From Ilumatobacteraceae bacterium (GTDB lineage Bacteria > Actinomycetota > Acidimicrobiia > Acidimicrobiales > Ilumatobacteraceae), in NCBI GenBank assembly GCA_023262255.1, contig JALRBT010000002.1:1-53965 (forward strand): DNA of 53,965 nt, read 5' to 3'. The position numbers were made by a program, and so were the translations under genes. The notes beneath the pieces were generated by a model. It made no database searches and was not told the DNA's origin. It saw nothing but the letters and a program-made list of their open reading frames with translations. This document shows, in pieces, positions 1 to 53,965 of the stretch. Every line of letters begins with the position of its first letter. The first letter of the stretch is position 1.

Positions 1-654
1 GGCCGCGTTGCCGCGCAATGCGACCGACAGCGCCTTGCCCGTGCGCTTGCAGTCTTCGAGGATCGCGAGCGCCTCATCGAGATCCTTGGCGCAGACGTCG
101 ACGTAGCCCGTGCGCAGGCGGAAATCGATGCTCGACTGGCGGCATTTGCGATTGCGAGCGAACTCGAGGGCCATCCAGACAATGCCGCCGCGTCGGCACT
201 AGGCGGGCTAACCGTGGCTGCGGCCGGTCGGGCGATACGTGTACCAATCGTCGTGGACGCCGACGTGGTGGTGTGGGTTCCGGAGATCACCACGTCCACC
301 AAGGAGTCGCGCACCAAGTTGAATCCGTCGGTGAGCCTCACCGATGCCGTTGCAAACGTTTCGCGATCGTCGTTGTTCGTCGCCGCGATGGTGACGGGAG
401 ACGTCGCCGCACTCAATGACGCCACCCATGATTGTTTGCATCAAGACGTTCGGCTGGCGATGGTGCCCGACACCAAACATGCGATGCGCGCGGCACTGGA
501 GGCGGGGGCGTACGCATCGTGGCTGTCGGGATCGGGACCGACCATGGCATGTCTCGTGGATCCGACACGCGCCGATGCCGTAGGTCGCGCCCTACCGAAG
601 GGTGGTGTTGTGCATCATCTGAAGATGGATCTCAACGGTCCGGTTGCGCGTTAA
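1..654 (+). CDS. thrB: Homoserine kinase (GHMP family), 5' truncated by window edge
   Basis: Frame 1 reads without stop from base 1: ...[19 protein letters not shown]... and C-terminal [12 protein letters not shown], typical of ThrB; TAA at 652-654. Confidence 0.87.
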
Positions 655-1204
655 CGGCACTGCTTGCCGCGATATCGCGCAACATTCCACTCGGGAGATC
701 GAACAGCCTTTCGAGATGTGCCAGCACCAATTCGTTCGGGATGAAGGCGCGCCGACCCGGACGAGTGGACAGTTCGGCACGAGTGGTCCATATGCGCTGC
801 TGATCGACCGGATGGTTCTGCTTGAGGAGATCGTACGCCTCCTGGGGATCGAATCCGTTTGCAATTGCAATGCCCCACGCCGATGAGGTGCTGCGCGACA
901 TACCGGCGTGACAATGCACGAGAAGGTTGCGCCTACCGGTTCCCCACTCGACAATCTCGCGAACGTGATCGAGCGTGGGTGCGCGGTATCCGGCGTACGA
1001 CACCGTGACGTCGTCGAAGGTGACGATCTTGTGCTCGGGATGCTCGAAGTCTGCAACTTCATCGAGGTGCGGACCGACGGTCAGCACACTCTGAAAGTCG
1101 TGGCAGGTGTCGCGCGCTTCGTCAATGTTGCGCACGGTGGGGAGGAGATCGCTGCTAATGGAGGTGGGGAGTGAAAACGTCATGGGGTGTTTACGCACGT
1201 CCAT
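632..1204 (-). CDS. Dual-specificity/tyrosine-type protein phosphatase family protein
   Basis: VHCHAGMSRST matches the HCx5R(S/T) P-loop; start chosen at MDVRKHPMTFS; convergent 23-nt overlap with thrB end. Confidence 0.72.
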   Translation of the reverse strand: MDVRKHPMTFSLPTSISSDLLPTVRNIDEARDTCHDFQSVLTVGPHLDEVADFEHPEHKIVTFDDVTVSYAGYRAPTLDHVREIVEWGTGRRNLLVHCHAGMSRSTSSAWGIAIANGFDPQEAYDLLKQNHPVDQQRIWTTRAELSTRPGRRAFIPNELVLAHLERLFDLPSGMLRDIAASSAVNAQPDR

Positions 1205-1269
1205 GACCCAGATGTGATGGCGGACGCTGAAGATCCCCCGATGACGGAGACGTTCGAGATGTGGTGGGG

Positions 1270-1431
1270 CTAGATGTGGTCGGGGCGATCGCCGGGGAAC
1301 TCGCCGGTGTAGTCCATGTTCCAGAACTCGTTGCCACATTCTGGGCAGATGGTGAAGTCGTCGTCGTAGAAGGTGATGAGGGTGCCGCAGTAGTCACACG
1401 GCGTGCCATCTTCGATGATGTCGATGCTCAC
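1270..1431 (-). CDS. Small zinc-ribbon-like protein (about 53 aa)
   Basis: CDYC...CPEC pairs; GTG start at 1431; only the C-terminal end of a longer spurious ORF looks protein-like. Confidence 0.5.
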   Translation of the reverse strand: MSIDIIEDGTPCDYCGTLITFYDDDFTICPECGNEFWNMDYTGEFPGDRPDHI

Positions 1432-1512
1432 GAGGACGAGTATGGCAAGGGGGTGCGACGCCGTTGATCGAGGCGTTCGAACCCTGGCACACCCGTTGGC
1501 CACGGTGGTTTC

Positions 1513-1761
1513 ATGCGACAAGACCATTCGGCGGTGCCACAATGCCGCGCCGACGTGTCCGCCGACAACCGACGCGTCAGCCTCATTATTTCCTGTGATA
1601 CGTGTGTAATGCGCGAAACATCCGCATGCGACGACTGCATCGTGCCCATGTTGTGCGGCGAACCCGATGCCGTCATCTTTGACTACGAAGAGCTGCGTAC
1701 GTTGGCGGCACTGACCAAGGCCGGATTGACCCCGGGAATACGACACCAGCGCACCGCGTAG
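1513..1761 (+). CDS. Small Cys-rich conserved protein (CDTCVMRETSACDDCIV...)
   Basis: CxxC-x6-CxxC pattern followed by a helical tail, resembling a small actinobacterial family of unknown function; start uncertain. Confidence 0.5.
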   Translation: MRQDHSAVPQCRADVSADNRRVSLIISCDTCVMRETSACDDCIVPMLCGEPDAVIFDYEELRTLAALTKAGLTPGIRHQRTA

Positions 1762-1792
1762 CCGATACAACGGTCGGGCTACAGTCGCCCTC

Positions 1793-2497
1793 ATGAGGAG
1801 TCGCGCGCACCTGCAAGCCATGCGAACGTTGCCGACGACAGTGACACGTTGGGCGACGCCGCTCGCAGTGTTGGCACTCGCCACTTCCTGTGCTGGCGGC
1901 ATCGGCGTTGGTGACCGATCGGTGGCGGTGTTCACCAGTCGGTGCGGTACTACGCCGGCAACCTCCGGAGTGGGCGTCGTCGTTGATGAGGGTGTCGTGC
2001 TGACTGCCGCGCACGTGGTGGTTGGTGCGGGATCGGTCACCGTCTCCACGACGGGCGACGTCGTTGGGTCGCTGCCGGCCGACATCGTGCACCTGGACGT
2101 GCGCCGTGATCTGGCGCTGCTACGCGTCCCGGAGATTCGTGCCCGGCCCGTCGACCTCGCCGCTGCGAGCAGTGGCGACGATCTGACCGTGGCGTTGCCG
2201 GACGCCACGTTGGGGCGTGTGACCGTCACGCGACCGGTCACCATCAACATCGACGATGTGCGGGCGGACACGCGCTCGCGGCGCGCCGGGTACGAACTTC
2301 GCGGCGAATTAGTTCGCGGTGACAGTGGTGCCGGTTTGTTCGATGAACAGGGGAACCTCGTCGCGATGTTCTTCTCCAGATCCGTGACGCGAGACGTGAT
2401 CTATGCCATCGGATACACCGAGATCGCACACGTGCTCTCGGCACCGCGTGCGCTCTATTCCTGTGATCTCGACGAGTCTCGCGTGGTGATTCGATAG
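1793..2497 (+). CDS. Trypsin-like serine protease, probable lipoprotein
   Basis: Signal peptide with lipobox-like LATSC; catalytic triad contexts TAAHV, LDVRRDLALL, RGDSGAGL. Confidence 0.8.
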   Translation: MRSRAHLQAMRTLPTTVTRWATPLAVLALATSCAGGIGVGDRSVAVFTSRCGTTPATSGVGVVVDEGVVLTAAHVVVGAGSVTVSTTGDVVGSLPADIVHLDVRRDLALLRVPEIRARPVDLAAASSGDDLTVALPDATLGRVTVTRPVTINIDDVRADTRSRRAGYELRGELVRGDSGAGLFDEQGNLVAMFFSRSVTRDVIYAIGYTEIAHVLSAPRALYSCDLDESRVVIR

Positions 2498-2516
2498 GTA
2501 CGTAGCCTTCGGGGTC

Positions 2517-3569
2517 GTGGACGGTGTCGTGTCGTACGGCGAACGATTGATGACCATGGTTCGCGCGGCCGGCGCAGACCGTGCGGGAATCACCACCGCC
2601 GAACCACTGACGAGGGCCCGTCAGGCAATCGAGGCCCGTATTGCCTCGGGGATGGCCGACGGTATGCAGTTCACGTTTCGAAATCCGCAGCGATCGACCA
2701 CCCCGACCATGTCGGTGCCCGGTGCGAAGAGCATCCTGGTTGCTGCCCGGTCGTACTACGTGGACGAACGTTCCATGGGCAACCCCGATGCCAACGTTCC
2801 GGCTCGAGTCGCTCGCTATGCGTGGCGCAATCATTACGAACCCCTCCGTGACTGCCTCAGGGTTGCTGCCACGCAACTGAAGCGCGACGGGTACCGGGCG
2901 ACCGTGTTTGCGGACGACAATTCGATCGTCGATCGTGAGGTGGCGTATCGTGCGGGGCTCGGCTGGTACGGCAAGAACGCGAACCTGTTACTGGAAGGAC
3001 TCGGCAGTTGGTTCGTGCTGGGCTGCGTGGTGACGACCGCGGACCTCACTCCGACACATCGCAACGTGGAGGATGCCTGTGGAACGTGCCGACGGTGTAT
3101 CGACTCGTGTCCCACCGGCGCAATCGTTTCACCGGGTGTGGTGGATGCCCGTAGATGTCTGGCATGGCTCATCCAGAAGCCCGGGGTATTCGATCCCGCA
3201 TTCCGGGATGCGCTGGGGACACGTATCTATGGCTGCGACGACTGTCAGGAGGTGTGTCCACCAACGCGGCGTGGCGCTATCGAAAGTGATGGCGGTGATC
3301 TGAGCACCCGCAACGTCGTCGATGCATTGGAGATTCTCACGGCTCCCGACGCCGAAGTACTCGAGATCTGCGATGAGTGGTACGTTGCCGACCGCAATCC
3401 TCGGTGGGTGAGACGTAATGCGCTCGTCATCGTGGGGAACAGCAACATGGGAGAGACTGAGGAGGTGGCGTTGGTCTTGTCGAAGTACATACACGGGGAC
3501 GACGCCCTACTTCGAGAACATGCCCAGTGGGCTGCACGCAAGCTTGGTCGGTTGGATCTGCTCACATGA
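2517..3569 (+). CDS. queG: Epoxyqueuosine reductase QueG-type Fe-S protein
   Basis: CGTCRRCIDSCPTGAI and CDDCQEVCP double 4Fe-4S motifs; QueG-like N-terminus; GTG start. Confidence 0.88.
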   Translation: MDGVVSYGERLMTMVRAAGADRAGITTAEPLTRARQAIEARIASGMADGMQFTFRNPQRSTTPTMSVPGAKSILVAARSYYVDERSMGNPDANVPARVARYAWRNHYEPLRDCLRVAATQLKRDGYRATVFADDNSIVDREVAYRAGLGWYGKNANLLLEGLGSWFVLGCVVTTADLTPTHRNVEDACGTCRRCIDSCPTGAIVSPGVVDARRCLAWLIQKPGVFDPAFRDALGTRIYGCDDCQEVCPPTRRGAIESDGGDLSTRNVVDALEILTAPDAEVLEICDEWYVADRNPRWVRRNALVIVGNSNMGETEEVALVLSKYIHGDDALLREHAQWAARKLGRLDLLT

Positions 3570-4726
3570 AGCACCTCTTGGTGACCAACGACTTTCCGCC
3601 GAAGGTCGGCGGTATCCAGAACATGTTGTGGGAGTTGTGGCGAAGACTGGACCCCTCGTCGTTTGCCGTGCTCACCAGCCCGCACCCCGATGCGCGGAGC
3701 TTCGACGCTCGGCAACCATTTCGCATCGAGCGGATCCGTGAGCCGGTGTTGCTTCCTCACCCGCTGATGGTTCGTCGAATAGAGCGGTTGGCCGCGGAAT
3801 TCGGCGCCGAGCACGTGGTGATCGACCCGGCTTTGCCGCTGGGGCTCGTCGGGCGTTCTCTCTCGCTTCCGTACAGCGTGATGGTGCATGGAGCAGAGAT
3901 CACGGTGCCGGGTCGCCTACCGGCTTCACGTCAGGTACTCGCACACGTGCTGAATGGAGCCTCCCAGGTACTCGCATCGGGCCGGTATCCGACGGCGGAG
4001 GCGATCCGGGCGATGGAACGCACGCGGCGACGCGGGCCCGAGATCGTGCAGATTCCACCCGGTGTCGACACCGAGCGTTTCGTGCCACTCGATGAGCCAA
4101 CTCGACGGGCGGCACGCGAACGATTCGGGGTGTCGCCGCACGCGCCACTGGTGGTGGGGGTCAGTCGCCTGGTGCCCCGCAAGGGCTTCGATGTTGCCAT
4201 CCGTGCCGTTGCCCGGCTGGCGTCAGCCGCTCGAAACTCCAGTGACGCGAGTGAACTCGCGGATGTCACGATGCTGATCGGTGGAACGGGGCGCGAGCAC
4301 GCACGACTACAGGCGCTGATCAAGGAGCTGGACGCACCGGTGCGACTGCTGGGCCGAGTTTCGGACGCCGACCTTCCAGCGCTGTACGGCTGTGCGGATG
4401 CATTCCTCATGTTGTGTCGTAATCGGTGGGCAGGCCTCGAGCAAGAAGGCTTCGGGATCGTGTTCGCCGAGGCTGCGGCATGTGCCGTGCCCCAAATTGC
4501 CGGCAACAGTGGAGGCGCAGCCGACGCCGTCGTCGATGGCGTCACCGGCTACGTGGTGAGCAACCCCGGGAGTGTCGACGACGTCGCCGAACGATTGTCC
4601 TTTTTGCTGAAGGACGCGAACCTGCGAACGAGGATGGGTATGGCTGCCCGAGCCCGAGCAGTTGCCGAGTTCGATTACTCGGTGCTGGCGGCCCGCCTCG
4701 CGAATGCTCTCCGTACGACCAACTAG
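3566..4726 (+). CDS. GT4 glycosyltransferase (PimB-like)
   Basis: N-terminal TNDFPPKVGGIQ, C-terminal EGFGIVFAEAAACAVPQIAGNSGGAADAV; ATGA overlap with queG. Confidence 0.85.
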   Translation: MKHLLVTNDFPPKVGGIQNMLWELWRRLDPSSFAVLTSPHPDARSFDARQPFRIERIREPVLLPHPLMVRRIERLAAEFGAEHVVIDPALPLGLVGRSLSLPYSVMVHGAEITVPGRLPASRQVLAHVLNGASQVLASGRYPTAEAIRAMERTRRRGPEIVQIPPGVDTERFVPLDEPTRRAARERFGVSPHAPLVVGVSRLVPRKGFDVAIRAVARLASAARNSSDASELADVTMLIGGTGREHARLQALIKELDAPVRLLGRVSDADLPALYGCADAFLMLCRNRWAGLEQEGFGIVFAEAAACAVPQIAGNSGGAADAVVDGVTGYVVSNPGSVDDVAERLSFLLKDANLRTRMGMAARARAVAEFDYSVLAARLANALRTTN

Positions 4727-4736
4727 CCTTGCCTGC

Positions 4737-5168
4737 GTGATCGACCAGGCGACCGAAACGGAACACGTCGCCGCGGGTCCCTCCCGTTGCTTCGACGTTG
4801 CGGTGGACTTCGAACGGTACCCGGAGTGGGCGCGCGACGTGAAAGAGGCCAACATCCTCGAGCGTGATTCGAGTGGACGCGCGACCAAGGTGGAATACCG
4901 CGCAAGCGCCCTCGGGCGAAGCACCCACTACACCTTGTCATACGACTACTCCCAAGCGCCGGAGCGAATCTCCTGGTCGCTGGTCGAGGGCGACATCATG
5001 AGGGCGATCGACGGCGCGTACACGTTCGCTGCGGCGGACGGAGGAACCGACATCACCTACTCGCTCAAGATCGAGTTGATCATTCCCCTCCCGGGTTTCG
5101 TGAAGCGTCGCGCAGAGGTGCGCATCTTGCACACCTTGAAAGAATTGAAGACTCGCGCGGAGTCGTGA
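4737..5168 (+). CDS. SRPBCC/polyketide cyclase-dehydrase family protein
   Basis: FDVAVDFERYPEWARDVKEANI... fold pattern; GTG start. Confidence 0.8.
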   Translation: MIDQATETEHVAAGPSRCFDVAVDFERYPEWARDVKEANILERDSSGRATKVEYRASALGRSTHYTLSYDYSQAPERISWSLVEGDIMRAIDGAYTFAAADGGTDITYSLKIELIIPLPGFVKRRAEVRILHTLKELKTRAES

Positions 5169-6055
5169 CCCTCGCTGCGGGAATCGACGTCGGCGGCACC
5201 AAGTGTCTCGGCGTCGTAATCGATGTCGATTCGGACATCGGCAGCGAGCACGACATCCTCCGCGAGGTGCGTTACCCAACGCCACACGCTTCCGAGTTGG
5301 TTGACGCACTCGCCGTGTTGGCCGCGGAGCTCGGAGAGGTGGAGACGTTGTCGGTGGGGGTTCCCGGACTCATCACCTTGAGCGGCGTCATGAGGGCGTC
5401 ACCGAACATCCCCGGTTCGGTGGACGTCGCGGTCGGCCCCGATCTTTCGAAGCGACTCGGCCGTCCCATCCACGTCGACAACGACGGCAATGCCGCCGCG
5501 CTCGCGGAATGGCGCTACGGCGCCGGTCGCGGCGCACGCAACATGTGGATGGTCACGCTCGGCACCGGAATTGGCGGTGGGCACGTGCTGAACGGGGTCG
5601 TGCAGCGCGGTGTCAACGGTTTCGCAGGGGAGATCGGACACACGGTGGTGAACCCCGATGGGCCTCGCTGCACGTGCGGACGAAAGGGTTGTTGGGAGGT
5701 GTATGCCTCCGGGCGCGGCCTCGGGATGTTGGCGAGCGGTGAACCGGGAGAGAGCGTGATCGAGCGGTCGCGTCGCGGTGACGCCGATGCGATAACGGTG
5801 CTGGAGGCCTACTCGCGGTGGGTGGCGATCGGCCTTTCGAACCTCACCAACGTGAGTGACCCCGATGTCATCGTCATCGGAGGGGGAGTATCCGAGGCGG
5901 CAGACGTGATCATGCCGATGGTGAAGCGCTGGTTCGTCGAAACCCTCTACTCGCCCGAGCAGCGACAACATCCTGATCTTCGGGTTGCGCAGTTGGGTGA
6001 GCATGCCGGAGCAATCGGTGCCGCCTTGCTGCCACGCTTCACCGTCGCGTCTTAG
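5165..6055 (+). CDS. ROK family glucokinase
   Basis: AAGIDVGGTK, GTGIGGG, ROK zinc motif CTCGRKGCWE; GTGA overlap with upstream gene. Confidence 0.83.
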   Translation: MTLAAGIDVGGTKCLGVVIDVDSDIGSEHDILREVRYPTPHASELVDALAVLAAELGEVETLSVGVPGLITLSGVMRASPNIPGSVDVAVGPDLSKRLGRPIHVDNDGNAAALAEWRYGAGRGARNMWMVTLGTGIGGGHVLNGVVQRGVNGFAGEIGHTVVNPDGPRCTCGRKGCWEVYASGRGLGMLASGEPGESVIERSRRGDADAITVLEAYSRWVAIGLSNLTNVSDPDVIVIGGGVSEAADVIMPMVKRWFVETLYSPEQRQHPDLRVAQLGEHAGAIGAALLPRFTVAS

Positions 6056-6064
6056 GCTTGCGTC

Positions 6065-7279
6065 GTGGACTTTCGTCGCATAAGCAACCTGCCACCGTAT
6101 GTGTTCACCATCATCAACAATCTGAAGATCACTGCTCGTCGCGATGGCGACGACATCATCGACCTCGGTTTCGGGAACCCCGACATTCCATCGCCCGACA
6201 TCGCAGTGGAGAAGTTGGCGGAGGCGGCGCACAATCCGAAGAACCACCGGTACTCGCTGTCGCGTGGCTTGCCCAAACTCCGTGAGGCCGTGGCGGGAAT
6301 GTACCAGCGCAAATTCGGGGTGACACTCGATCCCGACCTACAGATCACCAACACGATCGGCTCGAAGGAAGGATTCAGTCACCTGATGTGGGTGCTGCTC
6401 GAGTCAGGGGATGCAGCAATCGTCCCGAGTCCGAGTTACCCGATCCACATCTTCGGTCCACTCTTTGCCGGAGCCGATCTGCGACAAATCCCCATGCGTA
6501 GCCAACGACGGCTGCTATCTCCTACGGATGTCGACGTCGAATATCAAGACGAGTTCTTCGACGCCATGCACAAAGCCTGGGAGGTGGGCTGGCCGAAGCC
6601 GCGCGTGCTGGTGATCTCGTTCCCCCACAATCCCACGGGTGCCACCGTGGATCTGTCCTTCATGCAGCGCGTGGTGGACTTTTGTCGCGAGCGGGAGATG
6701 ATCGTCGTGCACGACTTCGCCTATGCCGACATGGGCTTCAACGGGTACGAGCCGCCGTCGATACTCCAAGCCGACGGCGCGATGGAGTGTGCCGTGGAGC
6801 TGTATTCGATGACCAAGGGGTATTCGATGGCGGGCTGGCGCTGTGCATTCCTCGCGGGGAACACCGAGGTGGTACAGGCCCTCGTGAAGTTGAAGTCGTA
6901 CCTCGACTACGGAACGTTCCAGCCGATCCAGATTGCAGCGACCGTCACATTGAACGAGGCGCAGGACTTTCCCGTGGAGGTGTGCAAGACGTATCAATCT
7001 CGTCGAGACGCCTTGATCGACGGACTCGAACGTATCGGCTGGTCGATTCCGTCACCTCGCGGCTCGATGTTCGTGTGGGCTCCGATTCCCGAGGCATACC
7101 GCGAAATGAACTCGGTGGAGTTCTGTTCGCATCTGGTGACGGAGTGCAACGTGGCGCTATCACCGGGTTCCGGATTTGGGCCGGGCGGCGAGGGCTTCGT
7201 ACGTTTCGCGCTGATCGAGAACGAGCAGCGCATTCACCAAGCCGTTCGCAATCTCGACCACGGTCTACCGAAGCTCTAG
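6065..7279 (+). CDS. alaC: PLP-dependent aminotransferase, AlaC-like (alanine synthesis)
   Basis: LPPYVFTIINNLKITARRDGDDIIDLGFGNPD; Lys motif SMTKGYSMAGWR. Confidence 0.8.
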   Translation: MDFRRISNLPPYVFTIINNLKITARRDGDDIIDLGFGNPDIPSPDIAVEKLAEAAHNPKNHRYSLSRGLPKLREAVAGMYQRKFGVTLDPDLQITNTIGSKEGFSHLMWVLLESGDAAIVPSPSYPIHIFGPLFAGADLRQIPMRSQRRLLSPTDVDVEYQDEFFDAMHKAWEVGWPKPRVLVISFPHNPTGATVDLSFMQRVVDFCREREMIVVHDFAYADMGFNGYEPPSILQADGAMECAVELYSMTKGYSMAGWRCAFLAGNTEVVQALVKLKSYLDYGTFQPIQIAATVTLNEAQDFPVEVCKTYQSRRDALIDGLERIGWSIPSPRGSMFVWAPIPEAYREMNSVEFCSHLVTECNVALSPGSGFGPGGEGFVRFALIENEQRIHQAVRNLDHGLPKL

Positions 7280-7597
7280 GGGTCGTAGCGATCCACTGAA
7301 TCCAGGGCAGTGCCGCCCACGGTGACCAGTACCGATCCACGTGGACGAAAACCACGTCGGCAGCCGTTGTGTCGGAAGGCTTGACAAGTTCCGTCGGTGG
7401 TCTATCGTGCCCCGCCATGACTACGCGAAGAATCTCTGCCTCGCCGCGGTGTCGTGCGCACACAGCTGGTCGTGAGTATTTCCGAAGCAGAGCACCACGT
7501 CGAATCACCGGACGCCAAGCGTCCGATCCAGGGTCCACCGCCGGACGCACAGTGTCTCCGGCTTCATCATTCGCTACGAGAGAAAATCGGGATCACC

Positions 7598-7942
7598 GTG
7601 GCGGATGATCTCATGGAGTTTCTCCCGCCAGGGGGCTGGGGTGACCTGGCGCGTCGATCGGATGTCGAGGTCGTCGAGCGCCGGCTCGACGCCAAGATCG
7701 ATGCGCTTGGTGCGCGGCTTGACGCCAAGATCGATGCGCTCGGTGCGCGACTCGATTCACGAATCGACGCACTCGAAGCCCGCATCGACGGGTTGGGGCA
7801 ACAGATCTCGTAGCTTCGCGACGAGGTGCGGGCGCTCGGCAATCTTCGAACCACCATCGTGCTCACGGGTGCGTCCATGGGTATCTCACTCTTCGTTGGA
7901 TTGGGTGGGCTCATGGTGGCAATCGTGCAACTCGCCGGTTGA
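7598..7942 (+). pseudogene. Coiled-coil protein with C-terminal TM helix, interrupted by one in-frame TAG (7811-7813)
   Basis: GTG start VADDLMEFLPPGGW...LGQQIS*LRDEVRALGNLRTTIVLTGASMGISLFVGLGGLMVAIVQLAG, same frame on both sides of TAG, ending at TGA 7940-7942. Confidence 0.55.
7688..7786 (+). repeat. Three 33-bp tandem units encoding an 11-residue (hendecad) coiled-coil repeat
   Basis: gacgccaagatcgatgcgctTggtgcgcGgctT x2 near-identical plus a diverged third copy; DAKIDALGARL. Confidence 0.85.
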
Positions 7943-7951
7943 CAACCCACC

Positions 7952-8212
7952 ATGAACGAAGAAGCCGAACTACGTCGTGCGTTGCGTGGCCCGCTCGGGC
8001 GGCGCGGCGCCGATGCCATCAGTGACGCCATCATCGAAACTCGCTCCCGTGTGCAGCGTGACATCGACGACGTTCGACGGTCGGTGCGGCGACTCGATCG
8101 CCTTCCTGAGCGCATCGAACGTCTTCGCGTGGTTGTCGTCGTTGCTGCTACCGCCATCTTTTTGGGGCTGAGTGGCGTGGTGTTGGTCGTGGGGCAGTTC
8201 GTGTCGCGCTGA
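7952..8212 (+). CDS. Small protein with charged/coiled N-terminus and C-terminal TM helix
   Basis: MNEEAELRRALRGPLG...RLRVVVVVAATAIFLGLSGVVLVVGQFVSR. Confidence 0.6.
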   Translation: MNEEAELRRALRGPLGRRGADAISDAIIETRSRVQRDIDDVRRSVRRLDRLPERIERLRVVVVVAATAIFLGLSGVVLVVGQFVSR

Positions 8213-8217
8213 GCAAC

Positions 8218-9714
8218 TCAATTCGTTATCCAGTGACGCGAGCGCTCGATGGCACGTAGCCACTGGGCGTGCGCCGTGTCACGTTCGGTACTGCGGGGAG
8301 TAAAGCGTTGCTCGAGTGCCCAACGCGCGGCGATGTCGTCGGTTGAAGCCCATACTCCCTCCGCGAGACCCGCCAAGTACGCCGCACCCATGGCGGTGGT
8401 CTCGAGCTCCGTTGGTCGTAGAACGTCGACACCGAGTTGGTCGGCCTGCAGTTGCAACATCAGATCCATGACCGCCGCACCGCCATCTACACGCAGGTCA
8501 CGAATCGCAACACCCGATGCGTGGGTCATTGCGTCGACGACGTCGCGTGTCTGAAACACCATCGACTCGACGACGGCTCGGGCAACGTGGGCGCGACCGG
8601 TGCCCCGTGTGATGCCGAACATCGCGCCTCGTGCATACGGATCCCACCACGGACTACCGAGACCGGCGAATGCGGGCACCATCACCACACCCCCGGCGTC
8701 CGGCACGGACTCGGCGAGAGGGCCAATGTCACTCGACTTCGCGATGATGCCGAGCCCATCACGCAGCCACTGCACTGCGGCACCGGTCACGAAGATCGCG
8801 CCCTCCAGTGCGTAGGTGGCGGGACCCGTTCCGAGCCGCCATGCCACCGTGGTGAGCATGCCGTCGGTCGGAGACGGACACTCGGTGCCGACGTTGAGGA
8901 GCACGAAACTGCCGGTGCCGTAGGTGTTCTTGGCGCTTCCGGTCTGAAAACATGCCTGGCCGAACAGTGCCGCCTGCTGGTCGCCGGCAACTCCGCTGAT
9001 TGGAACACCGGCAGGAAGGTCTCCGTCGCCGATCGTTACACCGATTCGACCACTCGAGGGCACCACGTCGGGGAGGGTTCGTGAGTCGACGTCGAACATC
9101 GCGCACATCGGCGGGCTCCATTGAAGAGTTCGGATGTCGAAGAGCATCGTGCGCGATGCGTTTGATACGTCGGTGGCGAACGCCGCGCCTCCGGTGAGGC
9201 GATGAATCAGGAAGGCATCGATGGTGGCGAACGCAAGGTTCGGGTTGTCACCAACGCTGGTGTTTCGCAACAACCATTCCACCTTGGATCCTGAGAAGTA
9301 CGGGTCGAGTACGAGGCCGGTGGTAGCGCGAACCTCGGGGAGGTGCATGGCGAGCGCATCGCAGCGCTCTGCGGTTCGGCGGTCTTGCCAGACGATGGCG
9401 CGATGCAATGGCGCCCCCGAACGTCGATCGATCGCAACCACCGTCTCCCGTTGGTTGGTGATACCGATGGCGGCGATGGGTTCGTGGATTTGCCGGCATA
9501 CGGATTGCAGTGTGGTCCGCGCTGCGCGCCAGATTTCTTCCGCATCATGCTCGACCCAGCCGGGTTGCGGATAGTGCTGGGAGAATTCGCGGTACTCGGC
9601 GATGGAGGGCCGACCATCGCTGAACACCGCCCTGGTGCGAACGCCGGTGGTTCCGGCGTCGATCGCGAGGACGACTCCTGCACCTGCGAGATTGGATGCG
9701 GTCCTCGTGGCCAT
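8218..9714 (-). CDS. glpK: Glycerol kinase
   Basis: AIDAGTTGVRTRAVFS, QHYPQPGWVEHD, FSGSKVEWLL, YGTGSFVLLN. Confidence 0.93.
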   Translation of the reverse strand: MATRTASNLAGAGVVLAIDAGTTGVRTRAVFSDGRPSIAEYREFSQHYPQPGWVEHDAEEIWRAARTTLQSVCRQIHEPIAAIGITNQRETVVAIDRRSGAPLHRAIVWQDRRTAERCDALAMHLPEVRATTGLVLDPYFSGSKVEWLLRNTSVGDNPNLAFATIDAFLIHRLTGGAAFATDVSNASRTMLFDIRTLQWSPPMCAMFDVDSRTLPDVVPSSGRIGVTIGDGDLPAGVPISGVAGDQQAALFGQACFQTGSAKNTYGTGSFVLLNVGTECPSPTDGMLTTVAWRLGTGPATYALEGAIFVTGAAVQWLRDGLGIIAKSSDIGPLAESVPDAGGVVMVPAFAGLGSPWWDPYARGAMFGITRGTGRAHVARAVVESMVFQTRDVVDAMTHASGVAIRDLRVDGGAAVMDLMLQLQADQLGVDVLRPTELETTAMGAAYLAGLAEGVWASTDDIAARWALEQRFTPRSTERDTAHAQWLRAIERSRHWITN

Positions 9715-9729
9715 GGCGAGACAATAGTG

Positions 9730-9787
9730 CCGACGGATGGACGGTTACGACGAAACCGCCGACGGATGGGTCGCTACGACGAAACCG
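9730..9787. repeat. Tandem 29-bp direct repeat between glpK start and histidine-kinase 3' end
   Basis: ccgacggatgg[acggt/gtcgc]tacgacgaaaccg x2, 25/29 identical by eye. Confidence 0.8.
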
Positions 9788-10970
9788 GCGTGACGACGTG
9801 GGGTTGTGGTGATTGCGAGGACTCGCACGGCAGCTCCACCACGAACCGAGCACCCGTTGTGCCGTCGTGACGTGGCTCCACCCAGGCCCTGCCCGCGTGG
9901 AGACGAACGTGCTCGCGCACGAGGGCCAATCCGAGTCCTGCGCCCTCGGACGTGCCGCGCTTGCTCGCTCCGGCACCGCGAGAGAATCGTTCGAAGATTC
10001 GCTCTCTGTCGGTGGTGGAGACGCCCTCGCCACGGTCTTCGACGACGATCCACACGTGCCCTGCCGAGTCCTCGGCAGGGCAGACGTGTACGGAGATCGT
10101 GCCGCCACCATGTGTGCGTGCATTGTCGATGAGGTTGGCCACCACCCGGGCCAGTCGCCGCCGGTCGCCGTGAATGCGGACGTCCGTGCAGCGTTCGTCG
10201 ATGCCGATCTCCGTTCGGGGCATGCTGCTGGCGAGCACCGCTTGCCGAACGAACTCACCAATCTCCAGTTCATCGCGGGTCAAACGCACGGCACCGGCGT
10301 CGTAGCGGGAGATCTCCAGCAAATCCTCGACCAGACCGCTGAAGCGGGCTACGTCGGCGACCAACAAGTCGAGTGCCGCCTGGCCACGCTCGGGCAGTTC
10401 GTCACGCCGCGACACCATGACCTCCACGGATGCGGCCAGCGTCATGAGGGGTGAGCGCAGTTCGTGGCTGACATCCGAGGCGAAGCGCGCATCACGTTCG
10501 ACGCGATCTTGAAGTCGGGCAACCATCGCATTGAACGAATCGGTGAGTGCGTTGAGGTCGGGATCGTCGGTTGGCTCGAGACGCGTATCCAAGCGACCAT
10601 CCGCGATGGCGCGGGCCGCTTCGGCGGCACCGGCCAACGGGCGAACGACTCGCTCGCTCGAGACGATTCCCAACATGAAGCCCACCAGCACCGTGATGAC
10701 CGTGGCGAGGATCAGCGACGCGCGGACGCTCGCGAGGGTTTCGGCGATCAGCTGATTACTGAGCCCCAGTTCTCCTTCCCGGTCGCGAAGGTTGCTTCGC
10801 GTCAGGGTGTACGTGAGGAAGAAGAGCACGCCCGAGAGCACCAACGCACCCACCACGAAGGTGAGGAGAATTCGTGTTCGGACTCCGACGCGACGCGGAC
10901 TCCAACGCCTCCGGAGTGCCCGCAGGCGGCCCCACCACGACGTGCCTAGCGGGCGAATCGGACTCGTCAC
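9774..10970 (-). CDS. Two-component sensor histidine kinase (HAMP-HisKA-HATPase)
   Basis: Two TM segments; FASDVSHELRSPLM H-box; NLIDNAR N-box; GEGVS, GAGLGLALV G-boxes. Confidence 0.92.
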   Translation of the reverse strand: MTSPIRPLGTSWWGRLRALRRRWSPRRVGVRTRILLTFVVGALVLSGVLFFLTYTLTRSNLRDREGELGLSNQLIAETLASVRASLILATVITVLVGFMLGIVSSERVVRPLAGAAEAARAIADGRLDTRLEPTDDPDLNALTDSFNAMVARLQDRVERDARFASDVSHELRSPLMTLAASVEVMVSRRDELPERGQAALDLLVADVARFSGLVEDLLEISRYDAGAVRLTRDELEIGEFVRQAVLASSMPRTEIGIDERCTDVRIHGDRRRLARVVANLIDNARTHGGGTISVHVCPAEDSAGHVWIVVEDRGEGVSTTDRERIFERFSRGAGASKRGTSEGAGLGLALVREHVRLHAGRAWVEPRHDGTTGARFVVELPCESSQSPQPHVVTPVSS

Positions 10971-11647
10971 GACTGCAGTCGATACCCCAACCCGCGCACC
11001 GTCACGACATGGCGCGGATTTGCAGGATCGACTTCGATCTTCATGCGCAATCGCCGCACGTGTACGTCCACCAAACGACCGTCACCGAAGTAGTCGTAGT
11101 CCCACACCTTCTCCAGGAGTGCCTCGCGGCTGAAGACTCCACTGGGGTTCTCCGCAAGAACGCATAGGAGCTTGAACTCCGTCTTCGTAACGGGAACCTC
11201 CGCGCCGGCAAGTGTGACACGTCCCTCCTCGGGGATGATCTCCAAATCGCCGAAGGTGAGCGTGGTGTGGGGTTGGTCGCTCGGGCGGATTCTTCGAAGC
11301 AGGGCTCGGATTCGAGCAGAAAGTTCCTTCGGTGCGAACGGCTTGGTGAGATAGTCATCGGCACCGGCTTCGAGTCCGGCAACCACGTCGTGCGTATCGC
11401 TGCGAGCCGTCACCATGACGATGGGAACGCTGCTCTTGGCACGAATCTGACGACACAACTCGAACCCGTCGATACCGGGGAGCATGATGTCGATGAGCAC
11501 CACGTCGGCGGGCTGTTCGCCGAAACGTGCCACCGCATCCTCACCGGTTCCCGCTTCGTCGACGGTCCAGCCCTCGTCCTCGAGCGCCAATCGCACCGAA
11601 GCTCGGATGCGCTCGTCATCCTCAACGGTGAGAATTCGCGTGGCCAC
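10967..11647 (-). CDS. OmpR/PhoB-type response regulator
   Basis: VEDD, DVVLIDIMLPGIDG, VTARSD, KPF; winged-helix C-terminus VDVHVRRLRMKIE; GTGA overlap with kinase. Confidence 0.92.
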   Translation of the reverse strand: MATRILTVEDDERIRASVRLALEDEGWTVDEAGTGEDAVARFGEQPADVVLIDIMLPGIDGFELCRQIRAKSSVPIVMVTARSDTHDVVAGLEAGADDYLTKPFAPKELSARIRALLRRIRPSDQPHTTLTFGDLEIIPEEGRVTLAGAEVPVTKTEFKLLCVLAENPSGVFSREALLEKVWDYDYFGDGRLVDVHVRRLRMKIEVDPANPRHVVTVRGLGYRLQS

Positions 11648-11689
11648 GACGCCCCAAGGTAGTGCCGTTTCGCACAGGGTGGCGAACGG

Positions 11690-12490
11690 TCATGTGGCGA
11701 CGTGCGGATGTCGTCGCTGCGAGGCAACGAGGAGTGCCGACAGCGAGCCGAAGACGCCCGGTGCCGAAACAAAGACTTCGGCCGGTCGAAGTTCACCACC
11801 ACCGAAGTCGCCACTTCTGGCACCGGCCTCGCGCGCGATGAGTTCGGCGGCGAGCACGTCCCAGGAGTGCAAGTTCTCCTCGAAGTACGCGTCGAGTCGT
11901 CCGCAGGCCACGTAGCAGATGTCAACGGCGGCGGCACCCATTCGCCGGATATCTCGAATGAGGTGAATGAACTCGGTAACGCGTCGCGACTGCACCGTGC
12001 GATGCGCCGGCGTGTAACTGAACCCGGTAGCGACCAATGCCTTGCTCACATCGGTGAGCGGCGAACACCGAATCGGATTGCCGTTCAAGGTTGCACCCTC
12101 ACCGCGTGCGGCCGAGAACATCTCGTCGAGATCCGGCAGGTACACGGCACCTGCGAGCGCACCATGTTTGTCGCGGGCTCCGATGGAAACGCACCAGGTC
12201 GGCAGTCCGTACATGAAACTGGTGGTTCCATCGATGGGGTCCACGTGCCATTCCACTCCCGAGGTGCCACGGTGGCCACCACCTTCTTCGCCGACGATGG
12301 AGTCGTCGGGTCGTGCGGCGCGGAGTCCGCCGATGATCATGGCCTCCGCCTCGCGATCGAACGTCGTCACCATGTCGGTGTCGGTGAGTTTCGTCCCGAC
12401 CACGCTCATTCCAAGCGATCGACCATCTCGTGCGTGGGTGCCAGCCCGTCGGGCAAGGTCCTCGGCGAGTGAACGCAGCCCGTCGGTCAT
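11690..12490 (-). CDS. Inositol monophosphatase/histidinol-phosphatase family
   Basis: GEEGG, WHVDPIDGTTSFMYG, SWDVLAAELIAREAGA; ATGA overlap with upstream ORF supports start at 12490. Confidence 0.87.
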   Translation of the reverse strand: MTDGLRSLAEDLARRAGTHARDGRSLGMSVVGTKLTDTDMVTTFDREAEAMIIGGLRAARPDDSIVGEEGGGHRGTSGVEWHVDPIDGTTSFMYGLPTWCVSIGARDKHGALAGAVYLPDLDEMFSAARGEGATLNGNPIRCSPLTDVSKALVATGFSYTPAHRTVQSRRVTEFIHLIRDIRRMGAAAVDICYVACGRLDAYFEENLHSWDVLAAELIAREAGARSGDFGGGELRPAEVFVSAPGVFGSLSALLVASQRRHPHVAT

Positions 12491-12735
12491 CGTCGTTCGC
12501 GCCATTCGCCCATGGCTCGTAATCCGAGAACGGCTACCACGCTCATGCCCGCGGCAAACCCCACGGCACCGACGAGCATTCCGATACCCGTGGCCATATC
12601 GCAGTCACCGCTGGACTGCACGTCGACGAGTGCATAGCCAATGGTGCCACCGGCGAGACCGGCAACGAGCACGGATGCAAACGCCACGACGCGGGCGGTT
12701 CGCGACGGCAGGGCGGAGAGTGGGCGCTCGTTCAT
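12487..12735 (-). CDS. Small membrane protein, two TM helices
   Basis: 82-aa ORF with two hydrophobic segments, ATGA-coupled to the phosphatase gene. Confidence 0.6.
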   Translation of the reverse strand: MNERPLSALPSRTARVVAFASVLVAGLAGGTIGYALVDVQSSGDCDMATGIGMLVGAVGFAAGMSVVAVLGLRAMGEWRERR

Positions 12736-12767
12736 CGTCCCAACACGGTATTACTAAGGTTGCCGGC

Positions 12768-14057
12768 ATGTCGTCGACTGGTTCGGGGACACCCGTCACG
12801 CAGCACCACGCCCGGCACCCACGACGCATCCTGCACGTGGATATGAACGCGTTCTTCGTGGCATGCGAGCAGTTGCGGCGACCGGAACTTCTCGGGAAGG
12901 CGGTGGTGGTCGGTGGATCAGCCAAACGTGGCGTCGTGGCGGCTGCGTCGTACGAGGCCCGGCAATTCGGGGTTCGCTCCGCGATGGCGTCAGCGCAGGC
13001 CAGTCGACTCTGCCCAGATGCGATCTTTCTCGATGGTGATCACGAGTACTACGCCGACGTCAGTTCGCGGGTGTTCGAGGTGTTCCGGCAGTTCACGCCA
13101 CTGGTGGAGGGCTTGTCCTTGGACGAGGCGTTCTTGGACGTCTCCGGTGCGGGGCGGATATTCGGCGACGCGCGCTCCATCGCGCACGAGGTTCGTGGAG
13201 CGGTGAGAGTTCACGTGGGTCTGGCATGCAGCGTGGGAATCGCAACCTCCAAGTTCATCGCCAAACTTGCAACGGAGTTTGCAAAGCCCCGCGCCTCGCG
13301 ACAGCGCATCGATCCCGGGCCCGGAGTTTTCGAGGTGTGCCCCGGTACCGAGGTGGAGTTCCTGACGCCGCTGGATGTCGGGATGCTCTGGGGTGTCGGA
13401 CCCGTCACTCTCGAGAAACTCCACGGCATCGGTTTGCGTACGGTCGGTGATATCGCCAACTGTCCATTGCGGATCCTGGAGCTCGCCCTCGGTGAAGGCC
13501 ACGCCCGACACCTTCTCGAGCTCAGCCGCGCGATCGACGATCGAAGTGTGGAACCCGAACGCGAGGCGAAGTCGATTGGCAGCGAGGAGACCTTCGGCGA
13601 GGACGTGACCGACCGCGGCGAATTGCGCCGACACCTGCTGCGAATGGCGGACAACGTCGCGCGTCGGTGCAGGGAAAGCGGAATTGCGGCACTCACCATC
13701 ACCCTCAAGATTCGCTACGGAGACTTCAGCAACATGACACGGTCACACACAGTGGAGGATCCCGTGGAAACAAGCCAGGCGATCATGGCCGTGCTCGACG
13801 AAGCGCTGAAGGAAGTGGATGTGCAAGCAGGGGTTCGGCTGGCGGGTGTGAGTCTGCGAAATTTCGGTGTGCCCGATGGCCAGTTGAGTCTCTTCGATAC
13901 ATCCGATACTCGGTCCGATGCAGAATGGCGAACTGCGTCGAGGACAGTCGACGAAATTCGACAAAAGTTCGGTGACGACGCCATCAGTACGGGAGTCACG
14001 GACGATGCACGGAGCACCCCGTGGGGTCCGCGGCGTGACCAACAACATGAGCGCTGA
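12768..14057 (+). CDS. dinB: DNA polymerase IV (Y-family)
   Basis: ILHVDMNAFFVACEQ, GLSLDEAFLDV, SVGIATSKFIAKLATEFAKP; C-terminal clamp-binding-like QLSLF. Confidence 0.92.
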   Translation: MSSTGSGTPVTQHHARHPRRILHVDMNAFFVACEQLRRPELLGKAVVVGGSAKRGVVAAASYEARQFGVRSAMASAQASRLCPDAIFLDGDHEYYADVSSRVFEVFRQFTPLVEGLSLDEAFLDVSGAGRIFGDARSIAHEVRGAVRVHVGLACSVGIATSKFIAKLATEFAKPRASRQRIDPGPGVFEVCPGTEVEFLTPLDVGMLWGVGPVTLEKLHGIGLRTVGDIANCPLRILELALGEGHARHLLELSRAIDDRSVEPEREAKSIGSEETFGEDVTDRGELRRHLLRMADNVARRCRESGIAALTITLKIRYGDFSNMTRSHTVEDPVETSQAIMAVLDEALKEVDVQAGVRLAGVSLRNFGVPDGQLSLFDTSDTRSDAEWRTASRTVDEIRQKFGDDAISTGVTDDARSTPWGPRRDQQHER

Positions 14058-14135
14058 GCGATTTGCGTTTTGACACCGCGCTACTACGCTCGCTACAAAT
14101 GAATCACCCCATCAACGTCGTGCGAGGTGCCGGCT

Positions 14136-14489
14136 GTGCCACTGTCTGACAACGAACAGCAGATCCTTCGCCAGATCGAGGCGCAACTCGAGAGCGACGA
14201 GCGCTTTGCGCAGGCCGTCTCTCCGTCCGGTTTGTACCGACCGGCGGTCAAGAAAGTGCGTTGGGCCGCACTCGGAGCCGTTGCGTCATTGGCCCTCGTA
14301 TTCGTCGGTCTGCAATTCCATTTTTCCGCCGGGTTCGCCGGGTTCGCCCTCATGCTGCTGTGTGTTCTGGTGATCGAGCGGGAGTTGCGCGCGGTGGGCA
14401 AGGTGGGGCTCCGGGACGTGGGAACTATGTTGCGAACCACGCGCGAGAACGCCAAGCAGTTTCGCGACAAGATGGGCCGCGACCAGTAA
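14136..14489 (+). CDS. DUF3040-like membrane protein
   Basis: MPLSDNEQQILRQIEAQLESDERFA... followed by two TM helices. Confidence 0.75.
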   Translation: MPLSDNEQQILRQIEAQLESDERFAQAVSPSGLYRPAVKKVRWAALGAVASLALVFVGLQFHFSAGFAGFALMLLCVLVIERELRAVGKVGLRDVGTMLRTTRENAKQFRDKMGRDQ

Positions 14490-14516
14490 GGGTCGCGGAC
14501 TCGGGTTGAGGTAGCG

Positions 14517-15395
14517 GTGAATCAGGCGTATCTCGCCGTCGATATCGGCGGCACCAAATTGTCATCGGGGATCGTCTCGGCGAACGGGCGAGTGCTGACG
14601 CACGCTCGATGCGATACTCCTGACGAAGGCGTATGGGATGAGCTCGCAGCGCTGGTACTCGACGTTGCATCACGAGTTGCGTCGATCGATTCGCCGGATG
14701 GTGCGGGTTATCGACTCGTCGCCTGCGGCGTGGGGTCGGGCGGTCCGATGTCGAACGAAGGCGACAAGGTGTCGACCCTCAGCATCCCCACGTGGCGCGA
14801 CTTTCCACTTCGGTCATCGCTCGCTTCGTTGACGGGGCTGCCCACCTTCGTGGACAACGACGCAAAGGCGGTGGTGCTCGGCGAGGCTTGGTGCGGTGCC
14901 GCCGTCGGGGCTCGAGACGTCATCGGCATGGTCGTATCCACCGGAGTGGGTGGCGGCATCATCACCGATGGCAGGTTGCTCGACGGCAACACCGGAAATG
15001 CCGGACACATCGGTCACATCAACGTGGTGCCCAACGGGCGATTGTGCAAGTGCGGAGCGAGAGGCTGTTTGGAGGCCGTCGCATCGGGAACCGCCATCGC
15101 CGCGATGACGGGAAGGTCGGCGGCGGATGCGACACCCGAAGTCGTACACCAGACTGGCACGTACGTGGGCCGAGCCGTCGCATCGGTTGCAGCGCTGCTG
15201 GATCTGCGCCTGGCGGTGATCGGCGGATCGGTGGCGTTGGGTTTTGGCGAACCGTTTTATCGTGCCGCACAAGAGGAGGCCGACCGTTACGCCATGATCT
15301 CGTTCGCACGCGGAGTGCGAATACTCCCCACGGGCCTCGGCGGCGATGCACCACTCATTGGTGCTGCCGCGGTAGCACGCCGTCAGCTGGACTGA
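14517..15395 (+). CDS. ROK family sugar kinase/regulator
   Basis: LAVDIGGTKLSSGIV, STGVGGGII, zinc motif CKCGARGCLE. Confidence 0.85.
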   Translation: MNQAYLAVDIGGTKLSSGIVSANGRVLTHARCDTPDEGVWDELAALVLDVASRVASIDSPDGAGYRLVACGVGSGGPMSNEGDKVSTLSIPTWRDFPLRSSLASLTGLPTFVDNDAKAVVLGEAWCGAAVGARDVIGMVVSTGVGGGIITDGRLLDGNTGNAGHIGHINVVPNGRLCKCGARGCLEAVASGTAIAAMTGRSAADATPEVVHQTGTYVGRAVASVAALLDLRLAVIGGSVALGFGEPFYRAAQEEADRYAMISFARGVRILPTGLGGDAPLIGAAAVARRQLD

Positions 15396-15410
15396 ACTAG
15401 CGTTGCCCAC

Positions 15411-16631
15411 ATGCGTCCGACCTACACCCCAGAAGCAGAGGCCTACCGTGAAAAGGTGCAGGCGTTCCTTTCCGAAAAGCTCCCCGCCAACTGGAAGGGC
15501 ATCGGGGCCCTCGACGGCAAGGAGCTCGAGACGTTCATCACTGAATGGCGAGCACACCTCGCCCAATCCGGCTACCTGGCGCCCGGTTGGCCGGCGGAAT
15601 ACGGCGGCGGTGGTCTGTCGGCGCTCGAGCAGGTGATCGTTGCCGAGGAGTTCACTCGCGCCGGCGTTCCAACGGGTGCAATGAACGACGTCTTTGGCAT
15701 TCAGATGCTGGGCAACACGCTGTTGTTGTTCGGCACCGAGGAGCAGAAGCGCCACTACTTGCCCCGCATCATCGCAGGAGACGACATCTGGTGTCAGGGC
15801 TACAGCGAACCGAATGCCGGGAGCGACCTCTCCAATCTCGGCCTGAAGGCAGAGCTGGATGGGGACGAATGGGTACTGAACGGTCAAAAAATCTGGACCT
15901 CGGCGGGCCACCTTGCGACCCACATCTTCACCCTGGCTCGTACCGATCCGACCGCGCCCAAACACAAGGGAATCTCCTTTTTGTTGGTGGACATGCGCCA
16001 GCCCGGCATCGAGGTTCGTCCCATCAAGATGATCTCGGGTGAGAGCGAATTCAACGAGGTGTTCTACACCGACGTTCGTGTTCCCAAGGACAACGTGGTG
16101 GGCGGAGTGAACAACGGCTGGGCCGTGGCCATGGCGTTGCTGGGTTTCGAGCGCGGTGAAGCGGCAGCCACGGGGCCCATCCGTTACGAAGCAGAATTCG
16201 ACCGACTGGTGGCGTTGGCGACCGAGCGGGGAGTGCTGAACGATCCGCGCATCCGACAGCGTCTCGCGTGGTGTTATTCCAAGGTGCAGGTGATGAAGTA
16301 TCTGGGACGTCGCACGCTGACGAAGTTCCTCGCCGGACACCATCCCGGACCCGATGGTGCGATCTCCAAGCTGTACTGGAGCGAGTACCACAAGAAGTCC
16401 ACCGAACTTGCGCTGGACATCCTCGGAATGGATGCAATGATTCCGGTTGGTCGCAAGCCGAGCACCGCCTTTCAAACCGACGACGCCGGGGCCCCGAATT
16501 CGTCGATGAGTTGGGCGATGACCTTCCTCAATGCTCGTGCCGGAACCATCTACGCCGGCTCATCGCAGATTCAACGCAACATCATCGGTGAGATGGTGCT
16601 CGGCCTGCCGAAAGAGCCGAAGCCCGGCTGA
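15411..16631 (+). CDS. Acyl-CoA dehydrogenase
   Basis: GYSEPNAGSDLSNL, WVLNGQKIWTSAGHLATH, YAGSSQIQRNIIGE. Confidence 0.92.
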   Translation: MRPTYTPEAEAYREKVQAFLSEKLPANWKGIGALDGKELETFITEWRAHLAQSGYLAPGWPAEYGGGGLSALEQVIVAEEFTRAGVPTGAMNDVFGIQMLGNTLLLFGTEEQKRHYLPRIIAGDDIWCQGYSEPNAGSDLSNLGLKAELDGDEWVLNGQKIWTSAGHLATHIFTLARTDPTAPKHKGISFLLVDMRQPGIEVRPIKMISGESEFNEVFYTDVRVPKDNVVGGVNNGWAVAMALLGFERGEAAATGPIRYEAEFDRLVALATERGVLNDPRIRQRLAWCYSKVQVMKYLGRRTLTKFLAGHHPGPDGAISKLYWSEYHKKSTELALDILGMDAMIPVGRKPSTAFQTDDAGAPNSSMSWAMTFLNARAGTIYAGSSQIQRNIIGEMVLGLPKEPKPG

Positions 16632-16639
16632 AAATCCCC

Positions 16640-16927
16640 GTGCCCGAGTCGACGTTCACGGCGGTGGCGCGGCGTCCACGATTGTGGGGTGTTGCAATCG
16701 TGCAGGTGTTTCGTCTCGCGCCGAACGGATGGTGGCGCAGAGCGCCGTTCCTTCCGTTGCCCGATCGGCGTTACCTGCAGTTCCGAATGGAAACGCAGTA
16801 CGGTGATGCCATGCACCGTCCCGAAGCGAACGACGTCGTGACGTATCTCTCCTGGTGTCGATCGCTGCGTCGTGAACTTCGGGCGCGACGCAGGGACGAA
16901 TTGAGTAGACCCAGAGCCAGGGCGTAG
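16640..16927 (+). CDS. Short protein of unknown function (FRLAPNGWWRRAPFLPLPD...)
   Basis: Protein-like composition and compact placement between two genes; GTG start. Confidence 0.6.
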   Translation: MPESTFTAVARRPRLWGVAIVQVFRLAPNGWWRRAPFLPLPDRRYLQFRMETQYGDAMHRPEANDVVTYLSWCRSLRRELRARRRDELSRPRARA

Positions 16928-16931
16928 CCGC

Positions 16932-17429
16932 ATGAGGAGCGCGCTCGTTCTCAATGCAACGTTCGAGCCGCTCAGCGTGGTGTCGGCGCGGCGCGCCATT
17001 TGCCTGGTGCTCTCCGAAAAGGCCGAGATCGTCGAGGACGACGGCACCGAGGTTCGGGCGGCGTCCTTGGTGATGCGCTCACCACTGGTGATCCGACTCA
17101 ATTACGTGGTGAGGGCGCCCTTTCGCCGCCGTACGGCATTGTCGCGCCGTGCCGTATTCGCTCGCGACGGCTACAAATGCCAATACTGCGGTCGTCCGGC
17201 GGACTCGATCGATCATGTCGTGCCGCGGTCCCGTGGTGGTGAGCACGTGTGGGAGAACGTGGCTGCGGCATGTCGCACGTGCAATCTCCACAAACGCGAT
17301 CGCACGCCCAAGGAGGCGGGCATGATGCTGGCCAAGATTCCGCACACCCCCCGGGACATGGCGTGGATCACCGTGTCGGTGGTGCGCGTGCCGGAGGCGT
17401 GGAAGCAGTACCTCTCGATCGCCTCGTGA
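16932..17429 (+). CDS. HNH endonuclease
   Basis: CQYCGRPADSIDHVVPRSRGGEHVWENVAAACRTCNLHKRDRTP. Confidence 0.92.
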   Translation: MRSALVLNATFEPLSVVSARRAICLVLSEKAEIVEDDGTEVRAASLVMRSPLVIRLNYVVRAPFRRRTALSRRAVFARDGYKCQYCGRPADSIDHVVPRSRGGEHVWENVAAACRTCNLHKRDRTPKEAGMMLAKIPHTPRDMAWITVSVVRVPEAWKQYLSIAS

Positions 17430-18067
17430 GGGGCTCCGCGGGCGAGCTGCACGCGCGACCGATCGTGGCGTCCGCCGTGGTGGAGCAGTTGGAGATTTCG
17501 CGTCAGGCCGTGGTGATAGGAAGTACGCAATCATTCGACGTCGTGAATGCACCAGTGGCTCGTGAACTCGGATTCGACGTCGTGCGCCGTCGCAGTGGCG
17601 GGGGCGTGGTGGTGCTAAGACCCCGTGACCACGTGTGGATCGACGTCACGGTGCCACGAGGACACCGTGAGTGGTGCGATGACGTCGAGCGAGCAAGCTG
17701 GTGGCTGGGTGAAGCGTGGTGCAAGGTATTACGTGATGTGGTGGGGGGTGGGCCCGTCGACGGTGGATGGCGGGTGTGGCGCGACAAACTCGTGGCGACC
17801 GCACCAGAACGTAGGGTGTGCTTTGCTTCGGTTGGGCCGGGTGAAGTGGTTCATGCAAACCGCAAAGTGGTGGGAATCTCACAGCGTCGCACGAAGGACG
17901 CCGCTCGATTCCAGTGCACCGTGTTCGGCACGATCGACGTCTCGCTTTACGAGTCGCTGCTGTGCGAGGTCGTACCGAGCCGCCTGAACGACGCGGCGGG
18001 CGTGGGCGACGCTCTCGACGCCCTTGCGAGTGCTGCGCTCGCGCACTTAGCCGAGCTGCTGGACTAG
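17426..18067 (+). CDS. Lipoate-protein ligase/biotin-lipoate A/B ligase family protein
   Basis: VVRRRSGGGVVVLRP motif, DKLVATAPERR, GISQRRTKDAARFQC; GTG overlaps HNH stop. Confidence 0.78.
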   Translation: MRGSAGELHARPIVASAVVEQLEISRQAVVIGSTQSFDVVNAPVARELGFDVVRRRSGGGVVVLRPRDHVWIDVTVPRGHREWCDDVERASWWLGEAWCKVLRDVVGGGPVDGGWRVWRDKLVATAPERRVCFASVGPGEVVHANRKVVGISQRRTKDAARFQCTVFGTIDVSLYESLLCEVVPSRLNDAAGVGDALDALASAALAHLAELLD

Positions 18068-20034
18068 GTGGTCACGTCGGGCTGGGTGGAAGCGAACATG
18101 CCACCGGCACGCATTTGCCGTGCGTAGGCACCATCCAGCGCCATCAACTGGCGATGGGTGCCGTGTTCGACGATGTGTCCGCGCTCGAGCACCACGATGC
18201 GATCGGCGGTGGTGATGGTTGAAAGTCGGTGCGCAATCACCACCGATGTGCGACCCTGCATGGCATCGTCAAGGGCGGCCTGCACCAGCGACTCACTCTC
18301 GTTGTCGAGGTGGCTGGTTGCTTCATCGAGGATCATCACCACGGGATTCTTCAACAACATTCGAGCGATTGCGAGACGTTGCTTCTCGCCGCCAGAGAAC
18401 CTGTAGCCCCGTTCACCAACCATGGTGTGGTATCCGTCGGGTAGTGCCGTGATGGTGTCATGGATTCGTGCGTTCTTGCATGCGGTCATGATGTCGTCGA
18501 GGGAAGCGTCCGGTCGCGCGTACCGCAGGTTGGACTCGATGCTCTCGTGAAACAGGTGCGGGTCCTGCGACACCACGCCAATTGCAGAGTGCAGCGAATC
18601 GATGGTGAGATCGCGCACGTCGTTGCCATCCAGTCGGATACTCCCACTCGTGACGTCGTACAACCGGGGGATCAGCGCGGCGAGAGTGGACTTGCCTGAG
18701 CCGGACGGTCCGACGATGGCCACGGTTTCGCCGGGCGCGATCGAAAGGCTGATGTCGGTCAGCACGTCGCGGTCCGGGTCGCCCGCTGGGGTGCCGGGTG
18801 CCTCGAGCGACGCGATCGATACGTCCGCGGCGGGCGGATAACGAAAACCAACGTGTTCGAAGTCGATGCGGCCTCGGGGTTCGCGTAGGTCGAATGCGCC
18901 GGGGCGATCGACGATCGAGGTTGGGGCATCGAGTACTTCGAACACGCGGTCGAAACTGACGAACGACGTGAGGAGCTCCACCCGGGCATTGCTCAGTGCC
19001 GTGAGTGGCATGTAAACGCGAGTGACGAGTGCTGCCAGGGCAACGAGGGTGCCCGACGTGATGTCTCCGGACACCACCAACTGTGCGCCGATGCCATAGA
19101 CGGCAACCGCGCCGAGTGCCCCCACCAAGCCGAGGGCAACGAAGAACACGCGACCGTACATCGCGGCCAAGACACCCGAATCCCGCACGCCTGCGGCGCG
19201 ACCCGAGAACGCCCCCACCTCGTCGCGGTGACGCCCGAAGAGTTTCACGAGAAGCGCCCCGGACACGTTGAATCGCTCCTGCATCTGGGTGTTCATTTGT
19301 GCGTTGAGATCCATCTGGCGTGCCGCGATGCCCTGCAACTTCTTGCCGACACGACGTGCGGGAATGATGAAGGCCGGCAGTACCGCCAACGACACCACCG
19401 TGAGGCGCCACTCCAACGCCACCATTGCCGCAATCGTGGTGACGAGAATGACCACGTTGCTCACCGCCGTGCCCAGGGAGGAAGTGACTGCACTCTGGGC
19501 ACCGATCACGTCGTTGTTCAGCCGACTGATGAGCGACCCCGTCTGTGTGCGGGTGAAGAAGGCGATGGGCATGCGCTGCACCTTGTCGAAGAGTGCAACA
19601 CGAAGGTCGTAGATCAGGCCTTCGCCGACTCGCGCCGACCCCCATCGCTGCACGATGGCCAACGCCGCTTCGGTGAGGGCGGCCAGCACCGCTACGAGTG
19701 CCAGCCACCACACCATGGCCCGGTCGTTGGCAGGGATTGCGGTGTCGAGAATCGCGCGAAACACGAACGGCGGAACGATGGCAACGAGGGCCGACAGCAA
19801 GATGGCCCCGAGAAAGATCCCGATCGTCATGCGGTACGGCCGGGCGAAGTGCCACACTCGGCGCAGAGTTTCGCGTTCGAGGGACGCGCCCGCCACGGCG
19901 TCGGAGTGACGCGGCAGCAGAGAGTGCGGGTGCATCTGCACCCCGAGACGATACCCATGGCACCCGTCGAGACGAGCCGGGACCGATGGCAGCCGTCGGG
20001 ACGTGTCCGCGCTGGTCGGTTGGGGGGGCATCAT
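18064..20034 (-). CDS. ABC exporter, fused TM and ATPase domains
   Basis: Walker A GPSGSGKST, signature RFSGGEKQRLAIARMLL, Walker B VMILDEATSHLD; start codon uncertain. Confidence 0.92.
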   Translation of the reverse strand: MMPPQPTSADTSRRLPSVPARLDGCHGYRLGVQMHPHSLLPRHSDAVAGASLERETLRRVWHFARPYRMTIGIFLGAILLSALVAIVPPFVFRAILDTAIPANDRAMVWWLALVAVLAALTEAALAIVQRWGSARVGEGLIYDLRVALFDKVQRMPIAFFTRTQTGSLISRLNNDVIGAQSAVTSSLGTAVSNVVILVTTIAAMVALEWRLTVVSLAVLPAFIIPARRVGKKLQGIAARQMDLNAQMNTQMQERFNVSGALLVKLFGRHRDEVGAFSGRAAGVRDSGVLAAMYGRVFFVALGLVGALGAVAVYGIGAQLVVSGDITSGTLVALAALVTRVYMPLTALSNARVELLTSFVSFDRVFEVLDAPTSIVDRPGAFDLREPRGRIDFEHVGFRYPPAADVSIASLEAPGTPAGDPDRDVLTDISLSIAPGETVAIVGPSGSGKSTLAALIPRLYDVTSGSIRLDGNDVRDLTIDSLHSAIGVVSQDPHLFHESIESNLRYARPDASLDDIMTACKNARIHDTITALPDGYHTMVGERGYRFSGGEKQRLAIARMLLKNPVVMILDEATSHLDNESESLVQAALDDAMQGRTSVVIAHRLSTITTADRIVVLERGHIVEHGTHRQLMALDGAYARQMRAGGMFASTQPDVTT

Positions 20035-20096
20035 GGGGGCTCCACGGGAGAGGTGGGGTGGAATGGTTGACAGTGGGGGGAAGTGGGGGATAGCGT
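20021..20096 (+). promoter_or_regulatory. dcw promoter with phased G-run array (candidate MraZ boxes)
   Basis: GTGGGG at 20053, 20073, 20083 (10-bp register; degenerate ATGGTT at 20063); TTGACA 20067-20072, N18, TAGCGT 20091-20096. Confidence 0.75.
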
Positions 20097-20160
20097 TCGG
20101 GGCGATGGGGTCACCCATCACGGGATCCGAGCAGTCGGATGGGAAGGAAGACAGCGGAAG

Positions 20161-20577
20161 ATGTTCGTCGGATTACACGAACGACAACTCGATCCAAAGG
20201 GTCGTGTTGCACTTCCCGCCGCATTTCGTCCGCGCCTCGAGCCGCGTTGCTACCTGCAGATGGGCGCCGACAAGTGCGTCGACATTCTCACTGCCGAGGC
20301 ATTCGAGGACGTCGCCAAGGACGTCATCGAGAAGGTTCGTCGCGGCGAGATGGATCGCGTCCAACAGCGCGCCCTGGCCGCAAGCGCAGTGGAGGTTGCG
20401 GTCGACGCCCAGGGTCGAATCAACATCGACGAAAAGTTGCGCACGTACGCCGGGCTCACGCTGGACTCACGCGTGGTGATCAGCGGGTCGTTCGATCGCT
20501 GCGAAATCTGGGATCCGTCACGTCACCAACGAATCAGCGAAGCGGGTGCCGAGCAGATGGCCGGCGGCGCCTCATGA
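20161..20577 (+). CDS. mraZ: Transcriptional regulator MraZ
   Basis: MFVGLHERQLDPKGRVALPAAFRPRL and second half-repeat VDAQGRINIDEKLRTYAGL; SD AAGGAAG upstream. Confidence 0.95.
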   Translation: MFVGLHERQLDPKGRVALPAAFRPRLEPRCYLQMGADKCVDILTAEAFEDVAKDVIEKVRRGEMDRVQQRALAASAVEVAVDAQGRINIDEKLRTYAGLTLDSRVVISGSFDRCEIWDPSRHQRISEAGAEQMAGGAS

Positions 20578-20614
20578 CGTTCGGTCACGAGAACATGACG
20601 TTCAACCACGAAAA
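20573..20614. repeat. 21-bp tandem repeat over the mraZ stop codon
   Basis: catgacgttcggtcacgagaa / catgacgttcaaccacgaaaa. Confidence 0.75.
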
Positions 20615-20668
20615 CAGAAGGGAGAACCGAGGCACACTTCGACGCGACCACTGGTCACGTTGAGGTTT

Positions 20669-20788
20669 CGCTCATCAGCAGTCTCCCGGTCAGCAAAGAT
20701 GGACAGCCCCAACTCCGCCCGCTTCCGTCTTCGTCATCCGGGGAGAAATCCCGGAGACAAATGTTGGCCGGGGGACTGCTGATGAGCG
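20669..20788 (+). promoter_or_regulatory. Candidate structured mRNA leader of rsmH with long-range helix sequestering SD and start codon
   Basis: Arms 20669-20689 CGCTCATCAGCAGTCTCCCGG and 20768-20788 CCGGGGGACTGCTGATGAGCG pair over 21 bp (one G.U as RNA); internal hairpin 20737-20755 TCCGGG-GAGAAAT-CCCGGA. Confidence 0.75.
20699..20782 (+). CDS. Possible 27-codon leader ORF MDSPNSARFRLRHPGRNPGDKCWPGDC coupled to rsmH
   Basis: ATG at 20699; TGA 20780-20782 overlaps rsmH ATG 20782-20784 (TGATG); weak SD. Confidence 0.35.
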   Translation: MDSPNSARFRLRHPGRNPGDKCWPGDC

Positions 20789-21735
20789 AGATCCACGAAC
20801 CAGTGATGATCGCAGAGATCGTCGAACTGTTCGCGATAGTCCCCAACGGAGTGTTGCTCGATGCAACGCTCGGGATGGCGGGACACGCAACGGCGATACT
20901 CCGGCGACACGCAGGTCTGCATGTAGTGGGGATCGATCGAGACATGATGGCCATCGAGCACGCAATCGAAGTGAAGAACTCGCTGGGCGACGCCGACGCG
21001 CGGCGTTTCACCGCGGTGCACGCAAGATTCGACCGTGCCGCCGAGGTGCTCGGGCGGCTCGGCATCACGCGGCTGTCAGGCGCGCTGTTCGATCTCGGAG
21101 TCTCTTCGCCCCAACTCGACATTGCGGATCGTGGGTTTTCCTACCGGACCGACGCACCCCTCGACATGCGAATGGACCGCAGCGAAACCCTCTCGGCGTG
21201 GCACGTGGTGAACGAATACGACGCCGACACCATCGCCGAACTTCTGCAGCGAAACGCCGACGAACGCTTCGCGAAACGTATCGCCGAGGCCATCGTTGCG
21301 GCCCGACCCATCTCCTCGACCATGCAGTTGGCCGCCGTGGTTACCGCGGCGATTCCCGCGGCGACGCGTCGAAGCGGTGGTCACCCGGCCAAACGCACGT
21401 TCCAGGCCATTCGGATCGAAGTCAACGCCGAGTTGGACATCCTGTCGACGTCGTTGCGCGACGTCATGGCGATGATTGAACCACGAGGACGAATCGCAGT
21501 GTTGTCGTACCACAGTGGTGAGGACCGCATCGTAAAGAACGTCATGCGTGAGACAGAAGTGGATTCGTCTCGCCCGAACATCGCCACCCCGTTCGCCCAC
21601 CCGTCGCGCACGGCCCCCCGTGCGTGGCGCAAGGTCCGTGTGGCGAAACATCCGAGCACCGCGGAGCAGCAGCGAAACCCGCGTGCCTCCTCGGCGCGAC
21701 TGCGCGCGATGGAACGCTGCGAGACGCCCCTATGA
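20782..21735 (+). CDS. rsmH: 16S rRNA (cytosine1402-N4)-methyltransferase
   Basis: HEPVMIAEIVELF, DATLGMAGHA, LFDLGVSSPQLD, GFSYRTDAPLDMRMD, RIAVLSYHSGEDRIVK. Confidence 0.95.
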   Translation: MSEIHEPVMIAEIVELFAIVPNGVLLDATLGMAGHATAILRRHAGLHVVGIDRDMMAIEHAIEVKNSLGDADARRFTAVHARFDRAAEVLGRLGITRLSGALFDLGVSSPQLDIADRGFSYRTDAPLDMRMDRSETLSAWHVVNEYDADTIAELLQRNADERFAKRIAEAIVAARPISSTMQLAAVVTAAIPAATRRSGGHPAKRTFQAIRIEVNAELDILSTSLRDVMAMIEPRGRIAVLSYHSGEDRIVKNVMRETEVDSSRPNIATPFAHPSRTAPRAWRKVRVAKHPSTAEQQRNPRASSARLRAMERCETPL

Positions 21736-21763
21736 GGTTCGTCGGGGATTGCGGGTCGACGCC

Positions 21764-22357
21764 ATGACATCGTCGGCAACTGCCCGTGCGCGAGCACGCC
21801 GTCAGGCGCGAAGCTCGGTTGCCGTGTCGGCGAGGCGCAGTTCGTCCCGATTCGATGGCTCAGCCGAGCGGATTCCCGACTACGACGATGCGACCCCCGT
21901 GGCAGTACCCACCCATCACCGGGATTCGGGTGCCCATCTGCGAGTGGTGCCGCAGCCCGTTCGTCGACGCAGCCGCGTTTCGCGCGCGTCGTTGGTGGTG
22001 TTCGGACTCGCCACGTTCACGATCGGGGTGATCGTGTTCCAGGCGACGATCGCGGAACAGCAGTTGCGACTCGACGCCCTCACGACCGATCTCCGACTTG
22101 CCGAATCGCACTACGACAATTTGCGCCAGGAGCGCGCTGAACTGCTCTCTCCGGGCAGATTGCGGGAGGAAGCGACGATGATGGGCATGTACCAGGGACT
22201 CAGCACCAAGTTCGTCGAAGTTCCGGCCGATGTCGTGGCAGAGGTTATGGCGAGCACTGCGCGCATGAATCCGCTCTTTGCCGACCCGCCGGCCGGGGTG
22301 GCGACGAACGGTGCGTTGGCGCAAGCGCAACGGTTCGAGGTGGTGGGTACGCCATGA
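21764..22357 (+). CDS. FtsL-like division protein (basic N-terminus, one TM, coiled coil)
   Basis: Position between rsmH and ftsI; single TM then coiled-coil LRLDALTTDLRLAESHYDNLRQERAELLSP. Confidence 0.75.
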   Translation: MTSSATARARARRQARSSVAVSARRSSSRFDGSAERIPDYDDATPVAVPTHHRDSGAHLRVVPQPVRRRSRVSRASLVVFGLATFTIGVIVFQATIAEQQLRLDALTTDLRLAESHYDNLRQERAELLSPGRLREEATMMGMYQGLSTKFVEVPADVVAEVMASTARMNPLFADPPAGVATNGALAQAQRFEVVGTP

Positions 22358-24219
22358 ACGACACGTCACCGATTCGTCGACCGCGTTCCATGACCACGAG
22401 CGACTTCTTCGGAGCAATCTCCGCGTACGGCGCAACGAAGATGACCGACAACATCCATGCCGGCGACATGCGCAAGCGCATATCGACGATGTTCATGGTG
22501 ATCTTTCTGGTGCTCTCCCTGGTGTACCTGCGGGTGTTCGTGCTTCAAACCGTCAAGGCATCCGAAAATCGAGAGCACAGCGTCAATCAGCGTGTTCGGT
22601 CCAACGTCGTTTTTGCCGAGCGCGGGAGCATCTACGACCGTGACGGGGCGGAGTTGGCGATTCCGATTCCGACGCGCACGATCTTTGCCGATCCCAGGGA
22701 GGTCACCGACCCGATCACCACCGCTCGCGCCTTGGCGATGGTGCTGCAACTTTCGCCCGAGAGCGAGAACAATCTGGCGTCCCGTCTGCAGAACAAGAAG
22801 TCCAGCTTCACCTACGTGATCCGACAAGCCGACACCGCGACCTCAAAAGCGGTGATGGATTTGAAACTCCCAGGTGTGGGTTCGACTCGCGAGAGCGGTC
22901 GCGCGCTGACCACCGAGAGCCTGCGACCGATCGTCGGAAGAACCGACCTCGACGGAGTCGGTATCGGCGGAATCGAGCTGCAGTACGACGACGTACTCAC
23001 CGGCGTGAACGGAAAGTCCGAGCGGCAAGTAAACAGCCGTGGACAGAGCATCGCATCGGCGGACTCCACGTACGTCTCGCCGGTGGACGGCGGGGATCTC
23101 GTCACCACCATTCACCGCGCGCTGCAATTCCAGGTCGACGGCATCCTGCAACAGCAAGTGGAACGGGTGCTCGCGCGTAGTGGTACGGCGATCGTGATGC
23201 ACACGCAAACCGGGGAGATCTACGCGATGTCGAACGTGCGTCGCAACGAGGACGGAACCTACGGCCACAGCTCGGGGAACTTCGCCGCGGTGGAAGCCCA
23301 CGAGCCGGGATCGGTTGCAAAGGTCTTCAGCGTCGCCGCAGCGATCGAGGAAGGAAAGGTCACTCCACAATCCAGTTTCGTGGTGCCCGGCAAACAGGTG
23401 TTCAATCAGGGGACCCAGTGGGAACAGGAGATCAAGGACGCCTACCCGCACAAGACCGAGCCGATGAGCGTGCGCAAGATCCTGGTCGACTCATCCAACT
23501 TGGGAACGATCCAGATTTCGCAGACGCTGAGCACCGAGCGCAACCGACAATGGCTGGCGGCATTCGGATTCGGCGACAAGACGTCGCTGCAGTTTCCGGG
23601 CGAGTCGAAGGGCTTGCTCAAGTTGGCGCGAAACTGGGAAGGTACGGAGAAATTCACGTTCTCGTACGGATACGGGTATGCATCCACCGCCGTTCAGTTG
23701 GTGTCGGCGGTGAACGTGGTCGCGAATGACGGCGTGTACATCGGGCCAAAACTGGTGACTGCAACCGTGAACGATGCCGGCGTGAGCACTGCGACACCCG
23801 ATGCGCCGACGCGGCGCGTCATTTCGAGCGCAACCGCCGCAACCATGCGTTCACTCATGACCGACGTGGTCTGTTACGGAACGGCACAGCTCGCCAAGAT
23901 GCCCGGTCTTTCGGTGGCTGGCAAGACGGGTACCGGCTACATTCGCCAGGACAACGGCACGTATCTGAAGGACGACGGCTCACGCGCATATTTTGCGTCC
24001 TTCGTCGGTTTCCTACCGGCAAACAAGCCCCAGTTCACCGTCCTGGTCTCCATCGACGAACCAGATCCGAGCTCACGTGACCGCTTCGGTGGTACCGCGG
24101 CGGCACCGGTGTTCGCACGTATCGGTCAGGTCATCGTCAACGAGCTGAGTTTGCGGCCGGAACCCGGTGACACCGGATGCATCGGGTCGCGACCAGCAGA
24201 ACTCGGACCGGGGCACTAA
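22354..24219 (+). CDS. ftsI: Penicillin-binding protein 2/FtsI transpeptidase
   Basis: SxxK (GSVAKVF), SxN (SSN), KTG (AGKTGTGY); ATGA overlap with ftsL-like gene. Confidence 0.93.
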   Translation: MNDTSPIRRPRSMTTSDFFGAISAYGATKMTDNIHAGDMRKRISTMFMVIFLVLSLVYLRVFVLQTVKASENREHSVNQRVRSNVVFAERGSIYDRDGAELAIPIPTRTIFADPREVTDPITTARALAMVLQLSPESENNLASRLQNKKSSFTYVIRQADTATSKAVMDLKLPGVGSTRESGRALTTESLRPIVGRTDLDGVGIGGIELQYDDVLTGVNGKSERQVNSRGQSIASADSTYVSPVDGGDLVTTIHRALQFQVDGILQQQVERVLARSGTAIVMHTQTGEIYAMSNVRRNEDGTYGHSSGNFAAVEAHEPGSVAKVFSVAAAIEEGKVTPQSSFVVPGKQVFNQGTQWEQEIKDAYPHKTEPMSVRKILVDSSNLGTIQISQTLSTERNRQWLAAFGFGDKTSLQFPGESKGLLKLARNWEGTEKFTFSYGYGYASTAVQLVSAVNVVANDGVYIGPKLVTATVNDAGVSTATPDAPTRRVISSATAATMRSLMTDVVCYGTAQLAKMPGLSVAGKTGTGYIRQDNGTYLKDDGSRAYFASFVGFLPANKPQFTVLVSIDEPDPSSRDRFGGTAAAPVFARIGQVIVNELSLRPEPGDTGCIGSRPAELGPGH

Positions 24220-24223
24220 GGCG

Positions 24224-25678
24224 ATGCAGACGCTCGGCGGAGTGCTCGCACGGGTGGGGAGGCCCGGGCGGGGTCGGCCCATCGCATCGGGCTCGATTCC
24301 GTTGATGCGTGTCGAGGGTGATACCGCGGCCATCGTTTCCGACGTCACGAACGACAGTCGCAACGTACGTGCGGGGTCGATATTTTGTTGCGTGCGCGGC
24401 GAACGTTTCGACGGCCACGACTTTGCTCGCGAAGCAGTGCGGTCGGGGGCGGTGGCGCTCTTGGTGGATCACTCCCTGCCCGAGTTGGAGGTCCCACAGA
24501 TCATCGCGACCGACACTCGTGCAGCCGTGGGACACCTGGCTGCAGCATTCCACGATCATCCGAGTAGCAGTGTGGAAGTCGTCGGTGTGACGGGCACCAA
24601 CGGAAAGACCACCACCTCCCACATGTTGGGTGCGATTCTCGAGCATGCGGGTCGGCGCACGACCGTGCTTGGAACCCTGAGCGGCGCGCGAACCACGCCC
24701 GAAGCCCCCGAACTTCAGCGCACCCTCGCCATCGAACGTGACGCCGGGACGCACACCGTGGTGATGGAGGTGTCGTCCCATGCCCTGGCCCTTCAGCGAG
24801 TTGCCGGCATGCACTTTGCGGCCACGATCTTCACCAACCTCGGTCACGATCACCTCGATTTCCACCGCACCCATGACGCGTACTTCGCCGCAAAAGCGAG
24901 CCTCTTCACGCTCGACTACACCTCGCGGGCGATCGTCAATCACGACGATGTCTACGGTCGCAAGATCGCCGAACAAACGGACGTGCCGGTGACCCCGTTC
25001 GGCAGCGACGATGCCGACGATGTCCGTCGGGTGGTTGGTGGAAGCAGTTTCACCTGGAGGGGTACGCGAATCCACTGCGCGGTCGGGGGAGACTTCAACG
25101 TGCTCAATGCCCTGGCCGCGGCGACCACGGCGGCTGAACTTGGAATCACCCCCGAGCACATCGCTGCCGGGCTGGCCACCATGAAACAAATTCCCGGACG
25201 ATTCGAGGTGGTGCAACACGACGGCAACTTCGCCGTGGTGGTGGACTACGCGCACACGCCCGAGGCATTGCGCAACGTCCTCAATTCGGCACGCGATCTG
25301 CTTGACGCCGAGGTGGGGGCGAAGGTCACCGCGGTGTTCGGTTGCGGCGGAGATCGGGATCCGAGCAAGCGTGCGGAGATGGGGGAGGCCGCTTGTGTGG
25401 CCGACCGGATCATCGTGACGAGCGACAATCCCCGCAACGAGTCGCCGGAGGCCATCGTTGCGGCGATCGTGACGGGTATCCCGGATTCGCACCATGGTCG
25501 GTTGGTGATCGAGATCGATCGTCGACGAGCCATCGAGATCGCGTGTTCGACGGCAGAAGCGGGAGACGTGGTCGTCATAGCCGGCCGCGGTCATGAGGCG
25601 ACGCAAACCATCGCCGGTGTCGAAGTTCCGTTCGGCGACGCCGACGTTGCACGCCAGATTCTGGGGGCAGGAAAGTGA
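24224..25678 (+). CDS. murE: UDP-MurNAc-L-Ala-D-Glu ligase MurE (DAP-type motif)
   Basis: VTGTNGKTTTSHML, NLGHDHLDFH, DYAHTPEAL, SDNPRNESPE. Confidence 0.94.
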   Translation: MQTLGGVLARVGRPGRGRPIASGSIPLMRVEGDTAAIVSDVTNDSRNVRAGSIFCCVRGERFDGHDFAREAVRSGAVALLVDHSLPELEVPQIIATDTRAAVGHLAAAFHDHPSSSVEVVGVTGTNGKTTTSHMLGAILEHAGRRTTVLGTLSGARTTPEAPELQRTLAIERDAGTHTVVMEVSSHALALQRVAGMHFAATIFTNLGHDHLDFHRTHDAYFAAKASLFTLDYTSRAIVNHDDVYGRKIAEQTDVPVTPFGSDDADDVRRVVGGSSFTWRGTRIHCAVGGDFNVLNALAAATTAAELGITPEHIAAGLATMKQIPGRFEVVQHDGNFAVVVDYAHTPEALRNVLNSARDLLDAEVGAKVTAVFGCGGDRDPSKRAEMGEAACVADRIIVTSDNPRNESPEAIVAAIVTGIPDSHHGRLVIEIDRRRAIEIACSTAEAGDVVVIAGRGHEATQTIAGVEVPFGDADVARQILGAGK

Positions 25679-26742
25679 TCGCGATCCTCATGGCGGGTGC
25701 CATTGCCATCGTCCTGTCCATCACGTTCACTCGGGCGTTGATGTGGTTCTTCTCCCGATTGGGTAAGGGTCAGCCCATCCTCGGCGCAGAGGATCGCGGA
25801 CCGACCCACCACATGCACAAGCAGGGCACACCAACCATGGGCGGCATCGCAATCCTGCTCGCGGCATTCGTCGGATGGCTCATTCCACACGCTCGTGAAG
25901 GCTTGGTCTTTTCCGACCAGGCGTTGTTCATGTGGCTCGCCATCGTGATCCTCGCGGCGATTGGCTTTCTCGACGACTACCTGAAGGTCCGACGCCAACA
26001 CAACCGGGGAATCTTCTGGAAGAAAAAGGGCTGGATCACCTTCGGCATCGTCGTGGTGCTGATGTGGTTGATCGCCACGCAAACGGGTGTCAGCGAAACC
26101 ATCTCCTTCACCCGCGCGGAGGTGCCGGGTTGGGACGTGAGCACGCCCGTCTGGGTCATCTGGACGGCACTCATGGTGTGGGCCACGACCAATGCGGTGA
26201 ACGTGACCGACGGTCTCGATGGTCTGGCGGCTGGATCCGCGATGTTCGGTTTCGGGGCGTTCGGGCTCATCGCCTACTTCGCATTCCGAAATTCCGACAT
26301 CTACTCGTCGATGGTGAATCCGCTGGATCTGGCGGTTCTCGCGGCCGCGATGGCCGGGGCGTGCGGCGGATTCCTCTGGTGGAACGCGGCTCCCGCCCGA
26401 ATCATCATGGGCGATGTCGGTGCCCTCGGCATCGGTGCGGCACTCGGTTTGCTTGCGGTCACGACGAACACGCACTTCTTGTTGCCGATCATTTGCGGTA
26501 TCAACGTGATGGAGGCGGGCTCCGTCGCTGTTCAGATGGGCGTGTTCAAAGCCAGCGGACGCAAGAAGCGCCTCTTCAAGATGTCCCCAATCCACCACCA
26601 CTTCGAACTGTCGGGGTGGCCCGAGACGACGGTGATCATTCGCTTCTGGTTGCTCGCCGCGTTGTGCGTTGCCGCCGGTGTCGCCCTCTTCATCGCCGAC
26701 TTCACGAACGAGATTCGACTCATCGGCGACGCGGTGTTGTGA
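25675..26742 (+). CDS. mraY: Phospho-MurNAc-pentapeptide transferase
   Basis: THHMHKQGTPTMGG, FLDDYLK, NAVNVTDGLDGLA, SPIHHHFE. Confidence 0.96.
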   Translation: MIAILMAGAIAIVLSITFTRALMWFFSRLGKGQPILGAEDRGPTHHMHKQGTPTMGGIAILLAAFVGWLIPHAREGLVFSDQALFMWLAIVILAAIGFLDDYLKVRRQHNRGIFWKKKGWITFGIVVVLMWLIATQTGVSETISFTRAEVPGWDVSTPVWVIWTALMVWATTNAVNVTDGLDGLAAGSAMFGFGAFGLIAYFAFRNSDIYSSMVNPLDLAVLAAAMAGACGGFLWWNAAPARIIMGDVGALGIGAALGLLAVTTNTHFLLPIICGINVMEAGSVAVQMGVFKASGRKKRLFKMSPIHHHFELSGWPETTVIIRFWLLAALCVAAGVALFIADFTNEIRLIGDAVL

Positions 26743-26755
26743 TGGAGGGCACGCA

Positions 26756-28093
26756 GTGACCACGCTCGTCTACGGACTTGCCGTCGCCGGTCGAAGCACC
26801 GCGCGATTCCTTGCGGCGCAGGGCGAGCGACTCATCGTCGCCGACGATCGCGTATCCGAAGAGCACCAGTCGTTTGCAACGTCCATCGGTGCGGAGCTGC
26901 ACCAAGGTCCCGATGCGGCCATGGCCTGCGCGCGGCGGATGGGGGAGTTCGTGCAGGTTGCACCGAGCCCGGGAATTCCCGAGTCGCATCCGATCATCGC
27001 GAGTGCGTTACGAGCCAAGGTGGAACTCGTCTCGGAGATCGAACTCGCGTATCGTAACGAACGGGCCGGCGGTGCACCCCGCCCGATCGTCGCGATCACG
27101 GGAACCGACGGCAAGACCACCACGACGTTGATGGCGGCGGCGATGTTGTCGGCATCGGGTCGGCGGGCCGCCGCGGTGGGCAACACGGAAACTCCTTGGG
27201 TCGAGGCTCTCGACGAAGCACACGATGCCTATGCCGTCGAGTGCTCCAGTTTCCGTCTCCATTACACACGCGACTTTCGAGCCGAGGCCGCAACGTGGCT
27301 CAACCTGGCCCCCGACCATCTTGATTGGCATCGCGACCTCGAGTCGTATCGGCGAGCCAAGGAGCGAATCTGGTGTGCGGCGCGTAGCGGTGACGTCGCG
27401 GTTGCACCGATTCGCGATCAGGCCATCCTGGCAAGCGCACGAAGAACTGCAGCGAGAGTGGTCACGTTCGGACTGAAGAACGCCGATTACCGGGTGGAAA
27501 ACGACGCACTCGTCGGGCCGCACGGTCGCATCGTCGACGTGGGTCAACTCGGTCGCGCATTGCCGCACGATCTGACGAACGCACTGGCGGCGAGTGCGCT
27601 GGTGCTGGAGTCGGGGCTCGGCACGGTGGAAGGTGTCGCCAATGCGTTGGCGCGGTACCAGCACGCGCCGCATCGCATTCAGTTCGTCGCCGAGATCGAC
27701 GGCGTGTCGTACTACAACGACAGCAAGGCCACCAGCCCACACGCCGCACAGGCCGCTCTGACGTCGTTCGACCGAATCGTGCTCATCGCCGGAGGCAAGA
27801 ACAAGGGTCTCGACCTGTCGTCCATGGCCAGTCAGCCGCAACGCATGCGTGCGGTGGTGGCAACCGGCCACTCGGCGGATCTCGTCGCCGAGGCGTTCGC
27901 TGGCGTGTGCACGGTCGTCCGCGCAACCAGCATGGAGGAAGCGGTGCGAGCGGCACAACGGAGCGCAGAACCGGGCGACGTGGTCCTGTTGTCGCCGGGG
28001 TGTACGAGTTACGACTGGTACTCGAATTACGGCGAGCGCGGCGATGACTTCGCGCGGTGCGTCCAAGATCTCACGAAGGAGAAGGCAACATGA
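26756..28093 (+). CDS. murD: UDP-MurNAc-L-Ala-D-Glu synthetase
   Basis: ITGTDGKTTTTLM, NLAPDHLDWH, YYNDSKATSPHA, LIAGGKNKG, LLSPGCTSYDWY; GTG start. Confidence 0.93.
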   Translation: MTTLVYGLAVAGRSTARFLAAQGERLIVADDRVSEEHQSFATSIGAELHQGPDAAMACARRMGEFVQVAPSPGIPESHPIIASALRAKVELVSEIELAYRNERAGGAPRPIVAITGTDGKTTTTLMAAAMLSASGRRAAAVGNTETPWVEALDEAHDAYAVECSSFRLHYTRDFRAEAATWLNLAPDHLDWHRDLESYRRAKERIWCAARSGDVAVAPIRDQAILASARRTAARVVTFGLKNADYRVENDALVGPHGRIVDVGQLGRALPHDLTNALAASALVLESGLGTVEGVANALARYQHAPHRIQFVAEIDGVSYYNDSKATSPHAAQAALTSFDRIVLIAGGKNKGLDLSSMASQPQRMRAVVATGHSADLVAEAFAGVCTVVRATSMEEAVRAAQRSAEPGDVVLLSPGCTSYDWYSNYGERGDDFARCVQDLTKEKAT

Positions 28094-29289
28094 CGACGGT
28101 AAGTGCAGACCCCTCGGGTTCCATCTCGATCCCATCATTGCGCGAACGTCGGCGAGCGGTGCTCGCCGGGCGACGCTTGAGCGGGAACGTCGGTTCCGAA
28201 ACCCAGCCGGGAAAACTCTTCTACGGAATCCTCCTCATCGTCACCGTGTTGGTGGCCCTCGGCCTCGTCATGGTGCTCTCCGCGTCGTCGATCGTGTCAG
28301 TCAACAATGGCGGCTCGGCGTTCACCATGTTCCTCAAACAATTGATGTGGGCGTTCTTTGGAGTGATCGTGGCGTTGGGCACCTATCGGATGCCGTACCG
28401 CGCGTGGCAGCGACTCAACAAGCCGATGCTCACCTTCGTCATCGGATTGAACCTGTTGCCATTGAGTCCGCTCGGCATCACCGTGAACGGTGCGCGGGCA
28501 TGGGTGGAGATGGGGCCGATCAGATTCCAGCCCTCCGAATTGCTCAAGTTTGCCCTCATCATCTACCTCACGAACAACCTGGGTCGTCGTCAGCGCGAAC
28601 TCACCGATTTCAAGCGCACGTTCCGTCCGGCGGTGTTTGCGTGGCTGGTGGCGGCCGGACTTGCCATGGTGCAGAGCGATCTCGGGGCGGCCATCGTCCT
28701 GTCGGGGATTGCCTTCACGGTGTTGTACATGGCTGGTTGCCCGGTGCGGTGGATCGGGGTGACCGCAGTCGGTGCTGCGTTACTTGGTGTCGGATACGTC
28801 CTCACCTCGGCATCTCGCCAGAGTCGCTGGACGGCCTTCCTCGACATCGAAGGAAATCGTGAGCACACCAGTTACCAGGTGTGGCAGTCGATCATCAGTA
28901 TCTCCAATGGCGGCATGCTGGGTGTCGGGCCCGGGGCTGGCACCAGCAAATGGGGATACGTGCCGCTCGCCCACAGTGACTTCATCTTCACGGTGATTGC
29001 GGAGGAATTCGGTTTGTTCGGGTCCACCCTCGTAATCGGGGGATTCTTCCTGCTCACGTTCTTCGGCTTCGTCGTGGCGATGCGCGCGCCCGACTATTCC
29101 GGTGCGCTCCTGGCCGCGGGAATCACGGTGTGGTTCGCCGTTCAGGCGCTCATCAACATCGGCGGTGTGGTCGGTGTCATTCCGGTCACCGGCTTGACGC
29201 TGCCACTGATCTCCTACGGCGGAAGTTCGCTCCTCATCACGTTGGGTGCTGCCGGGTTGCTGCTGAACATTGCGCGAAAGGTTTCGTGA
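28090..29289 (+). CDS. ftsW: SEDS glycosyltransferase FtsW
   Basis: Polytopic; NGARAWVEMGPIRFQPSELLK, HSDFIFTVIAEEFG, GLTLPLISYGGSSL. Confidence 0.95.
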   Translation: MTTVSADPSGSISIPSLRERRRAVLAGRRLSGNVGSETQPGKLFYGILLIVTVLVALGLVMVLSASSIVSVNNGGSAFTMFLKQLMWAFFGVIVALGTYRMPYRAWQRLNKPMLTFVIGLNLLPLSPLGITVNGARAWVEMGPIRFQPSELLKFALIIYLTNNLGRRQRELTDFKRTFRPAVFAWLVAAGLAMVQSDLGAAIVLSGIAFTVLYMAGCPVRWIGVTAVGAALLGVGYVLTSASRQSRWTAFLDIEGNREHTSYQVWQSIISISNGGMLGVGPGAGTSKWGYVPLAHSDFIFTVIAEEFGLFGSTLVIGGFFLLTFFGFVVAMRAPDYSGALLAAGITVWFAVQALINIGGVVGVIPVTGLTLPLISYGGSSLLITLGAAGLLLNIARKVS

Positions 29290-29335
29290 CCGCCCGACGC
29301 GGCCACGGCACAGCGGTAGCGTTCGACGCAGTCTC

Positions 29336-30484
29336 GTGACGACAGCGAACATCCCTTCGTCGCCCAAAGTCTTTGCCGTCATCGCCGGCGGCGGAACCGC
29401 GGGCCACATCGTTCCTGCACTGGCGATTGCCGAGCAGTTGGTCGGCGGCGGTCGGGCGCCGCGGTCCATTGCATTCGTGGCGTCGCAGCGCTCCAGCGAT
29501 GTCCAACTGCTGGCCGGAACCGAACATCCACGTCTCCTGCTCAACGTCGATGGTCTACAGCGGAGCCTGAAGCCGGGCGCGGTGTGGCGCACGATGCTTG
29601 CCGCTCCCAAGATGGTCGTGGCAACGGCGCGGGCCACGAGGCAACTTCGACGTTGGCAGCCTCGAGTGGTGGTGAGTGTCGGCGGCTTCGCGAGCGAACC
29701 TGCCGTGCGTGCCGCGGGTGCGCTGCGAATACCCGTCGTCGTGGTGAGTTACGACCGGCATCCCGGACTGGCCACGCGTCGTCAAGCCCGCAAGGCGGTC
29801 GCGGTAGCGGCGGCGTTCGCAGGTTCGACGCTTCCCGGGGCGGTGCACACTGGCGCACCCGTACGAAGCGACGTGCGCCAACTCGCGCGCGACGCCGCCG
29901 TAACCGCCTCCCAACGCGCACGGGCCGCATCCGTCTTCGGGATCGATCCAGCCCGACGAATCGTGGTGGTCATGGGTGGTTCGCTCGGGTCGCGCGTCAT
30001 CAACGACGCCATCGAGCGGTTCGTGCAGAAGCACTCCGCGCGAACGGACCTTGCGGTGCTGCATTTGGTGGGTGAGCGCTACATGAGCGAGTCGCCCCCA
30101 TCTCCCGCCGGTGCCAGCCTGCAAAACGTCCGCCGCGCACGCCATGATGTGATGGCCGATGTGTGGCAGATTGCCGACGTAGTGGTGTGCCGCGCCGGCG
30201 CGAGCACGATCGCCGAACTGGTGACGGTTGGCTGCGCCGCGCTGATCATTCCATGGGCTCAGGCAGCCGACGACCACCAACGTCTCAATGCGCACTGGCT
30301 GGGTACGAACGGGGCGGCACTCGTCCTCGAGGAGACGGACCTCGAGTTGCAGTTCGACCGACGATTGCTGGGCATCATCGACGATGATGCCCAGCGCGAA
30401 CGGCTGCAGGCGGCGTCACGTGCATTGGGCGAGTTGAATCGGTCCGCGGCAATCGGCTCGCTCATCGAATCGGTGGCGCAATGA
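29336..30484 (+). CDS. murG: UDP-GlcNAc transferase MurG
   Basis: AGGGTAGHIVPALAIAEQL, VVSVGGFASEPAVRAA, VMGGSLGSRVIND, VCRAGASTIAEL; start uncertain. Confidence 0.94.
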   Translation: MTTANIPSSPKVFAVIAGGGTAGHIVPALAIAEQLVGGGRAPRSIAFVASQRSSDVQLLAGTEHPRLLLNVDGLQRSLKPGAVWRTMLAAPKMVVATARATRQLRRWQPRVVVSVGGFASEPAVRAAGALRIPVVVVSYDRHPGLATRRQARKAVAVAAAFAGSTLPGAVHTGAPVRSDVRQLARDAAVTASQRARAASVFGIDPARRIVVVMGGSLGSRVINDAIERFVQKHSARTDLAVLHLVGERYMSESPPSPAGASLQNVRRARHDVMADVWQIADVVVCRAGASTIAELVTVGCAALIIPWAQAADDHQRLNAHWLGTNGAALVLEETDLELQFDRRLLGIIDDDAQRERLQAASRALGELNRSAAIGSLIESVAQ

Positions 30485-31866
30485 CGCATCCGGGTCGAAT
30501 CCACATCGTGGGTGTCGGCGGCCCGGGCACGAGCGCCATCGCCATCGTCCTTGCCGAGATGGGTGTGGTGGTGTCGGGGAGCGACGTTCGCGAGTCGCCG
30601 GTGCTGGAGCGATTGCGTGCCCGCGGCGTGCGTGTCAACGTTCCGCACGACCCGACGTCGATACTCGGTTGCGACGTCGTGACGCATTCCGCCGCCGTAC
30701 GAAGTGGAAACGTGGAGTTACGTGCGGCGACCGACGCGAACGTTCCGGTGTGGACGCGAGCCACGATGCTCGCATGGATTACTCGTCAGCGACCAACGAT
30801 CGCCGTTGCCGGCACGCACGGAAAGACCACCACCACCACGTTGCTGACCTTGGCACTGCGTCAGGCGGGAATGGACCCCGGATACCTGATCGGGGCCGAC
30901 GTTCCCCAGTTGGACCAGAGCGCACACTGGGGACGGGACATGTTCGTCGTTGAAGCCGACGAGAGCGATTCCAGTCATCTGGCGATAGCACCTCAGGCCG
31001 GCATCCTCACCAACGTGGACGTCGACCATCTCGATGAGCACGGATCCTTCGACGGCATCGTGGACTCGTTCGACCGATACCTCGGGGCGATTCCCGGTGC
31101 CAAGGTCGTATGCGGGGACGATCCGCACGCACTGCGCCTCGCCCGCATGCACGCGGCGCGCACCTACGGAGTGAATGCGGCCGATGGCAGCGCGCTCGAC
31201 GTCACTGCGACCGACCTGCACTTTGCCGACGGCGCCACCACGTTCGTAGTGCACTCGCCGTGGGGTCGGGCGAACGTGTCGATTCCGCTTCGTGGTGTTC
31301 ACAACGTTCGCAATTGTCTGGCAGCGATCACGATGGCGGGAGAGTTCGGTGTGGAACCGTGGGTGGCGGCCGCTGCATTCGGTGATTTCGCAGGGGTGAA
31401 ACGACGGTTCGAGACTCGCGCCACACATGGCGGGGCGACCTTCGTCGATGACTACGCGCACCTGCCCGCGGAGATCGCGGCCGTGCTCGCGGGTGTGCGA
31501 GCGGATCGTTGCGGGTGGAAGCGTGTCGTGGCGGTGTTCCAGCCGAACCGGTTCAACCGCATGGCGGTGATGTCAGAAACGTACCGCGATGCATTCGTCG
31601 ATGCCGATGTCGTCTTCATCACCGACGTGTATGCATCGGGAACCGAGCGAATCGACGGCGTCACGGGGGAGTTGGTGGTCGATGCCGTTCGTGCCGCCCA
31701 TCCGACGCTGCGCGTGGAATGGTGTGCCCAACGTGCCGACTTGGTGGATTTCGTCGCCAAGGAAGTTCGCGACGGTGACATCTGCATCTCCATGGGCTGC
31801 GGCGACATCGAAACATTCCCCGACGAGGTGGTGGCCCGTCGGCGAGACTTGACACGTGCCAACTGA
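30481..31866 (+). CDS. murC: UDP-MurNAc-L-Ala ligase
   Basis: IHIVGVGGPGTSAIA, VAGTHGKTTTTTLL, VEADESDSS, DDYAHLPAEI. Confidence 0.94.
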   Translation: MTHPGRIHIVGVGGPGTSAIAIVLAEMGVVVSGSDVRESPVLERLRARGVRVNVPHDPTSILGCDVVTHSAAVRSGNVELRAATDANVPVWTRATMLAWITRQRPTIAVAGTHGKTTTTTLLTLALRQAGMDPGYLIGADVPQLDQSAHWGRDMFVVEADESDSSHLAIAPQAGILTNVDVDHLDEHGSFDGIVDSFDRYLGAIPGAKVVCGDDPHALRLARMHAARTYGVNAADGSALDVTATDLHFADGATTFVVHSPWGRANVSIPLRGVHNVRNCLAAITMAGEFGVEPWVAAAAFGDFAGVKRRFETRATHGGATFVDDYAHLPAEIAAVLAGVRADRCGWKRVVAVFQPNRFNRMAVMSETYRDAFVDADVVFITDVYASGTERIDGVTGELVVDAVRAAHPTLRVEWCAQRADLVDFVAKEVRDGDICISMGCGDIETFPDEVVARRRDLTRAN

Positions 31867-34033
31867 CGACACGGACGTCGTGGCCCGCCAGCGGCGGGCG
31901 CTCGATCGGCTCGGCATCCTGCTCGGGCCGCGGGTTCGTCGGGACGTTTCGTTGGCCCAGTTCACCACGTACAAGGTGGGTGGACCGGCCCGCTTGTTCT
32001 TGAAGGCGCGTTCGATCGACGATTTGCACGCCGTCAGCAATGCCCTGCGCGAGCAGAGAGTGCCACTGCTCGTCATCGGACGAGGAAGCAACCTGTTGAT
32101 CGCCGACGAGGGTTTCGACGGCCTCGTCGTGATGCTCGGGGAATTCGCCGAGGACATCACGTGGCCGGAGCGACCGGCAGTCCCGCGAGTGGTGGCAGGG
32201 GGAGCGGTGGCACTTCCCGTTCTTGCCCGCCAGAGTGCGGCGCGGGGCTTGACGGGTTTCGAGTGGGGAGTCGGGGTGCCCGGTTCGGTGGGCGGTGCCG
32301 TGCGAATGAACGCCGGTGGTCATGGCTCCGACATCGCGTCCAGTGTGGAGAGCGTGAAGGTGTTCGACCTGGCAAAGGGCATCGTGGCAAACGTGAAGGC
32401 CGATGATCTCGGCCTGCGATTCCGCGGCAGCGACGTGCGTGCGCATCACGTGGTGCTCTCGGCATCGTTCGCGTTGAGTTGGGGGGATCAGATGGCCAGC
32501 GAGAAGGAGATCTCCGAGATCGTGCGCTGGCGACGTGAGCGGCAGCCCGGTGGACACAACGCCGGTTCGGTGTTCGTGAATCCGGAACCCGACGGTGGAT
32601 CGGCGGGTGCCATCATCGATCGCCTGGGGTTGCGTGGACTGCGAATCGGTAGTGCCGAGGTGTCGGAGAAGCACGCGAACTTCATCCAGTGCGATCCCGA
32701 CGGGAGTGCGCACGACGTTGCCGAGCTCATGGCGCACGTGCGTTCACGCGTTTACGACGAATTGGGAATCGACTTGCGCAGCGAAGTTCGACTCGTCGGA
32801 TTCGATCCGGACGTCGCACGTGATGCAGGAGCACAAGTAGGAGGGGAGTACGACGCCACCGACGGATCCGCCCGCACGCCGACCAAGTTGGATGACAAAT
32901 TCGGCCCACTCTCACCCGACGACACGCTCGGTGCGGTCACGATTGCGCCACCACTCCCACCGGAGGCCGTGGCCGAATTGGAGGAACTCTTCGGCGCGCC
33001 GGGTGCGGCGTCCCGATCGGACGCCACACCGAGCGACGGGTCGTCGCGCGGATCGCAAGACGACCACGCGGGTGCCGACACGCCCGTCGCCGAGGTGGTC
33101 GATATCTCCACGGCCGCACAGTTGCGCACCGCCCAGGATGCTGCAGCCGGGGTTCCGGTGGTGATCGACGACTCCGATCACTTGTTGCCGCACGAGCGCA
33201 CCGAAGGGTCGGCGTCACTGACCCTGGATCCGACCAGCCCGTATGCCGATCCATCCGCATCGCTGGGTGCCACGACGTTGGCGGACGTCATCGTCGACGA
33301 ACGAATCGGCCGACGTGCATGGTGGAGGCGGTTCGTGCGCCGACGCATCTCGCCACTCGCCGGTTTCGGCATGCTCATCGGCGTCTTCGCGCTCACGCTG
33401 GTGGTGCTCGCCTCACCACTGTTCGGCGTCCGTCGAATCGAGGTAACCGGCGTAACGTACGCCGATCCGACGTTGTTGGAGAGCGTGACCGACTCCTTGC
33501 GCGGGGCGAGCGTATTCACCGCCGACTTGGACGGCGCGCAACGGCGACTCGAAGGCGACCCGTGGGTGGCTCGAGCGCGATTGTCGTGGTACCTGCCGAA
33601 CCGTGTCACGATCGAGGTCGACGAGCGAGTCGCGGTCGCCTGGTTCGTCGGCGTGGACAATCGGGCCCGTGTACTCGACTTCGAAGGTCGCGTTCTGGCG
33701 GTGTTGGACGGGCAGCCCACACAGTTCATGAAGATCGAGGGTGTGGGGCCGAATCTGCCCCCGGGAACCGTACCTTCGTTGGTGTATCAGGCGGCCGCAC
33801 AACTGGCGGTTTCGCTGCCAGAATCACTCGCACCGCGGGTCAAGCACGTCACGGTGAGTGGACCCGAGTCGCTCGGGTTCACGCTGAAATCCGGCACCGA
33901 GGTGACCCTCGGAGCCCCGACGGACATCCGGAACAAGCTCATCAGCGTGCTGACCGTGCTCAATCAGCAGAACGTCGACTTCATCACCGGCATCGATGTA
34001 TCGGCTGGACAGCCCGTGGTGAAGAACGACTAG
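31856..34033 (+). CDS. MurB-FtsQ fusion: UDP-MurNAc dehydrogenase + disordered linker + TM + POTRA/FtsQ
   Basis: N-term TYKVGGPARLFLK, GRGSNLLIAD, GVPGSVGGAVRMNAG, NAGSVFVNP, SEKHANFI; C-term WWRRFVRRR-TM, FGVRRIEVTGVTYADPTLLESV...GDPWVARARLSWYLPNRVTIEVDERVAVAW; no stop in 725 codons. Confidence 0.9.
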   Translation: MPTDDTDVVARQRRALDRLGILLGPRVRRDVSLAQFTTYKVGGPARLFLKARSIDDLHAVSNALREQRVPLLVIGRGSNLLIADEGFDGLVVMLGEFAEDITWPERPAVPRVVAGGAVALPVLARQSAARGLTGFEWGVGVPGSVGGAVRMNAGGHGSDIASSVESVKVFDLAKGIVANVKADDLGLRFRGSDVRAHHVVLSASFALSWGDQMASEKEISEIVRWRRERQPGGHNAGSVFVNPEPDGGSAGAIIDRLGLRGLRIGSAEVSEKHANFIQCDPDGSAHDVAELMAHVRSRVYDELGIDLRSEVRLVGFDPDVARDAGAQVGGEYDATDGSARTPTKLDDKFGPLSPDDTLGAVTIAPPLPPEAVAELEELFGAPGAASRSDATPSDGSSRGSQDDHAGADTPVAEVVDISTAAQLRTAQDAAAGVPVVIDDSDHLLPHERTEGSASLTLDPTSPYADPSASLGATTLADVIVDERIGRRAWWRRFVRRRISPLAGFGMLIGVFALTLVVLASPLFGVRRIEVTGVTYADPTLLESVTDSLRGASVFTADLDGAQRRLEGDPWVARARLSWYLPNRVTIEVDERVAVAWFVGVDNRARVLDFEGRVLAVLDGQPTQFMKIEGVGPNLPPGTVPSLVYQAAAQLAVSLPESLAPRVKHVTVSGPESLGFTLKSGTEVTLGAPTDIRNKLISVLTVLNQQNVDFITGIDVSAGQPVVKND

Positions 34034-34049
34034 TGTGCCTTCGGTAGAG

Positions 34050-34068
34050 GTTGAGCCTCATGCTCAAC
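34050..34068 (+). promoter_or_regulatory. 7-bp perfect hairpin upstream of ftsZ start
   Basis: GTTGAGC-CTCAT-GCTCAAC between ftsQ stop and ftsZ SD (gggggtga). Confidence 0.5.
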
Positions 34069-34086
34069 TTGGGGGTGAGACACAAC

Positions 34087-35196
34087 ATGCCGAGCAACTC
34101 GCAAAACACGCCGATTGCGGTCATCAAGGTCGTGGGTATCGGCGGCGGAGGAGTGAATGCCGTCAATCGAATGATCGATGCCGGATTGCGAGGAGTCGAT
34201 TTCGTCGCCATCAACACCGATGCGCAAGCGCTCATCATGAGCGATGCGAGTTACAAGATCGATATCGGTCGGGAACTCACTCGAGGTCTCGGCGCAGGTA
34301 GCGACCCGGAAATCGGTCGCGAAGCCGCCGAAGCCCATCGCGACGAGATACAAGAACATCTCGCCAGTGCCGACATGGTGTTCATCACCGCCGGTGAAGG
34401 CGGCGGCACCGGTACCGGAGCCGCACCGGTGGTGGCCGAAATCGCCAAGGCCGAGGGAGCACTCACGATCGGCATCGTGACGCGACCATTCAGTTTTGAA
34501 GGGCGTCGCCGTTCGGTGCAGGCCGACCAGGGAATCGCCAAGTTGAAGGAGAAGGTGGACACGCTGATCGTGATTCCGAACGAGAAGCTGCTGTCGATCG
34601 CCACCGACAAGACCACGCTGCTGGATGCATTCAAGAAGGCCGACGAAGTACTCATGCAGGGTGTTTCGGGAATCACCGGCATCATCACCACACCGGGTCT
34701 CATCAACACCGACTTTGCCGACGTGAAAACCATCCTCGCGAACGCGGGATCGTCGTTGATGGGTATCGGTGTCGCCAGCGGCGACAAGCGCGCGGCGAAC
34801 GCGGCGATCGCGGCGATCACGTCGCCGATGCTCGAGGCGGCCATCGAAGGTGCACGCGGAATCCTGCTGAACGTCGCTGGTCCGTCGGACATGAGCCTTT
34901 TCGAACTGAACGAGGCTGCAGAGACGGTGCAACGCGTGGCCCACCAGGACGCCAACATCATCCTCGGAACGGTGATCGACGACGACCTAGGCGACGAGGT
35001 TCGCGTTACGGTCATCGCCTCGGGATTCGAACGCTGGGACGCCGGCGCCGGCCGGATCGGTAACCGCGTCGACGCCACATCGACTCGGGGGGACGCACGT
35101 CCGGAAGCGGGCAAGGGCAGTTCGCGTCTGCGTGAAATCTTCGGAACTGACGACGGCGACGACGACGATCTCGACGTGCCCGATTTTCTGAAGTAA
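34087..35196 (+). CDS. ftsZ: Cell division GTPase FtsZ
   Basis: [39 protein letters not shown]-terminal [13 protein letters not shown] supports ATG 34087. Confidence 0.97.
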
Positions 35197-35206
35197 CCAC
35201 AGTTCG

Positions 35207-35878
35207 TTGGACGAGTCGGCGGTTGCAGACCGACTGGCGGAACTTCGTCGTGTCGTGAACGCCGGGGCCACGCGTGGCCCGGTCACGATTTGCGCGGTGA
35301 CGAAGGGATTCGGAGCCGATGTCGTCGCGTTGGCTCAGCGACTCGGATGCGATGCAATCGGGGAGAACTATGCCCAGGAGGTGACCGCCAAGATTGCCAC
35401 GGTGGGAACGGACCATCCGCCGGTCCATTTCATCGGACGATTGCAGTCCAACAAGGTGCGTTCGTTGGTCGGGGTGGTCACCGTGTGGCAGAGCGTCGAT
35501 CGTGAGTCCATCGTGGACGAGCTCGCCAAGCGCAGTCCCGGAGCACACGTCTACATACAGGTCAATGCCACGTCTGAAGCCGACAAGGGTGGTTGTGAGC
35601 CCGAAGATGCGTCCGGATTGGTCGAGCGGGCCCGGCGGGCAGGACTCATCGTGGACGGACTCATGACCGTTGGACCCACGGACGGGAATCCTCGACGAAC
35701 TCGAGACGCATTCGCGATGGTCCGTCGGTTGGCCGATGTCGTCGGCGTGGTCGGTTGCTCGATGGGGATGTCGGGCGATGTGGCGATCGCCCTCGAGGAA
35801 GGTTCCACCATGGTGAGGGTGGGGTCGGCGCTCTTCGGAGAGCGTCCGTCAGCCACCGGTAGCCCTGAGGTAATCTGA
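35207..35878 (+). CDS. YggS/PLP homeostasis protein family
   Basis: TICAVTKGF, IGENYAQE, HFIGRLQSNKV, CSMGMSGDVAIALEEGSTMVRVGSALFG; TTG start. Confidence 0.9.
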   Translation: MDESAVADRLAELRRVVNAGATRGPVTICAVTKGFGADVVALAQRLGCDAIGENYAQEVTAKIATVGTDHPPVHFIGRLQSNKVRSLVGVVTVWQSVDRESIVDELAKRSPGAHVYIQVNATSEADKGGCEPEDASGLVERARRAGLIVDGLMTVGPTDGNPRRTRDAFAMVRRLADVVGVVGCSMGMSGDVAIALEEGSTMVRVGSALFGERPSATGSPEVI

Positions 35879-35883
35879 GCCAT

Positions 35884-36387
35884 ATGTCAATGTTCCGTCG
35901 GGCCATGGAATATCTGGGACTCGGTGCCGACGAGGTCTACGACGACAGCGATCAATCGGTGCGAGCGCGTCGACCGGTACGCGGGCGTGCCGAAATGGTC
36001 GACGAGGAGTACGACGACGAAGACATCGAAGAGGACTACGAAGACGTTGCTCCTCCGGTTCGTCGCGCGCGAGCACGCGACGACTCCGGTGTCACCGTGC
36101 GGGGTCCGGTCGGCCAGCCGCAGAAGAACGTGAAGCCTCTGGATTCCGCGACGGTCGAACCCGTAACGCTCAAGCCGACCAGCTACGGCCATTGCAAGGA
36201 GATTGCCGAGCGCTTCAAGAGCGGCCAGCCCGTCATCATGAACATGATCGCCACTGATCCCGAGGAGGGTCGTCGAATCATCGACTTCGTTTCCGGCTTG
36301 GCGTTCGGACTCAACGGTTCGCTCGAGCGCATCTCGCGCGGTGTGTTTCGCATCACTCCCAATGGTGTGCGAATTCCCCGCGACTGA
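35884..36387 (+). CDS. sepF: SepF, FtsZ membrane anchor
   Basis: N-terminal amphipathic MSMFRRAMEYLGL; acidic linker; C-terminal RRIIDFVSGLAFGLNGSLERISRGVFRITPNGV. Confidence 0.93.
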   Translation: MSMFRRAMEYLGLGADEVYDDSDQSVRARRPVRGRAEMVDEEYDDEDIEEDYEDVAPPVRRARARDDSGVTVRGPVGQPQKNVKPLDSATVEPVTLKPTSYGHCKEIAERFKSGQPVIMNMIATDPEEGRRIIDFVSGLAFGLNGSLERISRGVFRITPNGVRIPRD

Positions 36388-36438
36388 TCGACGAGCACGA
36401 CATCGCATCGCCGTGTTGAATGGAGGAGGACCCCACCC

Positions 36439-36684
36439 ATGATTTCCCAGCTCATCTCCCTGTACACCTTCGTCATCTTCGTGCGAATCATCCTCAGTTG
36501 GTTCCCCAACTCGAGTGGTGGTGCGTTGTCGTCGGTGAATCGCGTGCTGTACCAAATCACCGAGCCGGTGCTGGGTCCTGCCCGTCGGATCATTCCCACC
36601 ATCGGACCGCTCGATATCTCCCCGATCGTGGTGGTGTTCGCCCTCGGATTCGTACAGCGAATGCTGGCCTCCGCGGGGCTGTGA
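36439..36684 (+). CDS. YggT family membrane protein
   Basis: RIILSWFPN...[40 protein letters not shown]. Confidence 0.9.
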
Positions 36685-36697
36685 GCGTCGCCGTCTG

Positions 36698-39600
36698 ATG
36701 GCTGGCTCCTACCCGCCCGTTGCGGCACAGCCGAACCTCCCCGAGGTGGAGCAGCGCATTCTTGCCTTCTGGGAAGCCGATCGAACGTTCGTCGCCTCGG
36801 TGGAACAGCATTCACGCACGGTTGCAGGCACGTCCGGCGCCGACGACGCGGAGTTCGTGTTCTATGACGGTCCGCCATTCGCCAACGGACTCCCGCACTA
36901 CGGACACCTGCTGACCGGATTCGTGAAGGATGCGGTACCGCGTTACCGAACGATGAGTGGCAAACGCGTGGAGCGGCGCTTCGGGTGGGACTGTCACGGG
37001 CTGCCGGCGGAAGCGGAAGCCGAACGGCAACTCGGGATCTCGGGTCGACAAGCCATCACCGACTTCGGAATCGCCAAGTTCAACGATCATTGTCGAACTT
37101 CGGTCCTCCAATACACCAACGACTGGCGGCGATACGTCACTCGCCAAGCCCGTTGGGTGGATTTCGATGACGACTACAAGACGCTCGACTTGCCGTACAT
37201 GGAGAGCGTCATGTGGGCGTTCAAGACGCTGTGGGACAAGGGACTCATCTACGAGGGTTTCCGTGTGTTGCCGTACTCGTGGATGCTGGAAACGCCCCTC
37301 TCCAATTCCGAAACCCGAATGGACGACACCTACAAGATGGTGCAGGACCCGGCGTTGACCGTCGGCTTCACACTCGAGACGGGCGAGCGACTCCTGGCGT
37401 GGACGACCACACCTTGGACGCTGCCGTCGAACCTCGCGCTCGCCGTCGCCCCCGATGTGGACTACGGAATCTACGAGCTGAACGGGATTCGCTACGTGAT
37501 GGCCGTCGAGCGGCGCGAGGCCTACGAGCGAGAACTTGCCGGCGCGACCCACGTCGGGTCGCTACGAGGGGATGAACTCGTCGGTCGACGTTATGTACCG
37601 CTGCTGCCGTACTTCGCCGATCGCGCAGGGAGTTCCCGTGACGCAACGGCTACGGGTGCGTTCCGTGTTTTGCCCGGAGATTTCGTCACCACGCAGGACG
37701 GCACTGGCGTGGTGCACATCGCCCCGGGCTTCGGCGAGGACGACCAGCGCATCTGCGCCGAAGCCGGCATCGACTTGGTGGTTCCCGTCGACTCACGAGG
37801 ACGATTCACCGCGGAAGTCGCCGACTTCGCCGGACAGCAGGTGTTCGACGCGAATCCGCTGATCATCAAGAAACTGAAGGATCTCGGGGTAGTGCTGCGC
37901 CACGAGACCTACGACCATTCCTACCCGCATTGCTGGCGTACGGGAACACCGCTCATCTATCGAGCGGTCAGTTCCTGGTTCGTGAACGTCACTGCGATCA
38001 AGGAAAAGATGGTGGAGTTGAATCGGCAGATCACCTGGGTGCCCGACCACATTCGGGACGGCAGTTTCGGGAAGTGGCTGGAAAATGCGCGTGACTGGAC
38101 GATCAGTCGCAACCGATTCTGGGGTTCGCCGATCCCGGTTTGGCGTAGCGACAACCCCGAGTTTCCTCGCATCGACGTGTACGGCAGCATTGCCGAACTG
38201 GAGCGCGACTTCGGTGTGAGCGTCGCGGAACTACACCGCCCGGTGGTGGATGATCTGGTGCGACCCAACCCCGACGACCCGAGCGGCAAGTCCATGATGC
38301 GTCGAGTTCCCGAAGTGTTGGACTGCTGGTTCGAGAGCGGTTCGATGCCGTTCGCACAGGTGCACTACCCGTTCGAGAACCGTCAATGGTTCGAGAGTCA
38401 TTATCCGGGTGACTTCATCGTCGAGTACATCGGTCAGACTCGCGGATGGTTCTATACCCTGCACGTACTTGCCACGGCGCTCTTCGATCGTCCCGCGTTC
38501 AAGAGCTGCATCAGTCACGGAATCGTCCTTGGTGACGACGGGCAGAAGATGTCCAAGAGCCTGCGCAACTACCCCGACCCGATGAAGGTGTTCGATACCT
38601 ACGGGGCGGATGCGATGCGCTGGTATCTGCTGTCCTCGTCGATCCTGCGCGGGGCCGATTTCTCCGTGACGGAGGCGGGGATGCGCGACACCGTTCGTCA
38701 AAACATCCTGCCGCTCTGGAACTCGTGGTACTTCCTTTCGCTCTACGCAAATGCGGCCGGGACCCGTGGACGATTCGATACGTCGAGCGACAACGTGCTC
38801 GATCGGTACATCGTGGCGAAGTGCCGTGGACTGGTGGAGGGTGCCACCGCGGCATTCGAAAGGAACGATCTCTTCGATGCTTGCGTCTCCGTGCGCGAAT
38901 TCGTTGACGTGCTCACCAACTGGTACATCCGTCGCAGTCGCGATCGTTTCTGGGACGGGGACCAATCTGCGATTGACACCCTGCACAGTGTGCTCACCAT
39001 CGTGTGCCGAGTTGCAGCCCCACTGCTGCCGCTCACCACGGAGGAGATCTATCGCGGGCTCACCGGCGAGCGCAGCGTTCACCTCACCACGTGGCCGAGC
39101 GTCGATGGTCTCGACGCCGCGGACGAACTCGTGGCATCGATGGATCTTGCCCGCGACGTGTGTTCGTCCACGCTGTCCTTGCGCAAGGCACACCAGTTGC
39201 GCGTGCGGCAACCATTGTCGTCGCTGGTCGTCGCGAGTTCCCGCGCGGCGGCACTCGGCGACTTCGTCGAAATCATCAAGGACGAGGTGAATGTGCGTAA
39301 CGTCGTTCTGAGCGACGACGTCGATGAGCATGCAAAGCGCGACTTGGTGGTTACACCCGCAGCGCTCGGCCCGCGGTTGGGGCCCGACACGCAGAAGGTG
39401 ATCCGAGCCGTGAAGCAAGGGGACTGGTCGATCACCGACGGCAACGTCGTTGCCGGTGGGGTGAACCTGCAGGAGGGTGAATACTCGCTCATGTTGGTCG
39501 CCACTGGTTCGGGCGATCGCGCGAGCGCGGCACTCGCCGACGGATCGGGCATCGTGGTGCTCGACTTGGCGGTCGATGACGACTTGCAGCGAGAAGGTGT

Positions 39601-39850
39601 GGCACGCGACGTGATCCGACTGGTGCAGCAGGCACGGCGCGATGCCGGTCTGCACGTGTCCGATCGCATCCGGCTCACGCTGGGTGTGCCCGACGAACTC
39701 GCCGTGGCAGTACGGGCGCACGAACAGATGGTGATGAGCGAAACCCTGGCACGCGAACTCCGATTCGTGGCTCCCGGTGGTGCCGAAGCGCCGCCCACCA
39801 CGATGCTCGACGACGTGCCACTCCATGTGGGGGTGGAGCGGCTACCCTGA
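36698..39850 (+). CDS. ileS: Isoleucyl-tRNA synthetase
   Basis: [44 protein letters not shown]. Confidence 0.96.
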
Positions 39851-39857
39851 CGGGGTC

Positions 39858-41033
39858 ATGAATGCAGCAGCCGCCAGGCGCAAGGCAGCGCAAAAGAAAC
39901 GTCTCGTCGCGAAGAAGAAGGCCGCCGCAGAAAAGTTGGCCCTGAAGAAGAAGGCCGCCGCCAAGAAGTTGGCCTTGCAGAAGAAAGCCGCTGCCAAGCG
40001 GGCCGCATCGCAGAAGCAAGCGGCCATGAAACGCAAAAAACTCGAGGAACTTCGCCGTCGCAAGGCCAAGCAGCAATTGGACGAGAAACGTCGCAAGGCC
40101 AAGCGGGCGCTGGAAGAAAAGCGTCGTAAGGCCAAGAAGGCGCTGGAGGAAAAGCGCCGCAAACAGGCCAAGCAAAAGGCGGAGGCGGCGCGTCGTCAGG
40201 CGGCTCTGAAGAAAAAGGCCGAGGAGAAGAAGCGCAAGCAAGCGAGATTGCTCGCCGAGCGTGAGCGGAAGCAGAAGCGTGTCGCGCTCGAGCGTGAGCG
40301 CAAGCGAGTTGCCCGCGAGAAACTCGCCGAACGAAAGCGGATCGCTAAGGAGAAACTCGCCGAGAAGCGACGCCGGGACCTCGAACGCCAGGTAGCGATC
40401 GAGGAGCGCAAACGTGAGCAGGCACGCAAGCGTGCCGCAATCGAGGAAGAGCGACGCGAGAAACAGCGGGAACGCGACAAGATTGCCATGGCCAAGGAAG
40501 CTGAGCGCCAAGCCCGCGAAGCCGAGCGCGCCAGAATTCGCGCACTGCGCGAGGAAGAAGAGGCACGAATCCGCGCCCAGCAAGAAAAGGCGATGGCCAA
40601 GCCGGTAAAGCCGCCGATCATCAAGCTGGATCCGATCGATGGCATCACGCCGACGAAGGAGTTCGATATCGCCTTCCTCAAATCACAGCGAGCGTTGCTG
40701 TTGGAGAAGCGCATCGAGTTGGCGGGCCAAGCAAAGCGGCTCTCTCAGGAAGCCCAGGAAATCGTCGCCAATCAGGAGATGGGCGACGTCGACTTTGGTG
40801 AGGAAGGTGGCGAGGGCGACACCATGGTGGTGGAGCGTGAACGCGACCTCATCCTGTCGGATCAGGCGCTCGCCGAGGTGGAGGCGATCGATGCCGCCCT
40901 CCAGCGAATGCAGATCGGGGAGTACGGCTATTCGTCCTATTCGGGTCTGCCGATTCCGCGCGAACGCCTCGAAGTGTTGCCTTGGGCCACCGAGCTCGTC
41001 ACCGAACGTGCCGGCGGTCTGGGCAGTAGATGA
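39858..41033 (+). CDS. DksA/TraR-like C-terminal domain fused to ~250-aa Lys/Arg/Ala/Glu-rich helix; no cysteines
   Basis: C-terminal EAIDAALQRMQIGEYGYSSYSGLPIPRERLEVLPWATEL resembles the DksA/TraR zinc finger with Cys replaced; basic repetitive N-terminus. Confidence 0.82.
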   Translation: MNAAAARRKAAQKKRLVAKKKAAAEKLALKKKAAAKKLALQKKAAAKRAASQKQAAMKRKKLEELRRRKAKQQLDEKRRKAKRALEEKRRKAKKALEEKRRKQAKQKAEAARRQAALKKKAEEKKRKQARLLAERERKQKRVALERERKRVAREKLAERKRIAKEKLAEKRRRDLERQVAIEERKREQARKRAAIEEERREKQRERDKIAMAKEAERQAREAERARIRALREEEEARIRAQQEKAMAKPVKPPIIKLDPIDGITPTKEFDIAFLKSQRALLLEKRIELAGQAKRLSQEAQEIVANQEMGDVDFGEEGGEGDTMVVERERDLILSDQALAEVEAIDAALQRMQIGEYGYSSYSGLPIPRERLEVLPWATELVTERAGGLGSR

Positions 41034-41503
41034 GCCGCAAGGCGACTCGACGGCTCTGGCTCCTCGTCGCGACAATCGTCGTTGTCGACCAACTCTCCAA
41101 GCACTGGGCCCTCAACCGACTGTCCGGTAATCGCACCATCGACGTCGTCGGTTCGCTGCGGTTCAACCTGGCGTACAACAAGGGCATGGCGTTCTCGCAA
41201 GCCACCGGTGCCGGTCCGATCATCGGTGCCCTCGGCTTCGTGGTGATCATCGGCATCGTGTTGTGGTTGCGTCGATCAGCGCAGGGGCTCGCTGCCATCG
41301 CCGCTGGCATGATCGTGGGTGGTGCAATCGGGAACCTCGTTGATCGGCTCCTACGTGGCGACGCATGGCTTCGCGGAGCGGTAGTGGACTTCGTGGATCT
41401 GCAGTGGTTTCCCATCTTCAACGTCGCGGACTCGGCGATCTCCGTCGGTGCGATGCTGATGATCATCGCTTCGTTTCGCAATACGCCGGTGCGCGAAGCA
41501 TGA
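41030..41503 (+). CDS. lspA: Lipoprotein signal peptidase
   Basis: VDQLSKHWA, FNLAYNKGMAFS, GNLVDRLLRG, VVDFVDLQWFPIFNVADSAI. Confidence 0.94.
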   Translation: MSRKATRRLWLLVATIVVVDQLSKHWALNRLSGNRTIDVVGSLRFNLAYNKGMAFSQATGAGPIIGALGFVVIIGIVLWLRRSAQGLAAIAAGMIVGGAIGNLVDRLLRGDAWLRGAVVDFVDLQWFPIFNVADSAISVGAMLMIIASFRNTPVREA

Positions 41504-42498
41504 CCGGCGGTGACGACACCCCGGGTTTGACGCCCGACGACACGGCGGGTTTGGCGCCCGATGACACCTCCGGAATCGCGCGACGCATTGCCGAGACGAT
41601 CCCCGCCTCGCTCGAGGGTGTGCGCATCGATCGTGTCGTTTCCCTCATCGCCGACATCAGTCGAAGTGCGGCAGCCGATCTCATCCAGTCCGGCGGAGTA
41701 TCGGTGGACGGCGCGGTGGTGATCGCGGGAAAGGAGAAGATGACGGCGGGTCAGTCCATCGTCATCGACGTGGCGCAGGTCAAGGGCCCCGAGCGCCCTG
41801 CTGCCGACTCAAGCAGGCAGCTCGATGTGGTGCATTCCGACGAGGACGTCGTCGTCATCAACAAGGACGCCGGGCTCGTCGTACATCCGGGTGCGGGAAA
41901 CCAGTCCGGAACGTTGGTGAACTTCTTGCTTGCGGCGTATCCGGAGATCGCCGACGTCGGCGACTCGATGCGACCGGGTTTGGTGCATCGCCTCGATGCC
42001 GGAACCACGGGCCTCATCGTGGTGGCCCGCACCCAGGAGGCGTATTCGTCGTTAGTGGCACAACTCGCCTCACGCAGCGTGACGCGCGTGTATTCGGCGT
42101 TGGTGTGGGGAGTGCCGATCTCGCTCAACGGGGTGATCGACGCGCCGATCGGTCGCGACCAACGCGATCCGACGCGCATGGCGGTGGTGGTCGATGGGCG
42201 AGCATCACGAAGCCATTACGCGGTCGAACGGTCGTTCCACAACCCCAAGGACGCGGCCCTGGTCGCGTGCCGATTGGAAACGGGTCGCACGCACCAGATT
42301 CGCGTCCATCTCGCCTCCATCGGCCATCCGGTGGTCGGTGATGCAACGTACGGTGGAGTGCGTGCCGGGCTCAGGGCCGGTCGTCCGATGCTGCACGCCA
42401 AGGAACTTGCGTTCGATCACCCGACCTCTGGGGAGCGCTGCACTTATACGGCACCGATGCCCCCGGATTTTGCCGCGCTCGTGACGTCGTTGTCGTAA
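41500..42498 (+). CDS. RluA/RluD-family pseudouridine synthase with S4-like domain
   Basis: GLVHRLDAGTTGLIVVART, RTHQIRVHLASIGHPVVGD; ATGA overlap with lspA. Confidence 0.9.
   Translation: MTGGDDTPGLTPDDTAGLAPDDTSGIARRIAETIPASLEGVRIDRVVSLIADISRSAAADLIQSGGVSVDGAVVIAGKEKMTAGQSIVIDVAQVKGPERPAADSSRQLDVVHSDEDVVVINKDAGLVVHPGAGNQSGTLVNFLLAAYPEIADVGDSMRPGLVHRLDAGTTGLIVVARTQEAYSSLVAQLASRSVTRVYSALVWGVPISLNGVIDAPIGRDQRDPTRMAVVVDGRASRSHYAVERSFHNPKDAALVACRLETGRTHQIRVHLASIGHPVVGDATYGGVRAGLRAGRPMLHAKELAFDHPTSGERCTYTAPMPPDFAALVTSLS
41512..41571 (+). repeat. 2.5 copies of 24-bp in-frame repeat (DDTxGLxP)
   Basis: gacgacaccccgggtttgacgccc / gacgacacggcgggtttggcgccc / gatgacacctccgg. Confidence 0.8.
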
Positions 42499-42508
42499 TC
42501 GTCGTCGG

Positions 42509-42955
42509 TTATTTCGTCTCGTCGGGCCATGGCGTCTCGCCACGGGCGGCTGCCAGCACGCCCCCGAGGGTGAAATGTGCGAGATGTTCACGCATGTGTT
42601 CGCCAACCGCGTGCCAAATCGCAAGCAGGACGCATTGGCCTTCGTGGTCACACGCACCATCGCGGTGCGGCTCGCCGAAGTCGCCGAGCGAGATCGGTCC
42701 ATCGACGGCTGAGAGGATTTCCGAGAGCCGGATCTTGTCGGGATGGCGAGAGAGGGTGTATCCACCGCCGACACCGCGTTTGGAGTTGACGAGCCCCGCA
42801 CCCTTCAGTGCCAGCAGAATCTGCTCCAGGTACGGCTGGGGAAGCGCGGTACGCGTGGCGATGTCGCGCACCGAGATCGGACCTGGCTCATCGCCATGCA
42901 GTGCCAGCGACAACATCGCGCGACACGCATAATCACCCCGTGTCGACACCCGCAC
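42509..42955 (-). CDS. Rrf2 family transcriptional regulator
   Basis: VRVSTRGDYACRAMLSLALHG, YLEQILLALKGAGLVNSKRGVGGGY; CDHEGQC; only the C-terminal 148 aa of the listed 531-aa ORF. Confidence 0.85.
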   Translation of the reverse strand: MRVSTRGDYACRAMLSLALHGDEPGPISVRDIATRTALPQPYLEQILLALKGAGLVNSKRGVGGGYTLSRHPDKIRLSEILSAVDGPISLGDFGEPHRDGACDHEGQCVLLAIWHAVGEHMREHLAHFTLGGVLAAARGETPWPDETK

Positions 42956-42991
42956 GTTTCCATCGTAGGTGCCGCTTGACTGGGTGGAGAG

Positions 42992-44161
42992 ATGTCTCGC
43001 GTCGAGCGCACACCGTACGCCGATCGCGCACCCCTCATCAGGGACGAGTTGCCACGTTGTCCGGACTACCACGGGCCCTGCGTGACCAACATCGTGCCTG
43101 CACTTCTCGGACCCGGCGGCACGGAGGCACTTCCCGACTTCTTTCCGCAGATCACCCGTGGAGCACGACAGGTCGTGCTGTTGGTGGTGGACGGTCTCGG
43201 TTGGCACCAGTTGCAGGATCGTATTCGTCGCGCACCGGCAGCCACGACCACCATCGCATCGATGCAGGGCTCGGCAATCACCACGATTGCACCGACCACC
43301 ACCGTCACGGCACTCACATCCATCGCGACGGGCGCAACTCCGGGCGAGCACGGGCTGGTGGGATATCGAATCGACTTCGCCGGTCGGGTGGTGCAAATGC
43401 TGAGGTGGGCCGACGACAGGGGGGATGCACGTCGGCGTCTCTCGCCGCGCGACGTTCAGCCGTGTCCGCCGTTCCTCGGGGCGTCGGTGCCGGTGCTGTC
43501 GAAAGCCGAGTTCGACGGCACTGCATTCACGGAGGCGCACCTTCGAGATCAGCGAATGTTCAGTTGGCGTGCGGCATCGAGCATGGTGGTGGACGTTCGA
43601 AATCACTTGGCGAGCGGCGAGAGGTTCGTTTACTGCTATTACGACGGCGTCGACAAGATCGCACACGAACGCGGCTTCGGCGAACACTACGACGCCGAAC
43701 TTCTCTCCGTGGATCGCTTGGTCGCCGATCTGGCGTCGGCGCTGCCACGCGATGCGGTGTTGCTCGTCACCGCCGATCACGGACAAGTGATGGTGGGCGA
43801 CAATACGATGCTGCTCGCGCCGGACGTGACGCGTCATCTGTCGCATCAATCGGGTGAGGGTCGTTTTCGTTGGCTGCACGTGAAGAGTGGTCGAATCGAC
43901 GAGGTGCTGTCGGCGGCTCGGAGCCTCCATGGCGATGTGGCATGGGTCATGACGCGCGACGACATGATCGAACAGGGGTACTTCGGATCTCGAGTAGCCG
44001 ACGCGGTGCGACGTCGCCTCGGCGACGTGGCAGTAATGGCCAAATACGAGGTGAGCTTCGATGATCCCGCCGACAAGACCTACTTTGCGTTGCAGTGTCG
44101 ACACGGTTCGCTCACCTCGGCGGAGGTGGATGTGCCGTTGCTGGCGCTCGGTGCGCGCTGA
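42992..44161 (+). CDS. Alkaline phosphatase superfamily (nucleotide pyrophosphatase/phosphodiesterase-like)
   Basis: VLLVVDGLGWHQL, TTTVTALTSIATGATPGEHGLVGY, VTADHGQV. Confidence 0.82.
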   Translation: MSRVERTPYADRAPLIRDELPRCPDYHGPCVTNIVPALLGPGGTEALPDFFPQITRGARQVVLLVVDGLGWHQLQDRIRRAPAATTTIASMQGSAITTIAPTTTVTALTSIATGATPGEHGLVGYRIDFAGRVVQMLRWADDRGDARRRLSPRDVQPCPPFLGASVPVLSKAEFDGTAFTEAHLRDQRMFSWRAASSMVVDVRNHLASGERFVYCYYDGVDKIAHERGFGEHYDAELLSVDRLVADLASALPRDAVLLVTADHGQVMVGDNTMLLAPDVTRHLSHQSGEGRFRWLHVKSGRIDEVLSAARSLHGDVAWVMTRDDMIEQGYFGSRVADAVRRRLGDVAVMAKYEVSFDDPADKTYFALQCRHGSLTSAEVDVPLLALGAR

Positions 44162-44176
44162 TAGAACTAACGAACG

Positions 44177-44659
44177 ATGAGCGACACCACTCCCGAGCGC
44201 GGCGAACTTTTGAACGTTTCCGATGCGTTGAGTTCCAATGGCGAGACGAGTTCAAACGGTGACGAGACGGTCCAGGAGCCGGCCAAGGTCATGCGAATCG
44301 GGTCCATGATCAAGGGATTGCTCGAGGAAGTTCGCCAGATGCAGTTGGACGTCCCGAGTCGCGAGCGCCTTGCGGAGATCTACGAGCGATCCGTCGTCGA
44401 ACTCGCCGACGCCATCTCGCCGGATCTCAAGGAAGAACTGCAGATGCTGGCGTTGCCGTTCAAGGACGGCGAAGTACCGAGCGACGCAGAACTCCGTGTG
44501 GCCAAGGCGCAACTCGTCGGTTGGCTCGAGGGATTGTTCCATGGCATCCAGGCGACACTCTTTGCCCAGCAGTGGGCCGCGCGACAGCAACTGGAGCAGA
44601 TGCGTCAACTCCCGTCGTCCGGTGACTCGCAAGCCGAACGACCGGGCACGTACATCTAG
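44177..44659 (+). CDS. Bacterial proteasome activator (Bpa/PafE)-like protein
   Basis: MRIGSMIKGLLEEVRQMQLDVPSRERLAEIYERSVVELADAISPDLKEEL..., C-terminal RPGTYI resembling the proteasome-docking GQYL tail. Confidence 0.82.
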   Translation: MSDTTPERGELLNVSDALSSNGETSSNGDETVQEPAKVMRIGSMIKGLLEEVRQMQLDVPSRERLAEIYERSVVELADAISPDLKEELQMLALPFKDGEVPSDAELRVAKAQLVGWLEGLFHGIQATLFAQQWAARQQLEQMRQLPSSGDSQAERPGTYI

Positions 44660-44730
44660 TCCGTTTTTCGCCCGAAATCGGGAAGTCGCTCGGCGGCTGA
44701 AGGTGCGCTGGTACTCTCGGCTTTCCCGCG

Positions 44731-47700
44731 ATGGCTTCTTCATTCACGCATCTTCACGTACACACCGAGTTTTCGATGCTCGACGGGGCCGCCCGCATCG
44801 ATGAATTGATCTATCGAGCCGTCGAGGACGGCCAGCCGGCGATCGGTATCACCGACCACGGCAACATGTACGGGGTTCTGGATTTCTACCAGGCGTGTCG
44901 CGAAGCCGGCATCACGCCGATCATCGGTACCGAGGCGTACATGGCGTACGAGTCCAGATTCGAACGACCGCAACGACGTGGGCAGATCGACGACTCCGGC
45001 GGCGACACCGAGGCGGGTCGCAAGTTGTACTACCACCTCACGTTGCTGTGCGAGAACAACACGGGCTATCGAAATCTCATCAAACTCTCCAGCCTTGCCT
45101 TCCTGGAGGGCTACTACTACCAGCCACGAATGGACTGGGAACTGCTCGATCGCCACCACGAAGGCATCATTGCGACCACCGGTTGCCTCGGCGGGCACGT
45201 ACTCCAGGCACTCCTTCGCAACGATTACGACGAGGCCAAACGAACGGCCGCACGCTTGCAGGAAATCTTCGGCCGCGACAATCTGTTCGTCGAGCTTCAG
45301 GATCACGGCATCGCCGATCAACGCCGCACGATGTCCGACCTCATCAAGATCGCCCGTGAGATCGATGCCCCATTGCTGGCCACCAACGACTCCCATTACG
45401 TGCACCGCAACGACGCCGAGGCCCACGATGCACTCCTGTGCGTGCAGACCGGGTGCACCATTGCCGACCCGAAGCGGTTCAAGTTCGAGGGCGAGGAGCA
45501 CTACCTGAAGACGGCCGCGGAGATGAGGCAACTGTTCGGCGACACACCCGAGGCATGCGACAACACCCTGTGGATCGCCGAGCGAGCGAACACCAGCATC
45601 GAGTTCGGCAAGTACGTGTTGCCCGACTTTCCGATCCCGGAGGGCTTCGCCGACGACCGGGCATATCTCGAACACCTCGCACGTCGGGGTGCGAACGAAC
45701 GTTGGGGTAGCGAGATCCCGAGTGCGGTGGTCGAACGACTCGCCTACGAGTTGAAGGTCATCTGCGACATGGGCTTTGCGTCGTATTTCCTCATCGTGTG
45801 GGACCTCATTCGTCATGCGCGCGAGCAGGGGATTCGCGTCGGTCCAGGTCGTGGCTCGGCAGCCGGATGCGCGGTGGCATACGCATTGCGAATCACCGAT
45901 CTCGATCCGGTGAAGTACGACCTCCTCTTCGAGCGGTTCCTGAATCCGGATCGCGTATCGATGCCGGATATCGACATGGACTTTGACTCGCGGTATCGCG
46001 ACGAGATGATCCGTTACGCAGCGGAGAAATACGGCCGTGACCACGTTGCACAGATCATCACCTTCGGCACCATCAAGGCGCGAAATGCGGTACGCGATGC
46101 GGCTCGCGTGCTCGGGCACCCGTATGCGACCGGCGACCGTATTGCCAAGCTGATGCCGCCGGTGGTGATGGGTCGAGATACGCCGTTGCGTTACTGCTTC
46201 GAGCAGAACGAAAAACACATCGACGGCTTCAGGGCAGCCGCCGATCTGCGGGCACTCTGTGAATCCGAAGCCGAGGTGAAGCGCGTGGTGGACGTGGCAC
46301 GCGGTCTCGAGGGTTTGAAGCGGTCGGTCGGCATCCACGCTGCGGCGGTGGTGATCACCAAGGAGCCGCTCACGGAGTACCTCCCGATACAACGCAAGCC
46401 CGAATCCGGACGAAAGCCCGAGGAGTCACCGGTGGTGACGCAGTACGAAATGCACGGTGTGGAGTCGTTGGGTCTGCTCAAGATGGACATTCTTGGTCTT
46501 CGCAACCTCGACGTCATCACCGACGCCGAATTGCTGCTTCGAAGGAAGCAGCCCGATTTCTCGATCACCGACGTTCCGCTCGACGACCCGCGCACCTATC
46601 AACTGCTGGCTTCGGCGAACACCATCGGCGTGTTTCAGCTGGAATCCACTCCGATGCGCGCGCTACTTCGGTCGTTGCTGCCGCGACGTTTCGAGGACGT
46701 CGCCGCCGTGCTGGCGCTCTACCGTCCGGGTCCGATGGCCGAGAACATGCACAACGACTATGCGGATTTCAAAAACAACCGAAAGCCGTCACGGTTCTTC
46801 CACGATGACGCCACGGAAGTCCTGGGGGACACCTACGGACTCATGATCTACCAGGAGAGCATCATGCGTGTGGCGCAGAAGTTCGCCGGCTACTCGCTGT
46901 CCGAGGCCGATTCGCTCCGCAAGGCGTGCGCCAAGAAGGACCCCGTCGCCATGGCCGAGCAACGTCCAAAGTTCGTTGGTGGATGCGCGGAGCGCGGATA
47001 CGGCGAATCGCTCGGTCGGGAACTCTTCGGCATCATCGAAAAGTTCGCCGACTACGCCTTCACCAAGAGTCACGCGTTCGGTTACGGATTGATCACGTAC
47101 CAGACCGCGTGGCTGAAGGCGCACCACCCGGTCGAATACTTCGCATGTCTCCTCACATCGGTGAAGGGCAACAACGATCGCGCAGCCTTGTACCTCTCGG
47201 ATGCCGGCAACAACCAGGTGACGGTCCGAACGCCGGACATCAACCAGTCGGGCGTGGATTTCGCCCCCATAGAAGGTGAGTCGGCGGTCAGTTTCGGATT
47301 GTCGGGCATTCGCAACGTGGGTGAGGGAGTCGCATCGCTGATCGTCGAAGCACGCGAAAAGACCGGAAGGTTCGAGTCGTTCTACGACGTGCTGGATCGA
47401 GTACCGGAGCAGGCACTCAACAAGCGCACCCTCGAGTCGCTGATCAAAGCGGGAGCGTTCGATTCGCTCGGTCATCCGCGTCGAGGATTGTTGTTGGTGT
47501 TCGAGTCGTTGGTGGACCAGGCACTCACGCGTCGCCGTGAACGTGACCAGGGTGTGATGAGTCTCTTCGGCGACGCACAAGAGGAGTTCGGGGGCTATTC
47601 CGAGCGAGCCGAGATCCCCGCGCTGGTGTTCGACAAATCGGAACAGTTGCGTTTGGAGAAGGAAATGCTCGGTTTCTACGTGAGCGACCATCCATTGCGG

Positions 47701-48243
47701 GGGCTGGAAACCGTGATGGGACGACGCGTGACGTGTCCGATCGTGGAGGTGCCCGACCGCACCGAGGACAACCTCGTGCTCGGTGGTGTCATCGTTGGTG
47801 TAGACCGAAAGTTCACCCGCAAGGGGGAACAGATGGCCACGTTCACGCTCGAGGACTTGGCCGGATCGATCGAAGTCACGGTGTTCCCGCGCCTGTTCGC
47901 CACGCAGGGACATCTGGTAATCGACGATCACATCGTGGTCGTGCGTGGTCGCCTCGATCGCCGCGACGACGGACGGTCGACGTTCATGGCGTCGGATATC
48001 AGCGTCGTGGAGGTGCCCAAGAACGGTATCGAGTCACTGCACATCGATTTTGCGCGACGCGCAGTCACACCCGATGAAATCGGTGACGTGCGAAGTCTCC
48101 TCGAATCCCATCCCGGAGATTCCCCGGTCTTTCTTGCATTCGGTGCAAAGGTGGTGGCGCTTGGTCCGGAGTATTCCGTCGATATCGGCAAGGTCATCGG
48201 CTTGCTGCGCGCCAAGTTCGGAGATGCAGTAACTATTCAGTAA
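44731..48243 (+). CDS. dnaE: DNA polymerase III alpha subunit
   Basis: HLHVHTEFSMLDGAARI PHP domain, VGPGRGSAAGC, PDIDMDFDSRYRDEMIRY, SYSLSEADSLRKACAKK-type motifs. Confidence 0.96.
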   Translation: MASSFTHLHVHTEFSMLDGAARIDELIYRAVEDGQPAIGITDHGNMYGVLDFYQACREAGITPIIGTEAYMAYESRFERPQRRGQIDDSGGDTEAGRKLYYHLTLLCENNTGYRNLIKLSSLAFLEGYYYQPRMDWELLDRHHEGIIATTGCLGGHVLQALLRNDYDEAKRTAARLQEIFGRDNLFVELQDHGIADQRRTMSDLIKIAREIDAPLLATNDSHYVHRNDAEAHDALLCVQTGCTIADPKRFKFEGEEHYLKTAAEMRQLFGDTPEACDNTLWIAERANTSIEFGKYVLPDFPIPEGFADDRAYLEHLARRGANERWGSEIPSAVVERLAYELKVICDMGFASYFLIVWDLIRHAREQGIRVGPGRGSAAGCAVAYALRITDLDPVKYDLLFERFLNPDRVSMPDIDMDFDSRYRDEMIRYAAEKYGRDHVAQIITFGTIKARNAVRDAARVLGHPYATGDRIAKLMPPVVMGRDTPLRYCFEQNEKHIDGFRAAADLRALCESEAEVKRVVDVARGLEGLKRSVGIHAAAVVITKEPLTEYLPIQRKPESGRKPEESPVVTQYEMHGVESLGLLKMDILGLRNLDVITDAELLLRRKQPDFSITDVPLDDPRTYQLLASANTIGVFQLESTPMRALLRSLLPRRFEDVAAVLALYRPGPMAENMHNDYADFKNNRKPSRFFHDDATEVLGDTYGLMIYQESIMRVAQKFAGYSLSEADSLRKACAKKDPVAMAEQRPKFVGGCAERGYGESLGRELFGIIEKFADYAFTKSHAFGYGLITYQTAWLKAHHPVEYFACLLTSVKGNNDRAALYLSDAGNNQVTVRTPDINQSGVDFAPIEGESAVSFGLSGIRNVGEGVASLIVEAREKTGRFESFYDVLDRVPEQALNKRTLESLIKAGAFDSLGHPRRGLLLVFESLVDQALTRRRERDQGVMSLFGDAQEEFGGYSERAEIPALVFDKSEQLRLEKEMLGFYVSDHPLRGLETVMGRRVTCPIVEVPDRTEDNLVLGGVIVGVDRKFTRKGEQMATFTLEDLAGSIEVTVFPRLFATQGHLVIDDHIVVVRGRLDRRDDGRSTFMASDISVVEVPKNGIESLHIDFARRAVTPDEIGDVRSLLESHPGDSPVFLAFGAKVVALGPEYSVDIGKVIGLLRAKFGDAVTIQ

Positions 48244-48303
48244 CGACTCGCGACTCTGAGATTCGCGTGTCGGATTCCGGAATTTTGCTGGCAGAATAGA
48301 GGC

Positions 48304-48957
48304 GTGAAAATCGCTACTCGCGACGCGAGCGCGTTGACCGACGCAGACCTCGACGAATTCGCGGCGATGGGCGGCGCGTTCGGAATCGGTGCCGTTTCGA
48401 AGGCCAAGGATTCCTGGGTGTTGGCCACCACGGCATACGACGGCAAGACGCTCGCGGGGTTCATGTTCCTCACACTCGAGCGTTTGGGCGGTACCCCGTG
48501 CGTGGTTATGGGGCTCTTGAGCGTCAAGCGAACCGCCAAGCGAGACGCTGCGATGAAGGGACTGATGACCGAGGCCTACCACCGCGCACTCATGGCGTTT
48601 CCGGATGAGGACGTGGTGATTGGCGCGCGCTTCGTAACACCCGCGGGCCTCGAAGCGTTCTCCGCCGTCACCAGCATGATTCCCCGTCCCAAGTACAACG
48701 CCGTCGGCGAAGAACGCGCATGGGGCCGACGACTGGCCCGACGCTATGCCATCGAGCCGCAATACGACCCGGCAACCTTCATCGCCAAGACCAATGCACA
48801 GTCGGGCTTCATCGACTACGAACCCGTGAAGAAGCCCAAGATTTCGGCCGACGTCGCCGCATTCTTCAAGGGAGTGAACGTCGCCAAGGGTGGAGTACTC
48901 ATCGTCCATGGTTGGACCATGGCAGAGTCGCTGGCCAAACTCGGCAAGAAGCGCTGA
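48304..48957 (+). CDS. Conserved-looking protein of unknown function (217 aa)
   Basis: Long protein-like ORF, GTG start, compact fit between dnaE and nitroreductase. Confidence 0.7.
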   Translation: MKIATRDASALTDADLDEFAAMGGAFGIGAVSKAKDSWVLATTAYDGKTLAGFMFLTLERLGGTPCVVMGLLSVKRTAKRDAAMKGLMTEAYHRALMAFPDEDVVIGARFVTPAGLEAFSAVTSMIPRPKYNAVGEERAWGRRLARRYAIEPQYDPATFIAKTNAQSGFIDYEPVKKPKISADVAAFFKGVNVAKGGVLIVHGWTMAESLAKLGKKR

Positions 48958-48969
48958 CACGGCGTCGCC

Positions 48970-49599
48970 GTGACGTCGTTCGACCATCTGGTCTCGAGCC
49001 GTCGGATGATTCGAGCATTTCGATCCGACCCCATCGATCGAGAACTGCTCACACGGCTCGTGGACTTGGCGGCGCGATCGCCGTCGGCGGGAAACTCGCA
49101 GGGCTGGGAGCTCGTCGTACTGGAAGGTGCGCGGACGGAGACGTTCTGGTCGGCCACGATGACTCCCGATACGCGTGCGACGTTTCGATGGCAACACCTG
49201 TTCGCTGCGCCGGTGGTCGCGTTGTCCTTCGCAAATCCGCGGGCCTACCTGGATCGTTACTCCGAAACGGACAAGTTGCGATCCGGTCTCGGCTCGTCGG
49301 TTGATGCGTGGCCCGCACCGTACTGGACGATCGATGCATCATTCGCGACGATGACGCTGCTGCTCGCGGCGCACGACGCAGGTCTTGGCGCGTTGTTCTT
49401 CGGGGTGTTTCACGGGGAGGATGCGCTCCGCGACGCACTCCACGTTCCTGCGGACCGCATCCTGCTTGGTGCCGTCGCGCTCGGTTATGAGCGTGTGCCC
49501 GGTGAGTCGGAGCACGCCGACCCGTCGTTTGGTGTCGGACGCAGTGCCCGTCGCAAGCGTGCGGCGTCGCGCGACATCATCCATTTCGGCGACTGGTGA
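48970..49599 (+). CDS. Nitroreductase family protein
   Basis: SSRRMIRAFRSDPIDRELL, ARSPSAGNSQGWEL, GLGALFFGVFHGED. Confidence 0.87.
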   Translation: MTSFDHLVSSRRMIRAFRSDPIDRELLTRLVDLAARSPSAGNSQGWELVVLEGARTETFWSATMTPDTRATFRWQHLFAAPVVALSFANPRAYLDRYSETDKLRSGLGSSVDAWPAPYWTIDASFATMTLLLAAHDAGLGALFFGVFHGEDALRDALHVPADRILLGAVALGYERVPGESEHADPSFGVGRSARRKRAASRDIIHFGDW

Positions 49600-49620
49600 G
49601 CGCCCGTATTGGCTGGTCGA

Positions 49621-51663
49621 TCAGCGGTTGGTGAGCGCTTCGCGAAGCGCCGCCATCAAGTCATCATGGCTGGATGCGGGAGCCTGACACGCGAACTGCC
49701 GACACACGTAGGCGAGATCGTCCCTTCGGTCCGCGAACAACGGCGATGGGAACTCCTCACCCCAGCCAAGTACCACCGTTGGTAGCCATCGTGCATGGAT
49801 GGTTCGCACCAAGTCACCCCGCTTGCCGGTAACCACCACTTCGGTGGGCCCGACATGGCGAAGGTGCAACGCACAAAGCAGGTGGGGGAATGCCGTGGGG
49901 GCATTCGACACGATGCGCGCGAGCAATTTGAGAATGGCATCGGCGTGTTCGAGGTAGCGCTCGTCGCCGGTGAGGGCGGCGAGTCGCTGGAGCGCGAGTG
50001 CAGCCACCGAGTTCGCCGACGGGGTGGCGTTGTCGACGAGGTCCTTCTGGCGAACGATCAATCGTTCGCCGTCGTTGGGCGTGGTGAAGAGTCCGCCCTC
50101 GTCGGGGTCCCAATGATGGGTGAGTAGTTGTTCGGCGGCTTCGCGCGCAAGTCCGATCCAGCGGGCGACACCCGACAATTCGTACAGGCGAGTGAATGCA
50201 TCGACCAGATTGGCGAGGTCGGCGGCCATCGCGAGATGTTTGGGGATCGCATCACGATGCCAGGTACGCAACCAGCGACCATCGTCGCGTCTCATGGTGG
50301 TGGCGAGGAAGTTCCCGGCGCGTTGCGCGGCAGCAGCCCACTCGTCGTTGGCGTACGCGGCTGCGGCCTCGGCCAGCGACGACACCATCAGCGCGTTCCA
50401 CTCCGTGATCACCTTGTCGTCGCGCAGCGGTCGATGGCGCGTATTGCGGGCGGCCAGGAGCAGTCGTCGAACGTTCTCCACGTCGTCGTCTCGCAATAGT
50501 CGTCCGCGCTGCGAGATGCGACACGGAATCGATTTGCCCTCGAAGTTGCCCGAATCGGTGATGTCGTACCACGACAGTGCACGGTCGACGAGATGAGCCG
50601 GCACGATACGTCGCACTTGATCGGGGGTGAACACGTAGAAGTACCCCTCGTGGGAGTGGCCCGACTCGTCGAGGGAGTCCGCATCCTCCGCGCTGTAGAA
50701 CGCGCCCTCGGGTGAGCGCAAGTCGTGCAGTACGTAGCCGACCGTCTCCTCCACGACTTGGCGCCATCGCGGCTCACTCATCACCAACGAAGCGTGGAGG
50801 TACGGGCGCACGAGCAGCGCCTGGTCGTAGAGCATCTTCTCGAAGTGGGGAACCAGCCACTTCTCATCCACGCTGTACCGCGCGAATCCACCGCCGAGGT
50901 GGTCGTACATCCCGCCGGAAGCCATCGCGTCGAGCGACGTGGTGATCATCGTGCGAGTCGCAGGGGACTCGTCGTTGAGGTAGGACCGCAGGAGCAACTC
51001 GAGCGCCATGGTGGACGGGAACTTCGGTGCCGCGCCGAATCCGCCCCAGGCGGCGTCAAACGTCTCGCCAAGTTGTTTCACGGCGATCGCCATCGCGTCG
51101 ATGGACGGAAGTTGCGGGTTGGTGGAGATCTGCGACGTTCGACCGATGTTCTCCACCAGGGCCGCCACGTTGTTGTCGATGTCATCGCGTCGGTTGCGCC
51201 ATGCATCGTCGATCGCGGTCATGAGTTGCATGAACGTCGCCTTGGGGTAGTAGGTGCCACCGAAGAACGGTCGTTGGTCTGGGGTGAGGAACACGGTCAT
51301 CGGCCATCCACCGCGACCCGTCATCGCTTGAACTGCATCCATGTACACGCTGTCCACGTCGGGTCGCTCCTCACGATCCACCTTCACGTTGACGAACAGC
51401 CGGTTCATCACCTCTGCAACCTCGGCATCCTCGAACGACTCGTGGGCCATCACGTGGCACCAGTGGCAGGCGGAATATCCGACCGACAACAACACCGGAA
51501 CGTCGCGACGACGCGCCTCCGCGAAGGCCTCGTCGCACCAGGGCCACCACGCCACCGGATTGTCGCGATGTTGGCGAAGATAGGGCGATGATTCGAGCGC
51601 GAGGCGATTCACGCCGGGGGTTGCGGTCACGTCGCTATGCGCCGACGGCGTGATATCCGCCAT
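49621..51663 (-). CDS. DUF255/YyaL thioredoxin-domain protein
   Basis: [69 protein letters not shown]. Confidence 0.92.
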
Positions 51664-52402
51664 CGACGTGGACAATCTCGCCCGTGGTGGCAGGAAACCA
51701 ATCCGACAGCAAGGCGCAACATGCCCGAGCGACGGCGGAGGCATCGTGGATGTCCCAACCCAAGGGCGCTCGCTGACTCCAAATGTCCTCGAACTGTGCG
51801 AACGACGGAATGGACTTTGCGGCCATCGTTCGGATGGGACCTGCGGCAACCAGGTTGCAGCGCACCCCTCGTGGGCCGAGTTCCTTCGCCAAGTACCGGT
51901 TGGTGGACTCCAACGCCGACTTGGCCACACCCATCCAGTTGTAGGCGGGCCAGGCGACCGTGTTGTCGAAGTCCAGACCGACGATGCTTCCTCCACCGGT
52001 CATCAGTGGAACGAAGGCGTCGGCCAGCGTCTTCAAGGAGAAGGCCGAAACATGGACGGCGACCGACACATCGTCCCACGTTGCGGCCATCAGGTCGTCG
52101 CCAAGGCACGCTGCCGGCGCGAAACCAATGGAGTGCAGGACGCCGTCCACTCCGCCGAGATGTTCCCGCGCGGCATCGCGAGCGCTGGCAACGTGTTCGG
52201 GATTGGTGACGTCGAACTCGGCAACCATGCACGGGGCCGGGAGTTTCTTGGCGGTGCGTTGCGTGATGGAAAGTCCGCGTCCCGCACCCGTCAGCATCAC
52301 CGTGGCACCCTGTTCCTGGGCCAACTTGGCGACGCCAAAGGCCAGCGACGCGTCCGTGAGCACCCCGGTGATGACGAGCCGCTTCCCGGCAAGAATTGCC
52401 AC
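51635..52402 (-). CDS. fabI: Enoyl-ACP reductase (FabI/InhA type)
   Basis: [29 protein letters not shown] (Yx6K), [17 protein letters not shown] start. Confidence 0.9.
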
Positions 52403-52420
52403 GTCGCTACGGTAGTGGAC
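52403..52420. promoter_or_regulatory. 18-nt divergent intergenic with overlapping -10 elements for fabI (-) and npdG (+)
   Basis: TACGGT (52408-52413, +) N7 ATG; TACCGT (52414-52409, -) N6 GTG. Confidence 0.55.
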
Positions 52421-53089
52421 ATGACTACTTCGCTCCCGAGCATCGGTTATCTGGGTGGAACAGGACCGGCCGGGAGTGCACTCGCGGTGCGTCTTGCCTC
52501 GGTGGGATATCCGGGTGTCATCGGCTCTCGCACCGCCGAGCGCGGGCGTGAAGTGGTTGCCGAGTTGCTCACGAAGTGGGCTGACCGCGGTCTGCAACTC
52601 TCGGGTGGCGACAATGCGCAGGCAGCCGCGTGCGACATCATCGTGCTGGCGACTCCGTGGGACTCGGCCGCCACGACGGTGACCGAACTCTCGCCCTCGT
52701 TGGAAGGAAAGATCGTGATCACCATGGCCAATGCGCTCGTGCGAGTTGGCAGGGAGTTCCAGCCCCTCATTCCGCCACGCGGCAGCATCGCCGCCCACGT
52801 GCAGGCGGCGATTCCGAAATCCAACGTTGTGGCGGCATTCCAGCACCTTCCCGCCACCGAATTGGGGGCGCTCGACCACGAGGTGGACAGCGACGTACTG
52901 ATCTGCTCCGATGATCCGCAATCGACCAAGACGGTCAGCGAGATCGTGTCGCGCATTGCCGGATGTCGTCCGCTCAATGCAGGGCTCCTGTCCAATGCCC
53001 TCGCCATCGAGGCGCTCACCGCGGTGTTGCTGCAGTTGAACGTTCGATACAAGACTCGCGTGGCTCCGCGCTTCACCGGAATCGACTGA
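52421..53089 (+). CDS. npdG: NADPH-dependent F420 reductase
   Basis: IGYLGGTGPAGSALAVRLASVGYPGVIGSRTAERG, PWDSA, VVAAFQHLPATEL. Confidence 0.87.
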   Translation: MTTSLPSIGYLGGTGPAGSALAVRLASVGYPGVIGSRTAERGREVVAELLTKWADRGLQLSGGDNAQAAACDIIVLATPWDSAATTVTELSPSLEGKIVITMANALVRVGREFQPLIPPRGSIAAHVQAAIPKSNVVAAFQHLPATELGALDHEVDSDVLICSDDPQSTKTVSEIVSRIAGCRPLNAGLLSNALAIEALTAVLLQLNVRYKTRVAPRFTGID

Positions 53090-53097
53090 ACGAGCAC

Positions 53098-53965
53098 GTG
53101 CGGCTCTACGACACGGCGCGACGCGACATCGTCGAATTCGCTCCCGGCAACGAAGTGAAGATGTACGTGTGCGGGGTGACACCGTACGACGCCACGCATC
53201 TCGGTCACGCGTTCACGTTCATCACCTACGACGTGCTCATTCGTCGATTGATCGACACCGGTCGGACCGTCAAATGCATTCGCAACGTGACCGACGTCGA
53301 CGACCCGCTGTTCGCCAAGGCGCGAGAGTTGAACATGCACTACCTCGACCTCGCGGCCAGGGAGGAAAAGCGGCTGGAGGACGATCTCCAAGCGCTCGGG
53401 TTCGTGCCGATGCACTCCACTCCACGCGCGTCGTCGGCGATTCCGGAGATTCGCGGATTCATCGGCAAGGTGTTGGAACGCGGGTTCGCCTACCAGGCGG
53501 GTGGTTCGGTGTACTTCGACGTGGCGCGGTTTTCCTCGTTCGGTTCGGTTTCGGGGTACGACGAGGTTCGAATGTTGGAACTGGCGCGGGAACGCGGGGG
53601 CAACGTGGACGACCCGAACAAGCGTCACCCGCTCGACTTCGTGCTCTGGCAGCCGTCGGCCCACGACGAACCGGCCTGGGACACCATCTGGGGGCCGGGT
53701 CGCCCCGGCTGGCACATCGAGTGCAGCGCGCTCGCACTGCGTGAATTGGGAACCACCATCGACCTGCATGGGGGAGGCACCGACCTCATTTATCCGCATC
53801 ATGAGTGCGAGCGGGCCCAATCCGAGGCCGCGACGGGTGCGGCGTTCGTCAAACACTGGATGCACGTGGCCATGGTGTGGATGGACGGCCACAAGATGTC
53901 CAAGAGTCGGGGAAACCTCGTCTTCGTCGACGCCTTGCGCCGCCGATACGATCCGCGTGCCATCC
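53098..53965 (+). CDS. mshC: Mycothiol cysteine ligase MshC (CysS paralog), 3' truncated by window
   Basis: MYVCGVTPYDATHLGHA, RNVTDVDDPLFAKA, HPLDFVLWQPS, GPGRPGWHIECSALAL, KMSKSRGNLVFV. Confidence 0.82.
   Translation, partial: MRLYDTARRDIVEFAPGNEVKMYVCGVTPYDATHLGHAFTFITYDVLIRRLIDTGRTVKCIRNVTDVDDPLFAKARELNMHYLDLAAREEKRLEDDLQALGFVPMHSTPRASSAIPEIRGFIGKVLERGFAYQAGGSVYFDVARFSSFGSVSGYDEVRMLELARERGGNVDDPNKRHPLDFVLWQPSAHDEPAWDTIWGPGRPGWHIECSALALRELGTTIDLHGGGTDLIYPHHECERAQSEAATGAAFVKHWMHVAMVWMDGHKMSKSRGNLVFVDALRRRYDPRAI

Follow-up and report, generated by a model that had tools for sequence, protein, structure and literature searches.

Why an rRNA methyltransferase gene belongs to the division and cell-wall operon has long been puzzling. 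For the DNA between mraZ and rsmH, two questions were asked: what RNA precedes rsmH here, and does it control the translation of this gene? The window, that is, the whole stretch of 53,965 nucleotides of an Ilumatobacteraceae genome that was analyzed, had been given a preliminary description in which a long-range RNA helix hides the ribosome-binding site and start codon of rsmH and acts as an ON/OFF switch.

Structure of the leader RNA

The leader is flanked by two genes on the forward strand of the window, mraZ (20161–20577) and rsmH (mraW; 20782–21735). The mraZ product matched TIGR00242 with an E-value of 6.4e-21, below the curated cut-off, and its start codon was inferred from homology, while the product of rsmH, the 16S rRNA C1402 N4-methyltransferase, scored 282.6 bits against TIGR00006 (cut-off, 154.3). 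Upstream of mraZ, at 20040–20100, there were repeated TGGGG/GTGGGG motifs around a TTGACA sequence, which resemble MraZ operator boxes. The sequence statements of the preliminary description were all correct when checked on the letters of the window: 20669–20689 is complementary to 20768–20788 with one G.U, the rsmH Shine-Dalgarno-like sequence GGGGGA and the AUG lie at 20770–20775 and 20782, and the hairpin TCCGGG-GAGAAAT-CCCGGA and the segment CCGGAGAC lie at 20737–20755 and 20751–20758, respectively. The helix, designated P1, exceeded these 21 positions. It consisted of approximately 31 bp, including G.U, between a 5' arm (GUUUCGCUCAUCAGCAGUCUCCCGGUCAGCA, 20665–20695) and a 3' arm (20762–20792), starting 87 nt after the mraZ stop codon and closing a three-helix RNA (P1, P2, and P3) between the two genes. 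Both arms were found in the predicted fold and in the match (20665–20792) of R1, a covariance model built from 15 sequences; the 5' arm was supported also by covariation, and the 3' arm by an inverted-repeat search. That search gave 28-nt arms at 20668–20695 and 20762–20789 with 89% Watson-Crick pairing; of the nine inverted repeats in the 54-kb window whose arms measured at least 18 nt and lay no more than 200 nt from each other, this one was the longest. The 171-nt RNA folded at -101.1 kcal/mol, compared with -56.4 ± 4.3 kcal/mol for dinucleotide shuffles (z = -10.4, 0/200), and P1 alone accounted for -60.1 kcal/mol. The 3' arm contained both the GGGGGA sequence and the rsmH AUG (20782–20784; MSEIHEPVM...), which were paired with predicted unpaired probabilities of 0.001 or less, the AUG being 10 nt from the outer end of P1. 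An alternative in-frame AUG (20761–20763; MLAGGLLMSE...), seven codons upstream of the rsmH AUG at the P3/P1 junction, was only partly paired in the window fold and was present in most members of the genus.

P2 was formed by a 5' side (A-GAUGGA-c-AGC, 20697–20707) and a 3' side (GCU-UCCGUC-U, 20721–20730) enclosing the apical loop CCCAACUCCGCCC (20708–20720), and P3 by a 5' side (GUC..CCGGG, 20733–20742) and a 3' side (CCCGG.GAC, 20750–20758) enclosing the loop GAGAAAU (20743–20749). Both helices were supported by the fold and by covariation. Across the class, the parts of the RNA were conserved to different degrees. P1 was long in every P1-bearing member, at about 18–36 bp. P3 with a GAGAMAU loop, the form aligned in most P3-bearing members, was found in the family of the window and in many other families; in several families P3 was missing, replaced by a short 3' junction (GCCAGCGC) under an extended P2, or by nothing. 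The P2 loop (CCCnnACUCCGCCC), which is C-rich and 13–14 nt in size, was near-invariant, with CCGCCC in 84 of 87 distinct loops and in 31 of 33 families, and CUCCGCCC in 80 of the 87. A kissing contact of CUC with GAG between the P2 and P3 loops was considered and set aside; P3-less members count against it, and covariation was uninformative as both segments are invariant.

Covariation and the folded strand

In the 15-sequence R1 alignment, 92.6% of the cells were paired, and 27 pairs were changed on both sides, compared with 12.6 in shuffles, none of which reached 27 (0/500). The 43 held-out P3-bearing loci, taken from families outside model building, had 91.8% standard pair cells against 71.9% when shuffled, and 45 of 48 pairs were changed on both sides against 37 at most in shuffles, although this alignment was fitted to R1, which favors pairing somewhat. 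The excess of double changes extended to P1, P2 (8 of 10 pairs), and P3, including the 5' side of P2 described above. Families that lack P3 showed double changes in 12 of 17 P1 pairs. The arms proposed in the preliminary description are thus conserved and covarying in relatives, and a conserved structured RNA lies between mraZ and rsmH, a point that we regard as practically certain.

Among the inner 18 pairs of P1, G.U pairs (112) outnumbered A.C mismatches (52) under symmetric scoring (p = 3e-6). This asymmetry indicated that the folded strand is the mRNA (the plus, coding strand), and a DNA cruciform or an antisense RNA was rejected on the same ground. A mobile or repeated element was also rejected: the leader RNA is single-copy in the window's own assembly, and every locus of the pattern scan described below lies beside mraZ or rsmH.

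Distribution in the class Acidimicrobiia

Ten congeneric relatives, one of them interrupted by a contig end, showed the same architecture before rsmH, as did ten genomes from different genera within the family or order. Of 396 Acidimicrobiia genomes searched with R1, 273 contained the RNA, as a rule at one locus; a second match, where listed, was nearly always this palindrome read from the opposite strand. Scanning named genomes for a sequence pattern gave 117 loci, mostly in metagenome assemblies of Acidimicrobiia, with one isolate (Acidiferrimicrobium sp. IK) among the genomes; all loci had mraZ upstream and/or rsmH downstream on the same strand. Some of these genomes bear other names (e.g., Acidobacteria, Bifidobacterium breve), which look like labeling errors because their genes match the Acidimicrobiia group. 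For an unbiased set, 120 rsmH upstream regions of the class were chosen by protein match alone and searched solely for a long helix. P1 was present in 100 of them, from 33 families, at a threshold score of at least 42 (30 mononucleotide shuffles scored 28 on average and 44 at best).

The RNA was thus missing in about a sixth of the sampled class members (approximately 20 of 120). It was present in very small Acidimicrobiia genomes, among others. Relatives without the RNA also occurred within the window's own family (G021, G023, G024, G027, G030, G033, G087, and G312), many of them with a larger genome and a short distance from mraZ to rsmH, which suggests repeated loss. Outside the class, R1 had no match in a phylum-wide sample, in which all 21 matching genomes were Acidimicrobiia. 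Five of eleven borderline R2 matches outside the class were examined, and none had mraZ or rsmH alongside. Likewise, none of 60 rsmH upstream regions from other classes had the P2 loop in a comparable helix. The leader RNA is class-specific as far as sampled, and in the explanation favored below it is ancient in the class Acidimicrobiia. A long hairpin did occur in a few of the 60 regions, namely, members of RF01746 and, independently of these, two genomes of family f55. In the f55 loci (L382 and L387), rsmH was directly preceded by a helix of another kind, of 16 bp (TTTGCCGGCTGAGAGT/GCTCTCAGCCGGCAAA and TTTGTTGGCTGGAGTT/GACTTCAGCCAACAAA); the two showed compensatory differences and had the loop segment CCTTGGGCGGG in common. 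This is possibly another rsmH leader RNA family.

Position of the rsmH start codon in P1

An in-frame ATG or GTG of rsmH was located within the 3' arm of P1 at 59 of the 100 P1 loci, in 22 of the 33 families, including distant ones, and in leaders of the window type the rsmH start lies 10 nt from the outer end of P1. At the other 41 loci the search of this arm revealed no in-frame start of rsmH, and the aligned start was often tens of nucleotides downstream; therefore, sequestration cannot fully explain the function of the RNA at every locus. Start sequestration is common, not universal, and is probably ancestral. At several loci whose rsmH start lies downstream of P1 (L122, L183, L114, L101, and others), the start codon in P1 often opened a short reading frame of about 7–40 codons that stopped close to the rsmH start or ran past it. 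Such frames are possible leader peptides or sites of translational coupling.

These results retained one part of the switch proposed in the preliminary description and removed another. The long-range helix is conserved and covarying, and hiding of the ribosome-binding site and AUG recurs across families. The proposed ON helix, in which the 3' half of the left arm pairs with CCGGAGAC, covaried no better than shuffles, and it needs P3, which is missing in many families; apart from this helix, no mutually exclusive alternative structure was found. Coupling through ribosomes that end on mraZ was rejected as well, since the mraZ stop codon lies a median of 63.5 nt before P1, so that terminating ribosomes would rarely cover its 5' arm.

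Resemblance of the P2 loop to 16S rRNA

The P2 loop is the proposed recognition site of the leader, and it resembles 16S rRNA at 1396–1404, around C1402. The loop segment ACUCCGCCCG agreed in 9 of 10 bases with 16S rRNA ACACCGCCCG (1396–1405), which surrounds C1402, the target of RsmH. The 16S rRNA used for the comparison came from a relative, the window's assembly being without 16S, and in it the C1402 site was the sole match of at least 9 of 10 bases to the loop. Letter permutations of the loop reached a 9/10 match in 365 of 20000 cases (1.8%; p about 0.02), so the resemblance is suggestive only. When rRNA was scanned with the full-length loop profile, the C1402 site was not ranked first, and the 5' half of the loop was unmatched, its conserved CCCC having no 16S counterpart. 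For METTL15, the human homologue of RsmH, binding of short RNAs is mainly via the backbone and not sequence-specific (PMC10828496). RsmH is the best candidate for a protein reading the P2 loop, and we put it forward tentatively. That RsmH represses its own translation class-wide by binding, and perhaps methylating, a C1402 mimic in this loop is a more speculative proposal, under which the demand for decoding-site methylation would be sensed directly and tied to the cell-wall and division operon.

Discussion

The leader is a strongly supported RNA family in most Acidimicrobiia sampled, positioned where the division and cell-wall operon begins. Translational control of rsmH by this RNA is highly probable. 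The P2 loop, for its part, is probably a protein-binding site, as judged from its sequence conservation. As a whole, we favor the explanation that the RNA is a cis-acting rsmH leader whose P2 loop is read by a trans-acting factor, most likely RsmH, and we consider this reading reasonably likely to be correct. P1 (about 20–35 bp) would form once its 3' arm is transcribed and would bury the rsmH Shine-Dalgarno sequence and start codon in most lineages, giving a default state of no or low translation. A trans-acting RNA-binding factor would then read the near-invariant P2 loop, the sole constant part of the RNA and for that reason the one to which we assign this role. P3 would be an accessory element in some lineages of the class, and binding at the P2 loop would set whether P1 stays closed. 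If the factor is RsmH, drawn to a loop that mimics its 16S site (ACNCCGCCCG around C1402), autogenous feedback would match the supply of RsmH to unmethylated 30S subunits, like ribosomal protein leaders. A P1 of -60 kcal/mol does not open merely on the departure of a protein; kinetic control, cleavage, a helicase, or a ribosome is needed.

Cleavage of P1 is the core of an alternative in which RNase III cuts the duplex, separating the mraZ mRNA from that of rsmH and freeing the rsmH start (or leaving it nearly leaderless), so that the RNA would be a switch for both maturation and activation. A near-perfect duplex of 18–36 bp in 100 of 120 loci would suit this enzyme, each of the 24 genomes tested had RNase III (TIGR02191), those of 0.9–1.1 Mb included, and cutting would reconcile so stable a helix with expression. 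However, an RNase III site needs the duplex only, which leaves the invariant P2 loop and the conserved P3 and junction unexplained, and the enzyme also occurs in relatives without the RNA, which makes its occurrence uninformative here. We consider this alternative unlikely.

The conserved, C-rich P2 loop could instead be read by another RNA-binding protein, such as the KH proteins KhpA/KhpB, which would link cell-division gene expression to KH protein activity. KH domains often prefer C-rich RNA. A KhpA/B-type KH domain was present in 24 of 24 genomes tested, and in the window's own incomplete assembly it was seen below the cut-off only. In the account of pneumococcus in PMC6403258, KhpA and EloR/KhpB control elongation and division, which was counted for this reading. 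These proteins are, however, equally present in genomes that lack the RNA and have no sequence link to rsmH, and their involvement seems improbable to us.

We have strong doubts about a metabolite riboswitch, for SAM or a cell-wall precursor, for example, with P2 and P3 as the aptamer. The three-way junction, the two conserved loops, and the nearness, at the start of the dcw operon, to a SAM-dependent enzyme would agree with it, but P3 can vanish and the junction can be replaced while the P2 loop alone stays, which is easier to reconcile with a protein that binds a hairpin than with an aptamer pocket; furthermore, there was neither a conserved alternative helix nor a match to an Rfam riboswitch. 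A static, regulator-free hairpin that keeps rsmH translation low or stabilizes the downstream mRNA would account for start sequestration and for the approximately 20 of 120 genomes that manage without the RNA, but it would need no near-invariant loop across 31 families and is very improbable.

Under the explanation that we favor, a leader that senses RsmH demand would provide a direct link between ribosome assembly and cell division, and the near-invariant P2 loop is a concrete bait in a search for the regulator.

Comparison with known leader RNAs

In an Rfam cmscan of the window and 14 divergent members, no significant riboswitch or leader family was detected, only sub-threshold chance matches, and no description of an Acidimicrobiia rsmH leader RNA was found in the literature. 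The nearest known RNA is the mraW RNA motif (Rfam RF01746; Weinberg 2010, PMC2864571), of which the preliminary description had considered the leader a possible member. The two are alike in being actinobacterial, in lying before the same gene, rsmH, and in having a long helix near the rsmH start and a C-rich apical loop. However, RF01746 is one unbranched long hairpin with a conserved ACUUCCCC apical loop (CACUUCCCC), with neither the CCGCCC loop nor a three-way junction, whereas the Acidimicrobiia leader has the P2 loop CCCAACUCCGCCC and a separate P3. RF01746 had no match in the window at the gathering threshold (50 bits), nor at E ≤ 10 in 20540–20900, and none of 100 class genomes was above the cut-off, while the Corynebacterium glutamicum control was matched. 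Conversely, R1 gave only chance-level matches in RF01746 loci. Membership in RF01746 was thus ruled out by scores, fold, and loop, and the differences in fold and loop, together with the lack of cross-matches, indicated that the Acidimicrobiia leader is a separate RNA family at the same gene. By these sequence comparisons and its predicted fold, it is a new, uncatalogued rsmH leader RNA family. Some members of RF01746 (L045, L046, and L389) have a G-rich Shine-Dalgarno-like stretch and an AUG or GUG within the 3' arm of their hairpin, so that a start region may be hidden in the known mraW RNA as well.

Two other classes of leader are comparable with the new family. In RNase III-activated leaders of the lambda N and adhE type, a long duplex hides the start region. 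The Acidimicrobiia leader has such a duplex over the start region in common with them, but the RNase III mechanism does not explain its conserved P2 loop. In autogenous ribosomal-protein leaders, an mRNA mimic of the rRNA binding site lets the encoded protein repress its own synthesis. The logic proposed here would be the same, with the difference that the encoded protein is an rRNA methyltransferase and the putative mimic is a short, one-strand loop.
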